Assembly (NCBI RefSeq): GCF_020544405.1
Contig: NZ_CP065410.1
Location: forward strand, 1,116,001 to 1,180,000
DNA: 64,000 nucleotides
Direction of reading: 5' to 3'
Origin: Pseudomonas sp. IAC-BECa141
GTDB taxonomy: Bacteria; Pseudomonadota; Gammaproteobacteria; Pseudomonadales; Pseudomonadaceae
Part shown: in pieces, positions 1 to 64,000 of the stretch
Layout: each line of letters opens with the position of its first letter
Numbering within the stretch: position 1 is the first letter of the stretch
The notes under the pieces: model-generated
The model's input: the letters and a program-made list of their open reading frames with translations, nothing else
What the model was told of the DNA's origin: nothing
Databases searched by the model: none
Translations under genes and position numbers: made by a program

Positions 1-97
1 CAGCCAGTTGAACACCGCCATCGACGGCATTCGCGCCAGTGGTGAGTATCAGAAGATTTCCGAGAAGTACTTCAAGTCGGACATCTACGGCGACTGA
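1..97 (+). CDS. C-terminal end of a periplasmic amino-acid-binding protein (partial)
   Basis: Only the last 31 codons are present. They read in frame from base 2 to the TGA at 95-97 and end IRASGEYQKISEKYFKSDIYGD. The pattern I-R-x-x-G-E-Y-x-K-I-x-x-K-Y-F is typical of the last helix of family 3 solute-binding proteins of polar amino-acid ABC importers. It converges on the dauBAR operon. As I recall, PAO1 also has a periplasmic binding protein beside dauBAR, so basic amino acids are a plausible ligand, but the fragment cannot show specificity. Confidence 0.75.
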   Translation, partial: SQLNTAIDGIRASGEYQKISEKYFKSDIYGD

Positions 98-108
98 CAG
101 TCCGCCAT

Positions 109-180
109 AGCTGGCACGCCAGCTCCCACAGAGATTTTCGGTGTACACAAAACCTGTGGGAGCTGGCTTGCCAGCGATGA
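109..180. repeat. Inverted pair of REP elements
   Basis: Two copies of a roughly 22-base motif, TGTGGGAGCTGGC(G/T)TGCCAGC, face each other at 109-131 (inverted) and 155-180 (direct), separated by an AT-richer spacer. Each copy is itself a short hairpin. This is the usual Pseudomonas REP/REPIN layout, here between the convergent ends of the binding-protein gene and dauR. It could also help end transcription. Confidence 0.8.
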
Positions 181-205
181 GGCCGTCAGATTCACCGCAA
201 AATCT

Positions 206-847
206 TCAGCCCTTCAATTCCTTCAAATGCTTGTACACCGTCGCCCGTCCCATGTTCAGGACATTGGCCACATAGTTCGAGGCGCTCTTGCCCTTGAACG
301 CCCCCTCGGCGTGCAGCGCCAGCACGAGTTCGCGTTTGTGATCACGGGTCAGCAGGTTCAGGCTCAGTTGCCGTTCGCGCAGCCAGGCGTGCAGGAAAGT
401 GTTGATCCGCTCCTGCCAGTCATCGCGAAACAGCGAGTCCGGTTGCGGGATCAGCTTGCTCGGCGAGAGGAACAGGTCCAGCGCAGCCTTGGCATTCTCG
501 AACAGCGAAATATTCAGGTTGATGCACAGCACCGCCAGCGGATGACCTTCGCTGTCACGCAGCACGGTGCTCAGGCTGCGAATCTTCTGGCCGTCCCAGT
601 TGAGCTTTTCGTACGGGCCGATGTTCCGTTCGCTGACGTCGTCGCTGAGCATGTCTTCCAGCGACGATTCATCGCCGATCACCCGTTTCGACAGGTTGTT
701 GGCGATGTAGTCGACCTTCTGCGTGCGCAGGTCATGCAGCACCACTTCGGCATGGGGAAAGAACAGCGTGGCGATGGCGTCGGCGATGGCGTGGTAGTTA
801 TCCAGCGCGGCGTCATGCAGCTCGGGCGTGTGTTCGGGGGCGGTCAT
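206..847 (-). CDS. dauR: DauR, transcriptional regulator of D-arginine catabolism (YheO-type PAS plus HTH)
   Basis: A 213-residue regulator with a YheO-like PAS domain in the N-terminal half (from about residue 15; FFPHAEVVLHDL, then VLCINLNIS) and a C-terminal helix-turn-helix of the HTH_22 type (KGKSASNYVANVLNMGRATVYKHLKELKG). I use the ATG at 845-847 (MTAPEHTPEL); a longer frame to 928 is open but has no family support. It is the last gene of dauB-dauA-dauR on the minus strand, 93 bp after dauA. In P. aeruginosa DauR represses dauBAR and D-arginine relieves the repression. Function here is inferred from the sequence type and the operon. Confidence 0.85.
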   Translation of the reverse strand: MTAPEHTPELHDAALDNYHAIADAIATLFFPHAEVVLHDLRTQKVDYIANNLSKRVIGDESSLEDMLSDDVSERNIGPYEKLNWDGQKIRSLSTVLRDSEGHPLAVLCINLNISLFENAKAALDLFLSPSKLIPQPDSLFRDDWQERINTFLHAWLRERQLSLNLLTRDHKRELVLALHAEGAFKGKSASNYVANVLNMGRATVYKHLKELKG

Positions 848-940
848 AACTGTGGAGCTCCAGGCAACGTCAGCGCCCCCGTGATCCGGGGGCGTTGCGA
901 GTGTGCCGCAATCCGTCGGGCGCGTCATCCGGGCGGACGG

Positions 941-3027
<2,087 letters not shown>

Positions 3028-3050
3028 GGCAGACTCCGGAGACTGTTTTT

Positions 3051-3082
3051 AAACTAATTTGTCTATTATGGACTTTTAGTTT
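3051..3082 (-). promoter_or_regulatory. Dyad overlapping the dauB promoter, candidate DauR operator
   Basis: The outer arms AAACTAA (3051-3057) and TTAGTTT (3076-3082) are perfect inverted repeats, with an inner GTC/GAC pair. Read on the minus strand, a possible promoter TTGTTC, 16 bases, CATAAT runs through the dyad, about 25-45 bp upstream of the dauB start. A dyad over the -10 region fits repression by the product of the third gene of the operon. The operator call is inference; the symmetry is seen. Confidence 0.5.
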
Positions 3083-3102
3083 TGTTGAACAATATCCGGG
3101 CG

Positions 3103-3135
3103 AAAAAAAAGCGCAGTCCGTTGCCGGCTGCGCTT
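3103..3135 (-). terminator. Rho-independent terminator after rhlB
   Basis: On the minus strand the sequence reads AAGCGCAG, an 11-base loop, CTGCGCTT, then a run of T. The 8-bp stem and T tract lie 17 bp beyond the rhlB stop and separate rhlB from the dau promoter. Confidence 0.85.
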
Positions 3136-3151
3136 CTCTTTATGGTGCCGC

Positions 3152-4630
3152 TTACTGTGGACGCTTGCGCTCAACCGCCCGCAACAGATGGGTCGGCGGC
3201 GTTTCACAGCTGATCTTGCGACCGAGTTTTTCTTCGATGGACGGCAACTGATAGGAGTCGTCTTCACCGGCGAAGCTGATCGACACACCGTCGGCGCCAG
3301 CACGACCGGTACGACCGATGCGGTGCACATAGTCGTCCGGGACTTCCGGCAGGGTGAAGTTGATCACGTGGCTGATGCCGTCGATGTGGATACCGCGACC
3401 GGCCACGTCGGTGGCGACCAGGACGCGGATCCTGCCTTCGCGGAAGCCTTCAAGCGTCTTGATCCGCTTGTGCTGCGGCACGTCGCCGGACAATTGCGCG
3501 GCGTTGATGCCGTCGCGCACCAGGCGTTCCTCGATGCGCCGCACTTCGTCCTTGCGGTTGGCGAACACGATCACTCGCTCCCAGCCGTTGTCGTTGACCA
3601 GGTTGAAGAGCAGTTTGTATTTGTCGGCACCGGCCACCGCATAGATGTGCTGTTCGACATTTTCGTTGGCCACGTTGGTGACCTCGATTTCGACGATCGC
3701 AGGATCGGTGGTCCACTGCTTGGCGAGGTTCATCACGTCATCGGTGAAGGTCGCGGAGAACAGCAGGGTCTGGCGTTCGCTTTTCGGCGGAGTCTGGCGA
3801 ATGATCTGACGCACTTGCGGGATGAAGCCCATGTCGAGCATGCGGTCGGCTTCGTCCAGCACCATCACTTCAACCATGTCCAGGTGCACGTCGCCGCGCT
3901 GGTTGAAGTCGAGCAGGCGGCCAGGCGTTGCGACGAGGATGTCGCAATGGCGCGCTTCGAGGTGCTTGAGCTGCTTGTCGAAGTCCATGCCGCCGACGAA
4001 TGTCATGACGTTGAGGCCGGTGTACTTGGTCAGGTCGGCGGCGTCCTTGGCGATCTGCACCACCAGTTCACGGGTCGGCGCGATGATCAGCGCCCGTGGC
4101 TCGCCCATGTAGCGCTCTTTCGGCGGCGGGGTCTGCAACAGCTGGGTGATGATCGAGATCAGGAACGCGGCGGTCTTGCCGGTGCCAGTCTGGGCGCGGC
4201 CGATGGCGTCTTTGCCGGCGAGGGTATAACCCAGCACCTGAGCCTGGATCGGCGTGCAATACGGGAAGCCCAGGTCGTGGATGGCATGCATCAGTTCCGG
4301 GGCGAGCTTGAAATCGTGGAAGCGGGTCTTGCCTTCCTGTGGCTCGACGACGAAGTCTTCGAGCTTCCAGGGAATCACCGGCGCCTTGGGCTTGGGTTCG
4401 CGACGTGGTCTGGCCGGTTTCGGGGCTTCGCTGCGCGCAGGCTCAGTGGCGGGCGTGGCAGCCGGAGCGGGTTTCGGTTCGTGCTTTGGGGGCGTGGCGG
4501 GCGTCTGGCGGCCGGCCTGGCTGGCATCGTTGCGATGACCGGGGGCGTGCGACGGCGCAGTGGGGACTGGCGCGAGCTGCTCAGCCTCGCTTTTACCGAA
4601 CATTTTCTTGAGTGCTTTGAGCACGGTCAT
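3152..4630 (-). CDS. rhlB: DEAD-box ATP-dependent RNA helicase RhlB
   Basis: 492 residues. The first 105 or so are a low-complexity, Pro/Ala/Lys-rich extension. The helicase core follows: Q-motif region ([20 protein letters not shown]), motif I AQTGTGKT, motif [15 protein letters not shown], motif III SAT, and C-terminal motifs including [21 protein letters not shown] and [10 protein letters not shown]. It unwinds RNA duplexes using ATP; RhlB proteins act with the RNA degradosome. The start [13 protein letters not shown] is the form I know for Pseudomonas RhlB. It is probably monocistronic, with its own terminator downstream. Confidence 0.92.
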
Positions 4631-4726
4631 CTCATCAATTGGTTAAGGAATGTACGCCGGCCAGTGTAATGCAAGAAACGGGCGCGGCGTAGTGGGATGA
4701 TCAAAGGGCGACCCCTGTCGCAATTG

Positions 4727-5850
<1,124 letters not shown>

Positions 5851-6882
5851 ATGAAGATGTTGAAATCCACTCTGGCGATCGTGACTGCTGCTGCAGTACT
5901 GGGTGTCAGCGGGTTCGCTCAGGCGGGTGCAACCCTGGATGCAGTGAAGAAGAAAGGATTCGTGCAGTGCGGCGTCAGCGATGGCTTGCCAGGCTTCTCG
6001 GTTCCGGATTCCACCGGCAAGATCGTGGGCATCGATGCTGACGTCTGCCGCGCCGTGGCCGCTGCCGTGTTCGGCGACGCGACCAAGGTCAAGTTCAGTC
6101 AGTTGAACGCCAAGGAGCGTTTCACCGCTCTGCAGTCGGGCGAGATCGACATCCTGTCGCGCAACACCACCATGACCAGCTCCCGTGACGCGGGCATGGG
6201 CTTGAAATTCCCGGGCTTCATTACCTACTACGACGGCATCGGCTTCCTGGTTAACAACAAGCTGGGCGTCAAGAGTGCCAAAGAGCTGGACGGTGCAACC
6301 ATCTGCATCCAGGCCGGTACCACCACCGAGCTGAACGTTTCCGACTACTTCCGCGGCAACGGTCTGAAATACACCCCGATCACTTTCGACACCTCCGATG
6401 AAAGCGCCAAGTCGCTGGAATCCGGTCGTTGCGACGTGCTGACCTCCGACAAGTCCCAGCTGTTCGCCCAGCGCAGCAAGCTGGCTTCGCCGAAGGATTA
6501 TGTCGTTCTGCCGGAAACCATTTCCAAGGAACCACTGGGCCCGGTCGTGCGTAACGGCGATGACGAGTGGCTGGCCATCGTGCGTTGGGTTGGCTACGCG
6601 CTGCTGAACGCCGAAGAAGCAGGCATCACTTCGAAGAACGTCGAAGCTGAAGCCAAAGCGACCAAGAACCCGGATGTCGCTCGTATGCTCGGCGCAGACG
6701 GCGAATACGGCAAAGACCTGAAACTGCCGAAGGACTGGGTCGTACAGATCGTCAAGCAAGTCGGCAACTACGGTGAAATCTTCGAGAAAAACCTCGGCAA
6801 GAGCACTCCGCTGGAAATCGACCGCGGCCTGAACGCGCTGTGGAACAACGGCGGCATTCAATACGCACCACCAGTGCGCTGA
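5851..6882 (+). CDS. aapJ: General L-amino-acid ABC transporter, periplasmic binding protein AapJ
   Basis: 343 residues with a Sec signal peptide (lysines at 2 and 5, hydrophobic core, cleavage after about Ala25 in GFAQA). The mature protein has the solute-binding family 3 pattern (GKIVGIDADVCRAVAAAVFG, FTALQSGEIDILSRNTTMT, ICIQAGTTTELN). It captures a broad range of L-amino acids (glutamate, aspartate, others) for the AapQMP permease. It has a good ribosome binding site (GGAGG 9 bp before the ATG) and is the first gene of aapJQMP. The length (about 340 rather than 250) and the RNTTMTSSRD segment distinguish AapJ from shorter binding proteins. Confidence 0.93.
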   Translation: MKMLKSTLAIVTAAAVLGVSGFAQAGATLDAVKKKGFVQCGVSDGLPGFSVPDSTGKIVGIDADVCRAVAAAVFGDATKVKFSQLNAKERFTALQSGEIDILSRNTTMTSSRDAGMGLKFPGFITYYDGIGFLVNNKLGVKSAKELDGATICIQAGTTTELNVSDYFRGNGLKYTPITFDTSDESAKSLESGRCDVLTSDKSQLFAQRSKLASPKDYVVLPETISKEPLGPVVRNGDDEWLAIVRWVGYALLNAEEAGITSKNVEAEAKATKNPDVARMLGADGEYGKDLKLPKDWVVQIVKQVGNYGEIFEKNLGKSTPLEIDRGLNALWNNGGIQYAPPVR

Positions 6883-6947
6883 TGGTTCTGTCACCCGGCA
6901 GGCCAACTGCCGGGTGACGTTCTGTTCCATTATTTCCGGGGCACTTC

Positions 6948-8129
6948 ATGCAAAATTCAATCGGCGCACCAAAGCAGAGGCTCAGCCTCAGCGATCCACG
7001 AGTGCGTGCGTGGGTATTTCAGATCATCACCATCGTGGCGGTGGTCTCCCTGGGCTGGTATCTGTTCGATAACACCCAGACCAACCTGCAACACCGGGGT
7101 ATCACTTCGGGGTTCGACTTTCTCGAGCGCAGTGCCGGGTTCGGCATCGCTCAACACCTGATCTCCTACACCGAAGCGGACAGTTATGCCCGGGTGTTTG
7201 TCATCGGCCTGCTCAACACGCTGCTGGTGACCTTCATCGGTGTGATCCTGGCCACAATTCTCGGCTTCATCATCGGCGTCGCGCGCCTGTCGAAGAACTG
7301 GATCATTTCCAAACTGGCAACCGTGTACGTGGAGGTTTTCCGTAACATCCCGCCACTGCTGCAGATCCTGTTCTGGTACTTCGCGGTGTTCCTGACCATG
7401 CCGGGGCCGCGCAACAGCCACAACTTCGGCGATACCTTCTTCGTCAGCAGCCGTGGCCTGAACATGCCGGCCGCGCAAATGGCCGACGGCTTCTGGGCGT
7501 TCGTGGTCAGCATCGTGGTGGCCATCGTCGCCATCGTGCTGATGAGCCGCTGGGCCAACAAGCGCTTTGAAGCGACCGGCGAGCCGTTCCACAAGTTCTG
7601 GGCTGGCCTGGCGTTGTTCCTGGTGATCCCGGCGCTGTGTGCGCTGATCTTCGGTGCACCTGTGCACTGGGAAATGCCGAAGCTGCAAGGCTTCAACTTC
7701 GTCGGTGGCTGGGTGCTGATTCCGGAACTGTTGGCCTTGACCCTGGCGCTGACGGTGTACACCGCGGCGTTCATCGCCGAGATCGTGCGTTCGGGCATCA
7801 AGTCGGTCAGCCACGGCCAGACCGAGGCGGCGCATTCGCTCGGCCTGCGCAACGGCCCGACCCTGCGCAAGGTGATCATTCCGCAAGCGCTGCGGGTCAT
7901 CATCCCGCCGCTGACCAGCCAATACCTGAACCTGGCGAAAAACTCCTCGCTGGCGGCCGGTATCGGTTATCCGGAAATGGTTTCGCTGTTCGCCGGCACC
8001 GTGCTGAACCAGACCGGTCAGGCGATCGAAGTCATTGCCATCACCATGAGCGTGTACCTGGCGATCAGTATCAGCATTTCCCTGCTGATGAACTGGTACA
8101 ACAAGCGCATCGCGCTGATCGAGCGGTAA
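6948..8129 (+). CDS. aapQ: General L-amino-acid ABC transporter, permease AapQ
   Basis: 393 residues with a large inserted region between the first membrane segments and the permease core, typical of AapQ/BztB. Hydrophobic spans include the N-terminal VFQIITIVAVVSLGWYLF and a group after residue 80. The coupling (EAA) loop that contacts the ATPase is EAAHSLGLRNGPTLRKVIIPQAL, from about residue 293. It forms the inner-membrane channel as a heterodimer with AapM. It starts 65 bp after aapJ; the short CCGGCAGGCC...GGCCAACTGCCGG hairpin in that gap could favour higher expression of the binding protein. Confidence 0.92.
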   Translation: MQNSIGAPKQRLSLSDPRVRAWVFQIITIVAVVSLGWYLFDNTQTNLQHRGITSGFDFLERSAGFGIAQHLISYTEADSYARVFVIGLLNTLLVTFIGVILATILGFIIGVARLSKNWIISKLATVYVEVFRNIPPLLQILFWYFAVFLTMPGPRNSHNFGDTFFVSSRGLNMPAAQMADGFWAFVVSIVVAIVAIVLMSRWANKRFEATGEPFHKFWAGLALFLVIPALCALIFGAPVHWEMPKLQGFNFVGGWVLIPELLALTLALTVYTAAFIAEIVRSGIKSVSHGQTEAAHSLGLRNGPTLRKVIIPQALRVIIPPLTSQYLNLAKNSSLAAGIGYPEMVSLFAGTVLNQTGQAIEVIAITMSVYLAISISISLLMNWYNKRIALIER

Positions 8130-8139
8130 GGAATAGCGC

Positions 8140-9237
8140 ATGAGTACTCATACTTTCAAACCCGACATGCCACCGCCGGCCAAGGTCTTCGGCCCGATGG
8201 CGTGGATCCGCGCGAACATGTTCTCCAGCTGGCTCAACACCCTGCTGACGCTGTTTGCGTTCTATCTGATCTACCTGGTGGTACCGCCGATCCTCAGTTG
8301 GGCGATCCTCGATGCCAACTGGGTCGGCACCACCCGCGCCGACTGCACCAAGGACGGCGCCTGCTGGGTCTTCATCCAGCAGCGTTTCGGCCAGTTCATG
8401 TATGGCTACTACCCGCCGGAACTGCGCTGGCGTGTGGACCTGACCGTGTGGCTGGCGGTCATCGGCGTGGCGCCCTTGTTCATCAAGCGCGTGGCGCACA
8501 AGGCGGTGTACGGCCTGAGCTTCCTGGTGATCTACCCGATCGTTGCCTGGTGCCTGCTGCATGGCGGCGTCTTCGGCCTCGACACCGTGGCGACCAGCCA
8601 GTGGGGCGGTCTGATGCTGACCCTGGTGATCGCCACTGTCGGCATCGCCGGTGCGTTGCCGCTGGGAATTGTCCTGGCGCTGGGCCGACGCTCGAACATG
8701 CCGGCGATCCGTGTGGTCTGCGTGACCTTCATCGAGTTCTGGCGCGGCGTGCCGTTGATCACGGTGCTGTTCATGTCCTCGGTGATGCTGCCGCTGTTTC
8801 TGCCTGAAGGCATGAACTTCGACAAGCTGCTGCGGGCGCTGATCGGCGTGATCCTGTTCCAGTCGGCGTACGTCGCCGAGGTGGTGCGCGGCGGTCTGCA
8901 AGCGATCCCCAAAGGCCAGTACGAAGCCGCGGCCGCGATGGGCCTCGGTTACTGGCGCGCCATGGGCCTGGTGATTCTGCCGCAAGCCCTGAAGCTGGTG
9001 ATTCCCGGCATCGTCAACACCTTCATCGCGCTGTTCAAGGACACCAGCCTTGTGATCATCATCGGCCTCTTTGACCTGCTCAACAGCGTCAAGCAAGCCG
9101 CTGCCGATCCGAAATGGCTGGGCATGGCCACCGAAGGCTACGTGTTCGCCGCCCTGGTGTTCTGGATTTTCTGTTTTGGCATGTCGCGCTATTCCATGCA
9201 CCTGGAACGCAAGCTCGACACTGGCCACAAGCGTTAG
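8140..9237 (+). CDS. aapM: General L-amino-acid ABC transporter, permease AapM
   Basis: 365 residues; second membrane subunit. It has several hydrophobic segments ([45 protein letters not shown] and others) and an EAA loop, [22 protein letters not shown], near residue 261. The soluble insert around [26 protein letters not shown] is a hallmark of AapM/BztC. It starts 10 bp after aapQ and is followed by aapP after 11 bp, so translation is probably tightly linked. Confidence 0.92.
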
Positions 9238-9248
9238 GAGTTTTTTCG

Positions 9249-10013
9249 ATGAGCGAAGCAATCAAAAAGCCAGCGGGCCCTGAAGGCATCATTCAGATGC
9301 AGGGCGTGAACAAGTGGTACGGCCAGTTCCATGTGCTGAAAGACATCAACCTGAACGTGCGTCAGGGCGAGCGTATCGTGCTGTGCGGCCCGTCGGGTTC
9401 CGGCAAGTCCACCACCATCCGCTGCCTCAACCGTCTGGAAGAACACCAGCAGGGCCGCATCGTGGTCGATGGCGTGGAACTGACCAACGACCTCAAGCAG
9501 ATCGAAGCGATCCGCCGTGAAGTCGGCATGGTGTTCCAGCACTTCAACCTGTTCCCGCACCTGACCATCCTGCAGAACTGCACCCTGGCGCCGATGTGGG
9601 TACGCAAGATGCCCAAGCGCAAGGCCGAGGAAATCGCCATGCATTACCTGGAACGCGTACGCATTCCGGAGCAGGCGCACAAGTATCCGGGGCAACTGTC
9701 CGGCGGCCAGCAGCAGCGTGTGGCGATCGCCCGCGCGCTGTGCATGAAACCGAAAATCATGCTGTTCGACGAACCGACCTCGGCACTCGACCCGGAGATG
9801 GTGAAAGAAGTACTCGATACCATGATCGGCCTGGCCGAAGACGGCATGACCATGCTCTGCGTAACCCACGAAATGGGCTTCGCCCGCACCGTGGCCAACC
9901 GTGTGATCTTCATGGACAAGGGCGAAATCGTCGAGCAGGCGGCACCGAACGACTTCTTCGACAATCCGCAGAATGATCGTACGAAGCTGTTCCTGAGTCA
10001 GATCCTGCATTGA
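9249..10013 (+). CDS. aapP: General L-amino-acid ABC transporter, ATP-binding protein AapP
   Basis: 254 residues. Walker [10 protein letters not shown] (47-54), signature LSGGQQQR (150-157), Walker [13 protein letters not shown] (170-181) and switch histidine in CVTHEMGFA are all intact. It powers import through AapQM. I use the ATG at 9249 ([10 protein letters not shown]): TAGGAGTT lies a few bases upstream, whereas the longer open frame to 9114 runs inside aapM. It ends the operon and is followed by a strong hairpin. Confidence 0.95.
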
Positions 10014-10030
10014 TCCGATTCAGGCGTTGA

Positions 10031-10064
10031 AATAAACCCGGACTCAGTTCCGGGTTTATTTTTG
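10031..10064 (+). terminator. Rho-independent terminator of aapJQMP
   Basis: AATAAACCCGG (10031-10041) pairs perfectly with CCGGGTTTATT (10050-10060) around an 8-base loop, and the 3' arm runs into TTTTT. It starts 17 bp after the aapP stop. Confidence 0.92.
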
Positions 10065-10104
10065 TCCGGGTTTTGCCGGTTGCCCTGATTGGAAAATCTG
10101 ACTA

Positions 10105-10142
10105 CCCTGTCAGCAAATTCATCCCATGATTGGATGACAGGG
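10105..10142 (+). promoter_or_regulatory. Nested dyad before the FadR-type regulator, candidate autoregulatory operator
   Basis: CCCTGTCA (10105-10112) and TGACAGGG (10135-10142) are perfect inverted repeats. Inside them TCATCC and GGATGA form a second dyad with a 7-base centre. The structure ends 8 bp before the start codon of the downstream GntR-family gene, where a repressor would block transcription or initiation. The operator role is inference. Confidence 0.45.
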
Positions 10143-10150
10143 CGAATTCC

Positions 10151-10810
10151 ATGTCTGAAAACTCTTTATTGATCAAACGATCCCTGGTCGATCAGGCGCT
10201 GGATCAACTGCGTCAGCGCATCACCGATGGCAGCTGGCAGGTCGGTCAGCGGCTTCCCACCGAGCCCGAGTTGTGCGCCGAACTTGGCATCAGCCGCAAT
10301 ACCGTGCGCGAAGCGATGCGGGTGTTGGCGTTTTCCGGGTTGATCGAGATCCGTCAGGGTGACGGCAGTTACCTGCGGGCGGTGGTCGATCCGATGGACA
10401 CGCTCAAGGCGCTGTCCAGATGCTCGCTGGATCAGGCTCGGGAAACCCGGCACATCCTTGAAGTCGAGGCCATCGGCCTGGCGGCCTTGCGCCGTACCGA
10501 TGAAGACCTCGTCGCGTTGCGCGAAGCGCTGGGTGTCGCCGGCAGCCACTATCACGGCGACCTCGACAGTTACATCCGCTGCGATCTGGTGTTCCACCGG
10601 CGTCTGGTGGATGCCGCACACAATCCGACCCTCAGCGAGCTGTATCGCTATTTTTCCAGCATCGTCGGCGCGCAATTGCGCCAGACCCTGAACATCGTCC
10701 CCCGTCGCCAGGAAGTCTTCGATTTGCACGTCGCCTTGCTTGAGGCCGTCGAGCAGCGCGATCCGGAGCGGGCCAAAGCCTTGTCGAGGCAGTTGATCAA
10801 TGAACCTTGA
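10151..10810 (+). CDS. GntR-family (FadR/FCD subfamily) transcriptional regulator
   Basis: 219 residues. The winged helix-turn-helix spans about residues 12-77 (LRQRITDGSWQVGQRLPTEPELCAELGISRNTVREAMRVL). An FCD ligand domain follows from about residue 95, with the usual Asp and His pattern (RCDLVFHRRLVDAAHNP, later FDLHVALLEAV). FCD regulators usually bind small organic acids and often control the adjacent gene. I use the ATG at 10151; a start at 10130 would run through the dyad. The transporter gene downstream overlaps its stop codon, so the exporter is the likely target. The ligand is unknown. Confidence 0.88.
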   Translation: MSENSLLIKRSLVDQALDQLRQRITDGSWQVGQRLPTEPELCAELGISRNTVREAMRVLAFSGLIEIRQGDGSYLRAVVDPMDTLKALSRCSLDQARETRHILEVEAIGLAALRRTDEDLVALREALGVAGSHYHGDLDSYIRCDLVFHRRLVDAAHNPTLSELYRYFSSIVGAQLRQTLNIVPRRQEVFDLHVALLEAVEQRDPERAKALSRQLINEP

Positions 10811-12104
10811 AACCGAGAAAACCATGTCCAGCCCAGAAGTCTCCCCGGCACCCGTTCGCAAGGCCGAGCTCGAAGAATTGTTGATCGACGCCGAAGCCGA
10901 TGACGAACAAGTGCAGCAAAGTCATCCGTTGGTGCGGCGCCCCTGGCTGTTGCTGCTGGGGTTGATTCTGGTGGCGTTGAACCTGCGACCGGCGCTGTCG
11001 AGCATGGCGCCGCTGCTCAGTGATGTGTCGAAAAGCCTTGGTTTGTCGGCCGCTCAAGCGGGGTTGCTGACGACGTTGCCGGTACTCTGCCTCGGTCTGT
11101 TTGCTCCGCTGGCACCCGTGCTGGCGCGACGTTTCGGTGCCGAGCGGGTGGTCTTGGGGATTCTTCTGACACTGGCCGGCGGCATCATCCTGCGCAGCAA
11201 CTTCGGCGAAATCGGTCTGTTCGTCGGCAGCGTGCTGGGCGGTGCGAGCATCGGCATCATCGGCGTGTTGCTGCCGGGCATCGTCAAGCGCGACTTCGCC
11301 AAACATGCCGGCACCATGACCGGCGTCTACACCATGGCCCTGTGCCTGGGCGCGGCAATGGCGGCAGGTTCCAGCGTGCCGCTGAGCGAACACTTCGACC
11401 ACAGCTGGGCCATGGGTCTGGGTTTCTGGGTGATTCCGGCGCTGGTGGCGGCAGTGTTCTGGCTGCCGCAAATCGGCCAGAAGCACGGCGCGCACAACGT
11501 TGCCTATCGGGTCCGCGGTCTGCTGCGTGATCCGCTGGCGTGGCAAGTGACCTTGTACATGGGCCTGCAATCTTCACTGGCCTACATCGTGTTCGGCTGG
11601 TTGCCGTCGATCCTCATCGGTCGCGGGCTGACCCCGACCCAGGCCGGCCTGGTGCTGTCCGGATCGGTGATCATCCAGCTCGCCAGCTCCCTGGCGGCAC
11701 CGTGGCTGGCCACGCGCGGCAAGGATCAGCGTCTGGCGATCGTGGTGGTCATGGCGCTGACGCTCGGCGGCCTGTTCGGTTGCCTCTACGCACCAATCGA
11801 AGGACTGTGGGGCTGGGCGATCCTGCTGGGGCTGGGGCAGGGCGGTACGTTCAGCCTGGCGCTGACCCTGATCGTGCTGCGTTCGCGGGATTCCCATGTT
11901 GCGGCCAACCTGTCGAGCATGTCCCAGGGCTTCGGCTACACCCTCGCGTCCATGGGGCCGTTCGCGGTCGGTGTGGTGCACGACTGGACCGGTGGCTGGA
12001 ACGCCGTGGGCTGGATCTTCGGCATCATCGGTGCGGGTGCAATCCTCGCCGGCCTCGGTGCCGGACGTGCGCTGTATGTGCAGGTAGTCAGCGAAAAGGT
12101 CTGA
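10800..12104 (+). CDS. Major facilitator transporter, CynX/NimT family
   Basis: 434 residues with about 12 hydrophobic segments after a roughly 40-residue acidic cytoplasmic N-terminus. The segment LLGLILVALNLRPALSSMAPLL is characteristic of the CynX/NimT (cyanate / 2-nitroimidazole) family. Substrates are known for only a few members, so none is assigned. The ATG at 10800 overlaps the regulator stop by 11 bp, suggesting translational coupling; an alternative ATG at 10824 (MSSPEVS) is equally plausible and changes only eight residues. Confidence 0.85.
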   Translation: MNLETEKTMSSPEVSPAPVRKAELEELLIDAEADDEQVQQSHPLVRRPWLLLLGLILVALNLRPALSSMAPLLSDVSKSLGLSAAQAGLLTTLPVLCLGLFAPLAPVLARRFGAERVVLGILLTLAGGIILRSNFGEIGLFVGSVLGGASIGIIGVLLPGIVKRDFAKHAGTMTGVYTMALCLGAAMAAGSSVPLSEHFDHSWAMGLGFWVIPALVAAVFWLPQIGQKHGAHNVAYRVRGLLRDPLAWQVTLYMGLQSSLAYIVFGWLPSILIGRGLTPTQAGLVLSGSVIIQLASSLAAPWLATRGKDQRLAIVVVMALTLGGLFGCLYAPIEGLWGWAILLGLGQGGTFSLALTLIVLRSRDSHVAANLSSMSQGFGYTLASMGPFAVGVVHDWTGGWNAVGWIFGIIGAGAILAGLGAGRALYVQVVSEKV

Positions 12105-12204
12105 CGCGCGCACACTGTCGGTATTCGGAGTGCGAATGCCGATAGTGTTTCGGGCGTTTGCGGATTATCGTGCTGGCAATCTGTACCTTTCCTGGAGATT
12201 GCCC

Positions 12205-12678
12205 ATGAGTGAAGAAGCCCACAGCGCCCTGATCACCCGTTTCTACCAGGCTTTCCAGCGCCTCGACGCCGAGGCCATGGCCGCCTGCTACACCGACGAC
12301 GTGGTATTCAGCGATCCGGCGTTCGGCGAACTGCGCGGCCGCGATGCCGGTGATATGTGGCGCATGCTCACCACCCGCGCCAAAGACTTCTCACTGACCT
12401 TCGACAACGTCCGCGCCGATGAGCGCAGCGGCGGCGCCCACTGGGTGGCGACCTACCTGTTCAGCCAGACCGGCAATATCGTGATCAACGACATCCAGGC
12501 ACGCTTCGTCTTCCGTGACGGCAAGATCTGCGAACACCACGACCACTTCGATTTGTGGCGCTGGTCGCGTCAGGCGTTGGGCTTCAAGGGCCTGATGCTG
12601 GGCTGGACGCCGCTGGTGCGCAACGCCGTCCGTGCCCAGGCCCTGAAAGGGCTGAAGGCATTTCAGGCGAGTCGCTGA
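12205..12678 (+). CDS. NTF2-like (SnoaL-type) protein of unknown function
   Basis: 157 residues of the nuclear transport factor 2-like cone fold: LITRFYQAFQRLDAEAMAACYTDDVVFSDPAFGELRG is the classical first helix and strand, and CEHHDHFDLWRWSRQALG is typical of SnoaL-like members. These proteins may be small isomerases, hydrolases or plain binding proteins; no substrate can be deduced. The start at 12205 has GGAG 8 bp upstream. A longer in-frame start at 12130 lacks support. Confidence 0.8.
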   Translation: MSEEAHSALITRFYQAFQRLDAEAMAACYTDDVVFSDPAFGELRGRDAGDMWRMLTTRAKDFSLTFDNVRADERSGGAHWVATYLFSQTGNIVINDIQARFVFRDGKICEHHDHFDLWRWSRQALGFKGLMLGWTPLVRNAVRAQALKGLKAFQASR

Positions 12679-12717
12679 TAAGATCGCGGCCTGTTTTCCT
12701 TACGCCTGAATTGTCCC

Positions 12718-13020
12718 GTGACCAGCCTCAGCGAAAATCCTCTCGATGCCGACGTACCAGTGAGCAAGTCCTGGTTCGTCTACCTCGTACGCGCCGCCAA
12801 CGGTTCGCTGTACTGCGGGATCAGCGATGATCCCGTGCGCCGCTTTGCCAAGCACCAGAGTGGCAAGGGCGCGCGCTTCTTTCTTTCAAGCCCGGCGATG
12901 GCGCTGGTCTATACCGAGCTGTGCCGCGACAAGAGTGATGCGTTGCGCCAGGAGCGGTTGATCAAAAAACTCAGGAAGAGTGCGAAGGAGTGTCTGGTGG
13001 CGTCTTATCGGCCTGATTGA
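12718..13020 (+). CDS. GIY-YIG nuclease-superfamily protein (UPF0213 type)
   Basis: 100 residues. The GIY-YIG domain begins at about residue 19: [35 protein letters not shown]. The two motifs appear as VYL and YCG, with the conserved arginine (R41-R42) and [13 protein letters not shown] after it. This is the small stand-alone YhbQ/UPF0213 group, with a nuclease fold and a poorly defined role in DNA repair. The start codon is GTG. The 39-bp gap after the NTF2-like gene suggests co-transcription. Confidence 0.85.
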
Positions 13021-13085
13021 TCGGGTGTAAGCGGTAGAAGTCTCTGCATGTCGAAGGCGCTGCCTGAGGCAAACGGCGGGCGAAA

Positions 13086-13112
13086 AAAAACCGCCTTTGC
13101 GGGGCGGTTTTT
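13086..13112 (+). terminator. Rho-independent terminator after the GIY-YIG gene
   Basis: AAAAACCGCC, a 7-base loop, GGCGGTTTTT; the A and T runs extend the stem. It lies about 65 bp after the stop codon and could work in both directions. Confidence 0.85.
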
Positions 13113-13242
13113 CTGTAAACGCCGGTTTGCGGCCGGGTTTACTGCATCACAATGGACACACTAGCGTGGACGAAGATTATTCGGCTTTATGCCATCGAGC
13201 AAGTGGGAAAACCGTCTCGGTTTCGGCTGAGGCGGTTTTTTT
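13113..13242 (+). other. Terminator-bounded intergenic segment, possible small RNA
   Basis: Between the terminator at 13086-13112 and a second one at 13208-13242 lies about 95 bp with no supported protein gene. A segment closed by its own terminator, with no gene ending there, is the layout of a small RNA. The promoter is weak (TTGCGG at 13127, CACAAT at 13148, 15-base spacing). A 57-codon frame from 13152 runs through the terminator and is unlikely to be coding. This is tentative. Confidence 0.25.
13208..13242 (+). terminator. Rho-independent terminator upstream of the GST gene
   Basis: AAAACCGTCTC (13208-13218) pairs with GAGGCGGTTTT (one G-T pair) and is followed by further T. It is about 120 bp upstream of the GST start and follows no annotated gene. 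Confidence 0.75.
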
Positions 13243-13360
13243 CGAGAACTCTCCAGTGCCTTATCAACCTGACTGATCGGTTCCCATCAGCCGGATCCGT
13301 AGGCTGCGAACAAATTGCGCGCTAAGCTGCTGGCTCACTTTCTGTGCGGCGGAGCCGAGC

Positions 13361-14296
13361 ATGTCCGAGTTGATCCTTCATCATTACCCGACCTCTCCCT
13401 TTGCTGAAAAGGCCCGGCTGCTGCTGGGGTTCAAGGGCTTGTCCTGGCGTTCGGTGCATATCTCGCCAGTGATGCCCAAGCCTGACCTGACCGCCCTGAC
13501 CGGTGGCTACCGCAAGACCCCGGTGCTGCAGATCGGCGCCGACATCTATTGCGACACCGCGCTGATCGCCCGTCGCCTCGAGCAGGTAAAGGCCCAGCCT
13601 TCGTTCTTCCCGGATGGTCAGGAAATGATCGCCGCCAGTTTCGCTGCCTGGGCCGATTCGGTGGTGTTCCAGCATGCGGTGAGCCTGGTGTTTCAGCCCG
13701 AATCGGTGGCGGTGCGTTTCGGCAAGTTACCGCCGGAAGCGATCAAGGCCTTCCTCGCCGATCGTGCCGGACTGTTCAGCGGTGGCAGCGCGACCAAACT
13801 GTCAGCCGAACAGGCCAAACATCAATGGCCAACCATCATGGCGCGTCTGGAGCAGCAGCTGCAGCGTGAAGACGGGGACTTCCTGTTCGGCGAGCCGTCG
13901 ATTGCCGACTTCGCCATGGCCCATCCGCTGTGGTTCCTCAAGGCGACCCACGTCACCGCGCCGCTGGTGGACGACTATCCGGCAGTGTCCGCGTGGCTCG
14001 GGCGGGTGCTGGGCTTCGGTCACGGTGCGGCCAGTGCGATGAGTTCCGAAGAGGCGCTGGAGGTTGCACGCAGTTCGAAGCCGGCGGCATTGCCCGATGA
14101 GCAGTTTGTCGATCCGAACGGATTCGAAACGGGCCAGCAAGTCGTGATCGCGGCCACTGACTACGGCGTTGATCCGGTGGCCGGTGAGCTGGTGTTTGCC
14201 GGTCGCGAGGAGTTGATCCTGCGCCGTGAAGACGAACGTGGCGGCGTGGTGCATGTGCACTTCCCGCGTTTCGGTTTCCGAATCGAGAAACGCTGA
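13361..14296 (+). CDS. Glutathione S-transferase family protein
   Basis: 311 residues. The N-terminal thioredoxin-like domain (1-80) has ILHHYPTSPFAEKARLLLGFKGL and the cis-proline region KTPVLQIGADIYCDTALIARRLE. A helical GST domain follows to about residue 210 (FLFGEPSIADFAMAHPLWFL). The last 90 or so residues (FVDPNGFETGQQVVIAATDYGVDPVAGELVFAG...) form an extra beta-rich domain not found in classical GSTs of about 210 residues. The active residue is probably Ser12 in TSPFAEKAR. Substrate unknown. Confidence 0.85.
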   Translation: MSELILHHYPTSPFAEKARLLLGFKGLSWRSVHISPVMPKPDLTALTGGYRKTPVLQIGADIYCDTALIARRLEQVKAQPSFFPDGQEMIAASFAAWADSVVFQHAVSLVFQPESVAVRFGKLPPEAIKAFLADRAGLFSGGSATKLSAEQAKHQWPTIMARLEQQLQREDGDFLFGEPSIADFAMAHPLWFLKATHVTAPLVDDYPAVSAWLGRVLGFGHGAASAMSSEEALEVARSSKPAALPDEQFVDPNGFETGQQVVIAATDYGVDPVAGELVFAGREELILRREDERGGVVHVHFPRFGFRIEKR

Positions 14297-14300
14297 AACA

Positions 14301-14328
14301 ACCGAGGGAGCCGATTGGCTCCCTCGTT
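14301..14328. terminator. Bidirectional terminator between the GST and glutaredoxin genes
   Basis: CGAGGGAGCC (14303-14312), loop GATT, GGCTCCCTCG (14317-14326): a perfect 10-bp stem in the 31-bp gap between two convergent genes. The T tract is poor (TTCATTT). Confidence 0.75.
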
Positions 14329-14678
14329 CATTTCAGTGCAGCGAGAATCTCGTCCGGATCAAACCCGCGAATCAACGTGCCATTGACGTCGATCAGCGGA
14401 ATCCCGCGCCCGCCCAAAGCCTCGTAAGCCTTGCGTGCCTCGGCATCCTTCTCGATATCGAATTCCTTGAACGGAATGCCTTTCTGATCGAGAAAGCGCT
14501 TGGTCTGCTTGCAGTAACCGCACCAGTCCGTGGCGTACAACACGACATGGGCGTTGGCGCGGACCTGCTCGGACGCCATCTGCGATGGGTTGAATACCCG
14601 CTCGATCTTGCCCCAGTTCTGATAGACCACGACCACCAGCAGAACCAGCAGAACTTTTTTCAGCACATTGCCGAGCAT
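14328..14678 (-). CDS. Membrane-anchored glutaredoxin-like protein
   Basis: 116 residues. One N-terminal transmembrane helix (residues 5-20, VLKKVLLVLLVVVVYQ) is followed by a glutaredoxin fold with the redox motif CGYC at 53-56 and a cis-proline in GIPLIDV (Pro94). The domain most likely faces the cytoplasm and reduces disulfides or glutathione mixed disulfides near the membrane; topology is inferred. Its ATG shares one base with the yejK stop (TGATG), so translation is coupled to the nucleoid protein gene. Confidence 0.85.
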   Translation of the reverse strand: MLGNVLKKVLLVLLVVVVYQNWGKIERVFNPSQMASEQVRANAHVVLYATDWCGYCKQTKRFLDQKGIPFKEFDIEKDAEARKAYEALGGRGIPLIDVNGTLIRGFDPDEILAALK

Positions 14679-15682
14679 CAGTTGCGACGCTTCAACTGAT
14701 CGGTGAGCGAGGTCGGCAGGCCTTTGATGACCAGGGTGCCGGCCTCTTCGTCGTATTCGATCTTCGAGCCCAGCAGGTGTGCTTCGAAGCTGATCGACAG
14801 GCCTTCGGCGCGGCCGGTGAAGCGGCGGAACTGGTTGAGCGTGCGTTTATCCGCCGGAATCTCCGGCGACAGGCCGTAATCCTTGTTGCGGATGTGATCG
14901 TAGAAGGCCTTTGGGCGCTCTTCGTCGATCAGCTCCGAGAGTTCTTCCAGGCCCATGGGCTCGCCGAGCTTGGCCTGGCTGCTGGCGTAGTCGACCAGGG
15001 TCTTGGTCTTTTCGCGGGCGGAATCTTCCGGCAGGTCTTCGCTCTCGACGAAGTCGCTGAAGGCCTTGAGCAGGGTGCGGGTCTCGCCCGGGCCGTCGAC
15101 GCCTTCCTGGCAGCCGATGAAGTCGCGGAAGTACTCCGAGACCTTTTTGCCGTTCTTGCCCTTGATGAACGAGATGTACTGCTTGGACTGCTTGTTGTTC
15201 TGCCACTCGGAAACGTTGATCCGCGCCGCCAGGTGCAGTTGGCCGAGGTCGAGGTGGCGCGACGGTGTCACATCCAGTTGTTCGGTCACTGCCACGCCTT
15301 CACTGTGGTGCAGCAGGGCGATGGCCAGGTAATCGGTCATGCCTTGCTGGTAGTGGGCGAACAGCACGTGGCCACCGACCGACAGGTTCGATTCTTCCAT
15401 CAGCTTTTGCAGGTGCTCGACCGCGACTTTGCTGAACGCGGTGAAGTCTTTGCCGCCTTCCATGTACTCCTTCAGCCAGCCGCTGAACGGGAACGCACCG
15501 GACTCCGGATGGAACAACCCCCAGGCTTTGCCCTGTTTGGCGTTATAGCTCTCATTGAGATCGGCGAGCATGTTCTCGATGGCAGCGGACTCAGCCAGTT
15601 CGGAGTCACGGGCGTGCAGGACTGCGGGTGTGCCGTCGGGTTTTTTGTCGATCAAATGGACGATGCAATGACGGATCGGCAT
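14678..15682 (-). CDS. yejK: Nucleoid-associated protein YejK (NdpA family)
   Basis: 334 residues, the normal length. It starts [17 protein letters not shown] and has the conserved [21 protein letters not shown] and [37 protein letters not shown] blocks of the 37-kDa nucleoid-associated protein family. It binds DNA within the nucleoid; a precise role is not established. It sits back to back with the HU gene across a 396-bp gap, putting two nucleoid proteins side by side, and shares a transcript with the glutaredoxin gene downstream. Confidence 0.92.
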
Positions 15683-16078
15683 AGGCTTCTCGGCTGGTGG
15701 AAGGGGGGAGGGCGGGCTCCCCCGAAAAAGCGCTCAGTGTACCGCAACCACTGGATTTGGCGCGGGGTGAAGGGCAAATCCGGGTCACCCGACGGCCCTT
15801 ATGCATTTATTTACCGATTTAGCGCAATAAACCTGACCATTTGGCTAGCTAGAGGCGGATATTTCCTTGTCTCTGTGCTAGTTTTGCCCGGTCTTGTGCG
15901 AAGTCACCGCGACAAGCATGCATTCAGCTTTTGTCAGGTCGAACCAAACCTTGATTTCGGCATCTATAACCCCGACTCGTCGTGGTTATCGCCGAGGGTG
16001 CCAGATCCAGAAGATCGGGCTCGATGGCTGACACTGCACTCTGCAATCCATATGAATTTGATAGGGAAGGAACACTAC
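15683..16078. other. Divergent intergenic region between yejK and the HU gene
   Basis: About 396 bp with no supported gene. It should hold promoters for yejK (minus) and HU (plus), but no pair of hexamers stands out: TTGTCA at 15931 and TATAAC at 15965 are 28 bases apart, too far for a sigma-70 promoter. AGGGAAGGAA lies just before the HU start. A long plus-strand frame antisense to yejK passes through and is a codon-bias artefact. Confidence 0.5.
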
Positions 16079-16360
16079 ATGGCTCTTACTAAAGACCAAC
16101 TGATCGCCGACATCGCTGAAGCTATCGACGCGCCGAAAGCCACCGCGCGTGCCGCTCTGGACCAACTGGGTCAAATCGTTGCCGATCAGCTGGAAAACGG
16201 TGCCGAAATCACTTTGCCAGGTATCGGCAAGCTGAAAGTGACCGAGCGTCCTGCCCGCACTGGCCGTAACCCGTCGACTGGCGCTGCCATCGAAATCCCT
16301 GCCAAGAAAGTGGTCAAGATGGTTGTGGCCAAAGGCCTGACCGACGCTGTGAACAAGTAA
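16079..16360 (+). CDS. hupN: HU-family DNA-binding protein
   Basis: 93 residues, a complete HU/IHF fold: MALTKDQLIADIAEAID helices, the GIGKLKVTERPARTGRNPSTGAAIEIPA beta-arm with the DNA-intercalating Arg-Asn-Pro (63-65), and a C-terminal helix. The arm and TLPGIGKL resemble the Pseudomonas HupN variant rather than HupA or HupB, so I use that symbol with moderate certainty. It compacts DNA as a dimer. The start has GGAAGGAA 8 bp upstream. A strong terminator follows 11 bp after the stop. Confidence 0.88.
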   Translation: MALTKDQLIADIAEAIDAPKATARAALDQLGQIVADQLENGAEITLPGIGKLKVTERPARTGRNPSTGAAIEIPAKKVVKMVVAKGLTDAVNK

Positions 16361-16371
16361 GACGCAGCGAT

Positions 16372-16414
16372 AAAAAAAACCGTGCACCGGAGCGATCCGG
16401 GCACGGTTTTTTTG
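16372..16414. terminator. Terminator after the HU gene (bidirectional)
   Basis: AAAAAACCGTGC pairs with GCACGGTTTTTT around ACCGGAGCGATCCGG, itself a small stem; a T7 tract follows. With T runs on both strands it could also serve rlmF, which ends at 16485 from the other side. Confidence 0.93.
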
Positions 16415-16484
16415 CGCCTGCTGTTTGTGTTTCAGCAGTAGCGGCGGCTGCTTTGCGCTCAAGCGCCGCCCTGGTTGAAGCGTA

Positions 16485-17507
16485 TTACTTGCGAACCCAG
16501 CGCTCGCGCCGCCAGATCTGCTGTTCGGACTTGGTCTGGAAGGTCCAGGCGACGAAGCGGCTCTGCTTCTGCCCCTGGGACATTTCCACCACCTGGCTTT
16601 CCAGCGCGCCGGCCTTTTTCAGCGCGGTTTCGATGGCAGGCAGGTTCGAGGCTTTCGAGACCAGGGTGCTGAACCACAACACCTTGTGCGCAAAGTTCGC
16701 ACTTTCGGCGATCAGTTGCGTCACGAAGCGCGCCTCGCCACCTTCACACCACAGCTCGGCCGACTGACCGCCGAAGTTCAGCACCGGTAATTTGCGCTTC
16801 GGATCGGCCTTGCCCAGGGCCCGCCACTTACGCTCGCTGCCCTTGGTGGCTTCTTCCATCGACGCGTGGAATGGCGGGTTGCACATGGTCAGGTCAAAGC
16901 GCTCGCCGGGCTCCAGCAGGCCGATCAGGATGTGCTTGCGGTTTTCCTGCTGGCGCAGCTGGATGACCTTGTTCAGGTTGTTGGACTGGACGATGGCCCT
17001 GGCGGCGGCCACGGCGGTCGGATCAATCTCCGAGCCGAGGAAGTGCCAGCGGTATTCGCTATGACCGATCAGCGGATACACGCAGTTGGCGCCCATGCCG
17101 ATATCCAGCACATTGACGATGGCACCGCGCGGAACCACGCCATCGTTGTTGCTGGCCAGCAGGTCCGCCAAAAAGTGGATGTAGTCGGCACGGCCCGGCA
17201 CCGGCGGGCACAGATAATCGGCCGGGATGTCCCAATGCTGGATGCCGTAGAACGATTTGAGCAGCGCCCGGTTGAACACACGCACCGCATCGGGACTGGC
17301 GAAGTCGATGCTTTCCTTGCCGTACGGGTTGGTGATCACGAACTTCGCCAGTTCCGGCGTGGTCTTGATCAGCGCCGGGAAGTCGTAACGACCCTGATGG
17401 CGATTGCGCGGGTGCAGGCTGGCTTCTTTACGCGGTTCCACGGGCTTGGCCGGGGTGGCGGAGTCAGGCTTCTTGCGCGCAGGTTTCGGTGTACGTGGGG
17501 CGTTCAT
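16485..17507 (-). CDS. rlmF: 23S rRNA (adenine-1618-N6)-methyltransferase RlmF
   Basis: 340 residues. A basic, Pro-rich tail (1-30) precedes the conserved [23 protein letters not shown]. The SAM-binding motif is [16 protein letters not shown] (133-148), and the catalytic NPPF is at 210-213, the N6-adenine methyltransferase signature. It methylates A1618 in 23S rRNA. The C-terminal FWTL-type region ([23 protein letters not shown]) is intact. Translation ends 70 bp from the shared terminator. Confidence 0.93.
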
Positions 17508-17592
17508 GGGCGTGGTCGATTCGGGTAGGGCTGAAAGTGGCGGCTATTGTCCCACAGGGCGCTGCGTTGTTGGCCGGAAAAGTGCCGGGCAC

Positions 17593-17625
17593 AAAAAAGG
17601 GAGGCCGTTGCGGGCCTCCCTTTTT
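17593..17625 (-). terminator. Terminator after valS
   Basis: A perfect stem AAGGGAGGCC/GGCCTCCCTT with a short loop, flanked by A6 and T5 runs, 16 bp beyond the valS stop and before rlmF on the same strand. Confidence 0.92.
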
Positions 17626-17640
17626 CAGTGCGATTTGCCG

Positions 17641-20487
17641 TTACAGGCTGGCAATCCGCGCGTGCTGCTCGGCCAGCTTGGCCAGAGCCTGTTCGGCTTC
17701 GGCCAGTTTGGCGCGTTCCTTCTCGATGACTTCGGCCGGGGCCTTGTCAACGAAACCGGCGTTGGACAGCTTGCCGCCAACGCGCTGGACTTCGCCCTGC
17801 AGGCGCAGGATTTCCTTGTCCAGACGTGCAAGCTCGGCGTTCTTGTCGATCAGGCCGGCCATCGGCACCAGCACTTCCATCTCGCCAACCAGCGCGGTGG
17901 CAGACAGCGGCGCTTCTTCGCCGGCCGCCAGCACGGTGATCGATTCCAGACGCGCCAGCTTCTTCAGCAGCGCTTCGTTTTCGGTCAGGCGGCGCTGATC
18001 TTCGGCGGTGACGTTTTTCAGGTAGATCGGCAGCGGTTTGCCCGGGCCGATGTTCATTTCGCCACGGATGTTGCGCGTGCCGAGCATCAGGCCCTTGAGC
18101 CATTCGATGTCGTCTTCGGCCGCCGGATCGATGCGCTCTTCGTTGGCCACCGGCCAGGGTTGCAGCATGATCGTCTTGCCCTGAATGCCGGCCAGCGGCG
18201 CGATGCGCTGCCAGATTTCTTCAGTGATGAACGGCATGAACGGATGCGCCAGACGCAGCGCCACTTCCAGTACGCGAACCAGCGTGCGGCGGGTACCGCG
18301 CTGACGCTCGACCGGCGCGTTTTCGTCCCACAGCACAGGCTTGGACAGTTCCAGGTACCAGTCGCAGTACTGGTTCCAGATGAACTCGTACAGCGCTTGC
18401 GCCGCCAGGTCGAAACGGAACTGATCCAGTTGACGGGTCACTTCGGCTTCGGTGCGTTGCAACTGCGAGATGATCCAGCGGTCTGCCAGCGACAGCTCGT
18501 AGGCTTCGCCGTTCTGGCCGCAGTCTTCGCCCTTGTCCAGAACATAACGCGCGGCGTTCCAGATCTTGTTGCAGAAGTTGCGATAGCCTTCGACGCGGCC
18601 CATATCGAACTTGATGTCGCGACCGGTGGAGGCCAGCGAGCAGAAGGTGAAGCGCAGGGCGTCGGTGCCGTAGCTGGCGATGCCGTCGGCGAACTCTTCG
18701 CGGGTCTGCTTCTCGATCTTCTTCGCCAGCTTCGGCTGCATCAGGCCGGACGTGCGCTTCTGCACCAGGGTTTCCAGCTCGATGCCGTCGATGATGTCCA
18801 GCGGGTCCAGGACGTTGCCCTTGGACTTGGACATCTTCTGGCCCTGGCCATCACGCACCAGACCGTGTACGTAAACGGTCTTGAACGGAACCTGCGGCGT
18901 GCCGTCCTCGTTCTTGATCAGGTGCATCGTCAGCATGATCATCCGGGCGACCCAGAAGAAAATGATGTCGAAACCGGTGACCAGCACGTCGGTGGAGTGG
19001 AATTTCTTCAGGAACTCGGTCTTTTCCGGCCAGCCCAGGGTAGAGAAGGTCCACAGGCCCGAACTGAACCAGGTGTCGAGCACGTCGTTGTCCTGTTGCA
19101 GCGCAACGTCCGGGCCGAGGTTGTGCTTGGTGCGCACTTCGGCTTCGTCGCGACCCACGTAGACCTTGCCCGACTCGTCGTACCAGGCCGGAATCCGGTG
19201 GCCCCACCACAGCTGACGGCTGATGCACCAGTCCTGGATGTCGCGCATCCACGAGAAGTACATGTTTTCGTACTGCTTCGGCACGAACTGGATACGGCCG
19301 TCTTCAACGGCAGCAATCGCAGGCTCGGCCAGCGGTTTGGTGGACACGTACCACTGGTCGGTCAGCCACGGTTCGATGACGGTGCCGGAGCGGTCGCCTT
19401 TCGGCACTTTCAGGTTGTGATCGTCGACGCTGACCAGCAGGCCGGCCGCGTCGAACGCGGCCACGATCTGCTTGCGTGCCTCGAAACGTTCGAGGCCGGC
19501 GTACTCGGCCGGAATCTTGCCGTCGATGCTGTCGTTCAGCGTGCCGTCGAGGTTGAACACTTGCGCTGCCGGCAGCACGTTGGCGTTCTTGTCGAAGATG
19601 TTCAGCAGCGGGAGGTTGTGGCGCTTGCCGACTTCATAGTCGTTGAAATCGTGGGCCGGGGTGATTTTCACGCAGCCGGTGCCGAACTCAGGATCGCAGT
19701 AATCGTCGGCGATGATCGGAATGCGGCGGCCGACCAGCGGCAGCTCGACAAACTTGCCGATCAGGGCTTTGTAGCGCTCGTCGTTCGGGTTCACCGCGAC
19801 GGCGGAGTCGCCGAGCATGGTTTCCGGACGGGTGGTCGCGACGATCAGGAAGTCGTTGCCTTCAGCGGTTTTCGCGCCGTCGGCCAGCGGGTACTTCAGG
19901 TTCCACAGGAAACCTTTCTCGTCATGGTTTTCCACTTCGAGGTCGGAAATCGCCGTGTGCAGCTTGGTGTCCCAGTTGACCAGGCGCTTGCCGCGGTAGA
20001 TCAGACCGTCTTCGTGCAGGCGCACGAACGCTTCTTTAACGGCTTCGGAGAGGCCGTCATCCATGGTGAAGCGCTCGCGGCTCCAGTCCACGGACGAGCC
20101 GAGGCGGCGGATCTGACGGCTGATGTTGCCGCCGGACTGATCCTTCCACTCCCAGACTTTTTCGAGGAATTTCTCGCGGCCCAGATCGTGGCGATTCTGG
20201 CCCTGAGCTTCGAGTTGACGCTCCACCAGCATCTGCGTGGCGATACCGGCGTGGTCGGTGCCCGGCTGCCACAGGGTATTGCGACCCTGCATGCGGCGGA
20301 AACGGATCAGGGCGTCCATGATCGCGTTGTTGAAACCGTGACCCATGTGCAGGCTGCCGGTGACGTTCGGCGGCGGGATCATGATGGTGTAGGAGTCGCC
20401 CGCGCCTTGCGGGGCGAAGTAGTTCTCGGACTCCCAGGTGTTGTACCAGGAAGTTTCAATGGCGTGCGGCTGGTAGGTCTTATCCAT
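17641..20487 (-). CDS. valS: Valyl-tRNA synthetase
   Basis: 948 residues, normal for bacterial ValRS. The HIGH-type motif is HMGH (47-50) after PPPNVTGSL; the KMSKS loop is at 551-555 ([14 protein letters not shown]). The editing (CP1) domain contains the [17 protein letters not shown] block, and the C-terminal 65 or so residues form the tRNA-binding coiled coil ([21 protein letters not shown]...[11 protein letters not shown]). It charges tRNA-Val and clears mischarged Thr. Followed by its own terminator. The small gene and holC lie upstream on the same strand, separated by a REP pair. Confidence 0.97.
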
Positions 20488-20585
20488 GCGCGGCGGGACC
20501 CTATTGGCATTTATTCAGGAAAAGCCGGGAAGTATAGCGGGGCATGGGGCGCAGGGCGAGCGGGGCGGGCCGGGTGGAGGGCTAA

Positions 20586-20674
20586 ATGTGGGAGCTGGCT
20601 GACCAGCGATGGCGGCGGCGCGGTTTTTCAGGAAAGCCGCCGTGATGCTGTCGCTGGCCAGTCAGCTCCTACAG
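20586..20674. repeat. Inverted pair of REP elements upstream of valS
   Basis: ATGTGGGAGCTGGCTGACCAGCG at the left and CGCTGGCCAGTCAGCTCCTACAG at the right are inverted copies of the REP motif with a short GC-rich spacer. The pair fills the gap between valS and the small gene at 20688. Confidence 0.78.
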
Positions 20675-20687
20675 GAGATCGGGGGGA

Positions 20688-21080
20688 TTATTCATACTGG
20701 CCGAGAAGCCGTTCCATCCGCGCCTCGAGGCGACGTTTGATTTCGGTTTCGATGTGTGGTGCGAAATCGTCGATCACGTCCTGCATGATCAGTTGCGCGG
20801 CGGCGCGCAGTTCGCTGTCCAGGTGCAGGAGCGCGTCGGGACCTTTATCCACAGGTGCAGCGGCAGGCTGCGGGGCAGGCGTCGGCGGGGGTGCAGCTTC
20901 GGCGGCTTGCGGTGTGTTGTCGATCGAATCGAACAACATCGGAATCTGTTCCTGTTCGCCATCATCGACCGTGTCGGTCAGCAGCGGCGGTTGCAGGTTG
21001 TCATCACCGAGCAACTGGCGGATCGACTCGAGATCATCCAGCAGGTGCGCGGGTTTTTGCAGCGGTTTTGGAGTGTCCAT
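20688..21080 (-). CDS. Conserved hypothetical protein between holC and valS
   Basis: 130 residues, not in any family I can name. The N-terminal half has LLDDLESIRQLLGDD; a Pro/Ala-rich linker spans about 58-77; the C-terminal 50 residues are helical (DSELRAAAQLIMQDVIDDFAPHIETEIKRRLEARMERLL). The layout suggests a small helical adaptor. As I recall, the same gene sits at this place in other pseudomonads, which supports it being real. It starts 8 bp after holC, so both are probably on one transcript. No function is assigned. Confidence 0.8.
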   Translation of the reverse strand: MDTPKPLQKPAHLLDDLESIRQLLGDDNLQPPLLTDTVDDGEQEQIPMLFDSIDNTPQAAEAAPPPTPAPQPAAAPVDKGPDALLHLDSELRAAAQLIMQDVIDDFAPHIETEIKRRLEARMERLLGQYE

Positions 21081-21088
21081 CGGCGTAC

Positions 21089-21517
21089 TCAGAGTCGCTG
21101 TAAACGGTGGTCTTGCAGAGGATAGCCCTGTTCGCGGTAGAAACGGAAACTCTCCCGCGCCGCAGTGCGAATCGTCGGATCTTCCACCACAACCTCCGCC
21201 ACCCGGGCGAATTTGTTGGCGAAAGCCGGGACTTTCAGGTCGAGGTTGACCAGCAAGTCCGCGTGCTGGCCGCAGTCATCGCCCAATCCCAACACGATCA
21301 AACCTTCCGGTTCGCTTTCAGCCGGGCCGTGAGGCACGAAGGTTTCGCCCTTGAACGCCCACAGCCGCGCATCGAGATCATCACGCTGGGCGGCATCGCT
21401 GCAATGCAGGTAGATGCGGTGGCCCATGCGCCACGCTTTCTCGGTGAGCTTGCAGGCAAAGTCCAGGCGAGCCGAAGGATCGGCGCTGGGCAGGATATAA
21501 AAGTCGACTTTGGTCAT
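21089..21517 (-). CDS. holC: DNA polymerase III subunit chi
   Basis: 142 residues matching HolC: MTKVDFYILPSADPSARLDFACKLTEKAWRMGHRIYLHC, then LDARLWAFKGETFVPHG and GLIVLGLGDD. The chi subunit links the clamp-loader complex to single-strand binding protein at the replication fork. I use the ATG at 21517; a longer frame to 21550 adds 11 residues without family support. It lies downstream of pepA on the same strand (60-bp gap), the conserved pepA-holC-valS order of gamma-proteobacteria. Confidence 0.93.
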   Translation of the reverse strand: MTKVDFYILPSADPSARLDFACKLTEKAWRMGHRIYLHCSDAAQRDDLDARLWAFKGETFVPHGPAESEPEGLIVLGLGDDCGQHADLLVNLDLKVPAFANKFARVAEVVVEDPTIRTAARESFRFYREQGYPLQDHRLQRL

Positions 21518-21577
21518 TGCGGTTCCTGAGCTGAAAGCGGCGCCTCTCAAGAAAGGCGCCGCCCGCAGTCATCGGTT

Positions 21578-23128
<1,551 letters not shown>

Positions 23129-23254
23129 TTATAGAGAGAAGAGGCGCAGGCCAGTGCCCGCGACAGAGGCGGCAGTTTGAACCTCGCTCACCGCGCCTGA
23201 CAACCCTCGGTTGTACGATCTTCAACGGATTGCATGCTTGCGTGAGTGTGTGCA

Positions 23255-23283
23255 GTGACAGGCGCCCTCAATCACAGGATAAT
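23255..23283 (+). promoter_or_regulatory. Sigma-70 promoter for lptFG
   Basis: GTGACA (23255-23260), 17 bases, GATAAT (23278-23283). Both hexamers match the consensus at five of six positions with ideal spacing, about 90 bp before the lptF start, in the 307-bp gap shared with pepA. Confidence 0.65.
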
Positions 23284-23375
23284 GCCGCATCTTTTTTCGA
23301 CGGCTCTGCCTTGCGGGCCCGTCGATACGTTTGCTTGTTTGGCCGCCTTAGCCTGACAACCCTGGAGTGTCTGGT

Positions 23376-24497
23376 TTGATCGTCTTCCGTTATCTGTCCC
23401 GCGAAGTCCTGTTGACCCTGAGTGCGGTAAGCGCCGTGCTGCTGGTCATCATCATGAGCGGTCGCTTCATCAAATACCTCGCCCAGGCCGCTGCGGGCCA
23501 GCTCGATCCGGGATCGCTGTTCCTGATCATGGGCTACCGTCTGCCGGGCTTCCTGCAACTGATCCTGCCGCTGGGCCTGTTTCTCGGGATCCTGCTGGCG
23601 TACGGCCGGTTGTACCTGGAAAGCGAAATGACCGTGCTCTCGGCCACCGGCATGAGTCAGCAGCGTCTGTTTCGCATGACCCTGTTCCCGGCCACCCTGG
23701 TGGCGCTGGTGGTGGCATGGCTGAGCCTGAGCCTGGCCCCGCAAGGCGCCAACCAGTTCCAGCTGCTGCTGAACAAGCAGGACGCCCTGACCGAGTTCGA
23801 CACCCTCGAGCCCGGCCGTTTCCAGGCCCTGCGCGACGGTACGCGGGTGACCTACACCGAAACCCTGAGCGACGATCGGGTCAACCTCGGCAGCGTGTTC
23901 ATCTCGCAGAAGAACCTCGGCGCCAACCAGAAGGATCGCGGCATTTCCGTGCTGGTGGCAGAAAAGGGCCGTCAGGAAGTGCGTCCCGACGGCAACCGCT
24001 ACCTGATCCTCGACAACGGCTACCGCTACGACGGCAGCCCGGGTCAGGCCAACTATCGCGCCATCCACTACGAAACCTACGGCGTGCTGCTGCCCAAGCC
24101 GGATGTCAGCGAGGAAGTCACCGACCGTGACGCCATGCCGACCTCGTCTTTGCTGGGCAGCGACGACATCCGCTCGAAAACCGAATTGCAATGGCGCCTG
24201 TCGCTGCCGTTGCTGGTGTTCATCGTGACCCTGATGGCGGTGCCGCTGTCGCGGGTCAACCCGCGTCAGGGGCGTTTCCTCAAGCTGCTGCCGGCGATTC
24301 TTCTTTATATGGCTTACCTGACCATCCTGATTGCCGCCCGCGGCGCCCTTGAAAAAGGCAAGATTCCACCGTCGCTCGGTTTGTGGTGGGTGCACGCGAT
24401 CTTCCTGTTCATCGGCCTGGGCCTGTTGTACTGGGAACCTCTGCGCCTGAAGCTGGCCAGCCGTCGCAGCGCTGCGCTGGAGGTGGCCCGTGGTTAA
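23376..24497 (+). CDS. lptF: LPS export permease LptF
   Basis: 373 residues of the YjgP/YjgQ family. There are two membrane helices at each end (VLLTLSAVSAVLLVIIMSG near the N-terminus, LLPAILLYMAYLTILIAARGAL near the C-terminus) around a periplasmic beta-jellyroll. I choose the TTG at 23376 (MIVFRYLSREV): GGAG lies 8 bp upstream, and this is the N-terminus I know for Pseudomonas LptF; the GTG at 23367 overlaps that Shine-Dalgarno. With LptG it forms the inner-membrane part of the LptB2FG extractor that passes LPS to LptC. Confidence 0.93.
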   Translation: MIVFRYLSREVLLTLSAVSAVLLVIIMSGRFIKYLAQAAAGQLDPGSLFLIMGYRLPGFLQLILPLGLFLGILLAYGRLYLESEMTVLSATGMSQQRLFRMTLFPATLVALVVAWLSLSLAPQGANQFQLLLNKQDALTEFDTLEPGRFQALRDGTRVTYTETLSDDRVNLGSVFISQKNLGANQKDRGISVLVAEKGRQEVRPDGNRYLILDNGYRYDGSPGQANYRAIHYETYGVLLPKPDVSEEVTDRDAMPTSSLLGSDDIRSKTELQWRLSLPLLVFIVTLMAVPLSRVNPRQGRFLKLLPAILLYMAYLTILIAARGALEKGKIPPSLGLWWVHAIFLFIGLGLLYWEPLRLKLASRRSAALEVARG

Positions 24498-25551
24498 ACT
24501 CGACCGCTACATCGGCAGCAGCGTATTCATTGCGATCATCGCAGTGCTGGCGATCATTCTCGGCCTGGCGACCTTGTTCGCGTTCATCGACGAGATGGGC
24601 GACGTCAGTGACACCTACACCCTGGTCGATGTCCTGAGTTTCGTGCTCCTGACCGCGCCACGCCGCATGTACGACATGCTGCCGATGGCGGCGCTGATCG
24701 GCTGTCTGATCGGCCTCGGCAGTCTGGCGAGCAGCAGCGAACTGACGGTAATGCGCGCTGCCGGTGTGTCCATCGGGCGCATCGTCTGGGCGGTAATGAA
24801 ACCGATGCTGGTGCTGATGCTGGCCGGTGTGCTGATCGGCGAGTACGTGGCGCCGGTCACCGAAAGCATGGCCCAGGCCAACCGTTCGCTGGCGCAAGGC
24901 AGCGGCGACGCGCAAAGCGCCAAGCACGGCATGTGGCACCGCCAGGGCGAGGAGTTCATTCACATCAACTCCGTACAGCCCAACGGTCGCCTGTATGGCG
25001 TGACTCGCTATCACTTTGACAAAGAGCGTCATCTGCTGAGCTCCAGCTTCGCCAAGCGCGCCGAGTTCGATACCGATCACTGGCAGCTGACCGACGTAAC
25101 GACCACCAGATTCCACGAGCGCAGTACCGAAGTGGTCAATACACCGGTCGAGCGTTGGGATGTCTCGCTGAGCCCGCAATTGCTGAGCACTGTGGTGATG
25201 GCGCCGGAATCGCTGTCGATCACCGGCCTGTGGGGTTATATCCACTACCTGGCCGATCAGGGCCTGAGCAACGGTCGTTACTGGCTGGCATTTTGGGTCA
25301 AGGTGTTGCAGCCGCTGGTGACCGCTGCCCTGGTACTGATGGCGATCTCCTTCATCTTCGGTCCGTTGCGTTCGGTGACCCTCGGTCAGCGGGTATTCAC
25401 CGGTGTGCTGGTGGGTTTCACCTTCCGCATCGTTCAGGATCTGCTGGGTCCATCCAGTCTGGTGTTCGGGTTCTCGCCGCTGTTCGCGGTGCTGGTGCCG
25501 GCTGGCGTATGTGCGCTGGCGGGTGTCTGGCTGTTGCGTCGAGCCGGTTGA
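24490..25551 (+). CDS. lptG: LPS export permease LptG
   Basis: 353 residues, YjgP/YjgQ family partner of LptF, with the same layout: an N-terminal helix (VFIAIIAVLAIILGLATLFAF), further helices, a periplasmic domain (about 120-260) and C-terminal helices (LVTAALVLMAISFIFGPL). The start is a GTG that overlaps the lptF stop by 8 bp, with GGAGG just upstream, so the two subunits are made in a coupled way. It is followed by a terminator. Confidence 0.95.
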   Translation: MVKLDRYIGSSVFIAIIAVLAIILGLATLFAFIDEMGDVSDTYTLVDVLSFVLLTAPRRMYDMLPMAALIGCLIGLGSLASSSELTVMRAAGVSIGRIVWAVMKPMLVLMLAGVLIGEYVAPVTESMAQANRSLAQGSGDAQSAKHGMWHRQGEEFIHINSVQPNGRLYGVTRYHFDKERHLLSSSFAKRAEFDTDHWQLTDVTTTRFHERSTEVVNTPVERWDVSLSPQLLSTVVMAPESLSITGLWGYIHYLADQGLSNGRYWLAFWVKVLQPLVTAALVLMAISFIFGPLRSVTLGQRVFTGVLVGFTFRIVQDLLGPSSLVFGFSPLFAVLVPAGVCALAGVWLLRRAG

Positions 25552-25583
25552 TGAACAAGGTTTCACCCACGCTTTAGCCTTGG

Positions 25584-25616
25584 AAACGCCTCGGTCGTCA
25601 GATCGGGGCGTTTTTG
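25584..25616 (+). terminator. Terminator of lptFG
   Basis: AAACGCC pairs with GGGCGTTT across a 15-base interior with some internal pairing (CGGTCGTCAGATCG), followed by TTT. It lies 33 bp after the lptG stop. Confidence 0.7.
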
Positions 25617-25641
25617 CATGCAATCCGGGTGACAGGCGAAC

Positions 25642-25671
25642 GTGACGCTTGCGCCGTGTATCAGGTACAAT
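25642..25671 (+). promoter_or_regulatory. Sigma-70 promoter for the lepA operon
   Basis: GTGACG (25642-25647), 18 bases, TACAAT (25666-25671), about 50 bp upstream of lepA. It shows that the block from lepA to pdxJ has its own promoter here after the lptFG terminator. Confidence 0.5.
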
Positions 25672-25723
25672 TCCCGGCTATTTTTCGGCGGGCCAAGCCT
25701 GCAGCCTTTTTGAGTGTTGATCC

Positions 25724-27520
25724 GTGAGTGATTTGAGTCATATCCGCAATTTCTCCATCATCGCCCACATTGACCATGGCAAGTCGACGCTGGCTGACCG
25801 TTTCATCCAGATGTGCGGCGGCCTGGCCGAGCGTGAAATGGAAGCCCAGGTCCTGGACTCCATGGAACTGGAGCGTGAGCGCGGGATCACCATCAAGGCC
25901 CACAGCGTCACCCTCTATTACAAGGCCAAAGACGGCATCACCTACCAGCTGAACTTCATTGACACCCCGGGTCACGTCGACTTCACCTACGAAGTCAGCC
26001 GTTCCCTGGCCGCGTGTGAAGGCGCGTTGCTGGTGGTCGATGCGGGGCAGGGTGTTGAAGCCCAGTCCGTGGCCAACTGCTACACCGCCATCGAGCAGGG
26101 CCTCGAGGTTATGCCGGTGCTGAACAAGATCGACCTGCCACAGGCCGAGCCCGACCGCGTCAAGGACGAGATCGAGAAGATCATCGGCATCGACGCCACC
26201 GACGCCGTCACCTGCAGCGCCAAGACCGGCCTGGGTGTCGACGAGGTTCTGGAGCGTCTGGTTACCACCATTCCTGCGCCGACCGGCAACATCGAAGATC
26301 CGCTGCAAGCGTTGATCATCGACTCCTGGTTCGACAACTACCTGGGCGTTGTCTCCCTGGTACGCGTGCGTCACGGCCGCGTGAAGAAGGGCGACAAGAT
26401 CCTCGTCAAGTCCACCGGCAAGGTGCATCTGGTCGACAGCGTTGGCGTGTTCAACCCGAAGCACACCGCCACCGCTGACCTGAAAGCCGGCGAAGTGGGC
26501 TTCATCATCGCCAGCATCAAGGACATTCACGGTGCGCCGGTCGGTGACACCCTGACCCTGAGCTCCACTCCGGACGTTCCGGTGCTGCCAGGCTTCAAAC
26601 GCATCCAGCCGCAGGTTTACGCCGGTCTGTTCCCGGTCAGCTCCGACGACTTCGAGGACTTCCGCGAAGCGCTGCAGAAACTGACCCTGAACGACTCGTC
26701 GCTGCAATACACCCCGGAAAGCTCCGACGCACTGGGCTTCGGCTTCCGTTGCGGCTTCCTCGGCATGCTGCACATGGAGATCATCCAGGAGCGCCTGGAG
26801 CGCGAATACGACCTGGACCTGATCACCACGGCGCCAACCGTAATCTTCGAGCTGGTGCTGAAAACCGGTGAAACGATTTACGTCGACAACCCGTCAAAGC
26901 TGCCGGATGTCTCGTCGATCGAAGACATGCGCGAGCCGATCGTGCGCGCCAACATCCTGGTACCGCAGGAGCACCTGGGCAACGTCATCACCCTGTGCAT
27001 CGAAAAACGCGGCGTGCAGGTGGATATGCTGTTCCTCGGCAATCAGGTGCAGGTGACCTACGACCTGCCGATGAACGAAGTGGTCCTGGACTTCTTCGAT
27101 CGTCTGAAATCCACCAGCCGCGGCTATGCTTCGCTGGACTACCATTTCGATCGCTACCAATCGGCTAATCTGGTGAAACTGGACGTGCTGATCAACGGCG
27201 ACAAGGTCGACGCTCTGGCGCTGATCGTGCACCGTGACAATTCGCACTTCAAAGGTCGCCAGTTGACCGAGAAGATGAAAGAACTGATTCCTCGTCAGAT
27301 GTTCGACGTGGCCATCCAGGCTGCCATTGGCGGTCAGATCGTCGCCCGGACAACCGTCAAGGCGCTCAGAAAGAACGTATTGGCCAAGTGCTACGGCGGC
27401 GACGTCAGCCGTAAGAAAAAACTGCTTGAGAAGCAGAAGGCCGGTAAGAAACGCATGAAACAGGTCGGCAACGTGGAAATCCCACAAGAAGCCTTCCTCG
27501 CCGTGCTCAGGTTGGAATAG
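25724..27520 (+). CDS. lepA: Elongation factor 4 (LepA), translational GTPase
   Basis: 598 residues, typical. G1 motif AHIDHGKST (14-22), DTPGH (G3), NKID (G4); the EF-G-like domains and the unique LepA C-terminal domain ([47 protein letters not shown]) are complete. It binds ribosomes and affects elongation and initiation efficiency, especially under ionic or cold stress. The start codon is GTG. It is followed by lepB after 9 bp, the widespread lepA-lepB pair. Confidence 0.97.
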
Positions 27521-27529
27521 TCAGGTCCT

Positions 27530-28384
27530 ATGTCACTAAATTTCCCGCTGTTGCTGGTCATTGCCGTGTTCGTCTGCGGTCTGTTGGCGTTGCTCGATCT
27601 GTTGATCCTGGCACCGCGTCGGCGTGCTGCCATCGCCTCCTATCAGGGCAGCGTCAGCCAGCCTGATGTGATGGTGGTCGAGAAGCTGAACAAGGAACCG
27701 CTGCTGGTCGAGTACGGCAAGTCGTTCTTCCCGGTGCTGTTCATCGTGCTGGTGCTGCGTTCGTTTCTGGTGGAGCCGTTCCAGATTCCGTCCGGCTCGA
27801 TGAAACCGACCCTGGACGTCGGCGACTTCATTCTGGTGAACAAGTTTTCCTACGGGATCCGTTTGCCGGTGATCGACAAGAAGATCATCGAAGTCGGTGA
27901 TCCGCAGCGCGGCGATGTGATGGTATTCCGCTACCCGAGCGATCCGAACGTCAACTACATCAAGCGTGTCGTCGGCCTGCCGGGCGACACCGTGCGGTAC
28001 ACCGCCGACAAGCGTCTGTTCGTCAATGGCGAGTCGATTGCCGAGCAAATGGTCGGCTCCGAGCCGGGCACCCTCGGCAGTGCGGAACTCTACAAGGAAA
28101 AACTCGGCGCCGCCGAGCACCTGATCCGCAAGGAAATGAGCCGCTACCGCGCTACGCCGGACCATAGCTGGACCGTGCCGGCCGGACACTACTTCATGAT
28201 GGGCGACAACCGCGACAACTCGAACGACAGTCGCTACTGGGATGATCCAAACATTCCCAAGGATCTGCTGGGCATGGTTCCCGACCAGAACATCGTCGGC
28301 AAAGCCTTCGCGGTCTGGATGAGCTGGCCGGAACCGAAACTCAGCCACCTGCCGAACTTCTCGCGGGTCGGCCTGATCAAGTAA
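27530..28384 (+). CDS. lepB: Signal peptidase I (LepB)
   Basis: 284 residues. Two N-terminal membrane helices (about 4-28 and 66-80) anchor the periplasmic S26 peptidase domain. The nucleophile Ser90 lies in QIPSGSMKPTL and the general base Lys145 in NYIKRVVGLPGD; box E is GDNRDNSNDSRYW. It removes signal peptides of secreted proteins at the inner membrane. Second gene of the lepA operon. Confidence 0.96.
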   Translation: MSLNFPLLLVIAVFVCGLLALLDLLILAPRRRAAIASYQGSVSQPDVMVVEKLNKEPLLVEYGKSFFPVLFIVLVLRSFLVEPFQIPSGSMKPTLDVGDFILVNKFSYGIRLPVIDKKIIEVGDPQRGDVMVFRYPSDPNVNYIKRVVGLPGDTVRYTADKRLFVNGESIAEQMVGSEPGTLGSAELYKEKLGAAEHLIRKEMSRYRATPDHSWTVPAGHYFMMGDNRDNSNDSRYWDDPNIPKDLLGMVPDQNIVGKAFAVWMSWPEPKLSHLPNFSRVGLIK

Positions 28385-28390
28385 ACAAAC

Positions 28391-28413
28391 ACGGCGCTGT
28401 TGACCACAGCGCC
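28391..28413 (+). promoter_or_regulatory. Hairpin in the lepB-rnc gap, possible RNase III leader site
   Basis: CGGCGCTGT, loop TGACC, ACAGCGCCG: a perfect 9-bp stem 8 bp after the lepB stop. No T tract follows, so it is not a standard terminator. In E. coli RNase III cuts a stem in its own leader to lower its expression; a similar role is a guess. The rest of the 182-bp gap holds only a 29-codon frame whose TGA overlaps the rnc start. Confidence 0.4.
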
Positions 28414-28566
28414 GAATGCATTTCTGGCGTCGGCACAACCGGCTCCAGGGCATGAAGCCACGATATTCAGGACGTCATTTTTGAACACAGCGTTAATTGT
28501 CCCAGGCCTGCGCCGTATCCCGGCGATGGCGGTGGAATCCAGCCACGAACTCAGCGTGGGTAAACC

Positions 28567-29256
28567 GTGAGCGTTTCTCTAAGCCGTCTCGAGCGCCAGC
28601 TCGGTTACACCTTCAAGGACCAGGAACTGATGGTCCTGGCCCTCACGCACCGCAGCTTTGCCGGACGCAACAACGAGCGTCTGGAATTCCTCGGCGATGC
28701 GATCCTCAACTTTGTTGCCGGCGAAGCCCTGTTCGACCGTTTCCCGCTGGCTCGCGAAGGCCAGTTGTCGCGTTTGCGCGCACGGCTGGTAAAAGGTGAG
28801 ACGCTGGCGGTGCTGGCCCGCGGTTTCGATCTGGGCGATTACCTGCGTCTGGGTTCCGGCGAGTTGAAGAGTGGCGGTTTCCGTCGCGAGTCGATTCTGG
28901 CCGACGCCCTGGAAGCACTGATCGGTGCAATCTACCTCGACGCCGGCATGGAAGTCGCCCGCGAGCGCGTACTGGCCTGGCTGGCCGGTGAGTTCGAAGG
29001 CCTGACGCTGGTCGATACCAACAAGGATCCGAAGACTCGCCTGCAGGAATTCCTGCAATCGCGCGGCTGTGAACTGCCGCGCTATGAAGTGGTGGATATA
29101 CAGGGCGAGCCGCACTGCCGTACCTTCTTCGTCGAGTGCGAAGTTGTCCTATTGAATGAAAAAAGCCGAGGTCAGGGTGTGAGCCGTCGTATTGCCGAAC
29201 AGGTAGCGGCCGCCGCAGCACTGATTGCCCTGGGTGTGGAGAATGGCAATGACTGA
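28567..29256 (+). CDS. rnc: Ribonuclease III
   Basis: 229 residues. The signature [12 protein letters not shown] (35-46) carries the acidic catalytic residues, a second acidic cluster follows in [15 protein letters not shown], and a double-stranded RNA-binding domain occupies about 155-224 ([14 protein letters not shown]...[16 protein letters not shown]). It processes rRNA precursors and structured mRNAs. The start is GTG at 28567, and its bases overlap the TGA of a small upstream frame. The stop overlaps the start of era. Confidence 0.96.
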
Positions 29257-30151
29257 TACAAACGCAACGCGCTGTGGCTATGTTGCCATCGTCGGCCGTC
29301 CCAACGTGGGCAAGTCCACGCTGCTGAACCACATCCTCGGCCAGAAGCTGGCAATCACCTCGCGCAAGCCGCAGACCACTCGCCACAACATGCTCGGGAT
29401 CAAGACCGAGGGCGACGTGCAGGCGATCTACGTCGACACCCCCGGCATGCACAAGGGTGGCGAAAAGGCCCTGAACCGCTACATGAACAAGACCGCTTCG
29501 GCGGCGTTGAAAGACGTCGACGTGGTGATCTTCGTAGTCGATCGCACCAAGTGGACCGAAGAAGACCAGATGGTTCTGGAGCGCGTGCAGTACGTGACCG
29601 GCCCGTTGATCGTCGCGCTGAACAAGACCGACCGCATCGAAGACAAGGCCGAGCTGATGCCGCATCTGTCGTGGTTGCAGGAACAGCTGCCGAACGCGCA
29701 GATCATTCCGATTTCGGCGCAACAAGGGCATAACCTCGATGCGCTGGAAAAGGTCATCGCCGACCATCTGCCGGAGAACGATCACTTCTTCCCGGAAGAC
29801 CAGATCACCGACCGCAGCAGCCGCTTCCTCGCCGCCGAACTGGTGCGCGAGAAGATCATGCGCCAGCTCGGTGCCGAGCTGCCGTACCAGATCACCGTGG
29901 AAATCGAAGAGTTCAAGCAGCAGGGCGCGACGCTGCACATCCATGCGTTGATTCTCGTCGAGCGTGACGGCCAGAAGAAAATCATCATTGGCGACAAGGG
30001 CGAGCGTATCAAGCGCATCGGCACCGAGGCGCGCAAGGACATGGAGTTGCTGTTCGACTCCAAGATCATGCTCAACCTGTGGGTCAAGGTGAAGGGCGGC
30101 TGGTCCGACGACGAGCGTGCGCTGCGTTCGCTGGGTTACGGCGACCTGTAA
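29249..30151 (+). CDS. era: GTPase Era
   Basis: 300 residues. G1 GRPNVGKST (16-24), G3 DTPGMH, G4 NKTD, then a KH RNA-binding domain (about 205-285) with [14 protein letters not shown]. It binds the 3' end of 16S rRNA and helps mature the 30S subunit. Two ATGs are close together: the one at 29249 has GGAG 7 bp upstream, while the one at 29243 would be too near it. It overlaps the rnc stop, a conserved rnc-era coupling. Confidence 0.96.
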
Positions 30152-30169
30152 AGCAATACATCGATCCAT

Positions 30170-30260
30170 TGTGGGAGCGAGCTTGCTCGCGAAGACGATG
30201 TAACATTCGGCATAGATGTTGACTGTTGCACCGCTTTCGCGAGCAAGCTCGCTCCCACAC
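30170..30260. repeat. Inverted pair of REP elements between era and recO
   Basis: TTGTGGGAGCGAGCTTGCTCGCGAAG and its inverted copy CGCGAGCAAGCTCGCTCCCACAC flank about 45 bp. This is the most common REP type in the window; it separates genes of the same operon, where REP stems may stabilise the upstream mRNA. Confidence 0.82.
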
Positions 30261-30306
30261 TGGTTTTGGGTGATGAGTAAACCGCGTTTCCCTCAACGAG
30301 AAGTCC

Positions 30307-30993
30307 ATGTCTCAAGCGCCTCCCGCCCAACCCGCCTACGTCCTGCACTCCCGCGCCTACCGCGAAACCAGCGCCTTGGTGGACTTCCTCACGCCGCAAG
30401 GTCGGCTGCGGGCGGTATTGCGCAGTGCGCGGGGCAAGGCCGGAACACTGGCGCGGCCGTTCGTGCCGCTGGAAGTGGAGTTTCGCGGCAAGGGTGAGTT
30501 GAAGAACGTCGGGCGGATGGAAAGTGTCGGCAACGCAACGTGGATGGTCGGCGAGGCGTTATTCAGCGGCCTGTATCTCAACGAATTGTTGATTCGCCTG
30601 CTGCCCGCCGAAGACCCGCACCCGGCGGTGTTCGATCATTACGCTGCTACCTTGCTGGCTTTAGCTGAAGGCCGGCCACTGGAGCCACTGCTGCGATCCT
30701 TCGAATGGCGGCTGCTCGACGACCTTGGTTACGGTTTTTCCCTGAACACCGACATCAACGACCAACCCATCGCTGCGGATGGTCTCTACCGTTTGCAGGT
30801 GGATGCCGGACTCGAACGGGTCTATCTGCTGCAACCCGGCCTGTTCAACGGCACTGAACTGCTGGCCATGGCCGAGGCCGACTGGTCGGCCCCCGGCGCG
30901 TTGTCCGCCGCCAAACGCTTGATGCGACAAGCGCTGGCCGTGCATCTGGGCGGTCGTCCTCTCGTCAGTCGCGAGCTGTTTCGCAAGCCCTGA
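30307..30993 (+). CDS. recO: DNA repair protein RecO
   Basis: 228 residues. The N-terminal OB-fold has [34 protein letters not shown], followed by the helical C-terminal domain ([30 protein letters not shown]). With RecF and RecR it loads RecA onto SSB-coated single strands at gaps. The four-cysteine zinc motif of some RecO proteins is absent, as usual in Pseudomonas. It lies between era and pdxJ, the normal order. Confidence 0.94.
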
Positions 30994-31032
30994 TATGCTG
31001 TGCGCCGAATCTTTCCATTCAGGAGCGCATCC

Positions 31033-31776
31033 GTGACCACCAGCAATCGCATTCTTCTTGGCGTGAACATCGACCACGTCGCCACCCTGCGTCAGGCCCG
31101 TGGTACGCGCTACCCGGATCCGGTCAAGGCTGCGCTGGACGCGGAAGAGGCGGGCGCCGACGGCATCACCGTGCACCTGCGCGAAGACCGTCGACACATT
31201 CAGGAGCGCGACGTCCTGCTGCTCAAGGACGTGCTGCAAACCCGCATGAACTTCGAAATGGGCGTCACCGAAGAAATGATGGCGTTCGCCGAACGCATTC
31301 GTCCGGCGCACATCTGCCTGGTGCCGGAAACTCGTCAGGAACTGACCACCGAAGGTGGTCTGGATGTGGCGGGGCAGGAGGAGCGAATCAGAGCGGCGGT
31401 CGAGCGTCTGTCGAAGATCGGCAGCGAAGTGTCGCTGTTCATCGACGCCGACGAGCGGCAGATCGCGGCGTCGAAGCGTGTCGGCGCACCGGCCATCGAA
31501 CTGCACACCGGGCGGTATGCCGATGCTGAAACGCCAAGCGAGGTGGCGCAAGAACTCAAGCGTGTGGCGGATGGCGTGGCGTTCGGTCTGGCCCAGGGCC
31601 TGATCGTCAATGCCGGCCATGGCCTGCACTATCACAACGTCGAGGCCGTGGCCGCGATCAAGGGCATCAACGAGCTGAACATCGGCCATGCGTTGGTGGC
31701 ACACGCGTTGTTCGTCGGCTTCAAGTCGGCGGTGTCGGAGATGAAAGCGCTGATTGTGGCGGCTGCCAAACACTAA
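31033..31776 (+). CDS. pdxJ: Pyridoxine 5'-phosphate synthase
   Basis: 247 residues. A TIM-barrel protein beginning with [23 protein letters not shown], followed by [22 protein letters not shown] and ELHTGRYA, all conserved in PdxJ. It condenses 1-deoxy-xylulose 5-phosphate with 3-amino-2-oxopropyl phosphate to form pyridoxine phosphate (vitamin B6). I use the GTG at 31033, which has AGGAG 7 bp upstream; the longer frame to 31000 overlaps the recO tail region. Last gene of the lepA-pdxJ block. Confidence 0.95.
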
Positions 31777-31788
31777 GTATCAACATCC

Positions 31789-31812
31789 TGTGGGAGCAAA
31801 CTTGCTCCCACA
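31789..31812. terminator. REP-like palindrome acting as terminator between pdxJ and mltF
   Basis: TGTGGGAGCAA and TTGCTCCCACA form an 11-bp stem with a 2-base centre, followed by TTTGTTTT on the plus strand. It sits in the 53-bp gap between two convergent genes. The arms are the REP core, so a single REP seems to serve here as a terminator. Confidence 0.7.
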
Positions 31813-31829
31813 TTTGTTTTGGGGATGGG

Positions 31830-33356
<1,527 letters not shown>

Positions 33357-33575
33357 TCACAAAACCGCTCGAAACCCCGCAGGAACGGGCCCGAAAGGCA
33401 TTTTGTGACAGAAAAAATAACCGGCGTTCCTGCAGCCGTTAAATTTGACCCTCAAGGCAGGAACACCACTCGACATCCGGGTGCAACCGTGCGTAGCGTT
33501 TCGGGTGATGTTGAGGGCGGTTTAGGCTAGAATGCACGGCCTCAAAGCACACCCCTTCCCGAGGCTGTCCCGAAG

Positions 33576-36500
33576 ATGTTGATCCTGCGCGGCGCTCCTG
33601 CCCTTTCTGCCTTTCGCCACAGCAAACTCCTTGAGCAACTGAGCCAGAAGGTTCCGGCTGTCAGTGGCTTGTATGCTGAATTCGCTCACTTCGCCGAAGT
33701 CACCGGCGTCCTGACCGGCGACGAACAGCAGGTGCTTGCGCGCCTTCTGAAGTACGGTCCAAGCGTTCCGGTTCAAGAGCCGACCGGTCGTCTGTTCCTG
33801 GTGTTGCCGCGTTTCGGCACCATCTCGCCATGGTCGAGCAAGGCCAGCGACATCGCCCGCAACTGCGGCCTGAACAAGATCCAGCGCCTGGAGCGCGGCA
33901 TTGCGTTCTACGTGGCCGGTCAGTTCAGCGAAACCGACGCGCAGCAGATCGCCGACGTACTGCATGACCGCATGACCCAGATCGTTCTGGGCAACCTCGA
34001 ACAGGCTGCCGGTCTGTTCAGCCACGCCGAACCGAAGCCGCTGACCGCCATCGATATCCTCGGCGGTGGTCGCGCCGCGCTGGAAAAAGCCAACGTCGAA
34101 CTGGGTCTGGCCCTGGCCGAAGACGAGATCGACTACCTGGTCAACGCCTTCAACGGTCTCAAGCGCAACCCCCACGACATCGAACTGATGATGTTCGCCC
34201 AGGCCAACTCCGAGCACTGCCGCCACAAGATCTTCAACGCCAGTTGGGATATTGACGGCGAGAGCCAGGAAAAAAGCCTGTTCGGCATGATCAAGAACAC
34301 CTATCAGATGCACAGCGAAGGCGTGCTGTCCGCTTACAAGGACAACGCTTCGGTGATCGTCGGCAACGTCGCCGGCCGCTTCTTCCCGGATCCGGAAACC
34401 CGCCAGTACGGCGCGGTGCAGGAGCCGGTGCACATCCTGATGAAGGTCGAAACCCACAACCACCCGACCGCTATCGCTCCGTTCCCGGGCGCGTCCACCG
34501 GTTCCGGCGGCGAGATCCGCGACGAAGGTGCAACCGGTCGTGGCGCCAAGCCGAAGGCCGGCCTGACCGGCTTCACCGTGTCGAACCTGCAGATCCCGGG
34601 CTTCGAACAGCCGTGGGAAGTGCCGTACGGCAAGCCTGAGCGCATCGTCAACGCGCTGGACATCATGATCGAAGGCCCGCTGGGCGGTGCTGCGTTCAAC
34701 AACGAATTCGGTCGTCCGGCCCTGACCGGCTACTTCCGTACCTTCGAACAATCGATCACTACCCCGCACGGTGACGAAGTGCGCGGTTACCACAAGCCGA
34801 TCATGCTCGCTGGCGGCATGGGCAACATCCGTGAAGAGCACGTCAAGAAAGGCGAGATCGTCGTCGGATCCAAGCTGATCGTGCTCGGCGGCCCGGCGAT
34901 GCTGATCGGTCTGGGCGGCGGCGCTGCCTCCTCCATGGCCACCGGCACCAGCTCGGCGGATCTGGATTTCGCTTCGGTTCAGCGTGAAAACCCTGAAATG
35001 GAACGTCGCTGCCAGGAAGTCATCGACCGTTGCTGGCAGCTGGGCGACAAGAACCCGATCAGCTTCATCCACGACGTGGGTGCGGGCGGACTGTCCAACG
35101 CCTTCCCGGAGCTGGTCAACGACGGCGACCGCGGTGGCCGTTTCGAACTGCGCAACATTCCAAACGACGAGCCGGGCATGGCCCCGCACGAAATCTGGTC
35201 CAACGAATCCCAGGAACGTTACGTTCTGGCAGTCGGCCCGGCCGACTTCGAGCGCTTCAAGGCGATCTGCGAACGCGAGCGTTGCCCGTTTGCCGTCGTC
35301 GGTGAAGCCACCGCCGAGCCGCAACTGACCGTGACCGACAGCCACTTCGGCAACAACCCGGTGGACATGCCACTGGAAGTGTTGCTGGGCAAGGCGCCGC
35401 GCATGCACCGTTCGGTGGTTCGCGAAGCCGAGCTGGGCGATGACTTCGATCCGTCGAACCTCGACATCGCCGATTCCATCGAGCGCGTCCTGCATCACCC
35501 GGCCGTGGCGAGCAAAAGCTTCCTGATCACCATCGGCGACCGCACCATCACCGGCCTCGTGGCCCGTGACCAGATGGTCGGCCCATGGCAGGTTCCGGTG
35601 GCTGACGTTGCCGTTACCGCCACCAGTTTCGACTTCTACACCGGTGAAGCGATGGCGATGGGCGAGCGCACTCCGCTGGCGCTGCTGGACGCTCCGGCGT
35701 CGGGTCGCATGGCCATCGGCGAAACCCTGACCAACATTGCCGCCTCGCGCATCAACAAGCTCTCCGACATCAAACTGTCGGCGAACTGGATGTCCGCTGC
35801 CGGCCACCCGGGTGAAGACGCGCGTCTGTATGACACCGTGAAAGCGGTCGGCATGGAGCTGTGCCCTGAGCTGGGGCTGACCATTCCGGTGGGCAAGGAC
35901 TCGATGTCCATGGCCACCCGCTGGAACGACAACGGCGAAGACAAGACCGTCACCTCGCCGATGTCCCTGATCGTGACCGGTTTTGCGCCAGTGGCTGACA
36001 TCCGTCAGACCCTGACTCCGGAACTGCGCATGGACAAGGGCACCACCGACCTGATCCTGATCGACCTCGGTCGCGGCCAGAACCGCATGGGCGCCTCGAT
36101 CCTCGCTCAGGTTCACGGCAAGCTCGGCAAGCAGGCCCCGGACGTCGACGACGCCGAAGACCTGAAAGCCTTCTTCGCGGTGATCCAGGGCCTCAATGCC
36201 GACGGTCACCTGCTGGCATACCACGACCGTTCCGACGGTGGTCTGCTGACCTCCGTGGTGGAAATGGCCTTCGCCGGCCACTGCGGTCTGAGCCTGAACC
36301 TCGACAGCGTTGCTGAATCCTCGGCAGAAATCGCCGCCATCCTGTTCAACGAAGAACTGGGTGCCGTGATCCAGGTTCGCCAGGACGCCACTCCGGGCAT
36401 CCTTGCGCAATTCAGCGCTGCCGGTCTGGGCGAATGCGTTTCCGTGATCGGTCAACCGATCAACAACGGCCAGATCAACATCACCTTCAACGGTGACACC

Positions 36501-37472
36501 GTGTTCGAAGGCCAGCGTCGTCTGCTGCAACGTCAGTGGGCCGAGACCAGCTACCAGATCCAGCGTCTGCGCGACAACGCCGACTGCGCCGAGCAAGAGT
36601 TCGATGCGTTGCTGGAAGAAGACAACCCGGGCCTGAGCGTCAAGCTGAGCTACGACGTCAACCAAGACATCGCCGCGCCTTACATCAAGAAAGGCATCCG
36701 CCCACAGGTCGCCGTACTGCGTGAGCAGGGCGTCAACGGTCAGGTGGAAATGGCAGCCGCGTTCGACCGCGCCGGTTTCAACGCGATCGACGTGCACATG
36801 AGCGACATTCTGGCCGGCCGCGTCGACCTGAACGAGTTCAAAGGTCTGGTGGCCTGCGGTGGCTTCTCCTACGGCGATGTTCTCGGCGCCGGTGAAGGCT
36901 GGGCCAAATCCGCGCTGTTCAACAGCCGTGCCCGCGATGCGTTCCAGGGCTTCTTCGAACGTAACGACAGCTTCACCCTCGGCGTGTGCAACGGTTGCCA
37001 GATGATGTCCAACCTGCACGAGCTGATTCCGGGCAGCGAGTTCTGGCCGCACTTCGTGCGCAACCGCTCCGAGCAGTTCGAAGCGCGCGTGGCGATGGTT
37101 CAGGTTCAGGAATCGAACTCGATCTTCCTGCAGGGCATGGCCGGTTCGCGCATGCCGATCGCTATCGCTCACGGTGAAGGCCATGCCGAATTCGAAAGCG
37201 AAGAGGCACTGCTTGAAGCCGATCTGTCCGGTTGCGTGGCGATGCGTTTCGTCGACAACCACGGCAAGGTCACCGAAGCCTACCCGGCCAACCCGAACGG
37301 TTCGCCGCGCGGGATCACCGGCCTCACCAGCCGCGACGGTCGCGTGACGATCATGATGCCGCACCCGGAGCGTGTGTTCCGCGCCGTGCAGAACTCGTGG
37401 CGTTCGGAAGACTGGAACGAAGACGCTCCTTGGATGCGCATGTTCCGTAACGCTCGTGTGTGGGTGAACTAA
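33576..37472 (+). CDS. purL: Phosphoribosylformylglycinamidine synthase
   Basis: 1298 residues, the large single-chain type of gamma-proteobacteria. An N-terminal PurS-like domain is followed by two AIR-synthase-like halves ([66 protein letters not shown]) and a C-terminal class I glutaminase with the nucleophile in [10 protein letters not shown] and the histidine in AHGEGHAEF. It converts FGAR, ATP and glutamine to FGAM in purine synthesis. The upstream gap has TAGAAT at 33528 as a possible -10 box. Confidence 0.97.
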
Positions 37473-37477
37473 GCGCT

Positions 37478-37789
37478 GTGTACAAGCTTGCGTTTTTTGT
37501 TCCCGACAGCCATGTCGAGGTGGTCAAGGACGCCGTATTCGCGGCCGGTGGCGGGCGGATCGGTGACTATGACCACTGTGCCTGGCAGGTGCTTGGATCT
37601 GGTCAGTTTCGGCCTCTGGACGGCAGTCAGCCGTTCATTGGCGAGGCGGGGCAGGTTGAGCGGGTCGAGGAGTGGAAGGTTGAGCTTGTTGTTGGCGATG
37701 AGTTGATTCACTCGGTAGTGGCGGCTCTTAAGTTGAGCCATCCCTACGAGACGCCGGCTTATGAAGTGTGGCGACTGGAGGATTTTTGA
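37478..37789 (+). CDS. NIF3-like/YqfO-type small protein downstream of purL
   Basis: 103 residues of the CutA-like domain found inserted in some YqfO/NIF3 proteins: YKLAFFVPDSHVEVVKDAVFAAGGGRIGDYDHCAWQVLGSGQFRPLDGSQPF, and HPYETPAYEVWRLEDF. As a free-standing domain its role is unknown; metal or ligand binding is a guess. The start is GTG at 37478, 5 bp after the purL stop, so it is read on the purL transcript. A terminator follows at once. Confidence 0.85.
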   Translation: MYKLAFFVPDSHVEVVKDAVFAAGGGRIGDYDHCAWQVLGSGQFRPLDGSQPFIGEAGQVERVEEWKVELVVGDELIHSVVAALKLSHPYETPAYEVWRLEDF

Positions 37790-37812
37790 TCCTCCTTGGC
37801 TGCTGAAACGGG

Positions 37813-37845
37813 AAACCCGCTGAGAGTGATTTCAGCGGGTTTTTT
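37813..37845 (+). terminator. Terminator of the purL unit
   Basis: AAACCCGCTGA (37813-37823) pairs with TCAGCGGGTTT across a short loop and ends in TTTTTT; further T runs follow. Confidence 0.93.
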
Positions 37846-38187
37846 GGTTTTTTTGGGGGGATTGAGTGAATATCCGTTTCTTCGGGTGTTGCTGCTGGCG
37901 GTTTCGCCCTTACGGCGAGTCACTTTTTTCAAACGCCAAAAAAGTAACCAAAAACGCTGGGCCCCTGCGTTCGGCGCCTCGCTGTGGCTCGGCGTTCCTT
38001 CGTTCCGGGATTCATCCGGGGGCATCGCCTACGGTTTGCTTCGCTGCACCTCCTCTCGATGCATGCGGCTGCGCCGCACGGTCGCTGCGCTCCCACCCCC
38101 GGATAAATCCCTCCACTCAGCCTGCCGATGGGGCCAAAAGATCAAGAGCCTTACTCGAGCTAACGCTCATCGTGTTGAGTGGTGGAC
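37846..38187. repeat. Dispersed Pseudomonas intergenic repeat, non-coding
   Basis: About 340 bp between the purL terminator and the end of nagE. It carries AAACGCCAAAAAAGTAACCAAAAACGC, then GC-rich sequence that translates in one frame as FKRQKSNQKRWAPAFGASLWLGVPSF. I recognise this as sequence that recurs between genes in many Pseudomonas genomes and is often wrongly called as a short protein gene. Frames on both strands stay open by composition; none has a sound start. It may be a decayed mobile element. Confidence 0.6.
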
Positions 38188-39903
38188 CTAAACCTTCGCA
38201 CTCACCTCACTCCGATTAACCAACCCCTCCAGCGCCGCACTCAAACTCTGCGCCCGCTCGCCCACCAGCAAGTGCCATACGCCATCTTCCAGTGCGCTCA
38301 CACCCAGACATCCAAGCTCTTTCAATCGGCTTTCCGACAGCGCCTTGCCATCGGCCAGTTGCAGGCGAATCCGGCTCATGGCGATGCAGTCCAGTTGCAG
38401 CACGTTGTCGCTGCCGCCCAGAGCAGTCAGCCATTGCTGGGCCTGGGGTGTGGAGACTGTGACGGGCTCGCTGGTTTCAACGACGTCGACAGGGGCAGCC
38501 ATTACGGTTCGGCCCAATGCGGGCATTGCCAGGCGGATTTCGTCGGCAATGCTGTCGGCCATCGGCCCGACAACCACCTGCAAGCTCCCGCCCTTGCCCG
38601 GACGCACAACGGCCATCGCGCCCAGCGCTTTCAGATCGGCGTCCGAGGCTTTGTTGCGATCCACCATTTCCAGGCGCAGCCGCGTGGTGCATGCGCCGAC
38701 AGTCACCAGATTCTCCGCGCCACCGAGTGCCTTGATGTAAGCGCCGGCGCGTTCGTTTTCGGTCAGGACCGCTTTGTCTGCGGTGGCGACGTCTTCGCGT
38801 CCCGGGGTTTTCAGGTTGAAGCGGCGAATGCAGACGTCGAACACCGCGTAGTACATGACCGCATAAACCAGGCCCACCGGCACCACCAGCCAGCCGTTGG
38901 TCGAGCGTCCCCAGCCCAGCACCATGTCGATGAAACCGCCGGAGAAGGTGAAGCCCAAGTGGATGTTCAGCGCATTGGTGATTGCCATCGACAGGCCGGT
39001 CAGCAGCGCATGCAGCAGAAACAGCAGTGGTGCGAGGAACATGAAGGCGAATTCGATGGGTTCGGTGACGCCGGTGAGGAACGCGGTCAGGGCCATCGAC
39101 AGGAAGATCCCGCCCATGACTTTGCGCCGCTCCGGCAGGGCGTTGCGGTACATCGCCAGGCAGGCGGCGGGGAGGCCGAAGATCATGACCGGGAACATGC
39201 CGGTCATGAACTGGCCGCCTTTCGGGTCGCCGGCGAAATAGCGGGACAAGTCACCGGTGACCAGTGCGCCGGTGGTCGGGTCGGTAAAGTTGCCGAACAC
39301 GAACCACGCCATGTTGTTGAGGATATGGTGCAGGCCGGTGACGATCAGCAGGCGGTTGAACACGCCAAAGACGAAGGCGCCGAAGCTGCCGCTTTCCATC
39401 AGCAGGGTGCCGAAGCTGTTGATGCCGTGCTGGATCGGCGGCCAGATGTAGCCGAACAGCACGCCCAGGCCGACCGCGCTGAAACCGGTGACGATGGGGA
39501 CGAAGCGCCGGCCGCCGAAGAACGCCAGGTACTCCGGCAGCTTGATGTCCTTGAAACGGTTGTACAGCGCGCCGGCCATCAGGCCGCTGACGATCCCGGC
39601 GAGCATGCCCATGTTGATGCTCGCGTCGAGCACCTTGAGGGTGGAGATCATCACCAAGTAACCGATCACCCCGGCGAGGCCGGCGGTGCCGTTGTTGTCC
39701 TTGGCAAACCCGACCGCGATGCCGATGGCGAAGATCATCGCCAGGTTGGCGAAGATCACCTGACCGGCGTCGTGGATGATCGCGATGTTCAGGAGGTCGG
39801 TGTCGCCCAGGCGCAGCAGCAGGCCGGCAATCGGCAGGATCGCGATCGGCAGCATCAGCGCTCGGCCGAGGCGTTGCAGGCCTTCGATGAAGAGTTGGTA
39901 CAT
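38188..39903 (-). CDS. nagE: N-acetylglucosamine PTS permease, EIICB with a second degenerate EIIB
   Basis: 571 residues. The EIIC membrane domain (about 1-375; MYQLFIEGLQRLGRALMLPIAILPIAGLLLRLG, GLHHILNN, TGVTEPIEFAFMFLAP) carries the GlcNAc specificity. An EIIB domain follows with phosphocysteine Cys405 in GACTTRLRLE. A further EIIB-like copy (about 487-560) has Ala508 at the cysteine position (IAMSRIRLQ), so it cannot accept phosphate. There is no EIIA; it is supplied by NagF. It imports and phosphorylates GlcNAc at the inner membrane. I use the ATG at 39903. Last gene of the nag operon. Confidence 0.93.
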   Translation of the reverse strand: MYQLFIEGLQRLGRALMLPIAILPIAGLLLRLGDTDLLNIAIIHDAGQVIFANLAMIFAIGIAVGFAKDNNGTAGLAGVIGYLVMISTLKVLDASINMGMLAGIVSGLMAGALYNRFKDIKLPEYLAFFGGRRFVPIVTGFSAVGLGVLFGYIWPPIQHGINSFGTLLMESGSFGAFVFGVFNRLLIVTGLHHILNNMAWFVFGNFTDPTTGALVTGDLSRYFAGDPKGGQFMTGMFPVMIFGLPAACLAMYRNALPERRKVMGGIFLSMALTAFLTGVTEPIEFAFMFLAPLLFLLHALLTGLSMAITNALNIHLGFTFSGGFIDMVLGWGRSTNGWLVVPVGLVYAVMYYAVFDVCIRRFNLKTPGREDVATADKAVLTENERAGAYIKALGGAENLVTVGACTTRLRLEMVDRNKASDADLKALGAMAVVRPGKGGSLQVVVGPMADSIADEIRLAMPALGRTVMAAPVDVVETSEPVTVSTPQAQQWLTALGGSDNVLQLDCIAMSRIRLQLADGKALSESRLKELGCLGVSALEDGVWHLLVGERAQSLSAALEGLVNRSEVSAKV

Positions 39904-39926
39904 GGCGTTTGTCCTTGTTGTTTTTG

Positions 39927-42440
39927 TTAGCGCAGAGGCCAGTGTTGATGACAGGCATGCCGCACCGCGGCGGCGCTGCTCAGCTTGAGCAAGTCCCGGG
40001 CGAGGCGTTGGCATTCGGCTTCGTGCAGCTGGCGCACGCGGTCCTTGATTTCGCCGATCTGGACCGGGCTCACCGACAGTTCGGTCACGCCCAGGCCGAT
40101 CAACACCGGCGTCGCCAGCGGATCCGAGGCGAGGGCGCCGCACACGCCGACCCAGCGTTTATGCAGCGCCGCGCCGTCGCAGGTCATGGCGATCAGGCGC
40201 AGCAGCGCCGGGTGCAAGGCATCGACCCGTGCGGCGAGGCCGGCGTGGTCGCGGTCCATGGCCAGGGTGTATTGCGACAGGTCGTTGGTGCCGATGGACA
40301 GGAAGTCCGCGTGCTCGGCCAGTTGTTCAGCCTGCAGCGCAGCGGCCGGAACTTCGATCATCACGCCGATTTCCGGACGTTGATTGATGCCCAGCTCCAG
40401 ACACAGCGCATCGACCCGCTGGCGGATGTGCAGCAGTTCGTCGACTTCGGTCACCATCGGCAACAGGATCCGGCAGCGCTGCAACGGGCTGACTTGCAGC
40501 AGGGCGCGCAGTTGCTGATCGAGGATTTCCGGGCGGGCCTGGGCCAGACGAATACCGCGCAGACCGAGCACCGGGTTGGCTTCGACCGGCAGTGGCAGGT
40601 AGTCGAGTTGTTTGTCGCCGCCGACGTCGATGGTGCGGATGATTACCGACTTGTCGCCCATGGCATCGATCACGGCTTGATAGGCGGCGCGTTGCTCTTC
40701 TACATCCGGTGCGGTGTGGCGGTCGACGAACAGGAACTCGGTACGCAGCAGGCCGACGCCATCGGCGCCGTTGGCAAATGCATCCGCCGCTTCATGGCTG
40801 GAGGCGACGTTGGCGACCACTTCGATAGCGACGCCGTTGCGGGTTTCGGCGGGCAGATGGGCTTTGGCTTGCTGGGCATTGCGCCGTTGCTGTCGGTCGA
40901 TTTGCGCTTGTTGGACCTCGGCCAGACGCTCGGCATTCGGCGTCAGTTCGAGGCGACCGCCGTCGGCGTCGAGGACCACCGATTGGCCTTGTGCTTGGTC
41001 GAGCAGCGCCGAGCCCAGTGCAACCATGCACGGCAGGCCTTTGCCTCGGGCCAGAATCGCCACGTGGGAAGTCGCACCACCTTCAGCCATGCACAAGCCC
41101 GCTACACCTTGCGCGCTCAGTTGCAGCAAGTCCGACGGCGTCAGTTCGTGGGCGGCGACAATGGCGCCGGCCGGCACGTCGTAGTGCCAGGCTTCGCCAA
41201 GCAGCGCGCGCAGCACCCGTTGCCTGAGGTCGCGCAGATCGTTGGCGCGCTCGGCCAGCAGCGGGCTGCCGGTGTTTTGCAGTACCTCGCATTGCGCATC
41301 GATGGATTGGCTCCAGGCGTGGGTCGCCGCCGTGCCGGTTTCAATTGATTGCTGGGCAGCGTCGAGCAGGGCCGGGTCTTCCAGCAAGGCCAGGTGCGCG
41401 GCGAAAATCGCTTCTTCGTCGGCATTACGCTGTTTTTTCGCCTGGGCGAGGGTGCTGTTGATTTCGCTGCGAACCTGATTCAGCGCGGTGTCGAGAATCT
41501 GCAACTGTTGCTCGGGCTGATGATTGCCACTGTCGGCTGGCAGGCTGATTGCGTTCAAGCGAAACAGCGACCCGCCGACCAGGCCCGGTGCGGCGCAAAC
41601 ACCGTGCAACACGCCAGCCTCGGCCGGACGATTACGTGGGGCGGAGGCAACCGGCGCGGCGGCATGATGATCTTCGGGCAGGGCGGTGGCCAATGCGGTA
41701 AGCAAGGCTTGCAACGCCGCCTGTGCGTCGGGGCCCTGGCAACTGACCTGCACTTCGTCCTGCTCGCCAATCGCCAGGCCCATCAAACCGATGAGGCTGT
41801 TGCACGGCGCCGATTTGCCGGCGAAATGCAGCTGCGACTGGCTCTTGAAACCTTGCGCTGTCTGGCGGATCAACGCCGCCGGGCGTGCATGCAGACCACC
41901 GCGATGGGCGATCCGCACGTGACCGTGAACTACCGGACCGCCAGGTTCTTCGATGTTCGCCGCAACGCTGCGACGAGCGACGATGTGCAGCAGAGGTTCA
42001 CCGACCTTCACCGTTTTCAGCGTAATGGGGCGCGCCTGGAAATCCTGGCTGTTGGTCAGGATCAACAGGCTGACCAGGCTTTTGCACTGGCGGCCGACCT
42101 TGTCCAGGTCATAGCGCAACAACGGCTGGCCACTGCTGACCCGCGCGCCTTCCTTGACCAGCATCGAGAACCCTTCGCCCTGCAACTCCACCGTGTCCAG
42201 GCCGAGGTGCAACAACAGCTCGGCGCCGTTGTCAGCGCGCACGGTCAGTGCGTGGCCGGTGCGGGCGACGTGGATCACCACGCCGGCGCAGGGCGAATAC
42301 AAGGTATCGTTCAGCGGATCGATGGCAATGCCGTCGCCCATCGCGCCGCTGGCGAACACCGCGTCCGGGACTTTGGCGAGCGTGAGCACCGGGCCGCTGA
42401 GCGGGGCGCTTAAAGTCAGCTCTTTATTGTTGTTGTGCAT
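39927..42440 (-). CDS. nagF: Multiphosphoryl PTS protein NagF (EIIA-HPr-EI fusion)
   Basis: 837 residues combining three PTS modules in order: EIIA-Glc-like (1-150, His78 in LLLHLGLDTV), HPr (about 170-260, His184 in HRGGLHARPA) and enzyme I (about 285-837, His459 in EGGATSHVAILARGKGLP, and the PEP-binding C-terminal barrel with LRTEFLFVDR and IGTNDLSQYTLAMDRD). It passes phosphate from PEP to NagE, making GlcNAc uptake self-contained. nagE follows after 23 bp. All three active histidines are present. Confidence 0.95.
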   Translation of the reverse strand: MHNNNKELTLSAPLSGPVLTLAKVPDAVFASGAMGDGIAIDPLNDTLYSPCAGVVIHVARTGHALTVRADNGAELLLHLGLDTVELQGEGFSMLVKEGARVSSGQPLLRYDLDKVGRQCKSLVSLLILTNSQDFQARPITLKTVKVGEPLLHIVARRSVAANIEEPGGPVVHGHVRIAHRGGLHARPAALIRQTAQGFKSQSQLHFAGKSAPCNSLIGLMGLAIGEQDEVQVSCQGPDAQAALQALLTALATALPEDHHAAAPVASAPRNRPAEAGVLHGVCAAPGLVGGSLFRLNAISLPADSGNHQPEQQLQILDTALNQVRSEINSTLAQAKKQRNADEEAIFAAHLALLEDPALLDAAQQSIETGTAATHAWSQSIDAQCEVLQNTGSPLLAERANDLRDLRQRVLRALLGEAWHYDVPAGAIVAAHELTPSDLLQLSAQGVAGLCMAEGGATSHVAILARGKGLPCMVALGSALLDQAQGQSVVLDADGGRLELTPNAERLAEVQQAQIDRQQRRNAQQAKAHLPAETRNGVAIEVVANVASSHEAADAFANGADGVGLLRTEFLFVDRHTAPDVEEQRAAYQAVIDAMGDKSVIIRTIDVGGDKQLDYLPLPVEANPVLGLRGIRLAQARPEILDQQLRALLQVSPLQRCRILLPMVTEVDELLHIRQRVDALCLELGINQRPEIGVMIEVPAAALQAEQLAEHADFLSIGTNDLSQYTLAMDRDHAGLAARVDALHPALLRLIAMTCDGAALHKRWVGVCGALASDPLATPVLIGLGVTELSVSPVQIGEIKDRVRQLHEAECQRLARDLLKLSSAAAVRHACHQHWPLR

Positions 42441-42475
42441 GGCTCGGTCTCATCAGGAAAACGTTCGGTTCGGAC

Positions 42476-43497
42476 TCAGTGCGTGCGGGTGACTTTGCTC
42501 AGGTGTCGCGGCTGATCCGGGTCCATGCCACGGGCCACGGCCAGACCGGCCGCCATCACGTAGAAACTCTGGATCGCCAGGATCGGATCGAGCGCCGGGT
42601 GCTCGGCACGGCTCAAGGTCAGGTCGCGTTCGCTGACATCATCCGGCGCGGCCAGCAGCACGCGGGCACCGCGCTGGCGCATTTCGGCCGCCAGGCTCAG
42701 CAGGCCGGCCTGTTCGGCACCGCGGGGGCGAACACCAGCAGCGGGTAATGTTCGTCGATCAGGGCCATCGGGCCGTGACGGACTTCGGCGCTGCTGAAGG
42801 CTTCGGCCTGGATCGCCGAGGTTTCCTTGAATTTCAGTGCGGCTTCCTGAGCGATGGCGAAACCGGCGCCACGGCCGATCACCATCAACCGCTCGCAATC
42901 GCGCAGGGCGTCGATGGCCAGGCTCCAGTCCTGTTGCGCGGCTTCGCGCAGGCCTTCGGGCAGGGCGTTGTGTGCTTCCAGCAATTCGCTGTCTTCTTTC
43001 CAGTGCGCGATCAGACGGGCGCTGGCGCTGAGGGTAGCGATGAAGCTCTTGGTCGCGGCGACGCTGCTTTCGGTGCCGGCCAGTAACGGCAGGCTGAATT
43101 CACAGGCAGCTTCCAGCGGCGAATCGGCGGCGTTGACCATCGACACGCTCAGGGCACCGCGCTTGCGCAGCAGGCGCAGGCTGTTGACCAGGTCCGGGCT
43201 CTGGCCCGACTGGGAAAACGCGAACGCGACCTGACCGCTGACCTTCAGCGGCGCCTGCTGCATGGTCACCACCGACATCGGCAGCGACGCCACCGGAATC
43301 CCCAGTTGCTGCATGGTCAGGTAGGCGAAGTAGCTCGCTGCATGGTCGGAGCTGCCACGGGCAACGGTCATCGCCACTTGCGGCGGCTGACGACGCAGGC
43401 GCCCGGCGATCTCGATCATGTGCGGATCGAGTTGTTGCAGTTGGGCTTGCACGGCCTCGAACGAGGACAGCGCCTCCTCAAGCATTTTTGAAGTCAA
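42476..43497 (-). pseudogene. nagB: nagB, SIS-domain glucosamine-6-phosphate deaminase, frameshifted
   Basis: The reading frame from the ATG at 43497 gives two SIS domains (VARGSSDHAASYFAYL, FSQSGQSPDL, GTESSVAATKSF, VIGRGAGFAIAQEAALKFKE, EVRHGPMALID) and then breaks at about 42724-42728. The remainder, APRGAEQAGLLSLAAEMRQRGARVLL to RHLSKVTRTH, is in another frame and ends at 42476. Inserting one C into the five-C run (minus strand) restores a 340-residue protein. The family resembles the isomerase half of GlmS without the glutaminase domain and converts GlcN-6-P to Fru-6-P plus ammonia. It overlaps nagA by 20 bp. A sequence error is likelier than a true pseudogene. Confidence 0.85.
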
Positions 43498-44584
43498 TGT
43501 CTTCTCCTTCGACCATGACGGCGGTCAGTGTGAGTGAGCGATCCAGCCGCACGCAGTCGGCCCAGGCGCCGGGTTGCAGGCGTCCGCGTTCGGTAATGCC
43601 GAGGTAGTCGGCGGGGAATTGCGAAAGACGTTGCGAGGCCTCGGCGATCGGCAGACCGATCTTCACCAGATTGCGCAGGGCCTGATCCATGGTCAGGGTG
43701 CTGCCGGCCAAGGTGCCGTCGGGCAGGCGCACGCCGCCCAGGCATTTGGTGACGGTGTGGCTGCCGAGCTTGTACTCGCCGTCGGGCATGCCGGCGGCGG
43801 CGGTCGAATCGGTCACGCAGTACAGGCACGGAATCGAGCGCAGGGCGACGCGGATCGCGCCGGGGTGTACGTGCAGCAAGTCCGGAATCAGTTCGGCGAA
43901 TTTGGCGTGGGCCAGTGCCGCGCCGACGATGCCCGGCTCGCGGTGGTGCAGCGGGCTCATGGCGTTGTACAAATGCGTGAAGCTGGTGGCGCCGGCTTCG
44001 AGCGCGGCGACGCCTTCCTCGTAACTGCCGAGGGTGTGGCCGATCTGCATGCGGATGCCACGGCTGCTCAACTCACGAATCAAACCGTCATGGCCGGCGA
44101 TTTCCGGGGCGATAGTGATCACCCGAATCGGCGCGAGTGCCAGATACTCTTCAACTTCGGCCATCAACGCGGTGTGGGCGAAGTTCGGTTGGGCGCCGAG
44201 TTTGCCGGGATTGATGTACGGCCCTTCGAGGTGAACGCCGAGCACCCGTGCGGCACCTGTCGGACGCTGCTCGCAGAATTCGCCGACTTCCTTGAGCACG
44301 CTGGCAATCTCGACACTCGGCGCGGTCATGGTAGTGGCCAACAGCGAGGTGGTACCGAAGCGCACGTGGGTCCTGGTGATGGTTTCGAACGCGCCGGCAC
44401 CTTCCATGATGTCCTTGCCGCCACCGCCGTGGACGTGCAGATCGATGAAACCCGGCAGCAGATACGGCAAGTCATTGGTCGCCGGATCGCAAGGTTCGCC
44501 TTCGATCGACACGACTCTGCCGTGTTCGTGGATCAGCCGGCCGCGAACCCAGCCGTCAGCGGTGAGGATGTTGTCTTCAGACAT
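43478..44584 (-). CDS. nagA: N-acetylglucosamine-6-phosphate deacetylase
   Basis: 368 residues of the amidohydrolase superfamily. The metal-site pattern DLHVHGGGGKDIMEG (His50, His52) is followed by the conserved VLGVHLEGPYINPGKLGAQP, IGHTLGSYEEG, FTHLYNAMSPLHHREPG and the catalytic aspartate in YCVTDSTAAAGMPDG. It deacetylates GlcNAc-6-P, made by NagE during uptake, to GlcN-6-P for NagB. It is the first enzyme gene after nagR and overlaps nagB, so translation is coupled. Confidence 0.96.
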   Translation of the reverse strand: MSEDNILTADGWVRGRLIHEHGRVVSIEGEPCDPATNDLPYLLPGFIDLHVHGGGGKDIMEGAGAFETITRTHVRFGTTSLLATTMTAPSVEIASVLKEVGEFCEQRPTGAARVLGVHLEGPYINPGKLGAQPNFAHTALMAEVEEYLALAPIRVITIAPEIAGHDGLIRELSSRGIRMQIGHTLGSYEEGVAALEAGATSFTHLYNAMSPLHHREPGIVGAALAHAKFAELIPDLLHVHPGAIRVALRSIPCLYCVTDSTAAAGMPDGEYKLGSHTVTKCLGGVRLPDGTLAGSTLTMDQALRNLVKIGLPIAEASQRLSQFPADYLGITERGRLQPGAWADCVRLDRSLTLTAVMVEGEDIDFKNA

Positions 44585-44614
44585 TTCGCTTCTCTCGTTT
44601 GGCTTGCCTGCTGA

Positions 44615-45346
44615 TCAGCGGCGAAGCTCTGCAACAAAGTCGTAGTAGTCGTTGCGGCAATAGGTGTCGGTGACTTCGATCGGCGTGTTGTCTTCCAGGT
44701 AGCCGACCCGGGTCATCAGCAGCATCGCGGTGCCGGGGGCGATGCCGACGAGTGCGGCGAACTCGTCCGAGGCGTTGATCGCCTGGATGTGCTGCAACGC
44801 GCGCACGATCGGTTTGCCGATGCTGTCGAGGTGTTCGTAGAGGGAATCGCCCACCACCTGTGGCTTGGGCATGATCGAGGCGGGCAGGGTGCTCATCTCG
44901 ATGGCCATCACCGTGTCGTCGGCTTTGCGCAGGCGTTTCATGCGCGCGACCTTGTCGTTCGGCGACAGACCGAGGCGGATCAGTTCTTCGTGGGTGGGCA
45001 GGGTGATTTCCCGCTCGAGCCATTGCGAGCTGGGTACGAAGCCCTTGAGACGCAGCATCTCGCTGAAGCCCGACAGGCGCGACAGCGGTTGTTCAAGGCG
45101 CGGGGTGATGAAGGTGCCGGAGCCTTGCAGGCGTCGGATCAAACCCTGATCGAGCAGGACTTCCAGCGCCTTGCGGGCGGTGACCCGGGAAATCCCCAGC
45201 ATCTCGCTCAGATTGCGCTCCGAGGGCATTGCCTGTTCGGCTTTCCACTGGCCTGCATGGATCGCCGCTTCCAGGTTGCGCGCCAGTTGCAGGTACAGCG
45301 GCGTCGGCTGGGAGTCGTCTGGGCGTAGGGCGTGGAGGTCGTTCAT
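44615..45346 (-). CDS. nagR: GntR/HutC-family regulator of the nag operon
   Basis: 243 residues. The winged helix-turn-helix spans about 15-80 (YLQLARNLEAAIHAGQWKAEQAMPSERNLSEMLGISRVTARKALEVLLDQGLI), followed by a UTRA effector domain (100-237; YLEDNTPIEVTDTYCRNDYYDFVAEL). Such proteins sense GlcNAc-6-P or GlcN-6-P and repress nag genes. I use the ATG at 45346; ATG at 45355 is possible. It is the first gene of the minus-strand nag cluster, 30 bp before nagA, with repeated TGGTAT sites upstream. Confidence 0.9.
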   Translation of the reverse strand: MNDLHALRPDDSQPTPLYLQLARNLEAAIHAGQWKAEQAMPSERNLSEMLGISRVTARKALEVLLDQGLIRRLQGSGTFITPRLEQPLSRLSGFSEMLRLKGFVPSSQWLEREITLPTHEELIRLGLSPNDKVARMKRLRKADDTVMAIEMSTLPASIMPKPQVVGDSLYEHLDSIGKPIVRALQHIQAINASDEFAALVGIAPGTAMLLMTRVGYLEDNTPIEVTDTYCRNDYYDFVAELRR

Positions 45347-45402
45347 GTAAGGCATTTCCGGCGCTGATATAGGATTGTTGTCGCTCGGTAGTGCGGCGAA
45401 AA

Positions 45403-45424
45403 CTAATACCACTTGCATACCATG
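45403..45424. promoter_or_regulatory. Candidate NagR operator upstream of nagR
   Basis: On the minus strand the site reads CATGGTATGCAAGTGGTATTAG: two TGGTAT half-sites in direct repeat, 11 bases apart from start to start, 57 bp before the nagR start. HutC-type GntR proteins typically bind GT-x-TA-x-AC elements. The 13-base arm CTAATACCACTTG recurs perfectly inverted at 45484. Operator function is inferred. Confidence 0.5.
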
Positions 45425-45483
45425 TCAACGCGTCGGAAACGCCTGTAGTCCCTTGGGTTCGGGTGTTTGAGAAAGGGTGGTTT

Positions 45484-45496
45484 CAAGTGGTATTAG
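45484..45496. promoter_or_regulatory. Second copy of the candidate NagR site, inverted
   Basis: CAAGTGGTATTAG is the exact reverse complement of 45403-45415. A third related core, AGTGGTATCACC, lies at 45551-45562 inside the loop of the large palindrome. The spacing would permit DNA looping by a repressor. Confidence 0.45.
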
Positions 45497-45514
45497 AGGT
45501 GCCGGCGGAAAAGC

Positions 45515-45594
45515 AAAAGATCGCAGTCTGCGGCAGTTCTGGCGGGTGAAAGTGGTATCACCGTCCAGACGTTGCCGCAGGCTGCGATCTTTTT
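45515..45594. repeat. Large inverted repeat (AAAAGATCGCAG...CTGCGATCTTTT), possible terminator
   Basis: AAAAGATCGCAGTCTGCGGCAG (positions 45515-45536) is inverted at 45572-45593 with a few mismatches, around a 35-base loop. The arm is a motif I recognise as recurring between Pseudomonas genes. With T and A runs at the ends it may stop transcription coming out of either side. It lies between the nag promoter region and the end of the L,D-transpeptidase gene. Confidence 0.65.
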
Positions 45595-45676
45595 GATTTA
45601 TTTTTTGCGAGCGACCAATGGTCGGGAGAAAGGGCCGCTTTGCGGCCCTGAGAGCGCAAGCGCTCCGGTCACAGAC

Positions 45677-46192
45677 TCAAGGGCGGATTTCGATCATCGT
45701 GCCGTCCGGCACCAGGTTCCAGACTTCGCGCATGTCGACGTTGCGCATGGCGATGCAGCCGTCGGTCCAGTCCAGGGTGTGGAACAGTTGCTCGGGGTTG
45801 TCCTCGGAGTCCGGCGTACCGTGGATCATGATCATCCCGCCAGGCTCGACGCCTTCGCGGCGGGCGCGGGCGGAGTCGCTGATGTTCGGGTAGGAGATGT
45901 GCATCGACAGGTTGAATTTGTCGCTGGTCTTGCGCCAGTCGATCCAATAGAAACCTTCCGGCGTGCGTTTGTCGCCCTCAATCAGCTTCGGACCCTTTTT
46001 CGCGCCTTTGCCCAGGGAAATGCGATAGCTCTTGAGTGGCTTGCCGTCGGCGATCAACTGCAGTTGATGGGCCGATTTGAGCACCAGTACTTTTTCGATG
46101 AGCGGGGTGTTTGAAGGCGTCACGGTGGTCACGAATGACGCTTGAGAGACGGTGACGAACGACAGGCAGAACAGGGCAAGCAACCAGCGCAT
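45677..46192 (-). CDS. L,D-transpeptidase (YkuD family), secreted
   Basis: 171 residues. A signal peptide (MRWLLALFCLSFVTVSQA, cleavage after about residue 18) precedes one YkuD domain: VLVLKSAHQLQLIADGKPLKSYRISLG, then the catalytic HGTPDS (His124) and SDGC-type motif DWTDGCIAMRN (Cys146). The enzyme forms 3-3 cross-links in peptidoglycan or attaches proteins to it, in the periplasm. It carries no LysM or other targeting domain. Its gene is monocistronic on the minus strand. Confidence 0.9.
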   Translation of the reverse strand: MRWLLALFCLSFVTVSQASFVTTVTPSNTPLIEKVLVLKSAHQLQLIADGKPLKSYRISLGKGAKKGPKLIEGDKRTPEGFYWIDWRKTSDKFNLSMHISYPNISDSARARREGVEPGGMIMIHGTPDSEDNPEQLFHTLDWTDGCIAMRNVDMREVWNLVPDGTMIEIRP

Positions 46193-46294
46193 TGAAACGA
46201 TTCCCCAGATATGAAGCAGATACTTTATTTATAGAGAGTGTGCAGTCGCTGTCGCGGGCTGCGTTAGCCGGTTATCGGCCGGCCGCCGTCGAAA

Positions 46295-46846
46295 TCAAGT
46301 GGTGGCCGGTTGCGCGAGCGGCGGGATCGATTCGGAACGAACCGGATAGACCTCGACGCGCCGGTCGGCGAAGAAGCATTCCAGGGTACGGCCCACCGTG
46401 CGAAAAGCCAGCTCGTCCCAGGGAATGTCTTCCTCGTCGAACAGTTGCACTTCCAGGCTTTCAGGGCCGGCGGCGAAGTCCAGATCCGCCAGCTCGGCGC
46501 GGAAAAACACATGCACCTGACTGATGTGCGGCACGTCGATCAGGGTATAGATGCTCAGGTTGCGTACCCGGGCGCAGGCTTCCTCGGCGGTTTCGCGGAT
46601 GGCGGCCTGCTCGATGGTTTCGCCGTTCTCCATGAACCCGGCGGGCAGCGTCCAGTAACCGAGGCGTGGCTCGATGGCGCGGCGACACAGCAGGACTTTG
46701 CTGCCCCAGGTCGGCACGCAACCGGCCACGATATTGGGGTTCTGGTAGTGAATCGTCTGACAGCTGCCGCAGACAAATCGCAGCCGCGAGTCGCCTTCGG
46801 GAATGCGCTGGGTCACCGGGTTGCCGCACTGGCTGCAAAATTTCAT
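46295..46846 (-). CDS. Nudix hydrolase with an N-terminal zinc ribbon
   Basis: 183 residues. Four cysteines (C4, C7, C26, C29; CSQC and CGSC) form a zinc ribbon; the Nudix box begins at Gly70 (GFMENGETIEQAAIRETAEEAC). The final glycine of the consensus is a cysteine, which some family members tolerate. The ribbon and the segment IHYQNPNIVAGCVPTWGSKVLLCRR resemble NADH pyrophosphatase-like proteins, but this one lacks their N-terminal domain. Substrate unknown. The start at 46846 is preceded by GGAACC. It is divergent from the CoA-type Nudix gene. Confidence 0.85.
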   Translation of the reverse strand: MKFCSQCGNPVTQRIPEGDSRLRFVCGSCQTIHYQNPNIVAGCVPTWGSKVLLCRRAIEPRLGYWTLPAGFMENGETIEQAAIRETAEEACARVRNLSIYTLIDVPHISQVHVFFRAELADLDFAAGPESLEVQLFDEEDIPWDELAFRTVGRTLECFFADRRVEVYPVRSESIPPLAQPATT

Positions 46847-46993
46847 GCTGGGGTTCCTGAATGCTGCGCCTATCTTGGCGTGCAGCGGTGTCAGTCGGCA
46901 AGTTGTCGTTTCGCGACATGACGCCCGTCCGGGGCTTGGGCGGTCGCAATGATTGGTGCATGATGCAGGGCAAGGCACCGATCGAGAACACTT

Positions 46994-47593
46994 ATGCTGG
47001 ACGAGCTACTGCACCGGGTAAGCAATCACACGCCGCGCACGCTGGAGACCGACACGCGTTTCCCCGAGGCCGCTGTCCTGGTGCCGATTACTCGCAGTGA
47101 CGAACCCGAACTTGTCCTCACCCTGCGCGCCAGCGGGCTCTCGACCCACGGCGGCGAAGTCGCCTTCCCCGGTGGGCGACGGGATCCGGAAGACCCGGAC
47201 CTGACGTTCACCGCCCTGCGCGAAGCCGAAGAAGAAATCGGCCTGCCACCGGGGCTGGTCGAAGTGATCGGTCCGCTCAGCCCGCTGATTTCCCTGCATG
47301 GCATCAAGGTCACGCCGTATGTCGGGGTGATTCCCGACTTTGTCGAATACCAGGCCAATGATGCCGAGATCGCTGCGGTGTTCAGTGTGCCGCTGGAGTT
47401 CTTCCGCAAGGATCCGCGCGAACATACCCACCGCATCGACTATCAGGGTCGCAGTTGGTACGTGCCGAGCTATCGTTTCGGCGAATACAAGATCTGGGGG
47501 CTGACGGCGATCATGATCGTCGAGTTGATCAACCTGCTCTATGACGCCAGAATCAGCCTGCATGAGCCGCCAAAAAGCTTTATCAATACCTGA
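46994..47593 (+). CDS. nudL: Nudix hydrolase, CoA pyrophosphatase type
   Basis: 199 residues. It has the UPF0035 signature [16 protein letters not shown] before the Nudix box [25 protein letters not shown], the hallmark of CoA pyrophosphatases, plus [14 protein letters not shown] after it. Such enzymes split CoA or its thioesters to phosphopantetheine and 3',5'-ADP. All glutamates of the box are present. The next gene starts 47 bp later and may share the transcript. Confidence 0.9.
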
Positions 47594-47640
47594 AGCCATC
47601 GTTCGAATGGCCAGCCATCGTGAGCCCTGAGGAAAACAAG

Positions 47641-48165
47641 ATGAAATACCGCCTGGGCGACGCCCGTGTCGAAACCCATCCGCAGAGCTGGGTCGCCCCC
47701 AATGCCGTGCTGGTGGGCAAGGTCAGACTGGAAGAAGGCGCCAACGTCTGGTTCAACGCCGTGTTGCGCGGCGACAACGAACTGATCCTGATCGGCAAGA
47801 ACAGCAACGTGCAGGACGGCACGGTGATGCACACCGACATGGGCTATCCGCTGACCATCGGCACCGGCGTGACCATCGGCCACAATGCCATGCTTCACGG
47901 TTGCACGGTCGGCGACTACAGCCTGATCGGCATCAACGCGGTCATCCTCAACGGCGCGAAAATCGGCAAGAACTGCATCATCGGCGCCAACGCGCTGATC
48001 GGCGAAGGCAAGGAAATCCCTGACGGTTCACTGGTGATGGGCTCGCCAGGCAAAGTGGTGCGCGAACTCACCGAGCCGCAGAAGAAGATGCTCGAGGCCA
48101 GCGCCGCGCACTATGTGCATAACTCACAGCGCTATGCGCGCGATCTGGTCGAGCAGGAAGAATGA
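47641..48165 (+). CDS. Gamma-class carbonic anhydrase-like protein (left-handed beta helix)
   Basis: 174 residues built of hexapeptide repeats ([57 protein letters not shown]). Three metal-site histidines are visible (MHTD, GHN, LHGC), so zinc binding is likely. The family includes YrdA and acetyltransferase-like proteins, many without proven carbonic anhydrase activity. I use the ATG at 47641, with TGAGGAAAACAAG upstream; a GTG at 47620 is in frame. It overlaps the next gene by 4 bp. Confidence 0.9.
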
Positions 48166-48377
48166 CAACTCCGGAAAGACCCGTCGCCTCGCCGTGCGTG
48201 AGCATTTGCGCGCTGGACGAAGACGACATTTGCACCGGTTGCCAGCGCACGGTCGAGGAGATCACCCGCTGGAGCCGGATGACCAACGACGAGCGGCGGG
48301 CGGTGCTGGGGTTGTGTCATGAGCGGGCGAAGGCGAGCGGGCTGGTCTGGATGATCGGCAAAACGCCAGGGCAATAA
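48162..48377 (+). CDS. DUF1289 small cysteine-rich protein
   Basis: 71 residues with the DUF1289 pattern [40 protein letters not shown]: four cysteines that may hold a metal or Fe-S cluster. Function unknown. Its ATG overlaps the stop of the carbonic anhydrase-like gene (ATGA), so the two are translated together, as in other pseudomonads. Confidence 0.9.
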
Positions 48378-48441
48378 TCGATTTGATTGGCGTCATCGAA
48401 GGGCTGAAGTAACCTGTGCGCCAATTTGACAGGTCACGCCC

Positions 48442-48909
48442 ATGATTTTCCTCATCGCCTACATCAGCAGCGTCGTGCTGATCAACTTTGCCTTCTCCAC
48501 CGCACCGCACCTGGACATCATCTGGTCGGCCTGGGGCGGGCTGGTTTTCGTCTTGCGCGACATGGTGCAGATCCGTTTTGGCCACGGTGCGATCCTGGCG
48601 ATGCTGGCGGCGCTGGTGCTGTCCTATGTCACGTCCGATCCGTCGATCGCGTTGGCCAGTGCCACGGCATTCGCGGTCTCGGAGTGCATCGACTGGCTGG
48701 TATTCACCGTCACCAGGCGCCCGCTGCGTGACCGGTTGTGGATCAGCTCGGCGCTGAGCATTCCCCTCGACACCTTCATCTTCTTCGGCATGATCGACCT
48801 GCTGACACCGCCAGTGCTCATCACTGCATTGGCCTCGAAGTTCGCCGGTGTCACCGCCGTCTGGCTGATCATGGCCTGGCGTGAACGCAAACAGGCTGTC
48901 GCCGGCTGA
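48442..48909 (+). CDS. VUT-family integral membrane protein (short form)
   Basis: 155 residues with five or six hydrophobic segments (MIFLIAYISSVVLINFAF, AILAMLAALVLSYV, VLITALASKFAGVTAVWLIMAW) and the acidic SECIDWLVFTVTRR. It belongs to the VUT group related to YhhQ, importers of queuosine precursors. It is shorter than YhhQ (about 220) and no nearby queuosine gene or preQ1 riboswitch was seen, so the substrate is only a possibility. Confidence 0.75.
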   Translation: MIFLIAYISSVVLINFAFSTAPHLDIIWSAWGGLVFVLRDMVQIRFGHGAILAMLAALVLSYVTSDPSIALASATAFAVSECIDWLVFTVTRRPLRDRLWISSALSIPLDTFIFFGMIDLLTPPVLITALASKFAGVTAVWLIMAWRERKQAVAG

Positions 48910-49009
48910 AGCCAAACCCTCAGGTTCATGTAAAATGCCGCGCTTTCTCCCCATGGAAAGCGCGTCTGGCGTTGCTTTCCTCGATGATCCGCTTCTTTGA
49001 GGACCTGAG

Positions 49010-50191
49010 ATGACCCGTATCGGAACTCCATTGTCGCCGACCGCGACCCGCGTATTGCTGTGTGGCTGTGGTGAGTTGGGCAAGGAAGTGGTGATCGAGC
49101 TGCAACGCCTGGGCGTTGAAGTGATTGCCGTCGACCGCTACGCCAATGCGCCGGCCATGCAGGTTGCCCATCGCAGCCACGTGATCAACATGCTCGACGG
49201 TGCCGCCCTGCGTGCAGTGATCGAAGCCGAGAAGCCGCACTTCATCGTGCCGGAAATCGAAGCCATCGCCACCGCTACCCTGGTCGAACTGGAAGCCGAA
49301 GGCTTCACCGTGATCCCGACCGCTCGCGCCGCGCAACTGACCATGAACCGCGAAGGCATTCGTCGCTTGGCCGCCGAAGAGCTGGACCTGCCGACTTCGC
49401 CATACCACTTCGCCGACACCTTCGAGGACTACAGCAAAGCCGTTCAGGACCTGGGTTTCCCGTGCGTCGTCAAACCGGTGATGAGTTCGTCGGGCAAGGG
49501 CCAGAGCCTGCTGCGCAGCGCCGATGACGTGCAGAAGGCCTGGGATTACGCACAAGAGGGCGGTCGCGCCGGTAAAGGTCGCGTGATCATCGAAGGCTTC
49601 ATCGATTTCGACTACGAAATCACTCTGCTGACCGTGCGTCATGTCGGTGGCACTACGTTCTGTGCGCCGGTCGGCCACCGTCAGGAGAAGGGCGACTATC
49701 AGGAATCCTGGCAGCCACAGGCCATGAGCCCAATCGCACTGGCTGAATCCGAGCGCGTTGCCAAAGCCGTGACCGAAGCGTTGGGCGGTCGTGGCCTGTT
49801 CGGCGTCGAATTGTTCATCAAGGGCGATCAAGTGTGGTTCAGCGAAGTGTCGCCGCGTCCACACGACACCGGTCTGGTGACCCTGATTTCCCAGGACCTG
49901 TCGCAGTTCGCCCTGCACGCCCGGGCGATCCTCGGTCTGCCGGTACCGCTGATCCGTCAGTTCGGCCCATCGGCTTCGGCAGTGATTCTGGTGGAAGGTC
50001 AGTCGACCCAGACCGCATTCGCCAACCTCGGCGCGGCACTGAGTGAACCGGATACCGCGCTGCGTCTGTTCGGCAAGCCTGAAGTCAACGGCCAGCGCCG
50101 CATGGGTGTTGCACTGGCCCGTGACGAGTCGATTGAAGCCGCTCGTGCCAAGGCGACCCGTGCTTCCCAGGCTGTTGTTGTAGAGCTGTAA
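49010..50191 (+). CDS. purT: Formate-dependent phosphoribosylglycinamide formyltransferase
   Basis: 393 residues, ATP-grasp fold. N-terminal part [47 protein letters not shown]; the ATP-grasp part includes [15 protein letters not shown] and ATP/Mg motifs [25 protein letters not shown]. PurT makes FGAR from GAR, ATP and formate, the folate-independent route; its product is the PurL substrate (purL lies 12 kb upstream). A possible promoter is GTAAAAT near 48937. It is followed by a REP pair. Confidence 0.96.
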
Positions 50192-50206
50192 ACCGAGTCA
50201 CATCCA

Positions 50207-50294
50207 TCGCGAGCAAGCTCGCTCCCACAAGTTCGGCGGTACTCACAAATTATGTGTATGGCACGGACAATGTGGGAGCGAGCTTGCTCGCGAA
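50207..50294. repeat. Inverted pair of REP elements after purT
   Basis: TCGCGAGCAAGCTCGCTCCCACAA and AATGTGGGAGCGAGCTTGCTCGCGA are perfect inverted copies over 22 bases, about 40 bp apart, in the gap between convergent purT and the MHS transporter gene. Same type as the era-recO pair but opposite arrangement. Confidence 0.83.
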
Positions 50295-50309
50295 GCTTTT
50301 GATCTAAGA

Positions 50310-51626
50310 TCAGGCAACCTGATTCAAATCGTTATTGCGCGTTTCCTTCAGGCACAGCACAGCGATCAGGCTGAGCACCGCCGCCCCCGATACATACCCG
50401 CCGACGTAACTCAAACCACCCATCGCCACCAGTTTCTGCGCGAAGAACGGCGCCGCCGAGGCTCCGACGATACCGCCGAGGTTGTAGGCCGCCGATGCGC
50501 CGGTATACCGCACGTGCGTCGGAAACAGCTCCGGCAGCAGCGCGCCCATCGGGGCGAATGTCACGCCCATCAGGAACAGCTCGATGCACAGGAACAGCGC
50601 CACGCCCCAGGTCGAGCCCTGAGTCAGCAACGGCTCCATCAGAAAACCGGAAAGAATCGCCAGCACACCACCGATGATCAGCACCGGCTTGCGCCCGTAG
50701 CGGTCACTGGCCCACGCCGACAACGGCGTCGCGGCCGCCATGAACAGCACCGCGAAGCACAGCAGTCCGAGGAAGGTCTCGCGGCTGTAACCCAAGGTGG
50801 AGACGCCGTAACTCAGGGAAAACACCGTCGAGATGTAGAACAGTGCGTAACACACCACCATGGCGGCGGCGCCCAGCAGGGTGGGTGCCCAGTACTGGCT
50901 GAACAGCTCGACCAGCGGCACTTTCACTCGCTCCTGACGGGCGATGGCGTTGGCGAACACCGGGGTTTCGTGGAGTTTGAGGCGCACGTACAGCCCGACC
51001 ATTACCAGCACGGCGCTCAGCAGAAACGGAATCCGCCAGCCCCAGCTGCGAAACTGTTCGTCATTGAGCGTCATGGCCAGCGTCAGGAACAGGCCGTTGG
51101 CGGCCAGAAAGCCAATCGAAGGCCCGAGTTGCGGGAACATGCCGAACCACGCCCGCTTGCCTTTCGGGGCATTCTCGGTCGCCAGCAGCGCCGCGCCGCC
51201 CCATTCACCACCCAATCCCAGGCCTTGGCCGAAGCGCAGCACACAAAGCAGGATCGGCGCCCAGGCCCCGATGCTCTCGTAGCCCGGCAGAACGCCGATC
51301 AGCGTGGTGCAGACGCCCATCAGCAGCAGCGAAGCGACCAAGGTCGATTTGCGCCCGATCCGGTCACCGAAATGGCCGAACAGCGCCGAGCCCAAAGGTC
51401 GCGCGAGGAAGGCGATGCCGAAGGTCAGGAATGCCGAGAGCATCTGCGCCGTGCCGGAAGTCTGAGGGAAAAATACCGGCCCGATCACCAGCGCAGCGGC
51501 GGTGGCGTAGACGTAGAAATCGTAGAACTCGATGGCCGTGCCGATGAAGCTCGCGGTGGCCACGCGGGTGGCGGAGTTGGCCGGTTGGGTCGGCGCGGTG
51601 TCGCTGTAAGCAGTACTGGTCGTCAT
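50310..51626 (-). CDS. MFS transporter, metabolite:H+ symporter (MHS) family
   Basis: 438 residues with 12 predicted membrane segments. The MHS signature is clear: VATASFIGTAIEFYDFYVYATAAALVIGPVFFP, FGIAFLARPLGSALFGHFGDRIGRKSTL (loop 2-3) and RFGQGLGLGGEWGGAALL. Family members carry shikimate, citrate, proline betaine or dicarboxylates with protons; this one cannot be assigned. I use the ATG at 51626; ATG at 51647 is also open. The 235 bp upstream holds no further gene. Confidence 0.9.
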   Translation of the reverse strand: MTTSTAYSDTAPTQPANSATRVATASFIGTAIEFYDFYVYATAAALVIGPVFFPQTSGTAQMLSAFLTFGIAFLARPLGSALFGHFGDRIGRKSTLVASLLLMGVCTTLIGVLPGYESIGAWAPILLCVLRFGQGLGLGGEWGGAALLATENAPKGKRAWFGMFPQLGPSIGFLAANGLFLTLAMTLNDEQFRSWGWRIPFLLSAVLVMVGLYVRLKLHETPVFANAIARQERVKVPLVELFSQYWAPTLLGAAAMVVCYALFYISTVFSLSYGVSTLGYSRETFLGLLCFAVLFMAAATPLSAWASDRYGRKPVLIIGGVLAILSGFLMEPLLTQGSTWGVALFLCIELFLMGVTFAPMGALLPELFPTHVRYTGASAAYNLGGIVGASAAPFFAQKLVAMGGLSYVGGYVSGAAVLSLIAVLCLKETRNNDLNQVA

Positions 51627-51861
51627 GCGGTGATCCCTGACAGTCATGAGCTCCGTTGGAGCGAATTATTATGGTCGAGCACCCAGGGATGTGGGATGAG
51701 GCGCGATCGCTGCTTCAGGTAGGAGCAGTCGTCGGTGTGATGCGGATATTGTCGGTGAACCGGCCGGAACGGGTCGGGTGCGGGGTAAGCACGCGGTTCG
51801 GCGGGGCTTGGGTAAGCCTCGCGATTATAGGAAGGTGGCTAACGATTGAACAAGGGGCTGG

Positions 51862-53103
51862 CTAGCGGGCCGTGGCCAGCGCCGGTGCCGAAGTGGTGTG
51901 CCAGATCAGGACCTTGCTCACCCGGTTCTCTTCGGTTTCGAGAATCTCCAGGCGATAGCGGCCGATCTTCAGGCAGACCGCGCTTTCCGGGATGGTTTCC
52001 AGCGCCTCGGTCACCAGACCGTTGAGGGTCCGGGGGCCGTCGCTGGGCAGGTGCCAGCCCAGGCATTTGTTCAGTTCGCGGATCGACGCCGCCCCATCGA
52101 TCACCATGCGGCCATCGGCTTGCGGGTGGATGTGCGGGTTGTCGAGGCTGTGCTCGCTTTCAAATTCGCCGACGATCTCTTCGAGAATGTCTTCCAGGGT
52201 GACAATCCCCAGCACTTCGCCGTACTCGTCCACCACCATGCCCAGGCGCCGCTGCTGCTTGTGGAAGTTCAGCAGTTGCAGTTGCAGCGGGGTGCTTTCG
52301 GGAACGAAGTACGGCTCGTAACTGGCCGCCAGCAACGCTTCGCGGGTCAGGCTGCCGTTGTCGAGCAGGTGACGGATCTGCCGGGTATTGAGTACGGCTT
52401 CGACCTGATTGATATCGCTGTGAAACACCGGCAGGCGAGTGCGCCGGTTCTTGCGCAATTGCTCGATGATTTCTTCGAGCGGATCGTCGAGGTTGATGCC
52501 GTCGACATCGCTGCGCGGCACCAGAATGTCGTTGACCGTGATGTTGTCCAGCGCATGGATGCCTGAAATCGGATGCGGGCGTACCGGATGATCCGGATCG
52601 TCATGATGCTCGGTCGGCACATCGTCTTCGCTCTGTTGCACCATCTGGGCCTTGCGGATGAACGGGCGCATCAGCAAGCCACTGATGCGGCCGAGCAGCC
52701 AAGCAAGCGGGTAAACCCCCTTCAGCGGTACTGCCAGCAGCGTATTGCCAAACGACAACACCGCGTCGGGGTATCGTTGGGCGAGCGCGCGGGGGAAATA
52801 ATCGGCAAAGACCAACAGCAGGGCGCCGGCGCCAAGGCAAGCCGCCCAGGGGCCGTTTTCTTCACAGAGAAAGATTGCCAGCAGTGTGGCAAGAATGACG
52901 GCGAGGGCGCGGCACAGGGTATTGCAGAGGATCAGGCTGTCGAGCGGGAAGTTGAGCTTCGCCAGCGGCTTGTCGCTGGCGCGGGATGCGATGCGTTGCG
53001 CAAGCAGGTGCTGCTGCGCCGCTTCGACGGCGGTAAACAGCCCCGACCAGAGAATCAGCAGGACAAATACCGCGAGCATCGGCCCTATGGGCAAACCGTC
53101 CAT
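51862..53103 (-). CDS. CNNM/CorC-type membrane protein with CBS domains (HlyC/CorC family)
   Basis: 413 residues. The N-terminal DUF21 membrane domain (about 8-145) is followed by a CBS pair (HALDNITVNDILVPRSDVDGINLDDPLEEIIEQL; LGMVVDEYGEVLGIVTLEDILEEIVGEF) and a C-terminal CorC/HlyC domain (DGAASIRELNKCLGWHLPSDGPRTLNGLVTEAL). Such proteins are linked to Mg2+/Co2+ export or regulation. The neighbouring ccsA-like gene and ffh match the usual order. Ion specificity is not determined by the sequence. Confidence 0.9.
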   Translation of the reverse strand: MDGLPIGPMLAVFVLLILWSGLFTAVEAAQQHLLAQRIASRASDKPLAKLNFPLDSLILCNTLCRALAVILATLLAIFLCEENGPWAACLGAGALLLVFADYFPRALAQRYPDAVLSFGNTLLAVPLKGVYPLAWLLGRISGLLMRPFIRKAQMVQQSEDDVPTEHHDDPDHPVRPHPISGIHALDNITVNDILVPRSDVDGINLDDPLEEIIEQLRKNRRTRLPVFHSDINQVEAVLNTRQIRHLLDNGSLTREALLAASYEPYFVPESTPLQLQLLNFHKQQRRLGMVVDEYGEVLGIVTLEDILEEIVGEFESEHSLDNPHIHPQADGRMVIDGAASIRELNKCLGWHLPSDGPRTLNGLVTEALETIPESAVCLKIGRYRLEILETEENRVSKVLIWHTTSAPALATAR

Positions 53104-53115
53104 TTATACCGCCCG

Positions 53116-53928
53116 TCAGATGTGCAGGATGTATTCACGAACCAGTTTGCTGCCGAAATACGCGAGCATCAGCAGGCAGAAACCGGCGAGGGTCCAGCGG
53201 ATTGCCTTGTGGCCGCGCCAGCCGAGGCGGTTACGGCCCCAGAGCAGGACGCTGAACACGATCCAGGCCAGGCAGGCCAGCAGGGTTTTATGCACCAGGT
53301 GTTGCGCAAACAGATTCTCGACGAACAGCCAGCCGGAGATCAGCGACAGCGACAGCAATGTCCAGCCTGCCCAGAGGAAGCCGAACAGCAGGCTTTCCAT
53401 GGTTTGCAGTGGCGGGAAGTTCTTGATCAGCCCGGACGGATGTTTGTGCTTGAGCTGATGATCCTGCACCAGCAGCAACAAGGCTTGAAAAACCGCGATG
53501 GTGAACATGCCGTAGGCGAGGATCGACAACAGAATGTGCGCGAGGATGCCTGGCTCTTCATCAATGATCTGTACCGTGCCAGTCGGCGCGAACTGCGCCA
53601 GCAGCACCGTGATCGCACCCAGCGGGAACAGCAGCACCAGCAGGTTTTCCACTGGAATCCGCGAGCAGGCCAGCAGGGTCAGGGCGATGACAGCGGCGGC
53701 GATCAGGCTTGAGGCACTGAAGAAATCCAGGCCCAGACCGATCGGCGTCAATAAATGCGTGAGCAGGCTTGCGCTGTGGGCCAGCACGGCGAGGACGCCG
53801 AGCGAGACCAGCAGGCGCTTGTTGGCCTTGGCGCCAGTGGCCAGGCGGGTGCCCTGGTAGAGGGTCGCAGCGGCGTAGAGAAGTGCGGCGGCGAGGGTGG
53901 TCAGCAAACTCGGTGACAAGGGGAGCAT
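53116..53928 (-). CDS. CcsA/YpjD-like inner membrane protein (cytochrome c assembly family)
   Basis: 270 residues with eight or so membrane helices. It belongs to the cytochrome-c-assembly (CcsA/CcmC) superfamily: EEPGILAHILLSILAYGMFTIAVFQALLLLVQDHQLKHKHP includes the His residues typical of YpjD. The WWD-type haem-handling motif of true CcsA is not evident, so a role in haem lyase work is doubtful. I use the ATG at 53928 (MLPLSPSLLT); a longer frame to 53985 is open. It lies 12 bp upstream of the CNNM gene and is divergent from ffh. Confidence 0.85.
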   Translation of the reverse strand: MLPLSPSLLTTLAAALLYAAATLYQGTRLATGAKANKRLLVSLGVLAVLAHSASLLTHLLTPIGLGLDFFSASSLIAAAVIALTLLACSRIPVENLLVLLFPLGAITVLLAQFAPTGTVQIIDEEPGILAHILLSILAYGMFTIAVFQALLLLVQDHQLKHKHPSGLIKNFPPLQTMESLLFGFLWAGWTLLSLSLISGWLFVENLFAQHLVHKTLLACLAWIVFSVLLWGRNRLGWRGHKAIRWTLAGFCLLMLAYFGSKLVREYILHI

Positions 53929-54137
53929 AAATCCTGTTAGGCAAGCCCGAAAGGCGCTGAGTTTGGCATAGAACCGCCGTCGCACGAAAGACCGGCAAGC
54001 TGACAGCGAGGTGTCCGCCAGACGCAGTCTTCGCTATAATCCGCGACCTGCCCACGCCGCAGGCTCGCCGAGCACATGTTGATTCCGGTCTGGGCCGCCA
54101 TTATCCCGGTCTACACAGGGCCTGAAAGGATCGCGCA

Positions 54138-55514
54138 ATGTTTGAAAACTTAACCGACCGTCTCTCGCAGACGCTGCGCCATGTCACCGGCAAGGCGAAA
54201 CTGACCGAGGACAACATCAAAGACACCCTGCGCGAAGTGCGCATGGCGTTGCTCGAGGCTGACGTCGCCCTGCCGGTGGTCAAGGACTTCGTCAATTCGG
54301 TCAAGGAACGCGCTGTCGGCACCGAGGTGTCGCGCAGCCTGACGCCGGGCCAGGCGTTCGTGAAGATCGTCCAGGCCGAGCTCGAAACCCTGATGGGTGC
54401 GGCCAACGAAGACTTGAACCTGAGCGCCGTGCCGCCTGCCGTCATTCTGATGGCCGGTCTGCAGGGCGCGGGTAAAACCACCACCGCCGGCAAACTGGCG
54501 CGCTTCCTTAAAGAGCGCAAGAAGAAGTCGGTCATGGTCGTGTCGGCGGACATCTACCGTCCTGCTGCTATTAAACAGCTGGAAACCCTGGCCAACGACA
54601 TCGGCGTGACGTTCTTCCCGTCCGACCTGAGCCAGAAGCCGGTCGACATCGCCAACGCGGCTATTAAAGAAGCAAAGCTGAAATTCATCGACGTGGTCAT
54701 CGTCGACACCGCCGGTCGTCTGCACATCGATGAAGAGATGATGGGCGAGATCAAGGCGCTGCATGCCGCGATCAATCCGGTTGAAACCCTGTTCGTGGTC
54801 GACGCCATGACCGGTCAGGACGCGGCCAACACGGCCAAGGCCTTCGGTGATGCGCTGCCGCTGACCGGCGTGATCCTGACCAAGGTCGACGGTGATGCCC
54901 GTGGCGGTGCCGCGCTGTCCGTTCGCGCGATCACCGGCAAGCCGATCAAGTTCATCGGTATGGGCGAGAAGAGCGAAGCGCTCGATCCGTTCCACCCTGA
55001 GCGTATTGCTTCGCGGATCCTCGGCATGGGCGACGTGCTCAGCCTGATCGAACAGGCCGAAGCGACCCTCGACAAGGACAAGGCCGACAAGCTTGCTAAA
55101 AAGCTGAAGAAGGGCAAGGGCTTCGATCTCGAAGACTTCCGCGATCAGTTGCAACAGATGAAGAACATGGGCGGCCTCGGCGGGCTCATGGACAAACTGC
55201 CGAGCATCGGCGGCGTCAATCTCTCGCAAATGGGCAACGCCCAGAGCGCCGCAGAGAAGCAGTTCAAACAGATGGAAGCCATCATCAACTCCATGACCCC
55301 GGCCGAGCGCCGCGACCCTGAGCTGATCAGCGGTTCGCGCAAGCGTCGGATCGCCATGGGTTCCGGCACCCAGGTGCAGGACATCGGTCGCTTGATCAAG
55401 CAGCACAAGCAGATGCAGAAGATGATGAAGAAATTCTCCGCCAAGGGCGGAATGGCGAAAATGATGCGCGGCATGGGCGGTATGTTGCCCGGCGGCGGCA
55501 TGCCGAAAATGTAA
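54138..55514 (+). CDS. ffh: Signal recognition particle protein Ffh
   Basis: 458 residues. N domain (1-90), GTPase G domain with G1 GLQGAGKTT (107-115), VVSADIYRPAAIKQL, DTAGRLH and TKVDGDARGG, and the methionine-rich M domain (about 300-458, ending MAKMMRGMGGMLPGGGMPKM) that binds signal sequences and 4.5S RNA. It targets membrane proteins co-translationally with FtsY. TATAAT at 54035-54040 is a good -10 box; no clear -35 pairs with it. Confidence 0.97.
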   Translation: MFENLTDRLSQTLRHVTGKAKLTEDNIKDTLREVRMALLEADVALPVVKDFVNSVKERAVGTEVSRSLTPGQAFVKIVQAELETLMGAANEDLNLSAVPPAVILMAGLQGAGKTTTAGKLARFLKERKKKSVMVVSADIYRPAAIKQLETLANDIGVTFFPSDLSQKPVDIANAAIKEAKLKFIDVVIVDTAGRLHIDEEMMGEIKALHAAINPVETLFVVDAMTGQDAANTAKAFGDALPLTGVILTKVDGDARGGAALSVRAITGKPIKFIGMGEKSEALDPFHPERIASRILGMGDVLSLIEQAEATLDKDKADKLAKKLKKGKGFDLEDFRDQLQQMKNMGGLGGLMDKLPSIGGVNLSQMGNAQSAAEKQFKQMEAIINSMTPAERRDPELISGSRKRRIAMGSGTQVQDIGRLIKQHKQMQKMMKKFSAKGGMAKMMRGMGGMLPGGGMPKM

Positions 55515-55515
55515 G

Positions 55516-55597
55516 GTGTCCCGCCTCACCCATTCTGCTCACTTGTGGCGGCAACCGTCACTCGCCAAAAGTGAGCGAAATGGCTGAGACGGGACAC
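55516..55597. repeat. 82-bp imperfect palindrome directly after ffh
   Basis: Starting 1 bp after the ffh stop, five arms pair with their inverted partners: GTGTCCCG/CGGGACAC, CTCA/TGAG, CCATT/AATGG, GCTCACTT/AAGTGAGC and TGGCG/CGCCA, with single-base mismatches between, closing on a 12-base loop. About 30 base pairs in total, with no T tract. It could protect the 3' end of ffh mRNA, act as a weak terminator, or be a non-autonomous repeat. The symmetry is seen directly; the role is not known. Confidence 0.8.
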
Positions 55598-55748
55598 TGG
55601 ATTCTCGCCGGTCGTCGCGCCGGCGCAGACCCTGCAAGGACGCAGGATCAACAGCAAACCCGCACTCGGCGGGAGCTGACCGGCCGTTTTGAATGACGGC
55701 CCCATATGCAAATCTGCACGGCATGCCACAGGCGCCGGAAAAAGTCAT

Positions 55749-55776
55749 TTGCAAAAGTCCGGATATTCCTTAGAAT
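55749..55776 (+). promoter_or_regulatory. Sigma-70 promoter for rpsP-rimM-trmD-rplS
   Basis: TTGCAA (55749-55754), 16 bases, TAGAAT (55771-55776), about 73 bp before rpsP. It is the only strong promoter-like pair in the 334-bp ffh-rpsP gap. Between the palindrome and this promoter (55598-55748) I see only a small GC-rich hairpin and no gene. Confidence 0.6.
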
Positions 55777-55848
55777 ATGCGGCCTTTCGGGCACCCATGC
55801 CCGCTGTGCATTTAGATTTGCAGCACCGACTACAGGAACGATGTTCAC

Positions 55849-56100
55849 ATGCTAACAATCCGTCTTGCCCTTGGCGGCTCCAAAAAGCGCCCGTTTTACC
55901 ACCTGACCGTAACCGACTCCCGCAACCCGCGTGACGGTTCCCACAAAGAACAGGTTGGTTTCTTCAACCCTGTTGCCCGTGGTCAGGAAGTTCGTCTGTC
56001 CGTGAACCAAGAGCGCGTTGCCTACTGGCTGAGCGTTGGTGCACAGCCTTCTGAGCGTGTTGCTCAGTTGCTGAAGGAATCTGCCAAGGCTGCAGCCTGA
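55849..56100 (+). CDS. rpsP: 30S ribosomal protein S16
   Basis: 83 residues, complete: [45 protein letters not shown] is the canonical S16 N-terminus, and [24 protein letters not shown] the conserved rest. It helps assemble the 30S central and 5' domains. CAGGAACG lies 8 bp before the start. It is the first gene of the classical rpsP-rimM-trmD-rplS operon, with rimM 5 bp downstream. Confidence 0.98.
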
Positions 56101-56105
56101 GCAGT

Positions 56106-56642
56106 ATGAGCGCGACGCCAGAAAAAGCTGATGACCTGATCGTTGTCGGCAAGATTTTTTCGGTTCACGGCGTTCGCGGCGAGGTGAAGGTCTTTTCCTT
56201 TACCGATCCGATTGAAAACCTGTTGAACTACCGCAACTGGACGCTTCGGCGCGAAGGCGTGGTAAAGCAGGTCGAGCTGGTCAGCGGTCGATCCACTCAA
56301 AAGGATCTGGTTGCCAAGCTCAAAGGCCTCGACGATCGTGATGAAGCCCGTCTTCTGAGCGGTTACGAGATTTGCATCTCACGAAGCCTTTTGCCCGACC
56401 TGACTGGCGACGAGTACTACTGGTACCAGTTGCAGGGTCTGAGTGTCATCAACCAGGACGAACAACTGTTCGGCAAGGTTGATCACCTGTTGGAGACCGG
56501 CGCGAACGATGTATTGGTGGTCAAGCCCTGCGTCGGCAGCCTGGATGATCGCGAGCGGTTGTTGCCCTATACGGAGCAATGCGTGCTGGCAATCGACCTG
56601 GAAGCAGGCGTGATGAGGGTGGAATGGGACGCGGACTTCTAA
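56106..56642 (+). CDS. rimM: 16S rRNA processing protein RimM
   Basis: 178 residues. N-terminal RimM barrel (DDLIVVGKIFSVHGVRGEVKVFSFTDPIENLLNYRNW) and a C-terminal PRC-barrel (YYWYQLQGLSVINQDEQLFGKVDHLLETGANDVLVVKP). It binds S19 and helps mature the 30S head. Both domains are complete. It lies between rpsP and trmD, each within 5 bp. Confidence 0.96.
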   Translation: MSATPEKADDLIVVGKIFSVHGVRGEVKVFSFTDPIENLLNYRNWTLRREGVVKQVELVSGRSTQKDLVAKLKGLDDRDEARLLSGYEICISRSLLPDLTGDEYYWYQLQGLSVINQDEQLFGKVDHLLETGANDVLVVKPCVGSLDDRERLLPYTEQCVLAIDLEAGVMRVEWDADF

Positions 56643-56645
56643 GCA

Positions 56646-57397
56646 ATGGCCAGCCTGCGCGTAGACGTCATTACGCTGTTCCCCGAGATGTTCTCGGCCA
56701 TCAGTGAGTACGGCATTACCAGTCGTGCGGTCAAACAGGGGCTGTTGCAGCTGACCTGTTGGAATCCGCGGGATTACACGACGGATCGGCATCACACTGT
56801 GGACGATCGCCCGTTTGGCGGTGGTCCGGGCATGGTGATGAAGATCAAGCCCCTGGAAGATGCTCTGGTTCAGGCCAAGGCAGCAGCCGGGGAGGCGGCG
56901 AAGGTGATTTACCTGTCCCCCAAGGCCGTCAACTGACTCAGTCGGCGGTACGCGAACTGGCGAAATCGGATGCATTGATCCTGATTGCCGGTCGCTATGA
57001 AGGCATTGACGAGCGTTTTATTGATGCTCATGTCGATGAAGAGTGGTCGATTGGTGACTATGTGTTGTCTGGCGGCGAGCTGCCGGCCATGGTCATGATC
57101 GATGCGGTTACACGACTGCTGCCCGGAGCTTTAGGGCATGCGGATTCCGCTGAGGAAGATTCCTTTACGGATGGTCTGCTGGATTGCCCGCACTACACCC
57201 GACCTGAGGTGTATGCGGATCAGCGTGTTCCCGACGTGTTGCTGAGTGGCAATCACGCGCATATCCGGCGTTGGCGTTTACAGCAGTCCCTCGGCAGGAC
57301 CTATGAACGACGCGCCGATCTTCTGGAAAGCCGCTCGCTTTCTGGAGAAGAGAAGAAGCTGCTCGAGGAATACATCCGCGAGCGGGACGATAGTTAA
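56646..57397 (+). pseudogene. trmD: trmD, tRNA (guanine-37-N1)-methyltransferase, with a one-base frameshift
   Basis: The first 92 residues ([29 protein letters not shown]... [23 protein letters not shown]... VIYLSP) are normal, then the frame breaks at the five-C run 56917-56921 and stops at 56936. The remaining sequence continues in another frame as [35 protein letters not shown]...[12 protein letters not shown] to 57397. One added C gives TCC CCC CAA and a 250-residue protein with the trefoil-knot motif GRYEGIDER. TrmD makes m1G37, prevents +1 frameshifting and is essential, so this is most likely a sequence error. Confidence 0.92.
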
Positions 57398-57442
57398 CAA
57401 CGTATCGATGGTAGATCAGACGATTTACCTTAGGAGCACAGC

Positions 57443-57793
57443 ATGACCAACAAAATCATCCTTGCACTCGAAGCAGAGCAGATGACCAAAGAAGTCCCTA
57501 CCTTTGCCCCAGGCGACACCATCGTCGTTCAGGTGAAAGTGAAGGAAGGCGATCGTTCCCGTCTGCAAGCGTTCGAAGGCGTTGTAATCGCCAAGCGTAA
57601 CCGCGGCGTGAACAGTGCGTTCACCGTTCGTAAAATCTCCAACGGTGTTGGCGTAGAACGTACTTTCCAGACCTACTCCCCGCAGATCGACAGCATGGCT
57701 GTCAAGCGTCGCGGTGACGTACGTAAAGCCAAGCTGTACTACCTGCGCGACCTGTCGGGTAAAGCAGCTCGCATCAAGGAAAAACTGGCTTAA
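57443..57793 (+). CDS. rplS: 50S ribosomal protein L19
   Basis: 116 residues: [60 protein letters not shown] is the L19 signature; C-terminus [25 protein letters not shown]. It sits at the 30S-50S interface. TTAGGAGCACAGC before the start is a strong ribosome binding site. It ends the rpsP operon and is followed by a clear terminator. Confidence 0.98.
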
Positions 57794-57814
57794 GTCCAGC
57801 TTCCGATGCAGAAG

Positions 57815-57839
57815 AAAGCAGCCTACGGGCTGCTTTTTT
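57815..57839 (+). terminator. Terminator of the rpsP-rplS operon
   Basis: AAAGCAGCC, loop TAC, GGGCTGCTTT, ending in TTTTTT; about 22 bp after the rplS stop. Confidence 0.94.
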
Positions 57840-57883
57840 GTTGCCCGCAATTTATCCACAGCATTCCGTTTCAGGCCTGACCC

Positions 57884-58297
57884 ATGACCCCTCGCGAGCA
57901 AGAAATCGAACGCCGCACCGAACTCTCGGTGACCCGCGTGACCAAGGCGGTTTTCCCGCCGACCACCAATCACCACAACACCCTGTTCGGTGGCACCGCG
58001 CTGGCCTGGATGGACGAAGTGTCGTTCATCACTGCCACGCGCTTCTGCCGTTTGCCGCTGGTGACCGTGTCGACCGATCGCATCGACTTCAATCACGCGA
58101 TTCCGGCGGGTTCCATCGTCGAACTGGTTGGACGGGTGATCAAGGTCGGCAACACCAGTCTCAAGGTCGAGGTGGAAGTGTTCGTGGAAAGCATGAGCTG
58201 CGACGGGCGTGAGAAAGCGATTCACGGGCAGTTCAGCTTTGTCGCCATCGATGATGACAAGCGTCCGGTGCCCGTGCTGCCAGGTTTCGCGGCCTGA
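57884..58297 (+). CDS. Acyl-CoA thioesterase, hotdog fold (YciA/ACOT type)
   Basis: 137 residues. The hotdog helix and active site follow PPTTNHHNTLFGGTALAWMDEVSFITATRFC, with the conserved asparagine and aspartate (N-H-x-N-T-L-F-G-G; MDE), and STDRIDFNHAIPAGSIVELVGRV. Enzymes of this type release free CoA from a broad set of acyl-CoAs in the cytoplasm. No signal peptide. It lies after the rpsP-operon terminator with its own start; a REP pair follows. Confidence 0.88.
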   Translation: MTPREQEIERRTELSVTRVTKAVFPPTTNHHNTLFGGTALAWMDEVSFITATRFCRLPLVTVSTDRIDFNHAIPAGSIVELVGRVIKVGNTSLKVEVEVFVESMSCDGREKAIHGQFSFVAIDDDKRPVPVLPGFAA

Positions 58298-58317
58298 TCC
58301 TGCACCGAGCCGAAGCA

Positions 58318-58405
58318 TTCGCGGGCAAGCCCGCTCCTACAGTGTCGGTGCCGAGCACAACCTCAGCGGACCAAACAAAACCTGTGGGAACGGGCTTGCC
58401 CGCGA
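58318..58405. repeat. Inverted pair of REP elements after the thioesterase gene
   Basis: TTCGCGGGCAAGCCCGCTCCTACAG and CCTGTGGGAACGGGCTTGCCCGCGA are inverted copies of a second REP subtype (GCGGGCAAGCCCGC core), about 40 bp apart, in the gap between two convergent genes. Confidence 0.82.
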
Positions 58406-58414
58406 TCCGGTCTG

Positions 58415-60223
58415 TCAGGCGCTGACACTCTCCGGCTGAATCAGCGCCAGCAACGTCCACCCTGGCCCCGGCTTCAGCACGGTTTCCGGCGACACGACAT
58501 GCACCCAGCCACTGTCATCGCGCATGAACAGCACCGTCGCACGATTGCCATGCAACGCCTGGTAATCCTCCCAGCCAAACCCATCCGTCAACGTTGTGCT
58601 GTACAACTCGGCCCCTTGGCCCATCTGGCTGGCCAACTTCGCGTAGGTGAACGCCTCGCTACCCAGTTGATTGCCGCGATGCTCAAGACTTGCGCGATGT
58701 TTGTCGCTGCGCCGGCTCTCCTGCCCGCTGGCGAGTCCGAACAGACGTTGATGGCCGAAGTCATGGCGAAAGCGCATGGCCGCCAGCGTATTGAGTTCGC
58801 CCGACGGTGACAGCGCCAGCAAATGCCCCAGTCCGACCAGGTCCAGATGCGCATCGGCATGCTGCGAGGCCGGATTGCCGAAGTAGGTCGGCAAGCCATC
58901 CATGCGCGCCGCCCGGATGTTTTCCCAGCTCGAATCCGTCAGCAGCACCCGGCTGCCCAACTGCTGTAGCGATTTGCCAAGCAGGCGCGCAGGGCCGTTC
59001 GCCCCGACGATAAGAAAGCCGCTCGGCGCAGGCTCCGCAACCTTTAACAGGCGCGCCAAGGGTCGGGCAGTCGCACTTTGCAGCACAACGGTGCCGATAA
59101 TCACGGCGAAGGTCAGCGGCACCAGCAACAGCGCGCCTTCATGGCCCGCTTCATCCAGGCGAATCGCAAAGATCGCCGAGACCGCCGCGGCGACGATACC
59201 GCGCGGGGCAATCCAGCACAGCAATGCACGTTCACGCCAGCTCAAGCTGGAGCCGGCGGTACTCAGCATTACATTCAAAGGCCGGGCGATCAGCTGGATG
59301 ACCAGCAGCAGAATCAATACCAGCGGCCCGAGGCCGATCAGCGCATTCAGATCCAGGCGTGCCGCCAGCAGAATGAACAGCCCGGAAATCAGCAGCACGC
59401 TGAGATTTTCCTTGAAGTGCAGAATATGCCGCACATCCACACCCTTCATATTGGCCAGCCACATGCCCATCAGCGTTACCGCCAGCAGTCCCGATTCGTG
59501 CATCACCTCGTTGGCTGCAATGAAGATCCCCAGCACCGCCGCCAACGACGCGAGGTTGTGCAGGTATTCCGGTAGCCACTGACGACGGATGATGGTGCCC
59601 AGCAGCCAGCCGCCGGCCACACCGAACAGACTTCCGCACAGAATCACTCCGCCGAAGGTCAACAGGCTCTGCTTGAGACCTTGGCCCTCGGCACTGGCGA
59701 TGATGAAGCTGTAGACCACCACCGCGAGCAGCGCCCCGATCGGGTCGATCACAATCCCTTCCCAGCGCAGGATGTTGGCGATCGATGCCTTGGGACGTAC
59801 CACGCGCAGCATGGGCACGATCACGGTCGGGCCGGTGACCAGGGTCAGGCTGCCGAACAGGATGGCGAGCAGCCAGTCGAAGCCCAGCAGCCAGTGAGTC
59901 GCGACCGCAATCACTGTCCAGGTCGAGAGCGCTCCGATTGTGACCAGGCGATGCACGACGCTGCCGATCTCGCGCCACTCCGACAGGTGCAGGGTCAGGC
60001 TGCCTTCAAACAGAATCAGCGCCACCGCCAGCGACACCAGAGGCATCAGCAACGGACCGAACATTTCCTGCGGGTCGAGCCAGCCCAGCACGGGGCCTGC
60101 CAGGATGCCGGTCAGCAGCAGAAACAGAATCGCCGGCAGCTTCAGGCGCCAGGCGAGCCATTGACAGCCCAGCGCGGCGGCACCGATACCGCCGAAAGCC
60201 AACAGAATTTGCTGCTCGTTCAT
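58415..60223 (-). CDS. Monovalent cation:proton antiporter (CPA1/YjcE-like) with a C-terminal regulatory domain
   Basis: 602 residues. About 12 membrane helices form the Na+/H+ exchanger domain (1-390; FEGSLTLHLSEW, LVTGPTVIVPML, WIAPRGIVAAAVSAIF). The soluble C-terminal 200 residues begin GFLIVGANGPARLLGKSLQQLGSRVLLTDSS, a Rossmann TrkA-N-like module that may bind nucleotide, with a further domain after it. It probably exchanges Na+ or K+ for protons at the inner membrane; specificity is not clear. It is divergent from xerD. Confidence 0.88.
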   Translation of the reverse strand: MNEQQILLAFGGIGAAALGCQWLAWRLKLPAILFLLLTGILAGPVLGWLDPQEMFGPLLMPLVSLAVALILFEGSLTLHLSEWREIGSVVHRLVTIGALSTWTVIAVATHWLLGFDWLLAILFGSLTLVTGPTVIVPMLRVVRPKASIANILRWEGIVIDPIGALLAVVVYSFIIASAEGQGLKQSLLTFGGVILCGSLFGVAGGWLLGTIIRRQWLPEYLHNLASLAAVLGIFIAANEVMHESGLLAVTLMGMWLANMKGVDVRHILHFKENLSVLLISGLFILLAARLDLNALIGLGPLVLILLLVIQLIARPLNVMLSTAGSSLSWRERALLCWIAPRGIVAAAVSAIFAIRLDEAGHEGALLLVPLTFAVIIGTVVLQSATARPLARLLKVAEPAPSGFLIVGANGPARLLGKSLQQLGSRVLLTDSSWENIRAARMDGLPTYFGNPASQHADAHLDLVGLGHLLALSPSGELNTLAAMRFRHDFGHQRLFGLASGQESRRSDKHRASLEHRGNQLGSEAFTYAKLASQMGQGAELYSTTLTDGFGWEDYQALHGNRATVLFMRDDSGWVHVVSPETVLKPGPGWTLLALIQPESVSA

Positions 60224-60330
60224 TGAAGCTCCCTGTTCCTTGAAATAGCGGGCTATGAAAGACTAGCGGCCATTTCAACCGTTCACTCTTTATTTGCGCG
60301 CAGTGCCAAGCCTGCGTGACTTGAGCGCCC

Positions 60331-61227
60331 ATGCCTGCCATCGACCACCCACTGATCGACCAGTTTCTCGACGCCCTCTGGCTGGAAAAAGGTCTCTCCG
60401 ACAACACTCGCAACGCCTATCGCAGTGATCTCGCGCTGTTCAACGGCTGGTTGCAGGACAAAGGTCTCGAGCTGATCAATGCCGGTCGCGAGCTGATCCT
60501 CGATCACCTGGCCTGGCGCCTGGAACAGAACTACAAACCTCGCTCCACCGCGCGATTCCTCTCGGGTGTGCGTGGCTTTTATCGCTATCTGTTGCGGGAA
60601 AAACTGATTTCGGTCGATCCGACCTTGCGCGTGGATATGCCGCAGCTCGGTCGGCCATTGCCAAAGTCCCTGTCGGAAGCCGACGTTGAAGCGCTGCTCA
60701 AGGCGCCGGATTTGAGTGAAGCCATCGGCCAGCGCGACCGCGCCATGCTCGAAGTGCTTTACGCCTGTGGGCTGCGGGTGACCGAGTTGATCAGCCTGAC
60801 CCTGGAGCAGGTCAACCTGCGTCAGGGCGTGTTGCGGGTGATGGGCAAGGGCAGCAAGGAGCGGTTGGTGCCGATGGGCGAGGAAGCGATTGTCTGGGTC
60901 GAGCGCTACCTGCGCGACGGTCGCAGCGAACTGCTGGGCGGGCGCCCCAGTGATGTGCTGTTTCCCAGCCAGCGCGGCGAGCAGATGACTCGGCAGACCT
61001 TCTGGCACCGCATCAAGCATCAGGCCAAGGTCGCCGGGATCGGAAAATCACTGTCGCCGCACACCCTGCGTCACGCGTTTGCCACCCACTTGCTCAACCA
61101 TGGCGCGGACTTGCGGGTGGTGCAGATGCTGTTGGGCCACAGCGACCTGTCGACCACGCAGATCTACACTCACGTCGCCCGGGCGCGTTTGCAGGATCTG
61201 CATGCCAAACATCACCCGCGCGGCTGA
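60331..61227 (+). CDS. xerD: Site-specific tyrosine recombinase XerD
   Basis: 298 residues. N-terminal SAM-like core-binding domain (LIDQFLDALWLEKGLSDNTRNAYRSDLALFNGWL) and a C-terminal catalytic domain with Arg in YACGLRVTELISL, the HxxR box HTLRHAFATHLLNHGADLRVVQMLLGHSDLSTTQIYTHV and nucleophile Tyr279. With XerC it resolves chromosome dimers at dif under FtsK control. It is not next to an integron or prophage; the position before dsbC is the normal housekeeping one. Confidence 0.97.
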   Translation: MPAIDHPLIDQFLDALWLEKGLSDNTRNAYRSDLALFNGWLQDKGLELINAGRELILDHLAWRLEQNYKPRSTARFLSGVRGFYRYLLREKLISVDPTLRVDMPQLGRPLPKSLSEADVEALLKAPDLSEAIGQRDRAMLEVLYACGLRVTELISLTLEQVNLRQGVLRVMGKGSKERLVPMGEEAIVWVERYLRDGRSELLGGRPSDVLFPSQRGEQMTRQTFWHRIKHQAKVAGIGKSLSPHTLRHAFATHLLNHGADLRVVQMLLGHSDLSTTQIYTHVARARLQDLHAKHHPRG

Positions 61228-61369
61228 GCCCGTTTGTCTTGCGACAGGCGCATTCGGCCACGGGAGCCTTATGTGGTAGGCTTTGCCGGTTTGCACGATG
61301 GGCGGTTATGACCCGGTGTTCCGGCACGGGCGTTCTGATCGTTCCATTTGTCCGCCTTCAGGAGTTCTC

Positions 61370-62101
61370 ATGCGTCTGACCCAGATTTTCGCCGCCGCAG
61401 CCATTGCGTTGGTCAGCACCTTTGCCGTCGCCGATGACGCGGCCGACAAAGCGATTCGCCAAAGCCTGGAAAACCTCCAGCTCGACGTGCCGGTGGACAC
61501 CATCACCGCCAGCCCGCTGCCGGGCCTGTACGAAGTCAAGCTCAAGGGCAGCCGCGTGCTCTACGCCAGCGCCGACGGCCAGTACATCGTTCAGGGCTAC
61601 ATGTTCCAGCTCAAGGACGGCAAACCGGTCAACCTGACCGAGAAGACCGAGCGCCTGGGCATTTCCAAACTGATCAATGCGATCCCGGTGGCCGAGACCG
61701 TGGTTTACCCGGCCGTGGGCGAAACCAAGTCGCACATCACCGTGTTCACCGACACCACCTGCCCGTACTGCCACAAGCTGCACGCTGAAGTGCCCGAGCT
61801 GAACAAGCGTGGCATCGAAGTGCGTTACGTGGCGTTCCCGCGTCAGGGCCTTGGCTCGCCGGGCGACGAACAGCTGCAAGCCGTTTGGTGCTCGAAAGAC
61901 AAGAAAGCGGCCATGGACAAAATGGTCGATGGCAAGGAAATCAAGGCCGCCAAGTGCGAGAACCCGGTGTCCAGGCAGTTCGCCCTCGGTCAGTCGATCG
62001 GCGTGAACGGCACACCGGCCATCGTTTTGGCCGACGGACAAGTCATTCCGGGCTACCAGCCTGCGCCACAAGTCGCCAAACTGGCGCTGGGCGCGAAGTA
62101 A
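61370..62101 (+). CDS. dsbC: Thiol:disulfide interchange protein DsbC
   Basis: 243 residues. Signal peptide to about Ala21 (MRLTQIFAAAAIALVSTFAVA); dimerisation domain (25-80); thioredoxin-fold catalytic domain with CPYC at 131-134 (DTTCPYCHKLH) and a cis-proline in GTPAIV. It isomerises wrong disulfides in the periplasm and is kept reduced by DsbD. I use the ATG at 61370 with TCAGGAG 7 bp upstream; a longer frame to 61283 adds a hydrophilic tail that would spoil the signal peptide. The xerD-dsbC-hom-thrC order is conserved. Confidence 0.95.
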   Translation: MRLTQIFAAAAIALVSTFAVADDAADKAIRQSLENLQLDVPVDTITASPLPGLYEVKLKGSRVLYASADGQYIVQGYMFQLKDGKPVNLTEKTERLGISKLINAIPVAETVVYPAVGETKSHITVFTDTTCPYCHKLHAEVPELNKRGIEVRYVAFPRQGLGSPGDEQLQAVWCSKDKKAAMDKMVDGKEIKAAKCENPVSRQFALGQSIGVNGTPAIVLADGQVIPGYQPAPQVAKLALGAK

Positions 62102-62193
62102 TTCGCATCGTCGCGCTCAGGCGTTGACGAGCGTGGTCCGGCGGCTGGATTGCCGGGCCATCAACAGAGAGCCGCGAACCTGCGGTTGTTTTC

Positions 62194-62220
62194 ACGGCCG
62201 GCCTCGTGTCGGCCGTTTTA
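62194..62220 (+). terminator. Terminator of dsbC, just before the hom ribosome binding site
   Basis: ACGGCCG (62194-62200) pairs with CGGCCGT (62210-62216) and is followed by TTT. It ends 14 bp before the hom start, so transcripts of hom must begin upstream of it or read through; a leader hairpin (attenuator) is a further possibility. Confidence 0.55.
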
Positions 62221-62233
62221 TGGGGAGTTCACA

Positions 62234-63538
62234 GTGAAACCGGTCAAAGTAGGCATCTGTGGGTTAGGGACCGTCGGTGGCGGAACCTTCAACGTACTTC
62301 AGCGCAACGCCGAGGAAATTGCTCGTCGTGCCGGGCGTGGAATCGAAGTGGCACAAATTGCCATGCGCACGCCAAAGCCTCAGTTCCAGACGACCGGTAT
62401 TGCGATTACCAACGATGTCTTCGAAGTGGCCACGAACCCTGAGATCGACATCGTCATAGAGCTGATGGGCGGCTACACCGTTGCCCGCGAGCTGGTACTC
62501 AAGGCCATCGAGAATGGCAAGCATGTGGTCACCGCGAACAAGGCTCTGATTGCCGTTCACGGTAATGAAATTTTCGCCAAGGCACGCGAGAAAGGCGTGA
62601 TCGTGGCATTCGAAGCGGCGGTCGCCGGCGGCATTCCGGTGATCAAGGCGATCCGGGAAGGCCTGTCCGCCAACCGTATCAACTGGGTCGCCGGGATCAT
62701 CAACGGCACCGGCAACTTCATCCTCACCGAAATGCGCGAGAAGGGTCGTACCTTCGAAGACGTGCTGGCCGAGGCGCAAGCGCTGGGTTACGCCGAAGCC
62801 GATCCGACCTTCGACGTCGAGGGCATTGACGCCGCGCACAAGCTGACGATCCTGGCATCGATCGCATTCGGTATTCCGCTGCAGTTCGACAAGGCTTACA
62901 CCGAAGGCATCACCAAGCTGACCACCGCCGACGTGAACTACGCCGAAGCGCTGGGCTACCGCATCAAGCACCTGGGCGTTGCACGCAGCACCGCCGCGGG
63001 TATCGAGTTGCGCGTACACCCGACGCTGATCCCGGCCGATCGTCTGATCGCCAACGTCAACGGCGTGATGAACGCGGTGATGGTCAATGGCGACGCTGCC
63101 GGTTCGACCCTGTTCTACGGCGCCGGCGCCGGCATGGAGCCGACCGCTTCGTCGGTGATCGCGGATCTGGTGGACGTGGTTCGCGCCATGACCTCCGACC
63201 CGGAAAACCGCGTGCCGCACCTGGCCTTCCAGCCGGACTCGCTGTCGGCTCATCCGATCCTGCCGATCGAAGCCTGCGAAAGTGCCTACTACCTGCGCAT
63301 CCAGGCCAAGGATCACCCGGGCGTACTCGCTCAGGTGGCGAGCATCCTCTCGGAGCGCGGCATCAACATCGAGTCGATCATGCAGAAGGAAGTCGAGGAA
63401 CACGACGGCCTGGTGCCGATGATCCTGCTGACCCACCGCGTGCTGGAACAGCACATCAACGATGCGATCGCCGCCCTTGAAGCGCTGGCGGGCGTGGTCG
63501 GTCCGGTTGTGCGGATCCGTGTCGAGCACTTGAACTAA
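62234..63538 (+). CDS. hom: Homoserine dehydrogenase
   Basis: 434 residues. Rossmann motif GICGLGTVGGG (7-17), catalytic region NGTGNFILTEMREKGRTFEDVLAEAQALGYAEADPTFDVEGIDAAHKLTIL, and a C-terminal ACT domain (YYLRIQAKDHPGVLAQVASILSERGINIESIMQKEVEEHDGLVPMILLTH) for feedback control by threonine. It reduces aspartate semialdehyde to homoserine. The start codon is GTG at 62234, with GGGGAG 7 bp upstream. thrC follows 66 bp later. Confidence 0.97.
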   Translation: MKPVKVGICGLGTVGGGTFNVLQRNAEEIARRAGRGIEVAQIAMRTPKPQFQTTGIAITNDVFEVATNPEIDIVIELMGGYTVARELVLKAIENGKHVVTANKALIAVHGNEIFAKAREKGVIVAFEAAVAGGIPVIKAIREGLSANRINWVAGIINGTGNFILTEMREKGRTFEDVLAEAQALGYAEADPTFDVEGIDAAHKLTILASIAFGIPLQFDKAYTEGITKLTTADVNYAEALGYRIKHLGVARSTAAGIELRVHPTLIPADRLIANVNGVMNAVMVNGDAAGSTLFYGAGAGMEPTASSVIADLVDVVRAMTSDPENRVPHLAFQPDSLSAHPILPIEACESAYYLRIQAKDHPGVLAQVASILSERGINIESIMQKEVEEHDGLVPMILLTHRVLEQHINDAIAALEALAGVVGPVVRIRVEHLN

Positions 63539-63604
63539 GCCGATCTCCTTCACCGGTCCCGCCAGCGGGGCCGGTGTCGTGAACACTGTCCATTGGAGTC
63601 AGTC

Positions 63605-64000
63605 ATGCGTTACATCAGTACCCGCGGCCAGGCACCGGCCCTGAATTTCGAAGACGTCCTGCTGGCCGGTCTTGCCACCGACGGCGGTCTGTACGTCCCG
63701 GAAAACCTGCCACGTTTCACCCAGGAAGAAATCGCTTCCTGGGCCGGCCTGCCGTATCACGAGCTGGCTTTCCGGGTCATGCGCCCGTTCGTCACCGGCA
63801 GCATTCCGGACGCCGATTTCAAAAAGATTCTTGAAGAAACCTACGGTGTGTTCGCCCACAACGCCGTTGCGCCGCTGCGTCAGCTGAACGGCAACGAATG
63901 GGTGCTGGAGCTGTTCCACGGTCCGACCCTGGCGTTCAAGGACTTCGCCCTGCAACTGCTCGGTCGCTTGCTCGACTACGTGCTGGAAAAGCGCGGCGAG
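63605..64000 (+). CDS. thrC: Threonine synthase (start only; runs off the window)
   Basis: The first 132 residues are present: MRYISTRGQAPALNFEDVLLAGLATDGGLYVPENLPRF, and LELFHGPTLAFKDFALQLLGRLL with the lysine that binds pyridoxal phosphate in FKDFA. The enzyme converts homoserine phosphate to threonine. It lies directly after hom, forming the threonine branch pair; a GC-rich hairpin sits in the 66-bp gap. CATTGGAGTCAGTC before the ATG is a sound ribosome binding site. Confidence 0.95.
   Translation, partial: MRYISTRGQAPALNFEDVLLAGLATDGGLYVPENLPRFTQEEIASWAGLPYHELAFRVMRPFVTGSIPDADFKKILEETYGVFAHNAVAPLRQLNGNEWVLELFHGPTLAFKDFALQLLGRLLDYVLEKRGE

Follow-up and report, generated by a model that had tools for sequence, protein, structure and literature searches.

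A one-base frame change in trmD of Pseudomonas sp. IAC-BECa141 is probably a consensus sequencing error at a C run

The programmed frameshifts of prfB and dnaX are conserved across species. The trmD gene of Pseudomonas sp. IAC-BECa141, as published, resembles these in being a housekeeping gene whose reading frame changes partway. Systematic errors of nanopore sequencing are mainly homopolymer indels, and these shift reading frames (PMC8011154); errors in long reads can create false pseudogenes (PMC12007338). The trmD break resembles such errors in being one of several one-base losses that are concentrated at homopolymers and split genes that are intact in relatives. TrmD, the tRNA (guanosine(37)-N1)-methyltransferase (TIGR00088, PF01746), itself prevents +1 frameshift errors (PMC7641325).

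We found that trmD is written as two frames in the IAC-BECa141 genome. In the window (the whole stretch of DNA that was analysed, 64,000 nucleotides; positions are those of the window unless stated), trmD occupies 56646-57397 on the forward strand, and the two frames meet at a run of C (56917-56921). Read directly, the bases give five C in this run and an early stop, TGA, at 56934-56936. The 5' part (56646-56936) extends from the ATG to this stop, 96 codons as read, and matches PF01746 over profile positions 2-66. The 3' part (56918-57397) is read in the adjacent frame, ends at the normal stop and matches profile positions 62-194. These were the two PF01746 matches on the genome, both above the cut-off and both at the trmD locus.

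For comparison we used two relatives that are each assembled as one contig: G253, with about 95% identity, and G254, with about 89%. With the TrmD of G253 as the tblastn query, residues 1-93 aligned in frame 3 at 98.9% identity and residues 92-250 aligned in frame 2 at 100% identity. The tblastn pieces and a pairwise alignment both placed the frame change at the C run. A sequence-only reading of this DNA had described trmD as broken at this run and conserved downstream to 57397. Both descriptions were borne out, including the bases it quoted, the five C and the position of the stop. Both halves match the TrmD family (PF01746), and a single uninterrupted frame was found in the relatives listed and not in IAC-BECa141. 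The intact TrmD of G254 scored 331 bits (cut-off 195), and the frame in IAC-BECa141 is interrupted after about 93 codons.

The genes around trmD are all open frames on the forward strand. Those upstream encode 83 aa (55849-56100) and 178 aa (56106-56642), and the one downstream encodes 116 aa (57443-57793). We take them to be rpsP, rimM and rplS, from the usual order rpsP-rimM-trmD-rplS, so that the two halves of trmD sit between rimM- and rplS-like genes. The stretch from 55849 to 57793 aligned at 99% to the nearest two among 398 genomes of the genus.

We suggest that trmD is intact in the cell and that the published consensus is one base short at the C run (56917-56921), with a probability of about 0.93. 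The missing base would be a residual indel such as long-read assembly leaves behind in homopolymers. If so, the reads would show an intact trmD. As a feature of the living cell, the break is very probably not real.

The out-of-frame state of trmD as written is more than a chance variation in spacing. A pattern drawn over the C run, with a spacing of 4 to 9 bases allowed, found 93 stretches in named genomes, and all 93 had the same in-frame spacing, from which IAC-BECa141 differs; the pattern finds only records with identical flanking codons, and the frame of these 93 loci was judged at the site alone. The nearest of 80 of these 93 records over the region from rpsP to rplS was Pseudomonas paraglycinae BML-PP023 (98.9%). 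No other homopolymer in the trmD of G253 or of G254 reaches 5 bases, and the break is thus at the gene's longest run. Across 199 genomes of the genus, PF01746 gave one match in 194, none in 2 and two matches in 3 (IAC-BECa141, G034 and G080). Among the matches listed for single-match genomes, PF01746 spanned profile positions 2-194 or 2-195. The trmD of G080 (one contig, 86% complete) was found in overlapping matches with 52-75% identity, one of them with four TGA stops, and is error-laden or degenerate.

We set 404 kb of IAC-BECa141, made up of the window and the 340 kb that follow it, against the corresponding parts of G253 and G254. Open reading frames were counted if their differences fell mostly at third codon positions and if they were intact in the other relative, and the same script was applied to the three genomes. 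Frameshifted conserved genes numbered 6 of 274 in IAC-BECa141 (265 intact, 3 absent), 1 of 289 in G253 and 1 of 304 in G254. The filter also scored 11 genes as absent and 1 as partial in G253, and 17 as absent, 5 as partial and 4 as carrying stops in G254. The excess in IAC-BECa141 had a Fisher p of 0.062 against G253 alone and 0.014 against G253 and G254 pooled.

Each of the six frameshifted genes is one base shorter in IAC-BECa141 than in both relatives, and G253 and G254 have no frame-changing gap between them at the six places. Three of the breaks are at runs of 5-6 bases in G253; of the rest, two are directly next to a run and the third is within a short GC-rich repeat. The six genes show no sign of decay, because their protein identity to G253 is 98-100% on both sides of the break. 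Searched with NCBIfam, the intact relative copies of trmD, lpxD, rseP and an MprF-type synthase scored above the curated cut-offs; those of a CheR-like and a NagB-II-like gene scored below theirs. The latter is a second frameshifted conserved gene in the window (42479-43497, reverse strand, break near 42724), similar to NagB-II and to the isomerase half of GlmS. It is one base shorter than in the two relatives, where it is intact, and the intact relative copy matched NagB-II best, below the curated cut-off.

In rseP and lpxD, too, the coding sequence falls into two frames (at about 1269223-1270571 and 1273601-1274565 of the chromosome), within about 102 kb of trmD. There was no second copy of lpxD or rseP in the genome; other matches fell short of the cut-off, with no more than 43 and 24 bits, respectively. 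A real break in trmD is unlikely because three genes, trmD, lpxD and rseP, are broken within one stretch, where each lacks a single base that the relatives have and keeps both halves conserved. The sequence-only reading had placed the break probably in the assembly rather than in the cell. This is supported by the similar splits in lpxD and rseP nearby and by the lack of a second trmD in the 6.22 Mb contig.

The splits in lpxD and rseP are a stronger argument than the essentiality of trmD. It had been claimed that TrmD is needed for viability. The claim agrees with the citation of trmD as indispensable in P. aeruginosa, but not with E. coli, in which trmD stop-codon and catalytic mutants are viable and grow very slowly (PMC8643618). 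For Enterobacteriaceae, trmD is tabulated as a core essential gene (PMC11481867), and LpxD, in LPS synthesis, is treated among complexes of essential proteins (PMC10863985). In the literature portions searched, we found no essential-gene table of Pseudomonas that names lpxD together with trmD or rseP. The argument from rseP is not absolute, as rseP is essential in E. coli BW25113 and dispensable in the ST131 strains studied (PMC11481867). We infer that this species requires both lpxD and rseP to grow; lpxD is generally taken to be essential in Pseudomonas.

Two features expected of homopolymer error were present: the frame of trmD changes at a homopolymer, and other conserved genes in the 404 kb are split by one-base losses. 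We also compared the lengths of homopolymer runs in the 404 kb, scoring a run where the other two genomes agree in its length. Among runs of at least 5 bases, 6 of 149 were shortened in IAC-BECa141 (and 1 was lengthened), compared to 0 of 140 in G253 and 0 of 143 in G254 (3 lengthened). The trmD C run is one of the six. In IAC-BECa141, shortened GC runs numbered 0 of 1786 at 3 bases, 0 of 187 at 4, 2 of 26 at 5 and 2 of 5 at 6. For AT runs the counts were 0 of 1118 at 3 bases, 1 of 242 at 4, 0 of 76 at 5, 1 of 33 at 6, 1 of 8 at 7 (1 also lengthened) and 0 of 1 at 8. Counting any change in length, 0 of 3475 runs differed in G253 and 11 of 3486 in G254, the more distant relative, none of these being a shortening of a run of at least 5 bases. 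The frequency of loss thus grows with run length and exceeds that of the relatives, although the numbers are small and the effect was not seen in a second region. This dependence on length would point to homopolymer error.

Some observations do not fit a simple error model. The breaks in IAC-BECa141 are few and uneven by region, unlike typical long-read homopolymer errors (PMC8011154, PMC12007338). Three of the six lie beside a run of the relative rather than inside it, which speaks against error, and the sequencing platform is one that we presume to be long-read. In the second region (200 kb, 5.73-5.93 Mb), 0 of 159 genes were frameshifted in IAC-BECa141, 0 of 159 in G253 and 1 of 155 in G254. 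Of the runs of at least 5 bases there, 1 of 60 was shortened and 1 of 60 lengthened in IAC-BECa141, versus 0 and 2 of 60 in G253. Run lengths in this region are about as regular in IAC-BECa141 as in G253, with nothing unusual. Break density is therefore uneven (6 of 274 genes in 1.116-1.520 Mb versus 0 of 159 in 5.73-5.93 Mb), and this argues against a uniform error rate. The errors would be few, because the completeness of the genome (one contig, 6,221,060 bases) is given as 99.99%, and clustered near the window, perhaps following local read depth.

A two-way comparison with G253, summed over three regions, found 11 of 618 genes frameshifted in IAC-BECa141 and 6 of 626 in G253, a modest difference. 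By region the counts were 8 of 311 versus 2 of 312, 0 of 158 versus 2 of 159, and 3 of 149 versus 2 of 155. Isolated one-base gaps in which IAC-BECa141 was the shorter outnumbered those in which it was the longer by 33 to 20, 10 to 7 and 25 to 14 in the three regions. This is weaker evidence, since a comparison with no third genome does not distinguish which of the two has changed.

An early crude count of frameshifts gave 4 of 121 for IAC-BECa141, 0 of 113 for G253 and 8 of 175 for G254. Two runs of a second crude count gave 6 of 222 and 5 of 215, 1 of 231 and 1 of 218, and 7 of 253 and 6 of 246, respectively. G254 had as many frameshifts as IAC-BECa141 or more in these counts, which admitted many open reading frames with internal stops in the target, taken for antisense frames, and which overlooked the trmD of IAC-BECa141 both in the first count and in one run of the second. 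They were replaced by the filter on third codon positions. One further split from the second crude count is absent from the filtered list; it is near position 129975 of the joined stretch, shows about 82% identity and has no match in NCBIfam.

If the frameshift were real in the sequenced culture, TrmD would be inactive, m1G37 would be missing, and the cells would survive, either growing poorly or compensated by some other change. Runs of C are natural slip sites in replication. E. coli survives the loss of trmD, and growth recovers mainly by duplication or mutation of proS (PMC8643618). The lack of an error excess in the second region also favours a real change. We nevertheless consider a real frameshift very unlikely. 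Against it are the splits, within the same 404 kb, of lpxD and rseP, genes with no second copy found, and the 98-100% identity on both sides of all six breaks. A real break would bear on how well a cell tolerates the loss of m1G37.

Also in favour of a real change, the same break recurs in a second genome, G034 (about 91% identical over the operon). Its trmD is split at the same residues and with the same spacing as that of IAC-BECa141. However, G034 (one contig) looks full of frame errors, because 18 of 113 conserved genes were frameshifted in 200 kb of its sequence (C1:2077001-2277000), compared to 0 of 118 in G253 and 1 of 135 in G254 for the same reference frames. Of the other genes among the 113, 79 were intact and 10 absent in G034, 5 carried stops and 1 was partial. 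In IAC-BECa141, 104 of the same reference genes were intact and 3 frameshifted, 4 carried stops, 1 was absent and 1 partial; trmD is included among the 18 of G034 and not among these 3. A break that recurs at the same C run is what errors would give, and the annotation of G034 should be handled with care.

It is extremely unlikely that the run is real and that slippage of the ribosome or RNA polymerase is frequent enough to make full-length TrmD. Slippage on a C run is possible in principle, and a stable RNA fold is found downstream of the run (z of -2.34). Three relatives in which trmD is in frame have a fold of the same strength there (z of -2.67, -2.20 and -2.34), so it is not tied to the frameshift. 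There is also no conserved shifted state: the 93 named loci are unshifted, and the shifted state was found only in G034. This differs from prfB and dnaX in that the trmD relatives tested are unshifted. The direction is also unsuited to a feedback loop of TrmD on its own synthesis. The required move is -1, from frame 3 to frame 2, and TrmD prevents +1 errors (PMC7641325). We rejected a self-regulating loop of this kind for that reason.

A bolder reading is that the break is real and recurs in two Pseudomonas lineages (IAC-BECa141 and G034), with the C run as a slip-prone switch of tRNA m1G37. Cells could then switch m1G37 on or off, and with it the fidelity of translation at proline codons. We regard it as scarcely credible.

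A true pseudogene covered by a backup enzyme is not suggested by the genome, in which a PF01746 profile search of the whole 6.22 Mb contig found no second trmD and no PF02475 match looks like a Trm5-type backup. A second intact trmD would have counted against the sequence-only reading, which stands on this point. The Trm5 family (PF02475) gave three weak matches on the genome, the best at 2.6e-6 and 29.3 bits, just above the cut-off of 28. These three proteins best matched RlmI-kind 23S rRNA methyltransferases, HemK/PrmC-type methyltransferases (both of these below the curated cut-offs) and the cyclopropane fatty acid synthase CfaB, and were rejected as candidates.

A consensus error at the C run would have consequences for use of the genome. 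Automatic annotation could call trmD, lpxD and rseP pseudogenes and so give a false picture of dispensable genes in Pseudomonas. Our results suggest that clustered frame errors can persist in a one-contig genome with a completeness of 99.99%. A run in the window can also differ in the other direction: the six G at 20685 exceed the run in relative G375 by one base, and one extra base in IAC-BECa141 is seen against G253 as well.
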